36,520 nt of DNA from a virus. The notes beneath the pieces are model-generated. The model saw nothing but the letters and a program-made list of their open reading frames with translations, ran no database searches and was not told the DNA's origin. This document shows, one piece after another, positions 1 through 36,520 of this stretch. The stretch's first letter is position 1; each line of letters starts with the position of its first letter. The DNA is taken from IMG/VR virus record IMGVR_UViG_3300017960_000034, positions 1 through 36,520 of that record; one strand, 5' to 3'. A program made the translations under genes and the position numbers.

Positions 1-207
1 GAGCAGCTCGGGATTCTCGTCAAAGCAGACGACGTCAGGGTCGCCGCCTACAACGAGGCGAAGAGGGCGAGAGATCAGCTCGTCGCGATGCCGGCCCGAG
101 TCGCCCCGATGATCGCAGCGATCACCGACGCAAGTGAGGTCCTCAGAATCCTCGAGGATGAGATCGAAGCCATCTGCCGGGAGCTGAGTGGTGCCAAGCG
201 CGGTTGA
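1..207 (+). CDS. terS: Terminase small subunit, C-terminal part (continues from 35987)
   Basis: The reading frame is open from base 1 and ends with TGA at 205-207. Because the first 123 bases equal the last 123, this is the remainder of the gene that starts at 35987; joined across the circle it encodes 205 residues. This part is an alpha-helical, charged segment, as expected for the oligomerisation and large-subunit-contact region of small terminases. It overlaps the large terminase start by 20 bases, the usual terS-terL coupling. Seen: frame, overlap, adjacency. Inferred: function, from position and the N-terminal helix-turn-helix in the other part. Confidence 0.85.
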   Translation, partial: EQLGILVKADDVRVAAYNEAKRARDQLVAMPARVAPMIAAITDASEVLRILEDEIEAICRELSGAKRG

Positions 208-2059
208 AGTCTTCACCGAATCGTATCGGTCAGCGTGGACGCCGGAGCCGCGTCTGAACGTGAGCGAATGGGCCGATCGGTTTCGTGTTCTCGCCAACCG
301 TGCGGGTCACGCCCCCGTCAGATGGAAGTGTTCGACGACGCCATACACGCGAGAGATCATGGACGCGCTGGGCCCCCGCTCGCCGGCGCGTCGTGTCGTC
401 TTCATGTCGGGCACTCAGCTCTCGAAGACCGAGACGGGCCTGAACTGGCTCGGCTTCATCATGGACCAGTCGCCGGGGCCCATCCTCGTTCTTCGACCGA
501 CGGTCGACGAGGCGCGGCGATTCAGTCGTCAGCGGCTCGATCCGATGATCTCGACGACGCCCGTTCTGTCTGATCTGATCAAACCGGCGAGGTCTCGGGA
601 GGGCGGGAACACGCTGTTGATCAAGGAGTTCCCCGGCGGCGTTCTCTTCCTGACCGGCTCAAACTCAGCGACCGGGGTCAAGTCGATGCCGATTCGCTGG
701 CTCTTCTGCGATGAGATCGACGAATATCCCGGCGATGTGGACGGGCAGGGTGACCCGATCGCCCTGGCTGAGAAGCGAACGACGGGGCCTAGCTTCCCGC
801 AGCGGAAGGTCTTCCTCGTATCAACACCGACGGTCAAGGGCATCTCTCGAATCGAGAGAGAGTTCCTTCGCTCTGATCAGCGACGCTACTTCGTGCCGTG
901 TCCTCACTGTGGTCACTTCGACTGGGTTCGCTGGGAGAACATCAGGTGGGAGAAGGACGAGCAGGGGAAGCCGTTGCCTGAGACCGCAGCTCTCGCGTGT
1001 GTCGAGTGTGGGGCGATGATCGAAGAGCATCACAAGATGGAGATGTTAGCCGGCGGCGAGTGGCGACCGACGGCAGAGGGGGACGGGGTCACGATCGGCT
1101 ACCACATCTCGTCGTTGTATTCGCCCCTCGGCTGGTTCCCGTGGTCGGAGTGTGTCGCCGAGTTCATCGCCGCCCACGACGACCCGATCAAGCTGAAGTC
1201 GTGGGTCAACGCCGTCCTCGGCGAGACGTGGGAAGAGCGCGGCGACTCGGTCGACCCCGAGAGTCTACTGGCAAGAGCCGAGGTCTATCCGGCCGAAGTG
1301 CCTGACGGCGTCGGTGTCCTCGTCGCCTCTGTCGACGTTCAAGATGACCGTCTCGAAACAGCGGTCAAGGGCTACGGGGTCGGCGAAGAGTCGTGGCTGA
1401 TCGCCTATGAGGTCATCACAGGCGACCCCTCGAAGGAGGATGTCTGGCGCACGCTCGATCACTTCCTCGGTCGGACGTGGCGGCATGAACACGGGCAACG
1501 GGTGCCGATCTCTTGTGCTGTCGTCGACTCGGGCGGTCATCATACCGATCAGGTCTATCGCTTTTGTGTCAGACGAGCCAGCCGTCGGATCTTCGCAATC
1601 CGTGGCGGCTCCGAGACGGGGCGACCGCTCGTGCCCCGTCCCTCGAAGCGAAACCGCTATCACGTCAATCTCTTCACACTCTGCGTCGACACTGGCAAGG
1701 GCACCGTTCTCTCGCGTCTCAGAGTCGAAGAGCCGGGACCGGGATATGTTCATCTGCCCTCGTGGGTCGACGCCGAATACGTCGCGCAGCTCACAGCAGA
1801 GAAGGCGATTCGGAAGTGGGTCAGGAATCGGGGGACCGTTCGCCGCTGGGTCAAGACGCGAGAGCGGAACGAGGCTCTCGATCTCGAAGTCTACGCGCTC
1901 GCCGCCCTCTACATTCTCGGGCCCGCCTTCGTTCGATCGTTGCCCGAGAGGGTCGCCGCCCTCTCGAAGCCGGTCGACTCAGACGACGAGCCCGAGCCGT
2001 CGCCTACGCCGCCACGCCGGCGTCGTGGTGGCTGGATCGACGGGGCGAAAGGTCTGTGA
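188..2059 (+). CDS. terL: Terminase large subunit, GpA family
   Basis: Packages DNA into the prohead as ATPase motor and cuts concatemers. The 623-residue product has the GpA (lambda gpA) order: an ATP-binding loop around residues 75-83 (GTQLSKTET), a Walker B-like LFCDEIDE ending near 179, a four-cysteine zinc site (Cys238, Cys241, Cys271, Cys274), and the nuclease-domain signature VDVQDDRLE around 382-390 with a likely metal-binding Asp383. Length is normal for the family. Two GTG codons (188 and 191) are possible starts; both overlap the end of the small subunit. The strong hairpin at 2097-2130 follows the stop. GpA terminases normally work at cos sites, but no cos site could be located by eye. 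Confidence 0.93.
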   Translation: MVPSAVEVFTESYRSAWTPEPRLNVSEWADRFRVLANRAGHAPVRWKCSTTPYTREIMDALGPRSPARRVVFMSGTQLSKTETGLNWLGFIMDQSPGPILVLRPTVDEARRFSRQRLDPMISTTPVLSDLIKPARSREGGNTLLIKEFPGGVLFLTGSNSATGVKSMPIRWLFCDEIDEYPGDVDGQGDPIALAEKRTTGPSFPQRKVFLVSTPTVKGISRIEREFLRSDQRRYFVPCPHCGHFDWVRWENIRWEKDEQGKPLPETAALACVECGAMIEEHHKMEMLAGGEWRPTAEGDGVTIGYHISSLYSPLGWFPWSECVAEFIAAHDDPIKLKSWVNAVLGETWEERGDSVDPESLLARAEVYPAEVPDGVGVLVASVDVQDDRLETAVKGYGVGEESWLIAYEVITGDPSKEDVWRTLDHFLGRTWRHEHGQRVPISCAVVDSGGHHTDQVYRFCVRRASRRIFAIRGGSETGRPLVPRPSKRNRYHVNLFTLCVDTGKGTVLSRLRVEEPGPGYVHLPSWVDAEYVAQLTAEKAIRKWVRNRGTVRRWVKTRERNEALDLEVYALAALYILGPAFVRSLPERVAALSKPVDSDDEPEPSPTPPRRRRGGWIDGAKGL

Positions 2060-2087
2060 AATGCCGTCACTAGCGTCACTCGCGTCA

Positions 2088-2155
2088 GACAGACGAATCG
2101 GAGCCCGCCGTGTGGGTGACGGGCTCCGATCATCAGGGTCGATCGTCGGTCTGTC
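2088..2155. terminator. Bidirectional terminator between convergent transcripts
   Basis: An 11-bp perfect stem (2097-2107 with 2120-2130, ATCGGAGCCCG and its complement, 12-base loop) is enclosed by a second pair GACAGAC (2088-2094) / GTCTGTC (2149-2155). It fills the gap between the end of the large terminase gene and the end of the minus-strand cluster. There is no long T-run, so the factor-independent nature is inferred. A further perfect hairpin of 8-bp arms lies just beyond (2158-2175), inside the end of the minus-strand gene. Confidence 0.65.
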
Positions 2156-2396
2156 AGGCGTGACGACCGTCACGCGCTCTCGGTTGAAGGAACGGGGCCT
2201 CGAAGAGACTCGGGGCCTCGTCGGTCACGGCGTAGGCCCATGCATTCAGCCACACGGGCTCGCCCCCGCACATCGGGCAGTCCGTCGGCTCGTATCCCTC
2301 GGGCCAGTCCGGGTCGAACCGACCGTCGGCGGCGGCGGTGCAGTCGACCCACGTCGACCCGCAGTTCCGGCATCTCAGGGTCAGGACGTGCGACAT
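2154..2396 (-). CDS. Small zinc-ribbon protein, unknown function
   Basis: An 80-residue protein with two CxxC knuckles, CRNC near residue 9 and CPMC near residue 41, the pattern of a zinc ribbon. It begins LTLRCRNCGSTW and has an acidic middle. It is the last gene of the minus-strand cluster, and the ATG at 2396 is preceded by GAGGGGAAC. Small zinc ribbons of this kind are common in phage early regions; nothing in the sequence identifies a partner. Function unknown. Confidence 0.7.
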   Translation of the reverse strand: MSHVLTLRCRNCGSTWVDCTAAADGRFDPDWPEGYEPTDCPMCGGEPVWLNAWAYAVTDEAPSLFEAPFLQPRARDGRHA

Positions 2397-2397
2397 C

Positions 2398-2622
2398 TTA
2401 GTTCCCCTCGCTCTCGAAGTCTACGTGCTCGAATCCGAAGCTCCATGTCAGATCGTTCGCCATCTCGACTGCGACGTCGAGAGTCATCGCCTGTCCGATG
2501 CACACGGCAGCCGCGACGGGGTCGACGCCACGAGACATCAGCTCGTCAGAATCGAGCTGCACGATCTCGTCGCTCTCGGTGTCGTGTTCCTCGTAGACCG
2601 TCCACACCTTGTAGAACTTCAT
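2398..2622 (-). CDS. Hypothetical acidic protein
   Basis: A 74-residue protein beginning MKFYKVWTVYEEHD, acidic throughout. The ATG at 2622 was chosen over an upstream in-frame start because it overlaps the stop of the preceding gene (ATGA at 2619-2622), which signals translational coupling, and because a GGA-rich stretch lies just upstream (CAGGCGTCCG). No motif recognised. It sits in the middle of the minus-strand early-type cluster. Confidence 0.65.
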   Translation of the reverse strand: MKFYKVWTVYEEHDTESDEIVQLDSDELMSRGVDPVAAAVCIGQAMTLDVAVEMANDLTWSFGFEHVDFESEGN

Positions 2623-2852
2623 CGGACGCCTGCCTTCCTGAGCTGTCTCAGCTCGTGTCGATAGTCGGACTCCCAACCGGGATTCGCCTCGAAGTAGGCG
2701 TCGAGGGCGGCGACGATCACATCCTGTGCGGTCGACGGGCCGTGATAGGTGCCCGCCCTCTTCTCACGAGACCGGAACGCGAGGAAGGCCCTGAATCGGG
2801 CCTCTGCCTCGACGGTCGTCAGTCTGAACGAGTGCTGAGTCGGCTTCGTCAT
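2619..2852 (-). CDS. Small protein with ribbon-helix-helix-like layout
   Basis: A 77-residue protein. A strand-like start (HSFRLTTVEAEARFRAFLA) is followed after a basic loop by a helix STAQDVIVAALDAYFEA, which resembles the strand-helix-helix plan of CopG/Arc-type DNA-binding proteins, with Ser-Thr capping the second helix. That assignment is an inference from pattern only. Its ATG touches the TGA of the upstream gene (2852) and its own stop overlaps the next start, so it is translated within a coupled chain. It could be a small regulator of the phage or the host. Confidence 0.6.
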   Translation of the reverse strand: MTKPTQHSFRLTTVEAEARFRAFLAFRSREKRAGTYHGPSTAQDVIVAALDAYFEANPGWESDYRHELRQLRKAGVR

Positions 2853-3220
2853 CAGTCGATCTCCTTCCCGAGTTCGTTGATCGCGTCGATCAGGTCGTCA
2901 ACGGTCTCGATGTCGCGCCAGTTCGTGACCCCGACGGTGTCGATCGTTGACAGCGCACCGGCGGCAGATTTCAGGGCGATCAACGCCCCCGTTTCGAGTC
3001 CGACGAGCAGGGCGATCGCTGCTCGCGAGTCGAGGCCCCGAATGTCGATGATGGGCAGCTCTTCGCCCTCGGGATCGTCGAGGGCCGGGAACAGTCTGAT
3101 CTCGATGTCGCCCTCGGTCAGCTCCGTGTCGTGCCCGACGATCATCGAGGTCGTCACTGACACGCGCTGTGCGAGTGCCGGGATCTCGTCGGGCAGATGG
3201 ACGATCTTGTCGCTAGCCAT
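2852..3220 (-). CDS. Hypothetical acidic protein
   Basis: A 122-residue acidic protein (MASDKIVHLPDEIPAL...). A hydrophobic helix-like stretch, AAIALLVGLETGALIALKSAAGAL, is followed by an acidic C-terminus (DDLIDAINELGKEID). The start at 3220 was preferred to the longer frame from 3355 because the extension is basic and overlaps the upstream gene; from 3220 the overlap is only 8 bases. No family recognised. Confidence 0.62.
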   Translation of the reverse strand: MASDKIVHLPDEIPALAQRVSVTTSMIVGHDTELTEGDIEIRLFPALDDPEGEELPIIDIRGLDSRAAIALLVGLETGALIALKSAAGALSTIDTVGVTNWRDIETVDDLIDAINELGKEID

Positions 3221-3806
3221 TGTCGACCTCACTCTCTCGATAGCAGAAGTGGGGGCAGTCGTCACACCGCTGACCGCCGACGACCGTGACGTCGATGTCG
3301 TGACCCTGAGCCCGTGGCGACTTCGGGTCGATCGACGTGTGATACCGACAGACACCGTCGGTCACGCCCGCCCGAGGGCCGATCGGCTCGAAGTGCTGAC
3401 AGTCACGGTGCCGAGGGGCCTCGGCCTCGTCTCTGACGGCCTCGATGCCGGGGGCCCCATATTCGTGCGATGGACGAGACGGGGCCCCGACATCGGGGGC
3501 CCCGTCATCGTCGTCGACCATCGTGAACCGGATCGGGCCGCCTGTGATCGACGACCCCGAACACGATCGCGGGGGCTCGTAGGTCTCAGCGTCCAGAACG
3601 CCAGACGCGATCTGCTGACGCCGACCCGCGCCGCCCTGACTGTGAGGGGCGATCTCGACGGCGAAGCGATCGACGTCGCCATCGCCCCATGCACGGACGA
3701 TGATCTGTCCGTGCCATCCTTCGGTCGTGATTCGTGTCTCGCGGTGACCGATCGACGAGGTCACGTTGCCGCGAGAGTTCATCATCGTCGAGTGAAACCG
3801 TGCCAT
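3213..3806 (-). CDS. Hypothetical protein with a C-terminal cysteine cluster
   Basis: A 197-residue protein. The ATG at 3806 follows an excellent ribosome-binding site (AAGGAGCTGATCTC). The C-terminal 60 residues hold five or so Cys and several His (DCQHF..., GVCRYH, RCDDCPHFCY), consistent with metal binding. The middle is acidic and low in complexity (VDDDDGAPDVGAPS) and is encoded by GGGGCCCC-rich DNA that can fold (see 3478-3506). Function unknown. It heads the distal four genes of the minus cluster. Confidence 0.65.
   Translation of the reverse strand: MARFHSTMMNSRGNVTSSIGHRETRITTEGWHGQIIVRAWGDGDVDRFAVEIAPHSQGGAGRRQQIASGVLDAETYEPPRSCSGSSITGGPIRFTMVDDDDGAPDVGAPSRPSHEYGAPGIEAVRDEAEAPRHRDCQHFEPIGPRAGVTDGVCRYHTSIDPKSPRAQGHDIDVTVVGGQRCDDCPHFCYRESEVDNG
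3478..3506. repeat. Perfect inverted repeat inside a coding region
   Basis: GACGGGGCCCC and its exact complement are separated by seven bases. A third GGGGGCCCC copy lies at about 3451-3459 and a CCGAG/CTCGG dyad near 3411-3424. The stem is within the gene at 3213-3806 and would fold strongly in RNA or single-stranded DNA. Confidence 0.6.
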
Positions 3807-3818
3807 GAGATCAGCTCC

Positions 3819-4082
3819 TTAGAAGCGGGAACGGTAGGACCGCCCCGAGAAGACATCGAGAACGGAAGCGAGACCGCCATCATCGAGCCGCTCGCCCTTG
3901 TCATCAGAGACGATATGTTCGACGACCTCGATCTCGCCTCTTGCCTGCTCGACCCATCCTGCGGGACCCGCGAGAACGTCTTCGCCCTCGGGGGCCTCGT
4001 CGACCTCGACGACGGGGACGAAGACGATCTCGCCCGGGCCGCCGTTCTCGTGTCGACTGTAGATCGCCACGGCGAATCGCAT
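3819..4082 (-). CDS. Hypothetical acidic protein, first gene of the minus cluster
   Basis: An 87-residue protein (MRFAVAIYSRHENGG...) with a very acidic centre. The ATG at 4082 has a textbook ribosome-binding site (AAGGAGCTGACC G). It is the first gene behind the minus-strand promoter at 4141-4169, so it is likely to be expressed early and highly. No family recognised. Confidence 0.66.
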   Translation of the reverse strand: MRFAVAIYSRHENGGPGEIVFVPVVEVDEAPEGEDVLAGPAGWVEQARGEIEVVEHIVSDDKGERLDDGGLASVLDVFSGRSYRSRF

Positions 4083-4140
4083 CGGTCAGCTCCTTTCTCT
4101 CTCCCTCTCTGCCTCGGGGCCTCTCTCGCCCCACAGGACC

Positions 4141-4169
4141 AGTCTACCAACAGGAGGTCATAGTGGCAA
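4141..4169 (-). promoter_or_regulatory. Sigma70-like promoter for the minus-strand cluster
   Basis: On the minus strand TTGCCA (4169-4164) and TAGACT (4146-4141) are separated by exactly 17 bases. It lies about 60 bases before the ATG at 4082. Its -35 box overlaps the GTG start of the divergent gene at 4163, so the two directions may interfere. Confidence 0.6.
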
Positions 4170-5200
4170 GGCAAATCGCTAGGATGCTACCACCGAGGGG
4201 GTTTCGTGGGGCACGGAATCGCCCTAGAAGTGGGGCTCCTGAGCAGAAATCGCCTCTCCCGCACGATCGCCCGAGTGGGCGACTGAGAGGTCGGGGTCGC
4301 CCGAGATCGTTCAGCAGAGGCGATCTGTGGAGGTCGAAATCTGAGGTCCTCACGATCGACGACGTCGGTCTGCTTCTCCCTGGCGATCAGCTCTTCGTCA
4401 GACACGAGATCGTCGGCCCGCCGTGGAAGTGGCTAGTCGGCTTCCTGATCAGGGTCGCCACGTTCACTCGGAAGGACAAGCGACCGACCGTCGTGAATCA
4501 TGTGGCGACGGTGATCAGGGCGATCAGAGAAGTCGACATCATGTTCATCGGTATGACGGGAGAGCTTGACGCCCCCGAACTCCACGCCTTATCAGAGATC
4601 GACACCTACTACGGGATGGCCGGTCTCGAAATGCATGATGTCGACGGGCGACCGATCGCGATGCCAGCGACACGGGGGCCGATCGTGGACTGGATGATCG
4701 GCGAGGCTCTCGGCAAGGGCGGGTTTCACTACACTCGTCTGCTCGATCGCTACTCGGACACACGTCATTTCTCGATCGCCTTCTGTCGTCATCTCGGGGC
4801 GACCGACGACCACAGGACGAAGATCGTCGAGGCATGTGATTATCTGCGCGACAAGAATGTGACCTATGGCTTCCTGAAGATCGCTGCTCACGTCGGCGAC
4901 TTCGCGCTGACGCGAGTCTGGAATCTCATCGGCGGCAGGAGTGACGTCTACGCCTTTCGGTGGCTCTGTCGACTCGATCGGTATCCGATGTGTTCGTGGT
5001 CATCGCTCTACGTCTACGACAAGGCCGGTCTGCCGTTCGATGTGCCCGTCGAGATCGGGTCGCCCGACGATCTGTGGGACGAATGTCTCGTGAAGACCGA
5101 TGTCTGGATGTGGGGCTATCACTCGCCCGCGCTCGATGACGAGTTCGCACGTGCGACGCGCCGAGCGAGGGCGACCGAGAAAGGAGGAGCTGATGCGTGA
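4163..5200 (+). CDS. Permuted papain-like (YiiX/LRAT-type) peptidase or amidase
   Basis: A 345-residue product if it starts at the GTG preceded by AGGAGGTCATA. From residue 70 it reads like the permuted NlpC/P60 group: LLLPGDQLFVR, then His113 in NHVATVI, and a C-terminal Cys277 in MCSWSSLYVY followed by GSPDDLWD. The His-before-Cys order marks the permuted form; such enzymes cut peptide or amide bonds, often in the cell envelope. The first 66 residues are basic, low in complexity and encoded by structured element A (4221-4352), so the true N-terminus is unsettled; no ATG or GTG lies between 4184 and the conserved domain. It is the first gene of the left plus-strand series. Confidence 0.7.
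   Translation: MARQIARMLPPRGFRGARNRPRSGAPEQKSPLPHDRPSGRLRGRGRPRSFSRGDLWRSKSEVLTIDDVGLLLPGDQLFVRHEIVGPPWKWLVGFLIRVATFTRKDKRPTVVNHVATVIRAIREVDIMFIGMTGELDAPELHALSEIDTYYGMAGLEMHDVDGRPIAMPATRGPIVDWMIGEALGKGGFHYTRLLDRYSDTRHFSIAFCRHLGATDDHRTKIVEACDYLRDKNVTYGFLKIAAHVGDFALTRVWNLIGGRSDVYAFRWLCRLDRYPMCSWSSLYVYDKAGLPFDVPVEIGSPDDLWDECLVKTDVWMWGYHSPALDDEFARATRRARATEKGGADA
4221..4352 (+). repeat. Structured element A (relative of B at 25968 and C at 8690)
   Basis: Begins GCCCTAGAAGTGGGG and contains a 9-bp perfect stem ATCGCCTCT (4249-4257) / AGAGGCGAT (4316-4324) with an inner CGATC (4264-4268) / GATCG (4305-4309). It ends in the palindrome TGAGGTCCTCA (4342-4352). The same plan recurs at 25968-26100 with changed bases that still pair. 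Here it lies inside the apparent 5' end of the peptidase gene. Confidence 0.6.
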
Positions 5201-5384
5201 TCGACAGCGGGGTCGGAATCGACGGCGGCGGCGACCGTTTCTCTGCCGTCTCGGGCTGCACAAGTGGGGGCCGTGGGACATTCAGGCCCACGACTGGCGA
5301 GTGATCGAGAGGCGGTGCCGACGGTGTTCTGCCGTCGGTAGGTTTCGCCAGCCGACAGCGGCGGCGACAGAAAGGAATCGGTGA
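5193..5384 (+). CDS. Small basic zinc-knuckle protein
   Basis: A 63-residue protein: a poly-arginine N-terminus, then FLCRLGLHKWGPW and RRCRRCSAVGRF. The CxxGxHxW ... CxxC arrangement is typical of small phage/prophage zinc proteins (DUF1660-like; family assignment tentative). The ATG at 5193 has AAGGAGGAGCTG directly upstream and overlaps the end of the peptidase gene by eight bases. Role unknown. Confidence 0.7.
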   Translation: MRDRQRGRNRRRRRPFLCRLGLHKWGPWDIQAHDWRVIERRCRRCSAVGRFRQPTAAATERNR

Positions 5385-5728
5385 TGAAGAGAACGATCGG
5401 CCTCGTGGCGGCAGAGATCGAGCGAGACCTACGTCCGACGCTCAAGGGCACTCGTGAACACGAGATATTCAACGTCGTCCACGACGAGTTCGTGCAGCGT
5501 CTCGGGCGTCAGCATCCGGTGATGGCCGACGGCGACGTCCTCGTTCACGTCACGGAGGCCGAGTTCACCGTCCGCTGTCCCGACTGCGGATCCTTCGAGA
5601 CCGGCTCTCTGCCCGTCGGGGACGAGGGGACTCCGACGTTGACACTCGCTGATGTCAGATGTGGCGAGTCCGAGGCAACGCCTACCGAGACCGAGACCGA
5701 GCCGGCTAAGGAGGACGGCGACGAGTGA
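5384..5728 (+). CDS. Hypothetical protein with CxxC motif
   Basis: A 114-residue protein. Residues 60-70 contain RCPDCGSFETG, a single zinc-knuckle half; a further Cys follows near 94. The tail is a Thr/Glu-rich disordered segment (TPTETETEPAKEDGDE). A GTG three bases upstream (5381) is an alternative start; both overlap the previous stop and share the AAAGGAA ribosome-binding site. Function unknown. Confidence 0.65.
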   Translation: MKRTIGLVAAEIERDLRPTLKGTREHEIFNVVHDEFVQRLGRQHPVMADGDVLVHVTEAEFTVRCPDCGSFETGSLPVGDEGTPTLTLADVRCGESEATPTETETEPAKEDGDE

Positions 5729-6009
5729 TCAGGGCGATCGCCACGATCGCCCTGCTGTTGACGAGTGGGGTCATCGTCTCGACGACTCGGATCGGTAGCG
5801 TCGATCATCATGTCGTCGTGATCGGCGTTCTCCATCCGAACAACGAGATCAGGGTCGTCGTGAACGGTGACGAGATCGACGATTCGCCGGTGTGGTGTGA
5901 TTCGACCGGCGTCTTCTCGTTCATCTACAGCGCGGAGTGTCCTTGTCTCGTCGAGATGACCGTGATCTCGCCGGGGCCCGCTGCTCTCTGTGAGGAACAT
6001 GAGCGATGA
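5725..6009 (+). CDS. Small secreted protein
   Basis: A 94-residue protein with a hydrophobic N-terminus (IRAIATIALLLTSGVIV) that looks like a signal peptide or anchor, followed by a beta-rich stretch and four Cys (WCDS, ECPCL, LCEE) that could form disulfides outside the cytoplasm. The GTG at 5725 overlaps the previous stop and follows AAGGAGGACGGCGAC. It resembles the next gene in plan (signal, then beta-rich domain). Possible envelope or exclusion protein; function not known. Confidence 0.62.
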   Translation: MIRAIATIALLLTSGVIVSTTRIGSVDHHVVVIGVLHPNNEIRVVVNGDEIDDSPVWCDSTGVFSFIYSAECPCLVEMTVISPGPAALCEEHER

Positions 6010-6452
6010 AAGGAGTGACGATCGTGCGATTCATCCTGACGACCCTCGCCCTGTTGATGTGCGGGGCCTGCTGTGTGATCGGAGGCCCACTCGAGGACGG
6101 GCCCGAACTGAGTCTGTGCGTGTCGGCAACGTGGGGAGGCGCGACCCCGCCGATCGGATCGACTGCCGCTGTCGACATCTATTCGATGATCGAGGGCACG
6201 GGTCAGTGGACGCCGGTCGTCCTCGACGAGCCCTATCCGATCGTCGTCGCTACGGGGGCTCTCGTCGACACGTTCTGCTTCGACTGGCAGGTGCCCGAGA
6301 ACGGCGATCGGATGACATATCGGTATGAGGTCGAGCTGACGATCGGCGATCAGACCTACTCGCCCGCCGACTATCCCGAACTCGTTTGTGAGTCGGGCGA
6401 ATGGTGGTGGCTCTTCGCTGGTCGAATCCGTTGCTCTGAGCGCGAGCGATGA
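6006..6452 (+). CDS. Secreted, possibly lipid-anchored, beta-rich protein
   Basis: A 148-residue protein: N-terminal signal (FILTTLALLMCGACC) with a weak lipobox-like MCGAC, then an Ig-like beta-rich domain (YRYEVELTIGDQTYS) and a Cys pair near the end. The start is ambiguous: ATG 6006 overlaps the previous gene, whereas GTG 6024 sits eight bases after AAAGGAG and would give a cleaner signal peptide. Together with its neighbours it forms a group of exported small proteins. Superinfection exclusion is one guess, but nothing proves it. Confidence 0.63.
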   Translation: MKGVTIVRFILTTLALLMCGACCVIGGPLEDGPELSLCVSATWGGATPPIGSTAAVDIYSMIEGTGQWTPVVLDEPYPIVVATGALVDTFCFDWQVPENGDRMTYRYEVELTIGDQTYSPADYPELVCESGEWWWLFAGRIRCSERER

Positions 6453-6463
6453 AGGAGGCGATG

Positions 6464-6817
6464 ATGAGTCTGCCCCCGCTGAAACCGAACAGTCAGGGCG
6501 GCCGGCTACTCAAGGCGCTGGTCCTCGGCTGGCCCCGATTCGTCGGAGGTCAACGTGCATTCGGCGACCTCTGGCACAAGGCATCGACGCGTCTCGGTGA
6601 CACACTCGCGCCGAGGGGATTCGAGACCGTCGGTCACAAGTGCCCGAGGTCGGAGGGGAATCATCAGGTCTATCGCTTCGCCAGTGAAGCGATCTATCGG
6701 GAGGCGGCTTTGCTCACTCGCTCGTGGCAGACCGGCGAGAACATCGACGAGCTGCGACGACACGTCAGATCAGAGACACCGATGCCCGAGTTCGATCAGG
6801 GGCGGCTTTCGCTGTAG
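6464..6817 (+). CDS. Winged-helix DNA-binding candidate
   Basis: A 117-residue protein. NSQGGRLLKALVLGWPRFVGGQRAFGDLWHKASTRLGDTL followed by APRGFETVGHK and a GNHQVYRF strand matches the plan of small phage winged-helix proteins (helix, helix-turn-helix, wing), by pattern only. The third of three candidate ATGs (6449, 6461, 6464) was chosen because AGGAGG ends five bases before it. It is the most likely regulator in the left operon. Confidence 0.55.
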   Translation: MSLPPLKPNSQGGRLLKALVLGWPRFVGGQRAFGDLWHKASTRLGDTLAPRGFETVGHKCPRSEGNHQVYRFASEAIYREAALLTRSWQTGENIDELRRHVRSETPMPEFDQGRLSL

Positions 6818-6893
6818 ATGACGAGACACGGTCTGATTCTTGCACTCTCGTCTCTCGTCTCGACGATCGGCGTCGAGGGAGGGGAGGCGAGAC

Positions 6894-7082
6894 ATGAGGT
6901 CGACGTTCGTCATCAGGGCAGAGGCCCGAGAGATCAAGATGCTCGGGGCGATCATGGTCAGGCTGACCGTCAAGGTGATCGGGCTGATTGCCCTGTCGGT
7001 GTGGCAGATCGCACGACACGGGGCCCGCCGCTGCTGGACAGTGATTCAGGACGGGTCACGGTGCGGTCGTGGTTGGCGATGA
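6894..7082 (+). CDS. Small membrane protein
   Basis: A 62-residue protein with one hydrophobic segment (GAIMVRLTVKVIGLIALSVWQIA, about residues 18-40) flanked by Arg residues. The ATG at 6894 follows GGGAGGGGAGGCGAGAC. A competing frame from 6818 begins immediately after the previous stop but soon turns into Gln/Arg/Asp-rich sequence with no ribosome-binding site, so it was not chosen. Function unknown. Confidence 0.55.
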   Translation: MRSTFVIRAEAREIKMLGAIMVRLTVKVIGLIALSVWQIARHGARRCWTVIQDGSRCGRGWR

Positions 7083-7088
7083 TCGTGC

Positions 7089-7117
7089 TGGACACAGGTC
7101 GGCTCTCGTGTTAGAGT
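7089..7117 (+). promoter_or_regulatory. Sigma70-like promoter
   Basis: TGGACA (7089-7094), a 17-base spacer, and TAGAGT (7112-7117), preceded by TCGTGT. The predicted start near 7124 is just before the foldable RNA at 7132-7232. Best plus-strand promoter seen in the genome. Confidence 0.65.
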
Positions 7118-7123
7118 CGGTCT

Positions 7124-7232
7124 GTCGGACTGAACCGGCGACCGAGCCCACGGCAAGGCTGCATGCGCTAGGCCCCGAGAGGGGTTCCCCGAGAGGGGTG
7201 CGATCCTGCCAATGGCCAGCGGTCGCCGGTTC
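7124..7232 (+). ncRNA. Candidate structured non-coding RNA
   Basis: A perfect 12-bp closing stem (GAACCGGCGACC at 7132-7143 with GGTCGCCGGTTC at 7221-7232) encloses 77 bases. Inside are two tandem copies of CCCC-GAGA-GGGG, each a four-pair hairpin with a GNRA-type loop, and an imperfect helix GGCAAGG...GCAT with GTGC...CCTGCC. No open frame with a ribosome-binding site crosses it and a promoter lies directly upstream. It does not fit a tRNA (stem too long, no T-loop or anticodon arm). It may act alone or as the leader of the gene at 7370. Confidence 0.55.
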
Positions 7233-7326
7233 GTCACGTCAGGGGTCATTTCGTCGAGGACCGTCGGGGTGGAGGCCGGCGTCGTCCCGACTCGATCACT
7301 CAACGTCGTCCAGCTCGCGGACGACA

Positions 7327-7356
7327 CGGGGCCCGGCTCTCGCGGGTCGGGCCCCG
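7327..7356 (+). promoter_or_regulatory. Leader hairpin before the gene at 7370
   Basis: A 9-bp perfect stem CGGGGCCCG (7327-7335) / CGGGCCCCG (7348-7356) ends two bases before the GAGGGAGGAAC ribosome-binding region. It may insulate or modulate translation, or end the RNA transcribed from 7124. There is no T-run after it. Confidence 0.5.
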
Positions 7357-7369
7357 CGGAGGGAGGAAC

Positions 7370-7858
7370 ATGAGAGGACTCACGACTCTGCTCGTCGTTC
7401 TGCTTCTGGCGATGGTGCCGGTTTCGGTCGCCCTCGCCGACGACGAGAGTCCAGAGCCCGTTGACGAGGTCGGCACGGCTGCCGACCTCGAGGAGGAGGA
7501 ACGGGACGACTGGACGAATCTGCTCGCACTACGTTCGGGCGGCCTCTACGACATGAGCGTGAAGGAGTGGACGCCCTACGTCACGACCCCTCTGCTTCGC
7601 TACCAGTCGTTGACAGCAGAGGGGGGAGTCGAGATCGACATCGACGAGGACACCGAGGCGAAGGGACTGATCAGTGCCGTGATCGGTCTGACGTTCAATA
7701 TCGGCAGTCTACGGAAGCTCGGTGTCGAGACGATGTGGGCCGATCATGTCGCGATTCATGTCGGGCCCTATGGTCGCTATCGGTTTGAGGACGGCGACTG
7801 GTCCGGCGGCGTGATGGTCAGTGTGTTGGCGACCGACAGAGACGGTGGTCGCCGCTGA
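7370..7858 (+). CDS. Exported protein of unknown function
   Basis: A 162-residue protein with a clear signal peptide (MRGLTTLLVVLLLAMVPVSVALA, likely cleaved before DDESPEP), an acidic linker, and a C-terminal beta-rich domain with alternating patterns (AIHVGPYGRYRFEDGDWSGGVMVSVLATD) that could be a small barrel or periplasmic domain. The ribosome-binding site is GGAGGGAGGAAC. Such a protein makes sense only in a diderm or secreting host. Function unknown; an exclusion or envelope role is possible. Confidence 0.68.
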   Translation: MRGLTTLLVVLLLAMVPVSVALADDESPEPVDEVGTAADLEEEERDDWTNLLALRSGGLYDMSVKEWTPYVTTPLLRYQSLTAEGGVEIDIDEDTEAKGLISAVIGLTFNIGSLRKLGVETMWADHVAIHVGPYGRYRFEDGDWSGGVMVSVLATDRDGGRR

Positions 7859-7869
7859 TGAATCGACGA

Positions 7870-7943
7870 GAGAGGGGTCACTGTCGCCTTCGACGAGAGG
7901 TCCCATTGCCGCTTTCGACGGTGTCTACCTCGTGACCCCTCTC
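7870..7943 (+). repeat. Long-loop inverted repeat between two genes
   Basis: GAGAGGGGTCAC (7870-7881) pairs perfectly with GTGACCCCTCTC (7932-7943). The 50-base loop carries two near-identical words, CGCCTTCGACG and CGCTTTCGACG. It occupies most of the 109-base gap between the stop at 7858 and the next ATG. Attenuator or structured leader are possible roles. Confidence 0.55.
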
Positions 7944-7967
7944 GACTCGACAACGGAGGTCTGAGAC

Positions 7968-8132
7968 ATGAGATCACTCGTGAGGACTCTGTGCGCGGCC
8001 GCTGTGGCCGGGATGCTCGTCGCCCTGGCTGTCTGCTGGGCGGTCGGGGTCTTCGATGATCTGCCCCGAGACCCGTCGACGCCCTCGACGGAGGCGGTTG
8101 ACGAGCTGATCGAGACCGAGGTCGGGGGGTGA
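7968..8132 (+). CDS. Very small membrane or secreted protein
   Basis: A 54-residue frame starting ATG at 7968 with GGAGGTCTGAGAC upstream. It has one hydrophobic stretch (CAAAVAGMLVALAVCWAVGVF, residues 9-29) after a basic N-terminus, then an acidic tail (STEAVDELIETEVGG). It is the last gene before the non-coding region. The strong ribosome-binding site and topology support it; function unknown. Confidence 0.55.
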   Translation: MRSLVRTLCAAAVAGMLVALAVCWAVGVFDDLPRDPSTPSTEAVDELIETEVGG

Positions 8133-8198
8133 TCGGGGGTCTCGGTCTTCATCTGTAGTTCTTCTACTACTCTCGATATAGAAGATTAGTAGTAGTAG

Positions 8199-8245
8199 TA
8201 GGGCCCGTGGACAAGTGGACAAGTGCCTCGGGCCCTAACTTTTAG
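8199..8245 (+). terminator. Factor-independent terminator of the left plus-strand operon
   Basis: A 9-bp perfect stem TAGGGCCCG (8199-8207) / CGGGCCCTA (8229-8237) is followed by ACTTTTAGG. The loop contains both tandem GTGGACAAG words, so DnaA binding and termination could influence each other. Just upstream, competing pairs TCTTCTA / TAGAAGA and CTACTACT / AGTAGTAG could form (8160-8198). Confidence 0.55.
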
Positions 8246-8422
8246 GGGTCTTCCTCGTCGACGCCGCTGTGAACATCTTGGGAACATCTGTGGAGGACGG
8301 TTGATAGATCGTCGATCTCGTTGTCGGGCGGCGATTTACCCACAGATGCCCACAGGTTGTCCACCGACTATTCACCGAGTTATGCACCGATGCTCGTCGG
8401 GGCCCTCGATGCTGCGAGAAGT

Positions 8423-8448
8423 AGCGTCACGAGCGTCACGAGCGTCAC
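8423..8448 (+). repeat. Three short direct repeats, period 9
   Basis: AGCGTCAC occurs at 8423, 8432 and 8441, with related GCGTCA words at 8505, 8578 and 8595. Iteron-like repeats in the non-coding region. Confidence 0.6.
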
Positions 8449-8480
8449 AGACCCGAGTCAGAGGGCGATTCGTGCTCGCG

Positions 8481-8604
8481 GTGCTGACCGTGCTAGCATC
8501 ACGAGCGTCATCAGCGTGACCGACGTCACGGGTCCAAATCGGGGCCCGATTTGGACCCGTCGTGCTGACGGTGCTAGCGTCATCAGCATCACGAGCGTCA
8601 GCGA
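8481..8604 (+). repeat. Two related repeats flanking the 33-bp palindrome
   Basis: Copy one at 8481-8520 and copy two at 8562-8604 share the words GTGCTGAC, GGTGCTAGC or CGTGCTAGC, ATCACGAGCGTCA and TCATCAGC, in slightly different order. Each is centred near GCTAGC (8492 and 8573) and is itself partly palindromic. Confidence 0.55.
8528..8560. repeat. Perfect 33-bp palindrome
   Basis: Sixteen-base arms (ACGGGTCCAAATCGGG and its exact complement) around a single central base. It lies midway between two direct repeats in the origin-like region. It could be a protein-binding site, a cruciform or a strong terminator; no T-run follows. Confidence 0.8.
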
Positions 8605-8689
8605 CCCGACGAGCTCGCGGCGGTCGGGCCGAAATCGGGCTCGGAGGCGGGGCAATCGTGGGTCTCTCGCTAACGAGGGCGGGCACCAG

Positions 8690-8766
8690 TGAACATCGGG
8701 GGCTGTGTCGGTGTGTCGGGTCGTCTGACGCCGAGATCGTCGCTCACAGGCGATCTATGGAGGTCG
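8690..8766 (+). repeat. Structured element C (relative of A and B)
   Basis: Bases 8730-8766 match element A at 4300-4336 in about 30 of 37 positions (CGAGATCGT...CAGGCGATCTATGGAGGTCG), and the GTCGGTGTGTC at 8707-8717 matches element B. A stem is possible between ATCG...CTGTG (8695-8707) and CACAG.CGAT (8745-8754). The CCCTAGAAG start seen in A and B is missing. Confidence 0.45.
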
Positions 8767-8779
8767 GCGGGGGTCGGAA

Positions 8780-8816
8780 CGGGCCCGATCGGTCTGATTC
8801 GGGGGGATCGGGCCCG
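8780..8816. repeat. Perfect 11-bp inverted repeat
   Basis: CGGGCCCGATC (8780-8790) and GATCGGGCCCG (8806-8816) with a 15-base loop. It lies between element C and the endolysin gene end. Operator or structural role unknown. Confidence 0.6.
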
Positions 8817-8848
8817 AGAGAGAGGTCGACGAGTGGGGCGATCACGTC

Positions 8849-8875
8849 TCTGAGGGCCTCTGTCGAGGTCTCAGA
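8849..8875 (-). terminator. Hairpin after the endolysin gene
   Basis: TCTGAG (8849-8854) with CTCAGA (8870-8875) and CCTC (8857-8860) with GAGG (8865-8868), loop TGTC. It abuts the endolysin stop and is the likely end of the minus-strand transcript. No T-run. Confidence 0.45.
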
Positions 8876-9367
8876 TCACGAATAGGCGCGGTTCATCCAT
8901 CCCTCGGCGAACGGGGCGAAGCCCTCGTCACGGGCGAGGACGAGACGATAGTGACTGGCGGCCTCTGACCGGAGGGCCGCAACGAGGGCGAGTTCGCACG
9001 TCCCGGCGACACCGCTTGCGGTCTCAGGGCCGATGACCCCGTCGATCGAGACGAGGATCCCGCACGATCGAAGGGCACGTTGGAGGCAGACGACGCCCGC
9101 TTTCAGACCCATGTTCACGGCGAGATCGAACGTCTTCGTGGCGATCTTCTCGGGCAACATATCGAAGTTCCGACCCTGCCAGTGATGGGTCCAGTAGATT
9201 TCGATCGCGTCATCGCGGGTCAGGTTCTCGATGTCGACCTCGGGGTGCGACCTCGACGAGATGCCGAAGTTCGTCGCGCCGCCGGGGTCGGTCGGGTGAT
9301 CGACATAGCCGCCCTCGTGATCGAGAACGACTTCGATCGCACGGTTGAACAGCTCTCGACTTGTCAT
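8876..9367 (-). CDS. Endolysin, GH108-type N-acetylmuramidase
   Basis: Cuts peptidoglycan glycan strands at lysis. The 163-residue product has the GH108 signature: LDHEGGYVDHPTDPGGATNFGIS, with the likely catalytic Glu18 in HEGGY, and a C-terminal peptidoglycan-binding segment around SIDGVIGPETASGV. Length is usual for the family. No signal peptide is seen, so export should depend on a holin. Known members are mostly from phages of Gram-negative bacteria, which supports that host type. The ATG at 9367 overlaps the stop of the upstream membrane-protein gene and has GGAGAGAGAGAC ahead. Confidence 0.9.
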   Translation of the reverse strand: MTSRELFNRAIEVVLDHEGGYVDHPTDPGGATNFGISSRSHPEVDIENLTRDDAIEIYWTHHWQGRNFDMLPEKIATKTFDLAVNMGLKAGVVCLQRALRSCGILVSIDGVIGPETASGVAGTCELALVAALRSEAASHYRLVLARDEGFAPFAEGWMNRAYS

Positions 9368-9723
9368 TGTCTCTCTCTCCGTAGTGTGGCGACCTCGACT
9401 CTCAGTTCCCCGAGGACCCGTGCCAGCTCGCCGTCTCGTGTTCTCTGCTCTGTCCGTCCGTTGTTCATCGCGTCGATGCCACGTTTGACGTCGAGCAGAA
9501 CATCGCGCACGTCCTCGAGCGAGACGTTCCCCGTGGCGATCGGGCAGATCAGACGCAGCTCGTCGAACTTCGGCGTGCAGGAACAGTCGTTGCCGTTCTT
9601 GCGGTCAATGAGTCGTCGGATCGTCTCGACGGCTTTCAGGGCGAGGAAGACCGCGATGACGAGAGCAAGGGCGATGAGACCGACTGGTCCGAGGGCGTTC
9701 GCAGATTCTACAATCGAGTCCAT
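9364..9723 (-). CDS. Membrane protein, holin or spanin-type candidate
   Basis: A 119-residue protein. One strong membrane segment (VGLIALALVIAVFLALKAV, residues 14-32) is followed by a soluble helical domain with a Cys pair (DCSC) and a coiled-coil-like C-terminus (ELARVLGELRVEVATLRRERQ). Position directly before the endolysin, with ATGA overlap, argues for a lysis role. A single N-terminal membrane helix plus coiled coil also fits an inner-membrane spanin; no outer spanin frame was found in it. Confidence 0.6.
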   Translation of the reverse strand: MDSIVESANALGPVGLIALALVIAVFLALKAVETIRRLIDRKNGNDCSCTPKFDELRLICPIATGNVSLEDVRDVLLDVKRGIDAMNNGRTEQRTRDGELARVLGELRVEVATLRRERQ

Positions 9724-9734
9724 CTGTGGGCCTT

Positions 9735-10115
9735 TCAGGTAGTGGTTTGGGTGACGTCAATCGACAGCTCGATCGTTCCTTTCTCGACGGTATAGACCTT
9801 GTCGTCTTCGAGCTTGATCTGTACGTCGAAGACCCACGGACGGGCCCCGAGGGTGCGGGTCTCTTCATCGGTGAGGTCGAACCGGAGGATCCCGTTCACG
9901 CCGACGCCCCCGACGTCCTCGATGCAGCCGGTCCCGGGAACGTCGTCAATCGTGATCTCCTTCGCCAGAACGGCATCACCGTCGGCTTCCTCGGCGTACC
10001 GCTTGACGGTCATCCATGCCTTTGCGATCTGATCGGGCAGGCCGGTGATCGTCCGACGAATCTCTAGGTCGTCACCGACCACGAATCCGGTGATTGCCAC
10101 AGCAAGATCACTCAT
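9735..10115 (-). CDS. Ig-like/BppU-like virion protein candidate
   Basis: A 126-residue beta-rich protein with the pattern of baseplate upper-protein N-domains: WMTVKRY..., ILRFDLTDEETRTLG, then PWVFDVQIKLEDDKVYTVEKGTIEL. It overlaps the fibre gene upstream (ATGA at 10112-10115), suggesting the two products work together in the tail tip or fibre. The ending KVYTVEKGTIEL resembles EVYTVDSGVVHI in the protein at 13233-13790. Structural role inferred. Confidence 0.6.
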   Translation of the reverse strand: MSDLAVAITGFVVGDDLEIRRTITGLPDQIAKAWMTVKRYAEEADGDAVLAKEITIDDVPGTGCIEDVGGVGVNGILRFDLTDEETRTLGARPWVFDVQIKLEDDKVYTVEKGTIELSIDVTQTTT

Positions 10116-11134
10116 CCCGTCAATCTCCTTGCGTTCCGCGTGCCCTCGGTCAGTTCAGAGCAGTCGATCGTCCTCACGTCGACTGCGACAGCTCTCGACG
10201 CAACGTGTGACGCGGCGACCGACCGAGTCGCCGAGTGTTGCGCCCACGGCGGAATATAGATCACACCAGCGACGGCAAGAAGACCCTCGGCGATCAATGT
10301 CGCCACGCCGACGATTTCGAGGACCGCGCCGCCCTCGAGGATGCCTTCACCGATCGCGGTCGCCGCCCCGAGTCGCTCGACGAGGCCGCCGCCCTCGAGG
10401 ACGCCTTCTCCGGTCGCGGTCGCCGCCCCGAGTCGCTCGACGAGGCCGCCGCCGTCGAGGACGCCTTCTCCGGTCGCCGTCGCCGCTCCGACAGCCTCGA
10501 CGTTGGCGGCACAAGAGCAGACGCCCTCGCCTGTGATTGTGGCCGACCCTGCCGCTTCGAGGTTCCCTGCTGCCTCGGTGAGCCCCTGACCGACGAGTTC
10601 GGCACTCGGCATCGAATAGACGATTCGGAGCTGACATTTCGAGAAGGTCTGGTTGAAGTCGACTCCCCAGGAGAAGTCGCCCGTGCCCTGCGTGCTGTCG
10701 TCCCACACGCGAACGTCCGTCTGACCGCCGGGAACGATGGCGGCGATTCCGACCGACCCGAGACTAATCAGCTGACCGCCGGTAGGTTTCGCGTAGATCG
10801 TCGCCGCGAGGGTGCCACCGTTCCACTCGCCGGCATCCCCGTCGAGAGTGGTGCCGATGAACTCGCCGATGGAGAACTTGCAGACGTAGTATTGCGGGTC
10901 CCCGTAGGGCTGACTACGTCGCTTCACGACGAGGAATGAGACCGACGTGATCTCTGCTTCGGCGGGGACCGCCGATGTATCGAAGGCGAAGTAGGCGCGC
11001 CAGTAGGTCGGCCCGAACGCACTCTCGCCTGTCTTGCAGTTCGCCCAGCCGGTCGCCGCCGTGAAGACGCTGCTGGCGAGAGTGATCTTCCCGCTTCGTC
11101 CGTCGATGAAGTTAGCGTTGTGCAGATAGAGCAT
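10112..11134 (-). CDS. Tail-fibre-like protein with a 20-residue repeat array
   Basis: A 340-residue protein. Residues 1-175 form a beta-rich domain (YWRAYFAFDTSAVPAEAEITSVSFLVVKRR...) reminiscent of DNRLRE or carbohydrate-binding modules. Residues about 188-285 hold five copies of a 20-residue unit of the type LERLGAATATGEGVLEGGG, encoded by 60-bp DNA repeats. The C-terminus is a separate small domain. A repeat shaft with a globular head suggests a receptor-binding fibre or appendage. The ATG lies inside one arm of an inverted repeat (11132-11194), which may limit translation. Confidence 0.62.
   Translation of the reverse strand: MLYLHNANFIDGRSGKITLASSVFTAATGWANCKTGESAFGPTYWRAYFAFDTSAVPAEAEITSVSFLVVKRRSQPYGDPQYYVCKFSIGEFIGTTLDGDAGEWNGGTLAATIYAKPTGGQLISLGSVGIAAIVPGGQTDVRVWDDSTQGTGDFSWGVDFNQTFSKCQLRIVYSMPSAELVGQGLTEAAGNLEAAGSATITGEGVCSCAANVEAVGAATATGEGVLDGGGLVERLGAATATGEGVLEGGGLVERLGAATAIGEGILEGGAVLEIVGVATLIAEGLLAVAGVIYIPPWAQHSATRSVAASHVASRAVAVDVRTIDCSELTEGTRNARRLTG
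10315..10560 (-). repeat. 60-bp tandem repeat array in the fibre gene
   Basis: About four copies with exact 60-base period; the middle two (10341-10400 and 10401-10460) differ at only a few positions, the outer ones more. All are in frame. Copy number could vary by slippage. Confidence 0.85.
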
Positions 11135-11194
11135 GGGAGCGCCTTTCGGACGTCGAGCGTCCGGCGATCAGGCGATCACAGGCGCTCGCCCATG
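11132..11194 (-). promoter_or_regulatory. Inverted repeat covering the fibre gene start
   Basis: CATGGGAGCGCC (11132-11143) pairs with GGCGCTCGCCCATG (11181-11194), allowing a two-base bulge; inside is a second hairpin CGGACG-TCGAG-CGTCCG (about 11148-11164). In minus-strand RNA the stem would hide the ATG at 11134 and its AAGG ribosome-binding site. Confidence 0.5.
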
Positions 11195-11196
11195 TG

Positions 11197-11616
11197 TCAG
11201 CGGAGCTTCAGGACGAGGAAGCCGTCGAGGATCTTGAACACGTCGCCGTTGCCGACGGTCTTCGACTCGTCGAGTTCGCCGTGATAGAGAAGGTTCCCAC
11301 TCGTCGCCGCGTCGAAGACAGCGACGTGCGTGACCGTTCCCCACGAGGCGGTCGCCGTCGGAAACGTGATCGGGCCGTTGTTCTCGACAGCATAGGCATC
11401 GCCGTCGACTGCGGCAAGCGTCCACTCGGGGCTGCCCCCGCCGTTCTCGTAGACCCGCACACGGGCATAGGAGCCGCCCGAGACCTCGGTTCCCGTCCCC
11501 GCGTCGGTTGGGTCATCGGTGAACAAGGCGACCCACGTTGACGGAGACGTGTAGGCGTCGTCGTTGAAGATATGATCAAGCAGTTCCTGTTCGAGATAGT
11601 CAGAGAGGGCTGGCAC
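11197..11616 (-). CDS. Tail fibre-type protein (short)
   Basis: A 139-residue protein with the familiar phage pattern ALSDYLEQELLDHIF...PSTWVALFTDDPTDAGTGTEVSGGSYARVRV, followed by TFPTATASWGTVTHVAVFDAATSGNLLYHGEL. Proteins with this sequence plan sit next to fibre or portal genes in many siphophages and are annotated as tail fibre or virion proteins. Start GTG at 11616 after AGGAGATCACC. It probably forms a small beta-rich virion component. Confidence 0.72.
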   Translation of the reverse strand: MPALSDYLEQELLDHIFNDDAYTSPSTWVALFTDDPTDAGTGTEVSGGSYARVRVYENGGGSPEWTLAAVDGDAYAVENNGPITFPTATASWGTVTHVAVFDAATSGNLLYHGELDESKTVGNGDVFKILDGFLVLKLR

Positions 11617-11625
11617 GGTGATCTC

Positions 11626-13236
11626 CTATCGTGTGGGCTGTGGGCTAACCGAGACGAGACGACGGGTCACGTCGTTGCTCGTCATCACATGATCCCGGCC
11701 GTCGCCGTTGCCGCCGCCGGCTGCCTCTTCGGCGGCTGCCTCGATCTGCGTCTCGACTTCGGAGGCCGTGACCGGCTCTTCCTTCGGTGCGCCCCCGTCG
11801 ATCTTGATTCCCCATTTCTCGGCGAGATCGAGTTCACGCCTGAGCTGTCGGAAGACGTCCTCGACATCGAGACCACGTTCCGCGAGGACCTCTGCTCGGG
11901 TGCCGAGTCCGTTTTCGATCGAGAGGACCGCGCCCTTCGCCGCCTTCTCGGGGTCGATCCACGCCCATCCTCGAGGACGATGTTCGACCTCACGATAGCG
12001 GTCGGGATTCTGGGAGGGGAGGCGAAGCTTGCGGGTCAGGAGAGCCATCGAGAGCCACACGTCATATAGCGGGACTCGCCACATCTCGATGAAGTCGTTC
12101 TGAATCCCTCGCCAGTCGTCTCTCTCGACGAGAGCGAAGCTCCGCATCGACGAGTAGCTGACGCCGCGGGCGTCGTTGGCGAGGACGTTGTAGAAGACGC
12201 CTAGGCCCGTGGCGACCTTGCGGGCCATCTGCTCGACGAAGGCCCCGAACTGCCCCGTCGGGTGATCTGGCGACCAGCCGTTGAACTCGTATCCCTCAGG
12301 CACGATCTCGATCGAGCCGGGATTCGCCTCGATCATCGCCGGGTCCTTCTCGCCGGCGAGGTCGGGCCCGAGTGAGTCGGCCCGCTTCTGGAGAAATCCC
12401 ATCTTGGCAGCGGCGACTCTCGCAGCGACGGCCTCGGATTCCTCGTAGGCGTCGAGCATGTGCGCGGGCACCATGATCGAGTGGACCCACGTCACGCCTC
12501 GGGTCTGATTCACACGATCGGGATCGTAGAGATGAATCATCTCGCTGGCGGGGACGAAGTATCGCTCGCGGATCACTGTCATCGACACCGACGAGGGCTT
12601 TGTCCAACACCAGAAACCGACGGGCCTCGACAGCTCGTCGACCTCGACTCCCATTCTGATCTCGTTCTGACCGTCACGGGCGGGTCGGTTCAACCGTTCG
12701 TCGATTAGATCGGCGTCGATCGCTTGCAACGCGAGCCCGAAGGGATTCCCCTCGACGCCACGCCACAGACGGACAAACGTCTCGCCGTCGCAAGCGACGG
12801 TCTTCAAGATCAGTTGCTCGAAGCGTCTAAGAGAGAGCTTGCCGTCGAGTGTGACGGGCTTCCGCGCCCACGTTCGCCAAGCCCGTTCGATCTCGTCGTT
12901 GACAGCGGTGTCGAGAACGAAGGTCTCGCCCTCTTCGCCCTGGCTCGGTCTCGTGACGAGAGCCTGTAGGGTGATCCCCTGTGAGCCGATGACGTTGTTT
13001 CTGAGCAGACGGAAGTAGCGTTTGATGTAGCTGTTGTTGCGAGCGAGTTCGCGAGCCCGCGCCCTCAGTCGTCGGATGTCGCCTTTGATCTCTTCATCGG
13101 CAGAGCGAGAGGCGGCGATCCAGTCGAGCAGAAGACGATTGCTCATCGCGCCCTCGAAGGCCGTTCGATTCTGACCTCGGGCCTCTCGCCAGCCGAGACG
13201 AAATGCGCGGGCGATCCTCTGTCGGAACGGTCTCAT
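11626..13236 (-). CDS. Portal protein, lambda family
   Basis: Forms the dodecameric ring at the capsid vertex for DNA entry and exit. The 536-residue product starts MRPFRQRIARAF and has the lambda-portal hallmarks: ARARELARNNSYIKRYFRLLRNNVIGSQGITLQ near the N-terminus, FVRLWRGVEGNPFGLALQAIDADLIDERLN, VPASEMIHLYDPDRVNQTRGVTWVHSIM, LGVFYNVLANDARGVSYSSMRS and WIDPEKAAKGAVLSIENGLGTRAEVLAERGLDVEDVFRQLRREL. The ATG at 13236 overlaps the stop of the upstream gene, so a longer upstream frame was rejected. It lies on the opposite strand from the terminase and capsid genes, which is unusual. Confidence 0.92.
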   Translation of the reverse strand: MRPFRQRIARAFRLGWREARGQNRTAFEGAMSNRLLLDWIAASRSADEEIKGDIRRLRARARELARNNSYIKRYFRLLRNNVIGSQGITLQALVTRPSQGEEGETFVLDTAVNDEIERAWRTWARKPVTLDGKLSLRRFEQLILKTVACDGETFVRLWRGVEGNPFGLALQAIDADLIDERLNRPARDGQNEIRMGVEVDELSRPVGFWCWTKPSSVSMTVIRERYFVPASEMIHLYDPDRVNQTRGVTWVHSIMVPAHMLDAYEESEAVAARVAAAKMGFLQKRADSLGPDLAGEKDPAMIEANPGSIEIVPEGYEFNGWSPDHPTGQFGAFVEQMARKVATGLGVFYNVLANDARGVSYSSMRSFALVERDDWRGIQNDFIEMWRVPLYDVWLSMALLTRKLRLPSQNPDRYREVEHRPRGWAWIDPEKAAKGAVLSIENGLGTRAEVLAERGLDVEDVFRQLRRELDLAEKWGIKIDGGAPKEEPVTASEVETQIEAAAEEAAGGGNGDGRDHVMTSNDVTRRLVSVSPQPTR

Positions 13237-13790
13237 CGCTTCATCCCCGTCTGAGTGAACTGAACAAGGACTGACCGAGAGACCTTCGAGGGCTGTTGCA
13301 GGCGGGCGAGGCGGGCTTCGAGCGAGGTCAACAGCGAGACGGCGTCCTTGATCGGCATCTTCGAGACGGCACGACCGGCGATCGAGTAGCTCTCCATGCC
13401 GGCGGTCATCCGACCCTCGACGTGAGCTTTCAGAACGACGATCGACCGTTCGAGCCACGACTGACGATCGCCCGGGGCTGCCTCTGCGAGATTCGGTGTG
13501 ATGTGAACGACACCGGAGTCGACGGTGTAGACCTCGTCGCCCTTCGAGACACGCTCGACCCATTCGTAGACGCCGTCGACGAAGGAGCCCGACGTGCCGG
13601 CGGGGGAGATCGTCACGACGAAGTCGTCGCTGTCGGGGGTCGCCTCGATCTCCGTGACAGATGCGCCGGCGAGATAGAGCGTCAGAGTCCATTCGCTCGC
13701 GGGATACGACGAGAACGCCTTCCGATAGCTGACGGTCGTGCCGGCCTCGAAGGACTCGGGGAGTTCTGTGAGTTCGTTCGTCAGGCTCAT
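13233..13790 (-). CDS. Head-completion candidate with Ig-like N-domain and gpW-like C-segment
   Basis: A 185-residue protein. The N-terminal two thirds are beta-rich (TVSYRKAFSSYPASEWTLTLYLAG...GDEVYTVDSGVVHI). The C-terminal helix pair SYSIAGRAVSKMPIKDAVSLLTSLEARLARLQ resembles the gpW core motif (use of RAV + helix). It sits directly upstream of the portal, where lambda keeps gpW. Start ATG 13790 chosen; a TTG at 13832 is possible but lies in the operator-like palindrome. No clear ribosome-binding site, so it may be a leaderless or weak start. Confidence 0.55.
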   Translation of the reverse strand: MSLTNELTELPESFEAGTTVSYRKAFSSYPASEWTLTLYLAGASVTEIEATPDSDDFVVTISPAGTSGSFVDGVYEWVERVSKGDEVYTVDSGVVHITPNLAEAAPGDRQSWLERSIVVLKAHVEGRMTAGMESYSIAGRAVSKMPIKDAVSLLTSLEARLARLQQPSKVSRSVLVQFTQTGMKR

Positions 13791-13825
13791 GCGGTCACGG
13801 TGCCACAAAACGCCCTCAGTCGACA

Positions 13826-13844
13826 AGTGCAATAAGATTGCACT
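13826..13844. promoter_or_regulatory. Operator-like palindrome between divergent head genes
   Basis: AGTGCAAT-AAG-ATTGCACT, perfect 8-base arms, in the gap between the minus-strand block (start 13790) and the capsid gene (start 13934). It is the most AT-rich spot of that gap. Divergent promoters are expected here but no clear -35/-10 pair was found. Confidence 0.6.
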
Positions 13845-13933
13845 CGACGCCGCGGCCCGATTCTGGCAGAAGTGGAGCGTCAGGGGAAATCAACGCACGA
13901 CGAGGCGAGAGAGCAGGAGTCGGGGATGATACG

Positions 13934-15880
13934 ATGAAACGGACGATCCCAACACGGCAGTTCCGGCAGTTCGACATCGACGTCGGCGAACGTCAGCAGG
14001 GGGAGGGAGGCGATCGCTACCCGATCTCGTTCTCTAGCGAGGTCCCGGTGCTGAGGCAGTCATGGGAGGGCCCCTACTACGAAGTCCTTTCGCACGCTCC
14101 CGGTGACATCATCCTCGACCGAGCCGAACGAGGTCTCCCCGCGCTCAAGTCACACGAGCGCGTCCTGCACTTCGGCTCGGTGACCGGGATCAGGCTCGAC
14201 GAGGTCGTGAAGCGGCTCAAGGGTCTGCTCGGATTCTCATCGACCGACCTCGGGCAAGAGCAGAAGACACTCGTCGACGAGGGGCATCTGCACACCGTCT
14301 CGGTTGGCTATCGTGTTCACGGCATGGAGTTCTTGTCCAAGAACGCCGAGGGCGTGCCGACGTTCCTCGTGCGACCGTGGGAGCCCTTCGAGATTTCAAC
14401 CGAGCCGGTGCCAGCCGACTACGAGGTCGGCTTCGGCAGAAGCGACACAGCAGGCAGAGTCAAGGTGGGAGCTGATGACGTCGTCGTGATCGAGGTCAGA
14501 GATTCGACGACAGGAACGGGAGGAGAAGACATGGGCGAGACGATCACCGAGAGAGGGACCGTCGAGACCCCGACCGACGTCGTCAATCCGACGACGCCGA
14601 GGATCGAGACCCGAGGCGAGCCGACGTCACCGCCGACGCCGGTGACCCCGACTCGTGACCGGGGTGCAGAGGCGGCCGAGATCATGGAGCTGTGCGCGAC
14701 GCACGGCTTCGCCGAGAGAGCTGCTGACTTCGTTCGGGAGGGTGCGACGCCCGATCGTGTCAGGCAGTTCATCCTCGAGCAGATCACCACGAAAGGGCCA
14801 GGACAGCCGGGCAGCGAGTCGCTCGATCTGCCGAAGCGCGACGTCTCTCGCTACTCGCTTCAGCGGGCCCTTCGGATCGCGGCCGAGATGGAGAAGCCGA
14901 ACGGCATCGAGGCCGAGGTCGATCAGGAGCTGAGGAAGACGAGGACGACGAGCGACCACGGCGGCATCCTCGTGCCGTGGCGGTTCGGGACCGAGCAGAG
15001 GGCGCTCGGGACGGGCGAGGCGACCGGAGGGGCGACCCTCGTCGGCGAGACCGTGATGCCCGAGATGATCGACATCCTCAGGAACAAGGCCCTCGTGCTA
15101 CAGGCCGGGGCTCGGCTCTATCCCGGTCTGCAGGGCGTCGTTCACTTCAACAAGAAGACCGGCGAGCCGACCGTCTACTGGATGCAGGAGAATCCGGCGG
15201 CTGACGTCACGGCAAGTCAGCCGACATACGGCTACGTCGATCTGACCCCGAAGACTCTGATCGGGTCTGTCGAGATTCCTCGACAGCTTCTCGTGATGGC
15301 TTCGATCGACGTCGAGGCCGACATCAGGTCGGACCTCGGCACGGGTCACGCGCTCGCCGTCGACTCGAAGGCTCTGCACGGCACGGGCACGGCGAACGAG
15401 CCGGTCGGGATCTACTCGGCCGCCGACGTACAGTCGGCGACGATCACGGGCGTTCCCGATCTGCCCGAGACCTCGGCGATGATCGGCAAGCTCGCCGACG
15501 CGAACGCCGACCTCGGCTCGGTCTCGTGGATGACGACCCCGCTGCTCGCGGAGGTCTGCACTCGCGTCGAGAAGGCGTCGGGCTATCCTGTCTACCTCTG
15601 GAACGGGCCTCTCCAGGAAGGTACGATGCTCGGCTACACGGCGCGGGCGACGAATCAGGTCTCGAAGAGCCTCGGCTCGGGCTCCGACGAGCACGGCCTG
15701 ATCTTCGGGAACTGGAACGACCTCGTCGTCGGGCTGTGGGGCAACGATCTGGAGATCGTTGTCGATGTCGTCACGAAGGCGAAGCGCGGTCAGATCGTGA
15801 TCACGTCCTACTCGATGGCTGACATCGCTCTCAGGCGAGGTCAGTCGTTCGTGAAGGCGACTGGCGCGAAGATCGCGTAG
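13934..15880 (+). CDS. Prohead protease fused to HK97-type major capsid protein
   Basis: A 648-residue fusion. Residues about 20-160 are an S78-type prohead protease (YPISFSSEVPVLRQSWEGPYYEVLSH..., a likely catalytic His in LKSHERV and Ser in HTVSVGYRV). A Pro/Thr-rich linker (about 185-250) and a delta-like helical segment follow, then from about residue 345 the HK97-fold capsid (GGATLVGETVMPEMIDILRNKALVLQAGARLYPGLQG, GSVEIPRQLLVMASIDVEADIRSDLGTGHALAVDSKALHGTGT). The protease would cut itself off during maturation. Start ATG 13934; a longer frame from 13838 would overlap the palindrome and lacks a ribosome-binding site. Confidence 0.9.
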   Translation: MKRTIPTRQFRQFDIDVGERQQGEGGDRYPISFSSEVPVLRQSWEGPYYEVLSHAPGDIILDRAERGLPALKSHERVLHFGSVTGIRLDEVVKRLKGLLGFSSTDLGQEQKTLVDEGHLHTVSVGYRVHGMEFLSKNAEGVPTFLVRPWEPFEISTEPVPADYEVGFGRSDTAGRVKVGADDVVVIEVRDSTTGTGGEDMGETITERGTVETPTDVVNPTTPRIETRGEPTSPPTPVTPTRDRGAEAAEIMELCATHGFAERAADFVREGATPDRVRQFILEQITTKGPGQPGSESLDLPKRDVSRYSLQRALRIAAEMEKPNGIEAEVDQELRKTRTTSDHGGILVPWRFGTEQRALGTGEATGGATLVGETVMPEMIDILRNKALVLQAGARLYPGLQGVVHFNKKTGEPTVYWMQENPAADVTASQPTYGYVDLTPKTLIGSVEIPRQLLVMASIDVEADIRSDLGTGHALAVDSKALHGTGTANEPVGIYSAADVQSATITGVPDLPETSAMIGKLADANADLGSVSWMTTPLLAEVCTRVEKASGYPVYLWNGPLQEGTMLGYTARATNQVSKSLGSGSDEHGLIFGNWNDLVVGLWGNDLEIVVDVVTKAKRGQIVITSYSMADIALRRGQSFVKATGAKIA

Positions 15881-15919
15881 TCGATGACGAGACCGAGACT
15901 CTGAACGGGAGGACTGCAC

Positions 15920-16237
15920 ATGGCAGGACCCGAAGAGAGGATCACGCTGCTCGTCACGACTGATCACTGTATCGGAGGCGGGCGAGACGTTGTCGCGGGA
16001 GATGTTCTCTCTGCGCCGGGAGACGTCTCGCTCGCCGATGCTCGGGCAAGGATCGCTCGGGGCTGGTACACGGTCTTCGACGGCGACGTACCGCCGGGGC
16101 CGATTCATCCCGCCGTCGAGACACGAGAGCCGACCGTCGAGAAGCGTGACCCCGAGATCGAGAGCCCGCCGCCCTCGAGGACGACGGGCAAGAAGACGAA
16201 GGGTCGAGGGAAGGGCAAGAGGGCGCGGTCGAAGTAG
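15920..16237 (+). CDS. Hypothetical protein in the head-gene cluster
   Basis: A 105-residue protein: an N-terminal beta-rich part (ITLLVTTDHCIGGGRDVVAGDVLSAPGDVSLADARARIARGWYTV) and a basic, Lys/Arg-rich disordered tail (GKKTKGRGKGKRARSK). The N-part looks like the small domains found just after capsid genes in siphophages. Good ribosome-binding site GGGAGGACTGCAC. Function unknown; possible capsid-associated, DNA-contacting protein. Confidence 0.65.
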   Translation: MAGPEERITLLVTTDHCIGGGRDVVAGDVLSAPGDVSLADARARIARGWYTVFDGDVPPGPIHPAVETREPTVEKRDPEIESPPPSRTTGKKTKGRGKGKRARSK

Positions 16238-16265
16238 AGCCGCGTCGACAGACAGGAGGACGACG

Positions 16266-16655
16266 TTGCCGAATCTGATGAACGCGCTCGCGATGGCGGG
16301 CGTCAAGAGGGGAATCCTGCCGGGGACCTACACGTCGACCGAGACGGGAACGGGGGTCGACTGCACGGCATGGGACGGGATGGCGGTCGCCGTTCTCGAC
16401 TGTGCCGCCGGGACCGGCACGACACCGACGCTCAACGTCAAGCTACAGTCCTGTGCGACCGTCGACGGGACCTACGCTGACATCAGCGGTGCGGTGTTCA
16501 CCGAGGTCGACGACACCGAGGGCGGCTCGACTCAGATCATCGCCTTCCCCGTGAGTGCAGCCGCGGCGTTCGTCAGGGCCGTCGGGACGATCGCCGGGAC
16601 GACCCCGTCGTTCGATTTCTCGGTGACCCTCGTCGGGATGCCGAAGGTCGCCTGA
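16266..16655 (+). CDS. Virion protein, capsid-decoration candidate
   Basis: A 129-residue beta-rich protein (TSTETGTGVDCTAWDGMAVAVLDCAAGTGTTPTLNVKLQSCATVDGTYADIS). Proteins of this plan follow the capsid gene in many siphophages and are thought to be head decoration or structural. Start TTG at 16266 chosen because AGGAGG ends six bases before it; ATG 16278 would be four codons shorter and has no ribosome-binding site. Confidence 0.6.
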   Translation: MPNLMNALAMAGVKRGILPGTYTSTETGTGVDCTAWDGMAVAVLDCAAGTGTTPTLNVKLQSCATVDGTYADISGAVFTEVDDTEGGSTQIIAFPVSAAAAFVRAVGTIAGTTPSFDFSVTLVGMPKVA

Positions 16656-16656
16656 G

Positions 16657-16980
16657 ATGTCGGGATTCCTCGGTGAGTCTGACATCGACGCGATGCTCGC
16701 CGATCTCGCCGAGGCTGATAGCACGGTCGAAGTGACGCTCGGTGCGACGACGGTGACGGGCCTCTTCGACCGTGCTGCTGTTCAGTTCTTCGATGGTGAT
16801 ATGCCGACGGTGATCAGCGAGAGCGAGGCAGTTCACGTCAGAGCGGGGTCGCTGCCCGGCCTAGAGCCGGGGGCGTCGATCACGATCACGATCGGAACGA
16901 CCTCGACGACCTACTCGGTCTTGCGTGTCCTCAAGTATGGAGACGGGGCGATGGAACGGATCGCCCTCACGACACCATGA
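16657..16980 (+). CDS. Head-tail joining protein, gpFII-like
   Basis: A 107-residue protein. AVHVRAGSLPGLEPGASITITIGTTSTTYSVLRVLKYGDGAMERIALTTP matches the plan of gpFII-type head-tail connectors (short beta barrel with a terminal leucine-rich strand). It is placed as expected between capsid and tail terminator genes. Its TGA overlaps the next ATG. Function inferred from fold pattern and position. Confidence 0.7.
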   Translation: MSGFLGESDIDAMLADLAEADSTVEVTLGATTVTGLFDRAAVQFFDGDMPTVISESEAVHVRAGSLPGLEPGASITITIGTTSTTYSVLRVLKYGDGAMERIALTTP

Positions 16981-17456
16981 GTTCGATCAGAGAACAGATC
17001 GTCGAGGCCGCAGTCGACGCCCTCACGACTGACAGGCCGGCAGAGATTCCGGAGCCCGTTCGGACTCGGCTCGTGTCACCTCGCGCGGCTCAGCTCCCCG
17101 CGCTTACGGTGTATCAGGGCCGGGAGGTCGTCAGTCCGATGCGTGATGAGAAAGCCGAAGAGCGATCGAGTCGCGGGGCGGTCGTCCGGCGGGCTCTGGA
17201 TCTACAGATCGAGGTCGTCACACTCGCCACGAAGAGCGGCGATCCGGCAGACAAGCTCGCCGACCCCATTCTCTGCTGGGCCGTCAAGTCGATCGTCGGG
17301 TCGGGGACGTTCAACAAGCTCTTGAACGACCCCGCCGACGAGGCCGGGACCCTCTTCGACTATGAACAGTCGAAGGAGGGGTCGTTCTGTCGGGCGACGA
17401 TGACCGTCCGGTGTCACTACCAGTCGAAGACCGACGACGCCGAGCTGATCGCCTAG
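16977..17456 (+). CDS. Tail terminator, gpU-like
   Basis: A 159-residue protein beginning IREQIVEAAVDALTT with a central PALTVYQGREVV and RRALDLQIEVVTLATKSGDPADKLADPILCWAVKSIVG. This is the helix-strand pattern of minor tail protein U/tail terminators, which cap the tail tube. Directly upstream of the tail tube gene, coupled by ATGA to the joining protein. Confidence 0.72.
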   Translation: MSSIREQIVEAAVDALTTDRPAEIPEPVRTRLVSPRAAQLPALTVYQGREVVSPMRDEKAEERSSRGAVVRRALDLQIEVVTLATKSGDPADKLADPILCWAVKSIVGSGTFNKLLNDPADEAGTLFDYEQSKEGSFCRATMTVRCHYQSKTDDAELIA

Positions 17457-17486
17457 CGAGAGTCGACGTCTGACAAGGGAGGGGAG

Positions 17487-18260
17487 ATGCCAGGAGAGAA
17501 CGTCAACGGCAATCTGGTTCTGCTCGGGCGAGGCAAGGTCTATTTCGACCGCCTCGACTCTAGCGGGAATCCGACGGGCGAATACTTCCTCGGGAACACG
17601 CCGAGCTTCGAGATCACGCCGACGCCCGAGGAAATCAAGAAGTATTCGTCCGCGACGAGGGCCGCCGACCTGATCGCGTCCGATGTGATCAGAACGACCC
17701 TCGCCCTTCGGATTCAGGGCGACGAGTTCTCAAAAGAGAATCTCGCGATGGCCCTCTTCGGGGGCACGGGCACACTGGCGCAGACGGGATCGAGCGTCGC
17801 GGCAGAGGACCTTCCGGGTGTTCTGCAGGGCCGCTACTACAAGCTGGCCTATCGTGACGTCTCGTCTGTCGTCGTCGAGCCCGACGGAGGCGGAACACCG
17901 TACACGGTCGACACCGACTACACGGTCGATGCGGACACGGGTCGCATCTACATCGTGGTCGGTGGAGGCATCGCCGACGACACCGACATCGAGGTCGACT
18001 ACGACTACGGGACGATCGCCCTCGACACCGTTCTCGGGATGACCGAGACGTCGGTCAAGGGTCTGATCAGGTTCGTCGGCGACCCCGCCAGAGGACCGAC
18101 CTACGAGATCGAAATCTGGCAGGCGTCGGTGCGTGCGGACGGTGCGATCGGCTTCATCTCTGACGAGTATGCGAGCTGGTCGCTCACGGGTGACATCGAG
18201 TCGATGGCGACTACTCATCCGAACGAGCCGCACTTCCGCATCATCAAGCTCTCTGACTGA
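17487..18260 (+). CDS. Major tail tube protein
   Basis: A 257-residue protein: NLVLLGRGKVYFDRLDSSGNPTGEYFLGNTPSFEITPTPEEIKKYSSATRAADL is the usual tube-protein N-terminus, with an inserted repeat-rich beta domain (TPYTVDTDYTVDADTGRIYIV) and a C-terminal GFISDEYASWSLTGDIESM. Position before the frameshifted chaperone genes and tape measure agrees. GGGAGGGGAG precedes the ATG. Confidence 0.85.
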   Translation: MPGENVNGNLVLLGRGKVYFDRLDSSGNPTGEYFLGNTPSFEITPTPEEIKKYSSATRAADLIASDVIRTTLALRIQGDEFSKENLAMALFGGTGTLAQTGSSVAAEDLPGVLQGRYYKLAYRDVSSVVVEPDGGGTPYTVDTDYTVDADTGRIYIVVGGGIADDTDIEVDYDYGTIALDTVLGMTETSVKGLIRFVGDPARGPTYEIEIWQASVRADGAIGFISDEYASWSLTGDIESMATTHPNEPHFRIIKLSD

Positions 18261-18781
18261 TGGCTGATCGACATCTGCTAGGCGGTCGACCCTTCCTGAC
18301 CGTGCAGGAGTCGACGGTCGAGCAAGACTTCATCTTCCTCGCCCTCGTGAAAGAGGCGGGGATCGACGATCTGACGCAGAGCCGGGGCGAAACGACCGGC
18401 GATTTCGCCGTCCGGATCCTCGAAACGGCGATCGCCAACGGGGTCGTTCTGAGACTGCTCGCGTGTCTGCTCGTGCCCGAGCCCGAGGTCGAACGGCCCC
18501 GAGGACTTCGGCGTTTGATTCCCGGTCGACGTGACGTCCCGCCGTGGACACGCGAGACCGCCGAAGAGACCGCCGAGTTCTTGGGGTCGCTGCGTTCGCC
18601 CGAGGACAAGGCGAAGATCAGAGCCCTCGTGCTGTCGTTGCTCGTGCATTTTTTCGAGAGCGGGACCGTCTCTTTGTGGACTACGCCGACGTCATCAGTC
18701 GAGCCGGTCCCGAGAGCGACGACGAATGGGGAGGCGAGCAGACCGACGGACGCTACGGGTGCTGGACCGCCCTCGTCCTAG
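18260..18781 (+). CDS. Tail assembly chaperone, gpG-like (zero-frame product)
   Basis: A 173-residue product that guides tape measure and tube assembly. DFIFLALVKEAGIDDLTQSRGETTGDFAVRILETAIANG is a typical start. The gene contains a classic slippery heptamer T TTT TTC at 18649-18655; a -1 slip there fuses the first 132 residues to the frame ending at 19044. The zero-frame tail after the slip is Ser/Thr/Pro-rich. Starts by ATG/TGA overlap with the tube gene. Confidence 0.8.
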   Translation: MADRHLLGGRPFLTVQESTVEQDFIFLALVKEAGIDDLTQSRGETTGDFAVRILETAIANGVVLRLLACLLVPEPEVERPRGLRRLIPGRRDVPPWTRETAEETAEFLGSLRSPEDKAKIRALVLSLLVHFFESGTVSLWTTPTSSVEPVPRATTNGEASRPTDATGAGPPSS

Positions 18782-19044
18782 AGATCGTCGACGGTGATTT
18801 CGATCGGGCAGAAGAGGTCATCAGATGGCCTCTTCGAGCCGCTCTCGACTGCTATCTGATCAAGGCGAGAGAGGTCGCCCGTCAGAACTACCGGCACCAG
18901 CAGATCATGTGGGCCCTCGTGACGCCGCACGTCTCGAAATCGAGCCGCCGGCCGGCCCCGAGAGTCCCCGACATCCTGAGAGGTCGTCGACGAGATGGCG
19001 AAGCCCGACGTCAGAGTTCGACTGTCAGCGGAAGGCGTCAGTGA
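18260..19044 (+). CDS. Tail assembly chaperone, gpGT-like -1 frameshift product
   Basis: Predicted 261-residue fusion: codons 18260-18655 in the zero frame, then 18655-19044 in the -1 frame (HFFRERDRLFVDYADVISRAG...). The downstream part has normal protein composition (YGCWTALVLEIVDGDFDRAEEVIRWPLRAALDCYLIKAREVARQNYRHQQIMWALVTPH) with no good start of its own. It overlaps the tape measure start by 50 bases, exactly as in lambda-type tails. Confidence 0.78.
18649..18655 (+). other. Programmed -1 frameshift site
   Basis: T TTT TTC in the zero frame (cat ttt ttc). The only run of six T in this coding region. It sits where the -1 frame becomes the better coding frame. Confidence 0.75.
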
Positions 19045-21595
19045 GGTCGTCTCTGCCCTCAAGCGTGTGCAGGCAGAGGGTCAGAAGAGCGCCAAGAAGC
19101 AAGCGAGCGGTTTCGGCGGCCTGAATCGCGTCCTCGGGGGCACGACGAATCTGCTCGGCGGGCTCGGGATCGCCCTCGGGGTCCATCAGTTCACTCGATT
19201 CATCGGCAACGCGATCGAGGCCGGTGATCAGATCAACAAGCTCGGGGCGAAGGTCGGAGCGTCAACCGAGAATCTCTCTGCCCTGTCTCTCGTCGCTCGC
19301 ACCGCCGACTCTGATCTGAATCAGGTCGGCGCGGCCCTCGTTCGGATGAACAAGAACATCGGCGACGCTCAGGCCGGGATTCCTACCGCCGCCGCCGCTC
19401 TGCGCGATCTCAACGTCAAACTCGAGGACCTCGAAGGACTCGACTCGGTCGAGATATTCGAGCTGATGTCGAAGCGGATCACCGCGCTGCCGACGGCGAT
19501 CAGGCAGGGGCGTTCCGCGATTCAGATGTTCGGTCGTGCGGGGGCGATGCTGATGCCGACGATGCGAGCCCTCGCCGAAGAGGGTCTCGCCAATGTCATC
19601 AAACGCGCAGAGGAGCTCGGTGTTCTGATCGACCATGATCTCGCCGCCGCCGCCGAGCGGATCAAGGATGACGTCGAGATTCTCAAGATGCAAGGGGAGG
19701 CACTCGGGGTCAGATTCGTCGCGGGCTTCGGGCCCGAGATGTCTCAGGCTCTACAGACGATCTCGGGCGACCTCAAGCAGACGACGAGCGCGTGGGAAGA
19801 GTTCGGGACGGGCGTCGGCCGAGTGCTGAAATGGCTCGTCTCTCTCGTGTCGACGGTCTTCGACACGATAGGAACCTACATCGGCTATGGAATCTCAGCT
19901 CTGATCTCCGGCGGGAAGACGATCGGTCGTGTTCTGAGGGGCGATCTGGAAGGCGCGAGACGAGAGATGGAGACGTTCAATCGCTTCTCCGAGCGAGAGA
20001 ACAAGAAGTTTGCAGATCGCATGAAGGGTCGTTGGGAACTGACCCTCTCTGCCCCGACGAAGGCGACGGGCACGCCGGAAGGCGGCGCGGGAGGCGAGAC
20101 GAGCGAAGAGTCGTTGCAGCAGATGGCAGAACTCGCCGCCCGTCGGGCTCAGGCTCTACAGTCATCACTCGATCGAGAACTCGCCCTCGTGAAGACGACG
20201 GCGGGGCTCAAGAACAAGGCAGAGCAACGAGAGTTCGATCAGGCACTACAGAGTGTTCAGACCTACTACAACGACCGCCGGAAGATCATCGAGGACGCCT
20301 ATGCGGAGCAGGAACGGATTCTCGATGAGAAGCAGGCGGCTCTCGAAGACATCGTCGACCCTGCGAGACGCGAGCAGGAGGCGATGAAGATCGACACGCA
20401 GCGGGCTCAGGCTCGTATTCAATACGAGTCTGACATCGCCGACCTGATCTACGAGGAACAGGAGACCGTCAAGGACCTCGCAGCCGAGCGACTCGGCTAT
20501 GAACAGCAGCTCCTCGAAATGCAGGGGCAGAGGATCGCAGCCGAGCGACTCGGGTTCGATGAACAGCTTCGTCAGTACGACGAGCTGCTCAAACGTCAGG
20601 GCGTCTCGGACGCCGAGCGGGAGAGGGCAGTCGCCCGATTCAAGACCGCCCTCGAAGCCGGGGCCGACTTCGAGGAAGCGAAGGCCGACGCCGAGGCCGC
20701 GCTACATGAACTCGAATCTGCCCGACGTGACATCGACGCTCAGGTCGCCGCCGGGATCCTCGGTCAGATGGAAGGCGAAGAGGCCCTCTTGCAGATCGAG
20801 ATCGCTCGGCTCGATGCACTAGAGCGACTCGCCGCCGCGATGCTCGCGGCCGCCGAGGCGACCGGCGACCCCGAGAAGATTGCCGCCGCGCAGGACTTCG
20901 CCGCGTCGATCAGAGAGATCGAATACTCGGTCGAAGGATCAGTCAACGCCTTCGCACGGCTCGGAGAAGTCGCCCTCGACGCTGCTCAAAGTGCCCTGGC
21001 TGACTTCCTCGACACGGGGATCGAGGGTGCCGAAGACCTCGGTGACGCCTTTCAGGAGATGGGAGCAGCCGTCGTTCAGGCTCTCCGTCGTATCGTCGCC
21101 GAGATGATGGCGGCGTGGATCATCAAGAAGATCACGGGTCTCTTCTCGATGGGCGGGGAGGTCGGCGGCGACGGAGGCGGGTCGGGAGGCGAGCCGGCGA
21201 CAGCAGAGGCCGCCATCGGGGGTCTCTTCCGAGGCAAGGGCACGGGCACGTCGGACTCGAACATCATCGCCGTCTCAGATCACGAGTTCATCGTGAGAGC
21301 GGCGGTCGTGAAGCAGCCGGGGGTCCTCGCCCATCTGAGAGAGCTGAATCGGGAGGGGCATCGCGTGCTCGGGACCGAGACGCCGAGGATGATCAACGCA
21401 CCGATCGGTCGCTTCGCGGAAGGCGGCCTCGTCGAGACCGGCGGCGTGTCGGGTGAGGTCCTCAACGGCCGACTCGAAGTCGGTCTCGAAGAGGGTCTCG
21501 TGATGCGAGAACTCGAATCGCCACAAGGACAGCGAATCCTCGTCAACACGCTCAAGAACAATCGCCGAGCCGTCCGATCGGCGCTGGGGATCTGA
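18995..21595 (+). CDS. Tape measure protein
   Basis: An 866-residue protein that sets tail length and is ejected ahead of DNA. The N-terminus (VRVRLSAEGVSEVVSALKRVQAEGQKS) is typical; hydrophobic stretches occur around residues 275-305 (VLKWLVSLVSTVFDTIGTYIGYGISALISGG). A long charged coiled-coil region spans about 370-680. The C-terminus holds the small domain found at the end of lambda-gpH-like proteins (SDSNIIAVSDHEFIVRAAVVKQPGVLAHLRELNR ... ). Length would fit a tail of roughly 130 nm by the usual 1.5 Å per residue rule. Confidence 0.92.
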   Translation: MAKPDVRVRLSAEGVSEVVSALKRVQAEGQKSAKKQASGFGGLNRVLGGTTNLLGGLGIALGVHQFTRFIGNAIEAGDQINKLGAKVGASTENLSALSLVARTADSDLNQVGAALVRMNKNIGDAQAGIPTAAAALRDLNVKLEDLEGLDSVEIFELMSKRITALPTAIRQGRSAIQMFGRAGAMLMPTMRALAEEGLANVIKRAEELGVLIDHDLAAAAERIKDDVEILKMQGEALGVRFVAGFGPEMSQALQTISGDLKQTTSAWEEFGTGVGRVLKWLVSLVSTVFDTIGTYIGYGISALISGGKTIGRVLRGDLEGARREMETFNRFSERENKKFADRMKGRWELTLSAPTKATGTPEGGAGGETSEESLQQMAELAARRAQALQSSLDRELALVKTTAGLKNKAEQREFDQALQSVQTYYNDRRKIIEDAYAEQERILDEKQAALEDIVDPARREQEAMKIDTQRAQARIQYESDIADLIYEEQETVKDLAAERLGYEQQLLEMQGQRIAAERLGFDEQLRQYDELLKRQGVSDAERERAVARFKTALEAGADFEEAKADAEAALHELESARRDIDAQVAAGILGQMEGEEALLQIEIARLDALERLAAAMLAAAEATGDPEKIAAAQDFAASIREIEYSVEGSVNAFARLGEVALDAAQSALADFLDTGIEGAEDLGDAFQEMGAAVVQALRRIVAEMMAAWIIKKITGLFSMGGEVGGDGGGSGGEPATAEAAIGGLFRGKGTGTSDSNIIAVSDHEFIVRAAVVKQPGVLAHLRELNREGHRVLGTETPRMINAPIGRFAEGGLVETGGVSGEVLNGRLEVGLEEGLVMRELESPQGQRILVNTLKNNRRAVRSALGI

Positions 21596-21597
21596 CC

Positions 21598-23193
21598 ATG
21601 TTTGAGACGGGCACAGCGACAGACTATGCCGATCTGATCGACAAGCTGAACACGTTCCTGACAGCGAAGGGCTCGGCTTTCGGTCTCTCGTATTCGGGCA
21701 CAGGCACGGGCACGCTGACCGATTATTCTGGCGGCGCGTCATCGGTCGCCGAGACATTCACAATCACAGCGACCTCGCCGACGGTCTTCGACGTGGTCGG
21801 GTCGGTGTCGGGTGACATCGGCGACGCTACCGTCGGGACGCCGTTCAGTCACGCCAAACTAGAGTTCACGATCACCGCCGGGGGGACGGCTTTCATCGTC
21901 GGCGACGAGTTCGTTCTGTCGACCGCGCCGAAGTGGACAGCGCACAGGAAGTGTCTCGGCTGTCGTGTTCTTGCCGACCTCGGCAACACGGGCACCTACG
22001 GGGCTCAGAACATGGTCGACGGCAAGAACGAGATCAGTTCCTACAAGTTCAGAGCCGAGGACCCCGAGACACCGTTCGACATCGAGATCGAGTTCTTCGA
22101 GGCAGAGACGATTCACCAGTATCAGCTCGCGATGTTCCTCAGCAGTCAATACAGCTACGGTCCGAAGGCGTGGACGTTCGACTACTGGACGGGGAGTGCG
22201 TGGTCGACTCTCGATTCTGAGAGCGGTCACGACGACTGGACACAGACCGCGATCAAGACGTTCGACGTCGGGTCGCCCGTATCCGCGACGAAGTACCGAC
22301 TGCACGTTACGGAGCTGAACACATCGAGCTATCTCCACATCGGGGCCTTCCGGCTGCTCAGGTCCGACGGTGTCGACGCCGCGTTCTCGCAGACGATCTG
22401 GGAGGCCCCCGGCAACGACGGCGACTCAGAGATTCTCGTCGGTGTTCATGGCTTCGAGCGACAGGATGCAGACTATTTCGACTGGGAGATCGCCGCGTTC
22501 GACGGCTATCTAGCCTCTGCCCTCTGGCGGGAGCAGACCGGCTTTCACGGGCAGCTCTTCGTGCCTCTGTGGGACGCCTCGATCCCCTACTGGTTCGTCG
22601 CAGACGGTCGGAGAGTGATCGTTGTCGCCAAGATCAGCACGCAGTATGAGGTCGCCTACCTCGGCTTCATAGACGCCTACTACACGCCCGAGCAGATGCC
22701 CTATCCGATCGCACTCGGCGGCTCACTGACGTTCGACTTGCCGATCCCCGGCTGGCACGATGACGACTATCGCTGGTCGACGGCGACCCTCGAACACTCT
22801 GCGTTCCCGATCTCCGACTACGCTGACTCGGGCACGGGCGTCGACCCGACCGACTATCAGATGCGACTACGTTCGATCGACGGAACATGGATCGGATTCG
22901 CTGCACGGGTGGCCGGCGGCGAGGTCTCGATGAGCTCTCGGGACGCGATGTGGCCCTACTGCGGAGGTCTCGATGAGCTCGACGTGAATCTCGACGGCGG
23001 CTATTCGCTCTTCCCGATCATGCTGAACACACTGACACCGAACACGTTCGGTCAGCTCGCGGGGGTCGCCTGTGTCACGGGTCAGGGGCTCACTGCCGAG
23101 ACACTCATCACGAAGGGGTCGGTCGACTGGCTCGCCCTGCACAACATCTTCCGAACCGAGCGTGACGACTGGTTCGCAATCGCTCTCGACTAG
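21598..23193 (+). CDS. Tail tip protein with a discoidin-like domain
   Basis: A 531-residue virion protein right after the tape measure. The N-terminal 100 residues are beta-rich. Residues about 110-260 (NMVDGKNEISSYKFRAEDPETPFDIEIEFFEAETIHQYQL..., WTFDYWTGSAWSTLDS..., ATKYRLHVTELNTSSYLHIGAFRLL) read like an F5/8 type C (discoidin) sugar-binding domain. The C-terminal half has a conserved-looking WEAPGNDGDSEILVGVHGFE ... QLFVPLWDASIPYWFVADGRRVIVVAKIS block that is paralleled in other phage tail-tip proteins. Host-surface binding is an inference. Confidence 0.6.
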   Translation: MFETGTATDYADLIDKLNTFLTAKGSAFGLSYSGTGTGTLTDYSGGASSVAETFTITATSPTVFDVVGSVSGDIGDATVGTPFSHAKLEFTITAGGTAFIVGDEFVLSTAPKWTAHRKCLGCRVLADLGNTGTYGAQNMVDGKNEISSYKFRAEDPETPFDIEIEFFEAETIHQYQLAMFLSSQYSYGPKAWTFDYWTGSAWSTLDSESGHDDWTQTAIKTFDVGSPVSATKYRLHVTELNTSSYLHIGAFRLLRSDGVDAAFSQTIWEAPGNDGDSEILVGVHGFERQDADYFDWEIAAFDGYLASALWREQTGFHGQLFVPLWDASIPYWFVADGRRVIVVAKISTQYEVAYLGFIDAYYTPEQMPYPIALGGSLTFDLPIPGWHDDDYRWSTATLEHSAFPISDYADSGTGVDPTDYQMRLRSIDGTWIGFAARVAGGEVSMSSRDAMWPYCGGLDELDVNLDGGYSLFPIMLNTLTPNTFGQLAGVACVTGQGLTAETLITKGSVDWLALHNIFRTERDDWFAIALD

Positions 23194-23202
23194 GACGGGG
23201 TC

Positions 23203-24255
23203 ATGGCTGCTGCATACTCGACAGGAATCAGCTCGTCGCCGACGAATCTGCTGACGACTCTCGTGTCGTTTCTGACTGGTCAGGGATGGTCAGTCGATTC
23301 GTCGGCATCTGAGGGCTCGGGCTGGCGAGCGCATCTTCACAAGGGCGGTCTGTACGTCAACATGAGAGCCGCCGAGGACGAGCTGATCTATCCCTACGGC
23401 GGCGGGGGCTACCACGATTCGCTGCACGGGTCGACTGGCGGCTACGGGATCGGCATCTATCTCGGGACCGGCTATGACGGGGGTGACGGATGGGACGAGC
23501 AGGCGGGGGCTCCCGTTCGCGTCGAGGATGCGACGACCTGTGGCGTGGGTGCGAATCTGCCGCCCGGATCGGTCGCCGCCTACCATCTCTTCGACGACGG
23601 GAACGACAACATCATCGTCGTCGTCGAGAGGTCGCCGGGAATCTTCTGCTACTTCGGCTGGGGGCCCGACCTCGAGGACGCCGGTCAGCCAGAGGCGTTC
23701 CCGTATTTCTTCGGAAGCTCGCCCGCTGTTCTGAACACCTATCAGGGCGATCCGGGTGAGGATCGTGGGGGCATCAACGTGTCCGCGTGGCCCCCGATGT
23801 CACATGGCGACCGCGAGGACGGCAGCAAGGGCATCACGACAGAATATCATCACGCCGTCGCCTACGTGCGAGTCGACGCCGCGACGTTCACCGATCGCTG
23901 GGTCGGCAACAATCAGGTCGGCATCGAGCCAGAGCAGTTCGGGCACACGGGGCGAGTGATGCGGTGCGCGTGTTCGATCAATCCCGACCGATCATCGTTG
24001 GAAGAGGCCGAATACCCGTGCTACGAGGATATGACAGAGCGTGTTCATCAGACGGCGTTCGCCGGGGCTCTGCTTCTGCCTCTTCACTGCTTCGTGAGGA
24101 CGGACCCCGCCGATCGCTGGGCCCCGATCGGCTACCCGGCAAACGTCTTCTACTGCGAGGCGGTCGGTCACGGCTACGCCGCGGGCACGGTCTATCAGGT
24201 CGGGGGCCTCGACTATATGCTGTTCCCTCACTTCGCCGTGCGAAAGGGAGCCTGA
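23203..24255 (+). CDS. Tail-associated virion protein
   Basis: A 350-residue protein. N-terminus (SSSPTNLLTTLVSFLTGQGWSVDSS) resembles the start of the previous gene product (YADLIDKLNTFLTAKG), suggesting a shared assembly domain. The rest is Gly- and Tyr-rich beta structure. It lies between tape measure and tail-tip genes and is likely part of the same complex. Exact function unknown. Confidence 0.6.
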   Translation: MAAAYSTGISSSPTNLLTTLVSFLTGQGWSVDSSASEGSGWRAHLHKGGLYVNMRAAEDELIYPYGGGGYHDSLHGSTGGYGIGIYLGTGYDGGDGWDEQAGAPVRVEDATTCGVGANLPPGSVAAYHLFDDGNDNIIVVVERSPGIFCYFGWGPDLEDAGQPEAFPYFFGSSPAVLNTYQGDPGEDRGGINVSAWPPMSHGDREDGSKGITTEYHHAVAYVRVDAATFTDRWVGNNQVGIEPEQFGHTGRVMRCACSINPDRSSLEEAEYPCYEDMTERVHQTAFAGALLLPLHCFVRTDPADRWAPIGYPANVFYCEAVGHGYAAGTVYQVGGLDYMLFPHFAVRKGA

Positions 24256-24256
24256 T

Positions 24257-25336
24257 GTGGCGACCGGCGTTCTGCATCCCGGTTGGCTGTCGCTCGAATC
24301 GGTCGGGGTCACGAATCTCGCTGACGCGGAGATCCCGGTGCCGACGTCGAACGGATGGGCGATGCCGATTCCCCTCTTCGCCGGCGATCAACCGTCTGCC
24401 CTGGCTGATCCCCGCCCCGACGCCTTCGAGAAGATCGGTGTCGAGGGTCCCGCGAACGATCTGACCTTCCTCGACAGGATTCATGTCGTGCCTCGACGTC
24501 GAGACCTCGGGGCCGTGATCTCCGAACAGGAGATCGAGGTCGAGGTCTGGAACGCACGTCGCAATCGTGCGAAGATTCTCGATGACATCACCGTCGAAGG
24601 GGCCGCCGGGATCACTGTCGTCGATCATCTCGGGGTCCCGGCTCACTTCCCGGCGACTCAGTCGGAGGTCTTCACCGTGATCGTCGATGAAGAGGGCGAC
24701 CCGCAGATCGACAACCTGATCTCGTGGGTCTTCCTCGACGTATCGGAGGCGGGCACGACTCTCGCCGTTCTCGGCTTCCGGTTGATCCCATTCCCCTACC
24801 CGCCGAATCTCGTGTCGCCGGTCTCTGAGACGTTCGGCTACACGACGAATCTGATCGAGGCGGCGTTCTCGGGCATGGAGCAGCGCGTTCAGCTCAGGGT
24901 GAAACCTACGGGCACGATCGGCTACTCGGTCTTCCTGATCGACCGACGCGAAGCACAGATGGCAGCGGCGATCCTCTTCGGGAATCAACCGAGGGCCTTC
25001 GGGGTCGGTCGCTGGCAGTTCAAGACGCCGCTGACAGTGGGCGCGGGCGTCGACGACCTCGACTTCTACTGCGACACGAGTGACATTCCGTTCGACGTCG
25101 GGGGTCTCGTCATGCTGTGGGTCAATCCCTTCGTGTGGGAGGTCCTCACGATCGAGACGATCGCCGCTGATCATCTGACGACATCGACGCCGACCCGCAA
25201 CGACTGGAACGCCGTCGAGACCTTCGTGCTTCCGGTTGTCGTGGGACGCCTGACCGAAGACGAGGGTCAGACATGGGAGTCGCTGATGGCTCTCTCTCAG
25301 ACGGTCGCCTTCACAATCGACGGATTCGAGCCGTGA
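24257..25336 (+). CDS. Tail tip/distal tail protein candidate
   Basis: A 359-residue beta-rich protein starting GTG just after the previous stop. Contains PFPYPPNLVSPVSETFGYTTNLIEAAFSGMEQRVQLRVKPTGTIGYSVFL, a pattern seen in distal tail proteins where two similar beta domains are joined; WEVLTIETI...LTTSTPTRNDWNA follows. The GTG/TGA junction to the next gene indicates coupling. Function inferred from position. Confidence 0.6.
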   Translation: MATGVLHPGWLSLESVGVTNLADAEIPVPTSNGWAMPIPLFAGDQPSALADPRPDAFEKIGVEGPANDLTFLDRIHVVPRRRDLGAVISEQEIEVEVWNARRNRAKILDDITVEGAAGITVVDHLGVPAHFPATQSEVFTVIVDEEGDPQIDNLISWVFLDVSEAGTTLAVLGFRLIPFPYPPNLVSPVSETFGYTTNLIEAAFSGMEQRVQLRVKPTGTIGYSVFLIDRREAQMAAAILFGNQPRAFGVGRWQFKTPLTVGAGVDDLDFYCDTSDIPFDVGGLVMLWVNPFVWEVLTIETIAADHLTTSTPTRNDWNAVETFVLPVVVGRLTEDEGQTWESLMALSQTVAFTIDGFEP

Positions 25337-25965
25337 CGTATCTCGATTATGACGTCCTAGAGCTGAACTACAACCGGATCGCCGGCATCGAGGAACGGCT
25401 TCGCCGGAAGTTCGTTCTGCTCGACCCGAAGACGGGCAAGCGGACGCCCGATGAACAGGCCCCCGCGCCGGCGGGGGTCCGACCGTTCACGTGGACGGCG
25501 ATCGGTCGCCCCGAGATCACCGTCATGCGCGAGTTCTTGGCGGCTCGGAAGGGGAGGGCCGTGCCGTTCTGGCTGCCGAGCTATCAGTGGGACCTAGAGC
25601 TCTCAGAAGACGCGCTCGAGGATCAGTCGATTCTCTCGATTCGCTGGGTCAGATACACTCAGCAGATGTTCGGCACGACGGGGGCCCGTCGTCACATCGC
25701 AATCTGGACTCTGGGCGACGACACGTCGATGGACTACTATCGGATCGACGACGCCGACGACCCGCTGAACTACACGACGGAGAGCATCACGATCGACCCC
25801 GTCGCCGTGCGCGACTACCCGAAGGAGACGACGGTGATCTCGTTCCTCAAGCTCTGTCGTCTCGACAGCGATCGGGTCGGTATCAGCTATCCGAACGACC
25901 GAGTCGCCGATGCAACGATCATGTGCCGAGAACTGCCCCTCGAAGCTCCGACCGAGGGGTCATAG
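25333..25965 (+). CDS. Tail protein, possible second distal-tail domain
   Basis: A 210-residue protein starting at GTG 25333 within the stop of the previous gene (GTGA). VTYLDYDVLELNYNRIAGIEERLRRKFVLLDPKTGKR and RPFTWTAIGRPEITVMREFLAARKGRAVPFWLPSYQWDLEL match a recurrent plan in tail-tip proteins (a fixed WLPSY-type core with a repeated strand motif). It ends immediately before structured element B. Likely part of the tail tip with its neighbours. Confidence 0.6.
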   Translation: MTYLDYDVLELNYNRIAGIEERLRRKFVLLDPKTGKRTPDEQAPAPAGVRPFTWTAIGRPEITVMREFLAARKGRAVPFWLPSYQWDLELSEDALEDQSILSIRWVRYTQQMFGTTGARRHIAIWTLGDDTSMDYYRIDDADDPLNYTTESITIDPVAVRDYPKETTVISFLKLCRLDSDRVGISYPNDRVADATIMCRELPLEAPTEGS

Positions 25966-25967
25966 GG

Positions 25968-26100
25968 GCCCTAGAAGTGGGGTCTGACAGCGAAATCGGC
26001 CTCTCCCGGCGATTCTCGGGCGTCGGTGTGTCAGACGTCAGGGGAGGGCGAGATCGTGCGGGAGAGGCGACCTATCGAGGCCGTTTCTGAGGACCTCAGA
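25968..26100 (+). repeat. Structured element B (intergenic)
   Basis: The 145-base gap between two tail genes begins GGCCCTAGAAGTGGGG like element A. Stem one: GTCTGACA (25982-25989) / TGTCAGAC (26029-26036). Stem two: GCCTCTCCCG (25999-26008) / CGGGAGAGGC (26059-26068), extended by CGAT/ATCG (26010-26013 / 26053-26056) and CTCG/CGAG (26015-26018 / 26049-26052). The two stems cross, so they form a pseudoknot or exclude one another. It ends with palindrome TCTGAGGACCTCAGA (26086-26100), ten bases before the next ATG. Confidence 0.7.
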
Positions 26101-26110
26101 CGAGGCAATC

Positions 26111-26914
26111 ATGTCGACGTTCGATGAGCGAGAACGACAGCGATTTCAGGGGCAGCCGATCGAGGGCTTTCGATTCGTTCAGGGAAGCAACGTGTGGATG
26201 ATCACGTCAGCAGATGACGAGATCACGTTGCCGATAGGGGTCTTCGAGCCCGAGTCGATCACGAGAACGCCCCTCGACTTCTCTCAGGAGGACACCGGCG
26301 AGCAGATGGAGTTCACCGTTCCGGCGACACATCCGGTCGCCGCCCTCTTCATCGGCGACATCCCCTCGACGCCGGTCTGGATCACCGCCTACCGCGCTCA
26401 CAGGGGCGACGAATCTGAGAGTGTGGCGATCTTCACGGGCAAGATCACGAGGGTCAGGTTCAGAGAATCAGAAGCGATTCTCGTCGGGACCAGCATCACG
26501 GCGATGCTCACTCGGGCGGTTCCGACCCTGCAGATGCAGAGCCCTTGCAATCACATCCTGTTCTCCGCAGAGTGTGGGGTCGACCCGATCGCGTCTCGTG
26601 ATCAGGTGACGATCGGAACCGTCGACGGTGTCACCGTGACATCGAGTGACTTCGCGCTGCGGGCCGACCAGTGGTTCCGTGGTGGCTATCTACAAGGACC
26701 GACCGGCGAGAAGCGATTCATCGGCGACCACATCGGGAACACCGTCACGTTGATCTCGCCGATGCCGGGGCTCGCCTCGCTCGACGTGTGCTATGCCTAC
26801 TGGGGCTGCGATCATCTCGAAGCGACCTGTCTCGCCAAGTTCGACAACGCGCTGAACTTCCTCGGATGGCCGAATCTGCCGAATCGGAATCCGTTCACGG
26901 GGAGGATCGAATAG
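26111..26914 (+). CDS. DUF2163/BR0599-type tail protein
   Basis: A 267-residue protein. The C-terminus CNHILFSAECGVDP...ASLDVCYAYWGCDHLEATCLAKFDNALNFLGWPNLPNRNPF is the hallmark of the DUF2163/BR0599 group found in tail tips of many siphophages and gene-transfer agents; the paired Cys residues are conserved. The ATG at 26111 has only a short GAGG ahead and follows element B directly, so translation may depend on how that element folds. Confidence 0.78.
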   Translation: MSTFDERERQRFQGQPIEGFRFVQGSNVWMITSADDEITLPIGVFEPESITRTPLDFSQEDTGEQMEFTVPATHPVAALFIGDIPSTPVWITAYRAHRGDESESVAIFTGKITRVRFRESEAILVGTSITAMLTRAVPTLQMQSPCNHILFSAECGVDPIASRDQVTIGTVDGVTVTSSDFALRADQWFRGGYLQGPTGEKRFIGDHIGNTVTLISPMPGLASLDVCYAYWGCDHLEATCLAKFDNALNFLGWPNLPNRNPFTGRIE

Positions 26915-29367
26915 TGCCGTGGTGGGTGACCGTTCTGATCTACATCGGACTGACACTCGTCTACGAGCTGATCAGACCGAAGCCCGAGTTTGACTCGCCC
27001 GAGCCTGCCGGCATGAGCGACTTCAAGTTCCCGACGATCGGGGAGGGTCGCCCTCTGCCGATCGTGTGGGGCACGGTGATTCAACGGGGGCCGATGGTCG
27101 TGTGGTGGGGCGACCTCGACGTCGAGGCTCGCAAGAAGTGGGTCAAGACGGGTCTCTTCTCGGGCGAACACGTCACGACGCACTATCGTTACTACCTCGG
27201 CGTGCAGCTCGTCCTCTGCTCAGGCGAGATCGACGAAGTCGTCGAGGTCAGATTCGACGATCGACCGATCCCCTCGACGATCACGACGCCGCAATCGTAC
27301 CGGACGAGTGTCTGGATCGACGCAATGTCGTTCTTCGGTGGCGAAGAGACAGGCGAAGAGGGCGGTGTCCGAGGTCGAATCTGGATCTATCATGGGACAG
27401 CCGAGCAGCCGAGGAACTCGTATCTCGAAGATCATCTCGGCGAGGACGTGTCCGCATATCGTCACGTCTGCTATGCGGTCATGCAAGGGGCGAACGATGA
27501 ACAAGGGATGTATCTCGGGACGAGCCCCTACATCAAGGACGTCGCGTTCGTTCTGAGGCGATGTCCGAACAGCTTGGGACTGACCGGCGGCGACGAGAAC
27601 ATCGACGGTGACGCGAATCCGGCGGCGATGATCTACGAGCTGATGACGAGACCGCCGGGGCAGAACGGTCTCGGGATTCCGGCCGGATTCATCGACGTCG
27701 ACGCGTTCAGGGCGGTCGGAGCGCAGCTCGCCGACGATGAACACGGTCTCTCGATGATGCAGGAGAGATCGACGCCAGCAAAGGACCTGATTCTCGAAGT
27801 CCTCAGACACATCGACGGGATCATCTACGTCGAGCCGTCGACGGGGCTGCTCACTCTCACGCTCGTCCGATTCGATTACGTCGAAGACGATCTCGACACC
27901 TTCGACGAGACAAACTGCACCGTGACGGGCTTCTCGCGGGCCTCGTGGGGCGAGATCAAGAATCAGATCAGGGTCGCCTACGTCGACCGCGCCGACGGCT
28001 TCGTCGAGAAGACTGTGCAGGCACAGGACCGTGCGGCAATCGAAGTCGCGGGAGGCGAGGTCTCGACTCAGGACCTGAAATATCGGGGCTTCTCGAACGC
28101 GACGATCGCACAGCTATGGGCCGCCCGTGCCCTCTCATCTCTCGCCTATCCTCTCGCGGCGATCGAGATGCAGACCGATCGCTCGGCGTGGTCGCTTCGC
28201 CCTGGCGCTGTGTTCAAGCTTGACTGGCCAAAGCTCGGCGTCGAAGGGATGGTCTGTCGTGTGCTTCGGATCGGGACGGGCGATCTGCTCTCAGGCATGA
28301 TCTCGATCGAGGCCGTCGAGGATGTCTTCGCTGTCGACTGGACGGCCTACACGCCGCCGGGGTCGAGCGACTGGCCCGACCCTGTCGGTAACGTCCCCGA
28401 GCTGACCGATCAGGCCGCGATCAACGCGCCCTATGAAGCCTGCAAGGGTCTCGCCGCACCGGAGGGGTCCGCTCACGCTATCGTTCTTGCCGCGAGGGGT
28501 GTGCCGGGGGTCTCGAAGGGGTTCAGGCCGTTGATCGACAGCACCGGCGACCCGATTCCCTACTTCACTCCGTCCGGCACTCTCGATGACGACATCGACG
28601 AATCGACGACGTCGTTCGACATCACGATCGGCCCCGACTGTGGTCAGGTCCTTAGTGTGAATGACCCCGACTACGACGCCGGATTCAACGTCCTCTGGAT
28701 CGACGGCGGCACGGGGCCGACTCAGACGGGCCTCGAGGAGTTCATCGCCTTCAAGACGATCAGCGTCGTCGATGACACGATGACGATCTCGGTCCTCGCT
28801 CGCGGGTGTCTCGACACCGCCCCGACTGCGTTCTCCGAAGGCGCGAGGGTCTGGATCCTGAGCTATGCGAACACCGTGATTCCCGTCGACACGGCGGGCG
28901 AGGTCATCACCTTTCAGCCCTACAACAACAACGGCGTCCTCGCGCTCGGCTCGTGCGACGATTCGACGATCAGTGGCATGAATCCCGACCGCGCTGATCG
29001 GGTCTACTGTCCGACCGACGCGAGATTCAACGGTGACAGCTACCCGTCCTCGATCTCTGGCGAGCTGACGGTCTCGTGGGAACATCGAGACCGCTTCGGC
29101 GAGTGGGTCTACAGTGAGTCGGGAGAGACCTCTGCCCCCGAGGACGACACCGAATATGATGTCCTCGTCTACGGCGAGTCCGACACGTTGATTCACACCG
29201 AGCCGGGAATCACGGGCAAGTCGTGGACCTACCTCGAAGCCGACGAGATCGCCGATTCGGGTCTCGGGCGGCTCAACAATCATCTGCGCGTCATCATCCG
29301 AACCTATGGCGACAGTCGGGCTCATCAGGCGTTCAGGGAGATCGAGTGGGAGTTCGATCGAGTCTAG
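26914..29367 (+). CDS. Host-specificity/tail tip protein (gpJ-like, GTA-type)
   Basis: An 817-residue protein that would form the tail tip. A membrane-like N-terminus (PWWVTVLIYIGLTLVYELIRPKPEFDSPE) is followed by FPTIGEGRPLPIVWGTVIQRGPMVVWWGDLDV and the long beta-rich central part (DILEVLRHIDGIIYVEPSTGLLTLTLVRFDY-type), as in putative phage tail proteins paired with DUF2163. C-terminal region has Ig-like modules. Start GTG 26914 after GGGGAGGATCGAATA. The upstream open frame from 26671 is out of register with the DUF2163 gene and is not coding. Confidence 0.82.
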   Translation: MPWWVTVLIYIGLTLVYELIRPKPEFDSPEPAGMSDFKFPTIGEGRPLPIVWGTVIQRGPMVVWWGDLDVEARKKWVKTGLFSGEHVTTHYRYYLGVQLVLCSGEIDEVVEVRFDDRPIPSTITTPQSYRTSVWIDAMSFFGGEETGEEGGVRGRIWIYHGTAEQPRNSYLEDHLGEDVSAYRHVCYAVMQGANDEQGMYLGTSPYIKDVAFVLRRCPNSLGLTGGDENIDGDANPAAMIYELMTRPPGQNGLGIPAGFIDVDAFRAVGAQLADDEHGLSMMQERSTPAKDLILEVLRHIDGIIYVEPSTGLLTLTLVRFDYVEDDLDTFDETNCTVTGFSRASWGEIKNQIRVAYVDRADGFVEKTVQAQDRAAIEVAGGEVSTQDLKYRGFSNATIAQLWAARALSSLAYPLAAIEMQTDRSAWSLRPGAVFKLDWPKLGVEGMVCRVLRIGTGDLLSGMISIEAVEDVFAVDWTAYTPPGSSDWPDPVGNVPELTDQAAINAPYEACKGLAAPEGSAHAIVLAARGVPGVSKGFRPLIDSTGDPIPYFTPSGTLDDDIDESTTSFDITIGPDCGQVLSVNDPDYDAGFNVLWIDGGTGPTQTGLEEFIAFKTISVVDDTMTISVLARGCLDTAPTAFSEGARVWILSYANTVIPVDTAGEVITFQPYNNNGVLALGSCDDSTISGMNPDRADRVYCPTDARFNGDSYPSSISGELTVSWEHRDRFGEWVYSESGETSAPEDDTEYDVLVYGESDTLIHTEPGITGKSWTYLEADEIADSGLGRLNNHLRVIIRTYGDSRAHQAFREIEWEFDRV

Positions 29368-29469
29368 TCGTCGCCGTTGCCAAGATTTCTCTTGCGTAGA
29401 TTCCCGCCTTCGTGGTAGAGCGTCACAGCAGGCCCCGTCGAAAGCCTGAACGACACAGGAGGACAGCCG

Positions 29470-29781
29470 ATGCCCGGATCGGAATCCTTCGCGGCTCGTG
29501 CCCTACCTCGTTGGCATACGACATTCGGTCGTTGGGTCGACGAGATCGGGGTGCCCTCGATCGTCTCTCATCTGTCCACCGATCCCGACCTGAAATGCAC
29601 GCGTGGGGCCGTCTACGGATGGCTCGACGGGCATCGACCGAGACCCGAGAGGGCACAGGCTCTCGTCGAGATGTCGGGAGGACGGCTGACACTCGACGCG
29701 ATCTATAATCATCGGAGTGAGCTGGCGGCTCTTCGTCGAGAGTGGCCTACAGAGGCAGCGAGATCATGCCCCAAAGCCTGA
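29470..29781 (+). CDS. Helix-turn-helix protein, probable regulator
   Basis: A 103-residue protein. FGRWVDEIGVPSIVSHLSTDPDLKCTRGAVYGWLDGHRPRPERAQALVEMSGGRLTLDAIYNHRSEL is a Cro/XRE-type helix-turn-helix with the recognition helix in TRGAVYGWLDGHRPR. The ATG at 29470 has AGGAGGACAGCCG ahead. It is the first gene after a 102-base gap behind the tail genes. It is the only clear transcription-factor-like protein in the genome besides the candidates at 2619 and 6464. Targets unknown; palindromes at 13826, 8528 and 30462 are candidates. Confidence 0.72.
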   Translation: MPGSESFAARALPRWHTTFGRWVDEIGVPSIVSHLSTDPDLKCTRGAVYGWLDGHRPRPERAQALVEMSGGRLTLDAIYNHRSELAALRREWPTEAARSCPKA

Positions 29782-30443
29782 CGATCAATGCCGAGTTCGA
29801 CACGAAGCAGCTCGTGAGTCGAATGCGAAACGGTCACAAGCGTCTCGCATACGCCGCCGTCAACGCCCTGAACAACACCGCCAAGCTGATTCAGCGAGAG
29901 GTCCGCGAACACGTCGAGAGTGTCTTCACACTCCGCAAACGTGAGTTCGTTCTGAGACAGGCGGCGGTGATCAAGCCGTTCGCCTCGGTGAAGCAGGGCA
30001 GGGCCTTCGTCGAGATCAGCATCGGCGACAAGCCCCGACTGCTACTCTCGGTCTTCGAGAGGGGAGGAACGAGGAAGCCGGTCACGCCGGGGGCCTCTAT
30101 GGTCGCCGAGCCGGTCGTGGGCGGCCCCGCCCGACCGACGTTCGAGCAGTCAGTCGACCCGCAGTTCTATATGCGGCGGCTAAGATTCGATCGCACGAAG
30201 AGCGGGAAGTTCAGGAAGGGTGTCACCGAGACGTCGACCTTCCTGATCCCCGAGGTCGGTATCTTTCAACGTGTGGCGGGAGAGGGCATCAGACCCGTCT
30301 ACTACTTCACGCGAGGTCGGAAGCTCGACGCCCGCCTAGAGTTCGTGCCGATAGCGAGACGCATCGCTGACAAGTGGCTCGGCGAGTTCTTCGAGAGAGA
30401 GGTCGTCAAGGCGATCGCCCACGACAAGGGAAGGAGCTTCTAG
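29766..30443 (+). CDS. Minor tail protein Z-like
   Basis: A 225-residue protein. LTINAEFDTKQLVSRMRNGHKRLAYAAVNALNNTAKLIQREVREHVESVF followed by TLRKREFVLRQAAVI matches the gpZ-like (minor tail protein Z) N-terminal helices; later DPQFYMRRLRFDRTKSGKFRKGVTETSTFLIP is also typical. In lambda gpZ is needed for correct head-tail joining. It overlaps the end of the HTH gene by 16 bases. Here it is separated from the other tail genes, which is unusual. Confidence 0.7.
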   Translation: MPQSLTINAEFDTKQLVSRMRNGHKRLAYAAVNALNNTAKLIQREVREHVESVFTLRKREFVLRQAAVIKPFASVKQGRAFVEISIGDKPRLLLSVFERGGTRKPVTPGASMVAEPVVGGPARPTFEQSVDPQFYMRRLRFDRTKSGKFRKGVTETSTFLIPEVGIFQRVAGEGIRPVYYFTRGRKLDARLEFVPIARRIADKWLGEFFEREVVKAIAHDKGRSF

Positions 30444-30461
30444 GTCTCGCGGGGAGATCAG

Positions 30462-30477
30462 CCGTCCTCGAGGACGG
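30462..30477. repeat. 16-bp palindrome
   Basis: CCGTCCTCGAGGACGG, in the 63-base gap after the gpZ-like gene. Either an operator or a short terminator hairpin with TCGA loop. A related word CCGTCCTCGAGGA occurs near 31849. Confidence 0.5.
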
Positions 30478-30506
30478 TTGGAGCTGTGGTCGACACGGGA
30501 GGCAGT

Positions 30507-30854
30507 ATGAACTTCGCACGTGCGTCACTCGCTGATGCGGGCGTCCTCGCCGACGCGATTCTCGACTACTACAGATTCGGTCGAGGGGCTCTCGTCCTGG
30601 ACTACAAGGACGACGCTCATCTCGGTCGCGTACATAAGCGGCTGGTGCAAGAGGCCGGCGGGGAACGTGTCCTCGCCGGCCTCGTCTTCCCCTACTACCT
30701 CGCACTCGTGAACAAGGCGATCGCCGCCGTCGACCGTGACCTCACCGTCGTATGGGGAGAGGGTGATCTACTGATCAGGAGGCGATCATGTTCTTCGTCG
30801 GATTGTTTGTCGGGGCAGCGGTTGGCGTCGTCATCGGCTGGGCTCTCTGCCTGA
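30507..30854 (+). CDS. Hypothetical protein
   Basis: A 115-residue protein starting ATG at 30507 after GGGAGGCAGT. MNFARASLADAGVLADAILDYYRFGRGALVLDYKDDAHLGRVHKRLVQEAGGERV has normal composition; the last 22 residues are Ser/Arg-rich and overlap the start of the next gene by 67 bases, so the functional part probably ends near GEGDLLIR. No family recognised. Confidence 0.55.
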   Translation: MNFARASLADAGVLADAILDYYRFGRGALVLDYKDDAHLGRVHKRLVQEAGGERVLAGLVFPYYLALVNKAIAAVDRDLTVVWGEGDLLIRRRSCSSSDCLSGQRLASSSAGLSA

Positions 30855-30904
30855 TGCTACAGACGGCGGCGAGGGCAGACGAAGCCGAAGGCGAGGTCGG
30901 TTAG
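30788..30904 (+). CDS. 38-residue membrane protein, DUF3789-like
   Basis: MFFVGLFVGAAVGVVIGWAL then CLMLQTAARADEAEGEVG: a single glycine-rich membrane helix followed by a short acidic tail, the pattern of DUF3789 phage proteins (family call tentative). The ribosome-binding site AGGAGGCGATC is the best in this area, which supports this very short gene over the overlapping end of the previous one. Confidence 0.6.
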   Translation: MFFVGLFVGAAVGVVIGWALCLMLQTAARADEAEGEVG

Positions 30905-30907
30905 ATC

Positions 30908-31225
30908 GTGCCGATCCGACCGACCGAGATCGAGAGATACCCGCCCGATTGGGACGAGATCAGTCTGAACGTGCGGGAGGAAGCAGGGTGGCGGTGCGAG
31001 TGGTGCGGGGCACGACAGGGCGAGCCGCATCCGGTCACTGGTTCGACGGTCGTCTTGACCGTCGCGCACCTAGACCACGACCCGTCACACTGTGAACGAT
31101 CGAATCTACGAGCCCTATGCCAGCGATGTCACAATGGCTACGACGCTCCGCATCGAGCGGCTGGCATCAGAAGACGACGCCGCGAGGCAGTAGAAGCGGC
31201 AGGACAGACCCGTCTCGATTTCTGA
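30908..31225 (+). CDS. HNH endonuclease
   Basis: A 105-residue protein with a full HNH motif: GWRCEWCGARQGEPHPVTGS, then TVAHLDHDPSHCERSNLRALCQRCHNGYDAPH. The two CxxC pairs bind structural zinc and the H-L-D-H ... N ... H residues form the nuclease site. The GTG start at 30908 follows GGCGAGGTCGG. In many phages such an HNH gene helps the terminase; here it is about 5 kb from the terminase genes, among small accessory genes, so a packaging role is uncertain. It could also be a homing or host-DNA nuclease. Confidence 0.82.
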   Translation: MPIRPTEIERYPPDWDEISLNVREEAGWRCEWCGARQGEPHPVTGSTVVLTVAHLDHDPSHCERSNLRALCQRCHNGYDAPHRAAGIRRRRREAVEAAGQTRLDF

Positions 31226-31251
31226 CGGGTCACAGATGGAAGGAGCGGGCG

Positions 31252-31539
31252 ATGGAGAAGTTCACTCTGATCGAGAACGGTCTGCCCTGCACCAACGGCG
31301 ACAAGGTCAGAGACAAGATCACGGGATTCGAGGGCGTCGTGATCTGCATATCGTTCTGGCTGAACGGGTGTGTCCAGATCAACGTCCTCTCTGCCGAGCG
31401 CGACAAGGACGGCAAGGAGGTCAGCGACTGGTTCGATCAGGGTCGGATCGAGCTGATCAAGGAAGGCGTGATCAGTGTCGACGACGACGAGAACGGAGGC
31501 CCACAGTCGAGCCAACCGAGCCCGAGGAAGGTCTACTAG
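31252..31539 (+). CDS. Conserved-type small phage protein
   Basis: A 95-residue protein. NGDKVRDKITGFEGVVICISFWLNGCVQINVLSAERDKDGKEVSDWFDQGRIELI is a compact beta-barrel-like sequence (GDKVRDKITGFEG resembles KOW/SH3-type starts). The plan recurs in small phage proteins of unknown function. Tail is Ser/Pro-rich. GGAAGGAGCGGGCG precedes the ATG at 31252. Confidence 0.68.
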   Translation: MEKFTLIENGLPCTNGDKVRDKITGFEGVVICISFWLNGCVQINVLSAERDKDGKEVSDWFDQGRIELIKEGVISVDDDENGGPQSSQPSPRKVY

Positions 31540-31554
31540 ACGGGGGAGGTCTTG

Positions 31555-31755
31555 ATGATCAGGACGGTGACGGTCGATCTCAGTCAGGACGGTGACGCCG
31601 TCCTCGCCGAGTATCGACGGAAGACGTTCGGGCCCTACGAGATCAGATGTCAGATCGGATCGGCAGTCGACGCGATGAAACGATTCGCCGAGGTCTGCCG
31701 CGAGCTACAGGAGGCGGGGGTGATTCCGGTCTACTACCCTGCCGAGGAAGGATGA
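31555..31755 (+). CDS. Hypothetical small protein
   Basis: A 66-residue protein (MIRTVTVDLSQDGDAVLAEYRRKTFGPYEIRC...) starting ATG 31555 after GGGGGAGGTCTTG; a TTG one codon earlier is possible. A helical C-terminal half (AVDAMKRFAEVCRELQEAG) follows a strand-rich N-terminus. Its stop overlaps the next ATG. Function unknown. Confidence 0.6.
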   Translation: MIRTVTVDLSQDGDAVLAEYRRKTFGPYEIRCQIGSAVDAMKRFAEVCRELQEAGVIPVYYPAEEG

Positions 31756-32009
31756 GAGTGATCGCCCTGGCTCTCGTCGTGGTTGCCGGTCTCTTCGTCC
31801 TCGTCGTCACGGGGGCGGTCAGACTACCTCGACGAGAATCGGTCTCGCCGTCCTCGAGGAAGGGCCCTAGAAGTTCGGGTCCTGTGGACGGGAAGCTCGG
31901 GAGGTGCCGGCGACCCCGCTTTCTGACGAGTCGGAGACCTCTGAAACAGGTTGCCACCGGCGGGGGCGGTTGCCACCGGCGGTTGCCACGATCGGGGGCC
32001 CCACGATGA
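31752..32009 (+). CDS. Small membrane protein with a basic, repeat-encoded tail
   Basis: An 85-residue frame: one membrane helix (VIALALVVVAGLFVLVVTGAV) then a basic, Pro/Arg/Gly-rich tail. The tail DNA contains GGCCCTAGAAGT, as in elements A and B, and three GGTTGCCAC repeats. ATGA overlaps at both ends support real translation, although the tail composition is poor. GTG 31758, seven bases after AGGAAGG, is an alternative start. Confidence 0.5.
   Translation: MRVIALALVVVAGLFVLVVTGAVRLPRRESVSPSSRKGPRSSGPVDGKLGRCRRPRFLTSRRPLKQVATGGGGCHRRLPRSGAPR
31949..31989 (+). repeat. GGTTGCCAC direct repeats
   Basis: GGTTGCCACCGGCGG occurs at 31949-31963 and 31968-31982, and GGTTGCCAC again from 31981. 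They precede the gene at 32006 and are inside the frame at 31752-32009. Confidence 0.75.
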
Positions 32010-32233
32010 CCGACGAGGCGCGAGTGCGAATCGTCGTGCGAGAGCGAACCGACAGGCAGATCGTGATCGACCCCGACCTCTTCGAGTATCTCGGGGAGTC
32101 TCGTCGGGAGGCGATCGAGACGATGATCGGAGAGGTTGCTGGTCGCCTGATCTCGAAGGCGACTCGACAGCGGCGGGCACACGAGGCGATCGTGATCGAC
32201 ATCTCGATCGGTCTCGGGAGGGAGGCAGACTGA
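32006..32233 (+). CDS. Hypothetical small protein before queD
   Basis: A 75-residue protein (MTDEARVRIVVRERTDRQIVIDPDLFEYLGESRREAIETMIGEVAGRLISKA...). Strand then two helices. Start ATG 32006 by ATGA overlap with the previous frame; no good ribosome-binding site, so it should depend on coupling. It overlaps the queD start (TGATG), which places it in the same transcript as the queuosine-type genes. Confidence 0.6.
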   Translation: MTDEARVRIVVRERTDRQIVIDPDLFEYLGESRREAIETMIGEVAGRLISKATRQRRAHEAIVIDISIGLGREAD

Positions 32234-32589
32234 TGTCGAAGATCGCAGAGCAGATCGTCAAGTTCTCATTCGACGCCGCGCACGAGCTGCCGGGGCATCC
32301 CGGCAAGTGCCGACGGCTGCACGGTCATACGTGGAAGGGTCGTCTGGTCGTCAGGTCGTCAGTCGACGAGGGCACCGGCATGGGGCTCGACTTCATCGAC
32401 TTGAAGCGGATCGTGGACGAGACCGTGCCTGATCACGCCTATCTGAACGAGCTGGTCCCGACGCCAACGTGCGAGGCCCTCGCCGAGTATCTCGTCCTCT
32501 TGTTCAGAGCGGCTCTTCCCGCCACTGATGCGGTCGTCGAGATCGAGCTGTGGGAGAGTGATCGCTGCGGCGTGAGGGTGCGAGTATGA
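32233..32589 (+). CDS. queD: QueD, 6-carboxy-tetrahydropterin synthase
   Basis: Converts dihydroneopterin triphosphate to 6-carboxy-tetrahydropterin, second step from GTP to preQ0. The 118-residue product is normal in length. Zinc ligands His17 (FSFDAAHEL), His30 and His32 (RLHGH), and the catalytic Cys26 (GKCRRLHGH) are present; LGLDFIDLK-type motif appears as MGLDFIDLK and the C-terminal Glu in IELWESDRCG. Coupled to the genes on both sides. Confidence 0.93.
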   Translation: MSKIAEQIVKFSFDAAHELPGHPGKCRRLHGHTWKGRLVVRSSVDEGTGMGLDFIDLKRIVDETVPDHAYLNELVPTPTCEALAEYLVLLFRAALPATDAVVEIELWESDRCGVRVRV

Positions 32590-33203
32590 GACATCCCGAC
32601 GGCATGATCGGGGTCGCTGAGACGTTCGCGTCGATTCAGGGCGAAGGGGCGTGGTCGGGGACGCCGATGTTCTTCGTCAGATTCGCGGGGTGCAATCTCG
32701 ACTGCCCGTGGTGCGACACCGATCACGAGGTCACCGAGCTGCTCGACGCCGGCGAGATCGTCAACCGCATCAGAGCGTCGGGCATGAGGCACGTCTGTCT
32801 GACCGGCGGCGAGCCGATGCATCAACCGATAGGTGTGATCTCGCTTCTTGCACGGCTGCAATACAGGCGGCTCAGGCGAGTCGTTCATATCGAGACAAAC
32901 GGGACCGTGATGATCCCGCTTGAGATCGACTGGAAGACCGTCTCGCCGAAGCAGGGCGCACCGCTGTCACCGCACAACGACCTCGTCGATGAGGTCAAGA
33001 TCGTCGTTCAGGAGGGCGACGGTCTTCCAGCGTTCCGTGATCTGCCCCTCGCTCGGTTCTACTACGTCGTACCGGAGGCGAGTCAGGGCGAAAGGAGTCT
33101 CGAATGGGCGATCGGTCTCGTGACGGGTCAACCGCTGTCGCCGGTGAACCGTCCTCTCTGGCGGCTAGGCTTTCAGATGCACAAGGCGATCGGGGTCAGG
33201 TAG
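32586..33203 (+). CDS. queE: QueE, 7-carboxy-7-deazaguanine synthase
   Basis: Radical-SAM enzyme that converts carboxy-tetrahydropterin to 7-carboxy-7-deazaguanine. The 205-residue product has FASIQGEGAWSGTPMFFVRFAGCNLDCPWCDT with the cluster cysteines Cys36, Cys40 and Cys43, then LTGGEP (the GGEP SAM motif) and VSPKQG. Start ATG 32586 overlaps the queD stop. Somewhat short but all motifs are intact. Confidence 0.93.
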   Translation: MRHPDGMIGVAETFASIQGEGAWSGTPMFFVRFAGCNLDCPWCDTDHEVTELLDAGEIVNRIRASGMRHVCLTGGEPMHQPIGVISLLARLQYRRLRRVVHIETNGTVMIPLEIDWKTVSPKQGAPLSPHNDLVDEVKIVVQEGDGLPAFRDLPLARFYYVVPEASQGERSLEWAIGLVTGQPLSPVNRPLWRLGFQMHKAIGVR

Positions 33204-33247
33204 GTTTCGTCGACGAGCTCGCGGGCGACCTCGAGGAGTTCCTCGAC

Positions 33248-33805
33248 ATGAAGGCGGCGACGACCTCTCTGATCATGGCGATCGGTGAAGACCCGACGCG
33301 GGAGGGTCTACGAGAGACCCCGATTCGAGTCGCCGGGGCGTGGCACGAGCTGATGTCGGGGATGCACACCGACCCGCTCGAAGTGATCAAAACGACCGGC
33401 GGGGGTCTCGGTTTCGAGAATCCCGGCTATGACGAGATGATCGTCCTCGCTGGCATCGAGTTCGTGAGCGTCTGCGAGCATCATCTGATGCCCTTCTACG
33501 GGACGGCGGCGATCGGCTACATCCCGAACGATCAGGTCGTCGGGGTCTCGAAGCTTGCCCGTCTCGTCGAGGTCTACTCTCGACGGCTACAGATTCAGGA
33601 GAGGATGACCGCCGAGATCGCGGCGACCCTGAACGAGGCGATCTCGCCGAAGGGTGTTGCCGTGCGAGTCGAGGGCGTTCATCTGTGCATGGTGGCGCGT
33701 GGGGTCAAGCAGAAGCAGGCTCGGATGATCACTCAGGCCGTCCATGGGGTTTTCCGTGAGGACGGTCGGGCCCGAGCCGAGTTCACGACAGCGATCGGGG
33801 GCTGA
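33248..33805 (+). CDS. folE: FolE, GTP cyclohydrolase I
   Basis: Makes dihydroneopterin triphosphate from GTP, the first step of the preQ0 pathway. With this start the product is 185 residues: IGEDPTREGLRETPIRV, zinc ligands Cys76 and His79 (SVCEHHLMPF), Cys147 (HLCMVARG), and VVGVSKLARLVEVYSRRLQIQERMT. A longer frame opens at ATG 33104 and overlaps queE by 100 bases; the ATG at 33248 with GAGGAG upstream gives the usual length and was preferred, though the helix before it (DELAGDLEEFLD) could be native. Confidence 0.9.
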   Translation: MKAATTSLIMAIGEDPTREGLRETPIRVAGAWHELMSGMHTDPLEVIKTTGGGLGFENPGYDEMIVLAGIEFVSVCEHHLMPFYGTAAIGYIPNDQVVGVSKLARLVEVYSRRLQIQERMTAEIAATLNEAISPKGVAVRVEGVHLCMVARGVKQKQARMITQAVHGVFREDGRARAEFTTAIGG

Positions 33806-33806
33806 C

Positions 33807-34511
33807 ATGAATCGAGCGATCGTGTTGCTATCGGGGGGACTGGACTCTGCCGTCTGTCTCTTCGACACCGTCTATTCGGGCGAGTTCAGCCACATCGACG
33901 CCCTGAGCTTCGACTACGGTCAGAGACACAGGCAGGAGATCACGAGGGCAGAGGGGATCGTCGAGACGGCGAAGTCGTTTCGGGGGGCCGAGATCGTTCA
34001 TACAATCATCGAGGCCCCGCGATTCCCGGTGTGGTCTGCTCTGACCCACGGCGGGGACCTCAAGTCGAAGACAGCGAGGAATCCGCGTCTGCCGGCGTCG
34101 TTCGTTCCCGGTCGGAATCTCCTGTTGATCACTCTGGCGGCGATGTTCGGCTACGACCGACGGGCGTCGGTCGTGATCATCGGGGCGAACGAGATCGACT
34201 TCTCGGGATACCCTGACTGCCGTCAAGGGACACTCCGTCTCGTCGAGGCGGCGATTCGGACGGGCTTCGACTGGCCTGATTTCGTGGTCCGAGCCCCTCT
34301 GATCAGAATGTCAAAGGCGTCGATCTTCGAGCGAGCTGAGATGCTCGGCGTCCTCGACTTCGTCGTCGCCTCGACTCTGTCGTGCTACGAGGGTGACGAG
34401 ACCGCGCATCCGTGGGGTCACGGCTGCGGTCTCTGTCCCTCGTGTCGGATCAGAGCTGCCGGTTGGCATGAGTTCAGGAAGGCGCATCCCGTCGTAGCGA
34501 GAGAGCCGTGA
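33807..34511 (+). CDS. queC: QueC, 7-cyano-7-deazaguanine (preQ0) synthase
   Basis: Turns 7-carboxy-7-deazaguanine into preQ0 with ATP and ammonia. The 234-residue product has the PP-loop SGGLDS (residues 9-14), SFDYGQRHRQEI, FVPGRNLLLITLAA, GANEIDFSGYPDCR, and the zinc cysteines Cys193, Cys207, Cys210 and Cys213. Start ATG 33807 lies one base after the folE stop. It is full-length. No QueF-like or Gat-fused partner is seen, so preQ0 should be the end product. Confidence 0.94.
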   Translation: MNRAIVLLSGGLDSAVCLFDTVYSGEFSHIDALSFDYGQRHRQEITRAEGIVETAKSFRGAEIVHTIIEAPRFPVWSALTHGGDLKSKTARNPRLPASFVPGRNLLLITLAAMFGYDRRASVVIIGANEIDFSGYPDCRQGTLRLVEAAIRTGFDWPDFVVRAPLIRMSKASIFERAEMLGVLDFVVASTLSCYEGDETAHPWGHGCGLCPSCRIRAAGWHEFRKAHPVVAREP

Positions 34512-34653
34512 GGGACGGCGTCAGGCGTGAGGGTCTTACCCTGGCTGACCCCGATCGGGCAGATCGTCGACTGTCGCTGCGGTCGGTTGACGATCGAGAC
34601 ATCGACGGCGGTCGATGGTCGGGGCGACCCTCACGCGATCGGAGGCGAATCTG
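34512..34653 (+). other. Gap between queC and dpdA
   Basis: 142 bases. A GTG at 34527 opens a frame (RVLPWLTPIGQIVDCRCGRL...) that runs on without stop into dpdA in another frame and lacks a ribosome-binding site near it, so it is probably not a gene. No strong hairpin seen. Confidence 0.4.
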
Positions 34654-35418
34654 ATGATTGTCTACTTCGCCGGGAACTCGATCGACACCGACATCCCTCT
34701 GAGACGGGTCGGGATTCACTACCGGATCGCGAGCTTCTACGACATCGACAGAGGACAACAGGACCTCGATGTGCTTCACGACTATCGGCACGTCATCGTC
34801 GACTCGGGTCTCTTCGCCCTGATGTTCGGCGCGGGGGCTGGCGAGGTCACCGACGAGGCCGGGGCCCGGAGGTGGATGCTACGCTACGTCGACTACATCA
34901 GGTCGTGTTCCCTCAGACGACCGACGTTCGTCGAGGTCGACTCTCAGTGTCTCATCGGATCGGACGCGACGTGGGAGCTTCGACGGGAGTTCCGATCGCT
35001 CGTCGGTCCCGACGTCGACGTGATGAACGTCTATCACTTGCCCGACGGCAATCCCGACGATCTGATCGACTACGCCGACTACATCGGGGTCGGGATGCCC
35101 GAGCTATCGCGGTCGCTATCGAGAGCAGAGCGACATCGCGTCGTCGCCTACATCGCTAGGAAGGCGAGCGCGAAGGGCAAACGGGTTCATCTGCTCGGGA
35201 CCGCGGAGGTCCGCTACCTTCGGGACTTCTCGTTCTGCACGTCGTGTGACACGTCGATCTGGCTCAACGTCGCACGCTTCGGGCAGCTCAGGATCCCCGA
35301 GTTCGGGACGGTGAAATATCCCGGCGCGATCAAAGGCGAGAGACGTTGGGAGTGTCTCTGTGCCTCGGCTCGTATGGTCAGATCACTAGCTCAGAAGTAT
35401 GCGGGGGACCAGCGATGA
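34654..35418 (+). CDS. dpdA: DpdA-like 7-deazaguanine DNA transglycosylase
   Basis: A TGT-fold enzyme expected to exchange guanine in phage DNA for preQ0. The 254-residue product has VIVDSGLFALMFG (Asp50, matching the DSGGFQ region of tRNA-guanine transglycosylases), FVEVDSQ (Glu94, Asp96), YIGVGMPELS, KRVHLLG and CDTSIWLNVARFG (Asp199). It lacks the tRNA-binding PUA part, as phage DNA-acting forms do. ATG 34654 chosen with GGAGG eight bases ahead. Follows queC and overlaps the ParB-fold gene by ATGA. The family is assigned from motifs and genomic context. Confidence 0.85.
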   Translation: MIVYFAGNSIDTDIPLRRVGIHYRIASFYDIDRGQQDLDVLHDYRHVIVDSGLFALMFGAGAGEVTDEAGARRWMLRYVDYIRSCSLRRPTFVEVDSQCLIGSDATWELRREFRSLVGPDVDVMNVYHLPDGNPDDLIDYADYIGVGMPELSRSLSRAERHRVVAYIARKASAKGKRVHLLGTAEVRYLRDFSFCTSCDTSIWLNVARFGQLRIPEFGTVKYPGAIKGERRWECLCASARMVRSLAQKYAGDQR

Positions 35419-35984
35419 CAGGTGGCGAGTGGCTCGACATTCCTCTCGGTCAGCTTGCACGGGCCGACTGGAACTACAAGCAGGACGACGAGGTCATGGA
35501 GGCCCGTCTGCTAGAGAACATGAGGCGCAGCGGTCAGATCGAGAATCTCGTCGTCAGACGTCTCGGGCCCGATCACTACGAGGTCATCAACGGGAATCAC
35601 CGACTGCCCGTGATGACCGAGCTTGGGATCGACCCCGCGAGATGTTTCTGCGTGGGCGAGATCAGTCAGGACGAGGCCGTGCGGCTGGCGATCGAGCTGA
35701 ACGAGACGCGATTCGCTACCGACCCTCTCAGACTGGCGGCGAGGCTCGAGGAACTGACAGAGGCGTTCGGTCGTGAGGACCTCTTGACGACCCTTCCGTT
35801 CATGGACTTCCAGCTCGACGCCTACGCCGATCTCGGCCGAGAGACCGAGTGGCACGACCCCGTCGAGAAGCAACGGGACGGCGAAGACGCCGCAGACGGT
35901 TCGGTTCCGTGTCCTCTCTGCAAGGGCACGGGGCGAGTCCGACCCGAGGAAGCAGAGATCGAAAGCGATTCTGAGGACGAGTAG
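35415..35984 (+). CDS. ParB-fold protein with C-terminal zinc knuckle
   Basis: A 189-residue protein. WLDIPLGQLARADWNYKQDDEVMEARLLENMRRSGQIENLVVRRLGPDHYEVINGNHRLPVMTELG is the ParB/sulfiredoxin N-domain (the NGNHRL replaces the usual GERR box and may bind nucleotide). A C-terminal CPLCKGTG could bind zinc. Such proteins often stand next to terminase or DNA-modification genes in phages. Here it lies exactly between dpdA and the small terminase, coupled to both, so a link between base modification and packaging is possible but unproven. Confidence 0.8.
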   Translation: MTGGEWLDIPLGQLARADWNYKQDDEVMEARLLENMRRSGQIENLVVRRLGPDHYEVINGNHRLPVMTELGIDPARCFCVGEISQDEAVRLAIELNETRFATDPLRLAARLEELTEAFGREDLLTTLPFMDFQLDAYADLGRETEWHDPVEKQRDGEDAADGSVPCPLCKGTGRVRPEEAEIESDSEDE

Positions 35985-35986
35985 AC

Positions 35987-36520
35987 ATGGCGACGGCAGC
36001 GGCAGGCGACCTCTTGTCTCAACGCGCATACGCCCGACACCGAGGCGTGTCGCACACTGCCGTTCAGAAGGCGATCAGGGACGGTCGCCTCTCGAAGGCG
36101 ATCGTCAAGGGCAAGATCGACCCCACGATCGCTGATGAAGAGTGGGAGCTGAACACTGATCCTAGCACGTCGAGCAACAGCGTCACTGGCGATCCCGGGA
36201 ACGCCATGCCAGCGAAGAGGCGTCGGGGGAAGGCCCCGCCCATGCCGATGGACCTCGACGGGGCGAAGGGTCGATCAGCGAAGGGCGGCGGGGGCAACGG
36301 CGACGGGGGCAACGGCGAGGCCCATGATACCAGCTACTCGACTGCGAGAACGGCCCGCGAGGTCTACAACGCACAGCTCGCCAAGCTCAAACTCGACGAG
36401 CAGCTCGGGATTCTCGTCAAAGCAGACGACGTCAGGGTCGCCGCCTACAACGAGGCGAAGAGGGCGAGAGATCAGCTCGTCGCGATGCCGGCCCGAGTCG
36501 CCCCGATGATCGCAGCGATC
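35987..36520 (+). CDS. terS: Terminase small subunit, N-terminal part (continues at 1-207)
   Basis: The DNA-recognition subunit. First 178 residues are here; the last 41 of them are those repeated at the start of the window. LLSQRAYARHRGVSHTAVQKAIRDGRLSKAI (residues 9-39) is a helix-turn-helix. A Gly/Asn-rich linker (around 100-113) leads to a helical oligomerisation region from STARTAREVYNAQLAKLKLDEQLG. The ATG is two bases after the ParB-fold gene stop. The gene reads through the junction without interruption, which supports circularity. Confidence 0.88.
   Translation, partial: MATAAAGDLLSQRAYARHRGVSHTAVQKAIRDGRLSKAIVKGKIDPTIADEEWELNTDPSTSSNSVTGDPGNAMPAKRRRGKAPPMPMDLDGAKGRSAKGGGGNGDGGNGEAHDTSYSTARTAREVYNAQLAKLKLDEQLGILVKADDVRVAAYNEAKRARDQLVAMPARVAPMIAAI
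36398..36520. repeat. 123-bp exact repeat of bases 1-123
   Basis: Identical over its full length to 1-123 and in the same coding frame. It marks closure of a circular contig (or circular permutation), giving a unit genome of 36,397 bp. Confidence 0.9.

Follow-up and report, generated by a model that had tools for sequence, protein, structure and literature searches.

To our knowledge, few structured regulatory RNAs from phages of uncultured bacteria are known. Candidate RNAs of bacteria and metagenomes have been collected by comparative genomics (PMC2864571; PMC8040213), and these resemble the element described here in their intergenic position, covarying stems and conserved loops; none of those motifs that are deposited in Rfam matches it, and the element comprises two members from uncultured phages. 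The phage small RNAs OOP, c4, DicF, 24B_1 and ipeX are likewise short phage RNAs, of which ipeX and DicF are derived from longer transcripts of the phage and c4 depends on its folded structure (PMC12197685). These RNAs are largely antisense (PMC12197685), whereas the clamped conserved loops of the present element suggest recognition by a factor. Comparable in another respect are the control elements of T4-type phages, structured segments of phage mRNA with cis-acting control over processing, decay or translation (PMC3014915); the comparison with these was made via Rfam only.

The window, i.e. the whole stretch of 36,520 nt analysed here, is an IMG/VR phage contig (IMGVR_UViG_3300017960_000034) encoding a GpA-type terminase. 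A sequence-only reading had proposed a new structured RNA in this contig, and the proposal is upheld by compensatory changes in a related phage, L028 (IMGVR_UViG_3300009494_000026), and by the absence of a match in Rfam release 15 (4227 RNA families), the library in which catalogued phage and bacterial structured RNAs are expected: no family reached the gathering cut-off for either phage, and permissive scans returned only chance matches of the miRNA and snoRNA type. None of the known riboswitch models matches, and a tRNA identity was rejected. DNA similarity searches in isolated phages gave only chance matches in coding genes. The element is a candidate new RNA motif of an established general type, the phage structured RNAs.

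Searches of IMG/VR with the tandem-hairpin pattern gave no match, while scans with the core pattern returned, among the matches listed, L028 and chance matches in coding genes that do not have the closing stem. A pattern scan of genome contigs yielded 17 chance matches, and covariance model R1, run under strict filters on a sample of 790 genomes from two phyla that may not be the host's, yielded none, a result of little weight. A third member was not found in the IMG/VR pattern scans, the genome contigs, the neighbour-protein scans or the 790 genomes. The covariance model was built from the window and L028 pair, so its scores on these two sequences are circular.

Structure and conservation of the element

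The element of about 105 nt is a conserved structured RNA of the + strand (Table 1). Its closing stem P1, originally proposed as 12 perfect pairs about 15 bases behind a promoter, has 13 perfect pairs beginning 14 nt after the -10 hexamer, and past one bulged T a GAC/GTC extension carries the pairing to the outer limits of the element. Going inward from P1 there is first a 1x3 loop (A/CAG), then a GCC/GGC helix, next a 3x3 loop (CAC/AAU) and a GG/CC helix, followed by a CAAG strand and two hairpins. The segment 7132-7232 folds at -57.9 kcal/mol compared to -42.6 +/- 3.7 kcal/mol for shuffled sequences (z -4.11; 0 of 200 as stable), and the longer stretch 7089-7260 gives a z of -1.70. Stability alone is insufficient as proof of the element, because other stretches of the window rank as more stable when longer windows are scanned. 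Similarly, the CCCC-GAGA-GGGG word is weak evidence by itself, since chance alone would give 0.67 occurrences in the window when one mismatch is allowed. The hairpin overlapping the -10 hexamer, which the sequence-only reading had missed, would form only in read-through transcripts and was not found in the L028 homologue.

Table 1. Features at the RNA locus of the window
Feature	Position	Strand	Basis or remark
Sigma-54-like site GG-N10-GC, GGTCTGATTCTTGCA	6829..6844	+	about 50 nt 5' of p6894
p6894, gene of a 62-aa membrane-helix protein	6894..7082	+	strong Shine-Dalgarno (SD)
Sigma-70-like site TGGACA-17-TAGAGT	7089..7117	+	9/12; -35 at 7089-7094, -10 at 7112-7117; TG before -10
13-bp hairpin overlapping -10	7094..7125	+	
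Structured RNA element	7128..7235	+	fold and covariation with L028
P1 5' arm, 13-bp closing stem, GAACCGGCGACCG	7132..7144	+	fold, covariation
Conserved 5' core AGCCCACGGCAAG (P2, Y-A-C loop, P3, CAAG)	7145..7157	+	12/13 bases identical in L028
Hairpin 1, GCCCC-GAGA-GGGGU	7172..7185	+	GNRA hairpin, kept in L028, one compensated pair
Hairpin 2, CCCC-GAGA-GGGG	7187..7198	+	longer, different hairpin in L028
Conserved 3' core CCAATGGCCAG (P3', A-A-Y loop, P2', CAG bulge)	7209..7219	+	10/11 bases identical in L028
P1 3' arm, CGGTCGCCGGTTC	7220..7232	+	fold, covariation
13-bp G+C-rich hairpin	7327..7356	+	directly 5' of the p7370 SD
p7370, gene of a 162-aa protein, likely downstream cistron	7370..7858	+	SD-led; signal peptide, beta-strand-rich domain

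The second member was reached via terminase-related contigs, the RNA being first spotted by reading the L028 locus, where the same fold lies at 10317-10423 (z -4.1). Among the 12 aligned pairs of P1, seven have changed on both sides and five are unchanged; there is no broken pair and no one-sided change. The random substitutions in both arms that the earlier reading had named as speaking against an RNA were looked for, and compensation was found instead. Over the whole element eight pairs have changed on both sides and none of the 22 is broken (two sequences). If changes in the arms are independent, the chance that the same seven of 12 positions change and still pair is about 4e-6, and when the partner columns are slid as a control, pairing drops from 100% to 22-57%. 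The core is nearly invariant (22 of its 13 + 11 bases identical); at the two variable positions, which lie opposite each other, C and U are exchanged. It is this compensated stem, together with the identity of the core, that establishes the conservation at the RNA level. In a search by sequence alone, nhmmer with the window element ranked L028 first, at an E-value of 0.23 that is not significant.

Both CCCC-GAGA-GGGG hairpins pointed out by the earlier reading are present (7173-7184 and 7187-7198). Their interpretation as tandem GNRA docking sites fails, because the first alone is conserved: hairpin 1 differs in L028 by a GAGA to GAAA loop and by one pair, C-G to U-A, while the place of hairpin 2 is taken by a GCCC...GGGC hairpin. 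The strand is assigned from pairs that can form only in an RNA of the + strand, namely the U-G of L028 at the ninth pair of P1 and a G-U in hairpin 1 of both phages, and an RNA from the antisense strand was rejected on this ground. At 10335, within the L028 RNA, there is a sigma-54-like word that the window does not share; it was taken as chance.

Genomic setting and promoter-like sites

The element lies in a gap of 287 nt between the SD-led genes p6894 and p7370, and, as had been noted from the sequence, no gene fits this stretch: the ORF 7212-7373 starts with an ATG within the RNA that is not kept in the L028 homologue. From the RNA to p7370 there are 135 nt on the same strand. The L028 copy follows one ORF by 20 nt and precedes the next start codon by about 20 nt and its SD by about 10 nt. 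Both copies thus lie directly before an SD-led cistron of the same strand, yet not before the same gene, the downstream cistron being p7370 in the window and an unrelated small membrane ORF in L028. In this clade of phages the RNA is part of an operon of small membrane proteins. Homologues of p6894 were recovered by tblastn in L028 and L164 and by direct reading in L160 and L163, the relatives L160, L163 and L164 having been reached via a second conserved protein. Homologues of p7370, for which no family match was found, are present in the same four phages; its predicted structure shows a beta-strand-rich domain (mean pLDDT 63), and as the sole query in a protein scan it gave no relatives.

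The promoter-like site proposed from the sequence is present and is the only + strand site of at least 9/12 across the 36.5-kb window. Upstream of the L028 RNA no sigma-70-like site was found. Similarly placed sites occur in the gaps before the p7370 homologues of L160 (ATAACA-17-TAGACT) and L163 (TTGACT-17-TAGGCT), each the sole site of at least 8/12 in its gap, with 0.06-0.19 expected per gap. The L160 site precedes a leader that folds strongly (z -4.7) and has a 13-bp closing stem of its own, with the p7370 homologue behind it, while the L163 leader exceeds shuffled sequences in stability only slightly (z -1.9). The window core is missing in both leaders, which may therefore be unrelated to the window RNA structure; the core was not found in L160, L163 or L164 even with filters off. 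Furthermore, in L164 p7370 directly follows p6894 with no room for a leader, and in L028 the RNA copy sits elsewhere, not before p7370, showing that the leader is dispensable for p7370.

A sigma-54-like site (GGCTCG-N4-TTGCAT type) precedes the first small ORF of the gene block by about 50-75 nt in six related phages including the window (L160 9185, L163 7480, L164 16322, L023 9103, L028 10099). No better site of this kind exists in the contigs of L160, L163, L164 and L023, and L028 and the window have one in the corresponding position; the site is strong in L160, L163 and L164 (0 to 0.07 expected) and weaker in the window, where by itself it means little (13 sites at least as good compared to 13.5 expected). 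Because the site recurs at the same place across the relatives, the operon may be read from there, with the RNA lying between cistrons. No intrinsic terminator follows the element within 5000-9500, and its transcript may have a Rho-type end.

Hairpins of at least 8 bp ending 5-45 nt before SD-led ORFs are frequent in the relatives (4 of 14 ORFs in L160 and 6 of 17 in L164, compared to about one expected), a four- to sixfold excess of G+C-rich hairpins before starts. Strong examples before SD-led starts are those listed at 6870, 7557, 8428 and 9215 in L160 and at 12458, 13170, 13978 and 15556 in L164.

Possible roles of the element

The reading that we favour, tentatively and with nearly even chances of being right, is that the RNA is a cis-acting leader or intercistronic segment whose core loops are bound by a factor and which thereby sets the output of the downstream cistron. 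It is favoured because no terminator follows the RNA and an SD-led cistron comes next on the same strand, and because the L028 copy stands between two cistrons without a sigma-70-like site. The mRNA in question would encode small phage envelope proteins, with the RNA as its 5' leader or lying between its cistrons, and its transcription would start either at the window's sigma-70-like site or at the sigma-54-like operon promoter farther upstream. The G+C-rich clamp P1 would hold out the A/CAG and YAC/AAY loops, the CAAG strand and one GNRA hairpin. That conserved loops are held by a freely evolving clamp suggests a recognition site, most likely for an RNA-binding protein or a nuclease- or ribosome-associated factor, and binding or processing at this site would alter the stability or translation of the next cistron, i.e. 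p7370 or the small membrane ORF in L028. The element is a poor fit to a regulator of a single gene, since the downstream cistron differs between the two phages. It could represent a new, portable class of phage riboregulators, with a conserved internal-loop receptor to which a small ligand or a protein of the phage or host would bind, placed before varied envelope-protein cistrons in a sigma-54-like operon, a proposal that we consider unlikely as it stands. If true, a conserved core module that changes cistrons would offer a new and tractable case of RNA-protein or RNA-ligand recognition. The reading of a single phage genome can reveal real RNA families with one catalogued relative.

The main rival to the cis-acting leader is a free small RNA acting in trans on a protein or RNA, made from the 7089-7117 promoter or cut from the operon transcript. 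An independent small RNA was the original proposal, and the lone 9/12 promoter just upstream of P1 agrees with it, as it would place the 5' end at the closing stem or within it; the differing gene neighbours in the two phages are also possible for a self-contained RNA. However, no intrinsic terminator lies downstream, the L028 copy sits between close ORFs and is not preceded by a sigma-70-like site, and both copies are found in co-directional gene clusters near cistrons. We therefore hold this possibility to be doubtful, if still a real contender.

The RNA could also be an unspecific G+C-rich stem whose sole effect is to protect mRNA ends or to stop read-through, comparable to the hairpins that stand before ribosome-binding sites elsewhere in the clade. 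Such hairpins are over-represented in L160 and L164, and the window has one at 7327-7356; yet this usual hairpin before p7370 is thus already present, and a mere barrier would not hold 22 of 24 unpaired or short-helix bases while its long stem turns over, which makes this explanation improbable. Finally, a palindrome at the DNA level or by chance, or a coding stretch without RNA function, would be in keeping with a membership of two, the non-significant nhmmer search and the many inverted repeats of the window. Against this stand the seven stem pairs changed on both sides and the G-U pairs, which fit RNA, and no reading frame is common to both copies across the whole element, a short resemblance in one frame arising because the core bases are shared. 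This last explanation is very improbable indeed.

Other features of the window

Genes between 31951 and 35418 resemble, by eye, QueD, QueE, FolE, QueC and a DpdA-like protein, the DpdA-like ORF having no match in a Pfam scan; the likeness of these candidate genes suggests a preQ0-type DNA modification. The noncoding region 8160-8400 contains TAGTAGTAGTAGGGCC and many TTATCCACA-like words (DnaA-box-like) and is shared with L028 12850-13080, possibly as a replication origin. It is followed at 8423-8605 by tandem copies about 81 bp apart and about 70% alike, with a perfect 16-bp inverted repeat at 8528-8560; no other part of the window has so low a folding z-score (-5.2).
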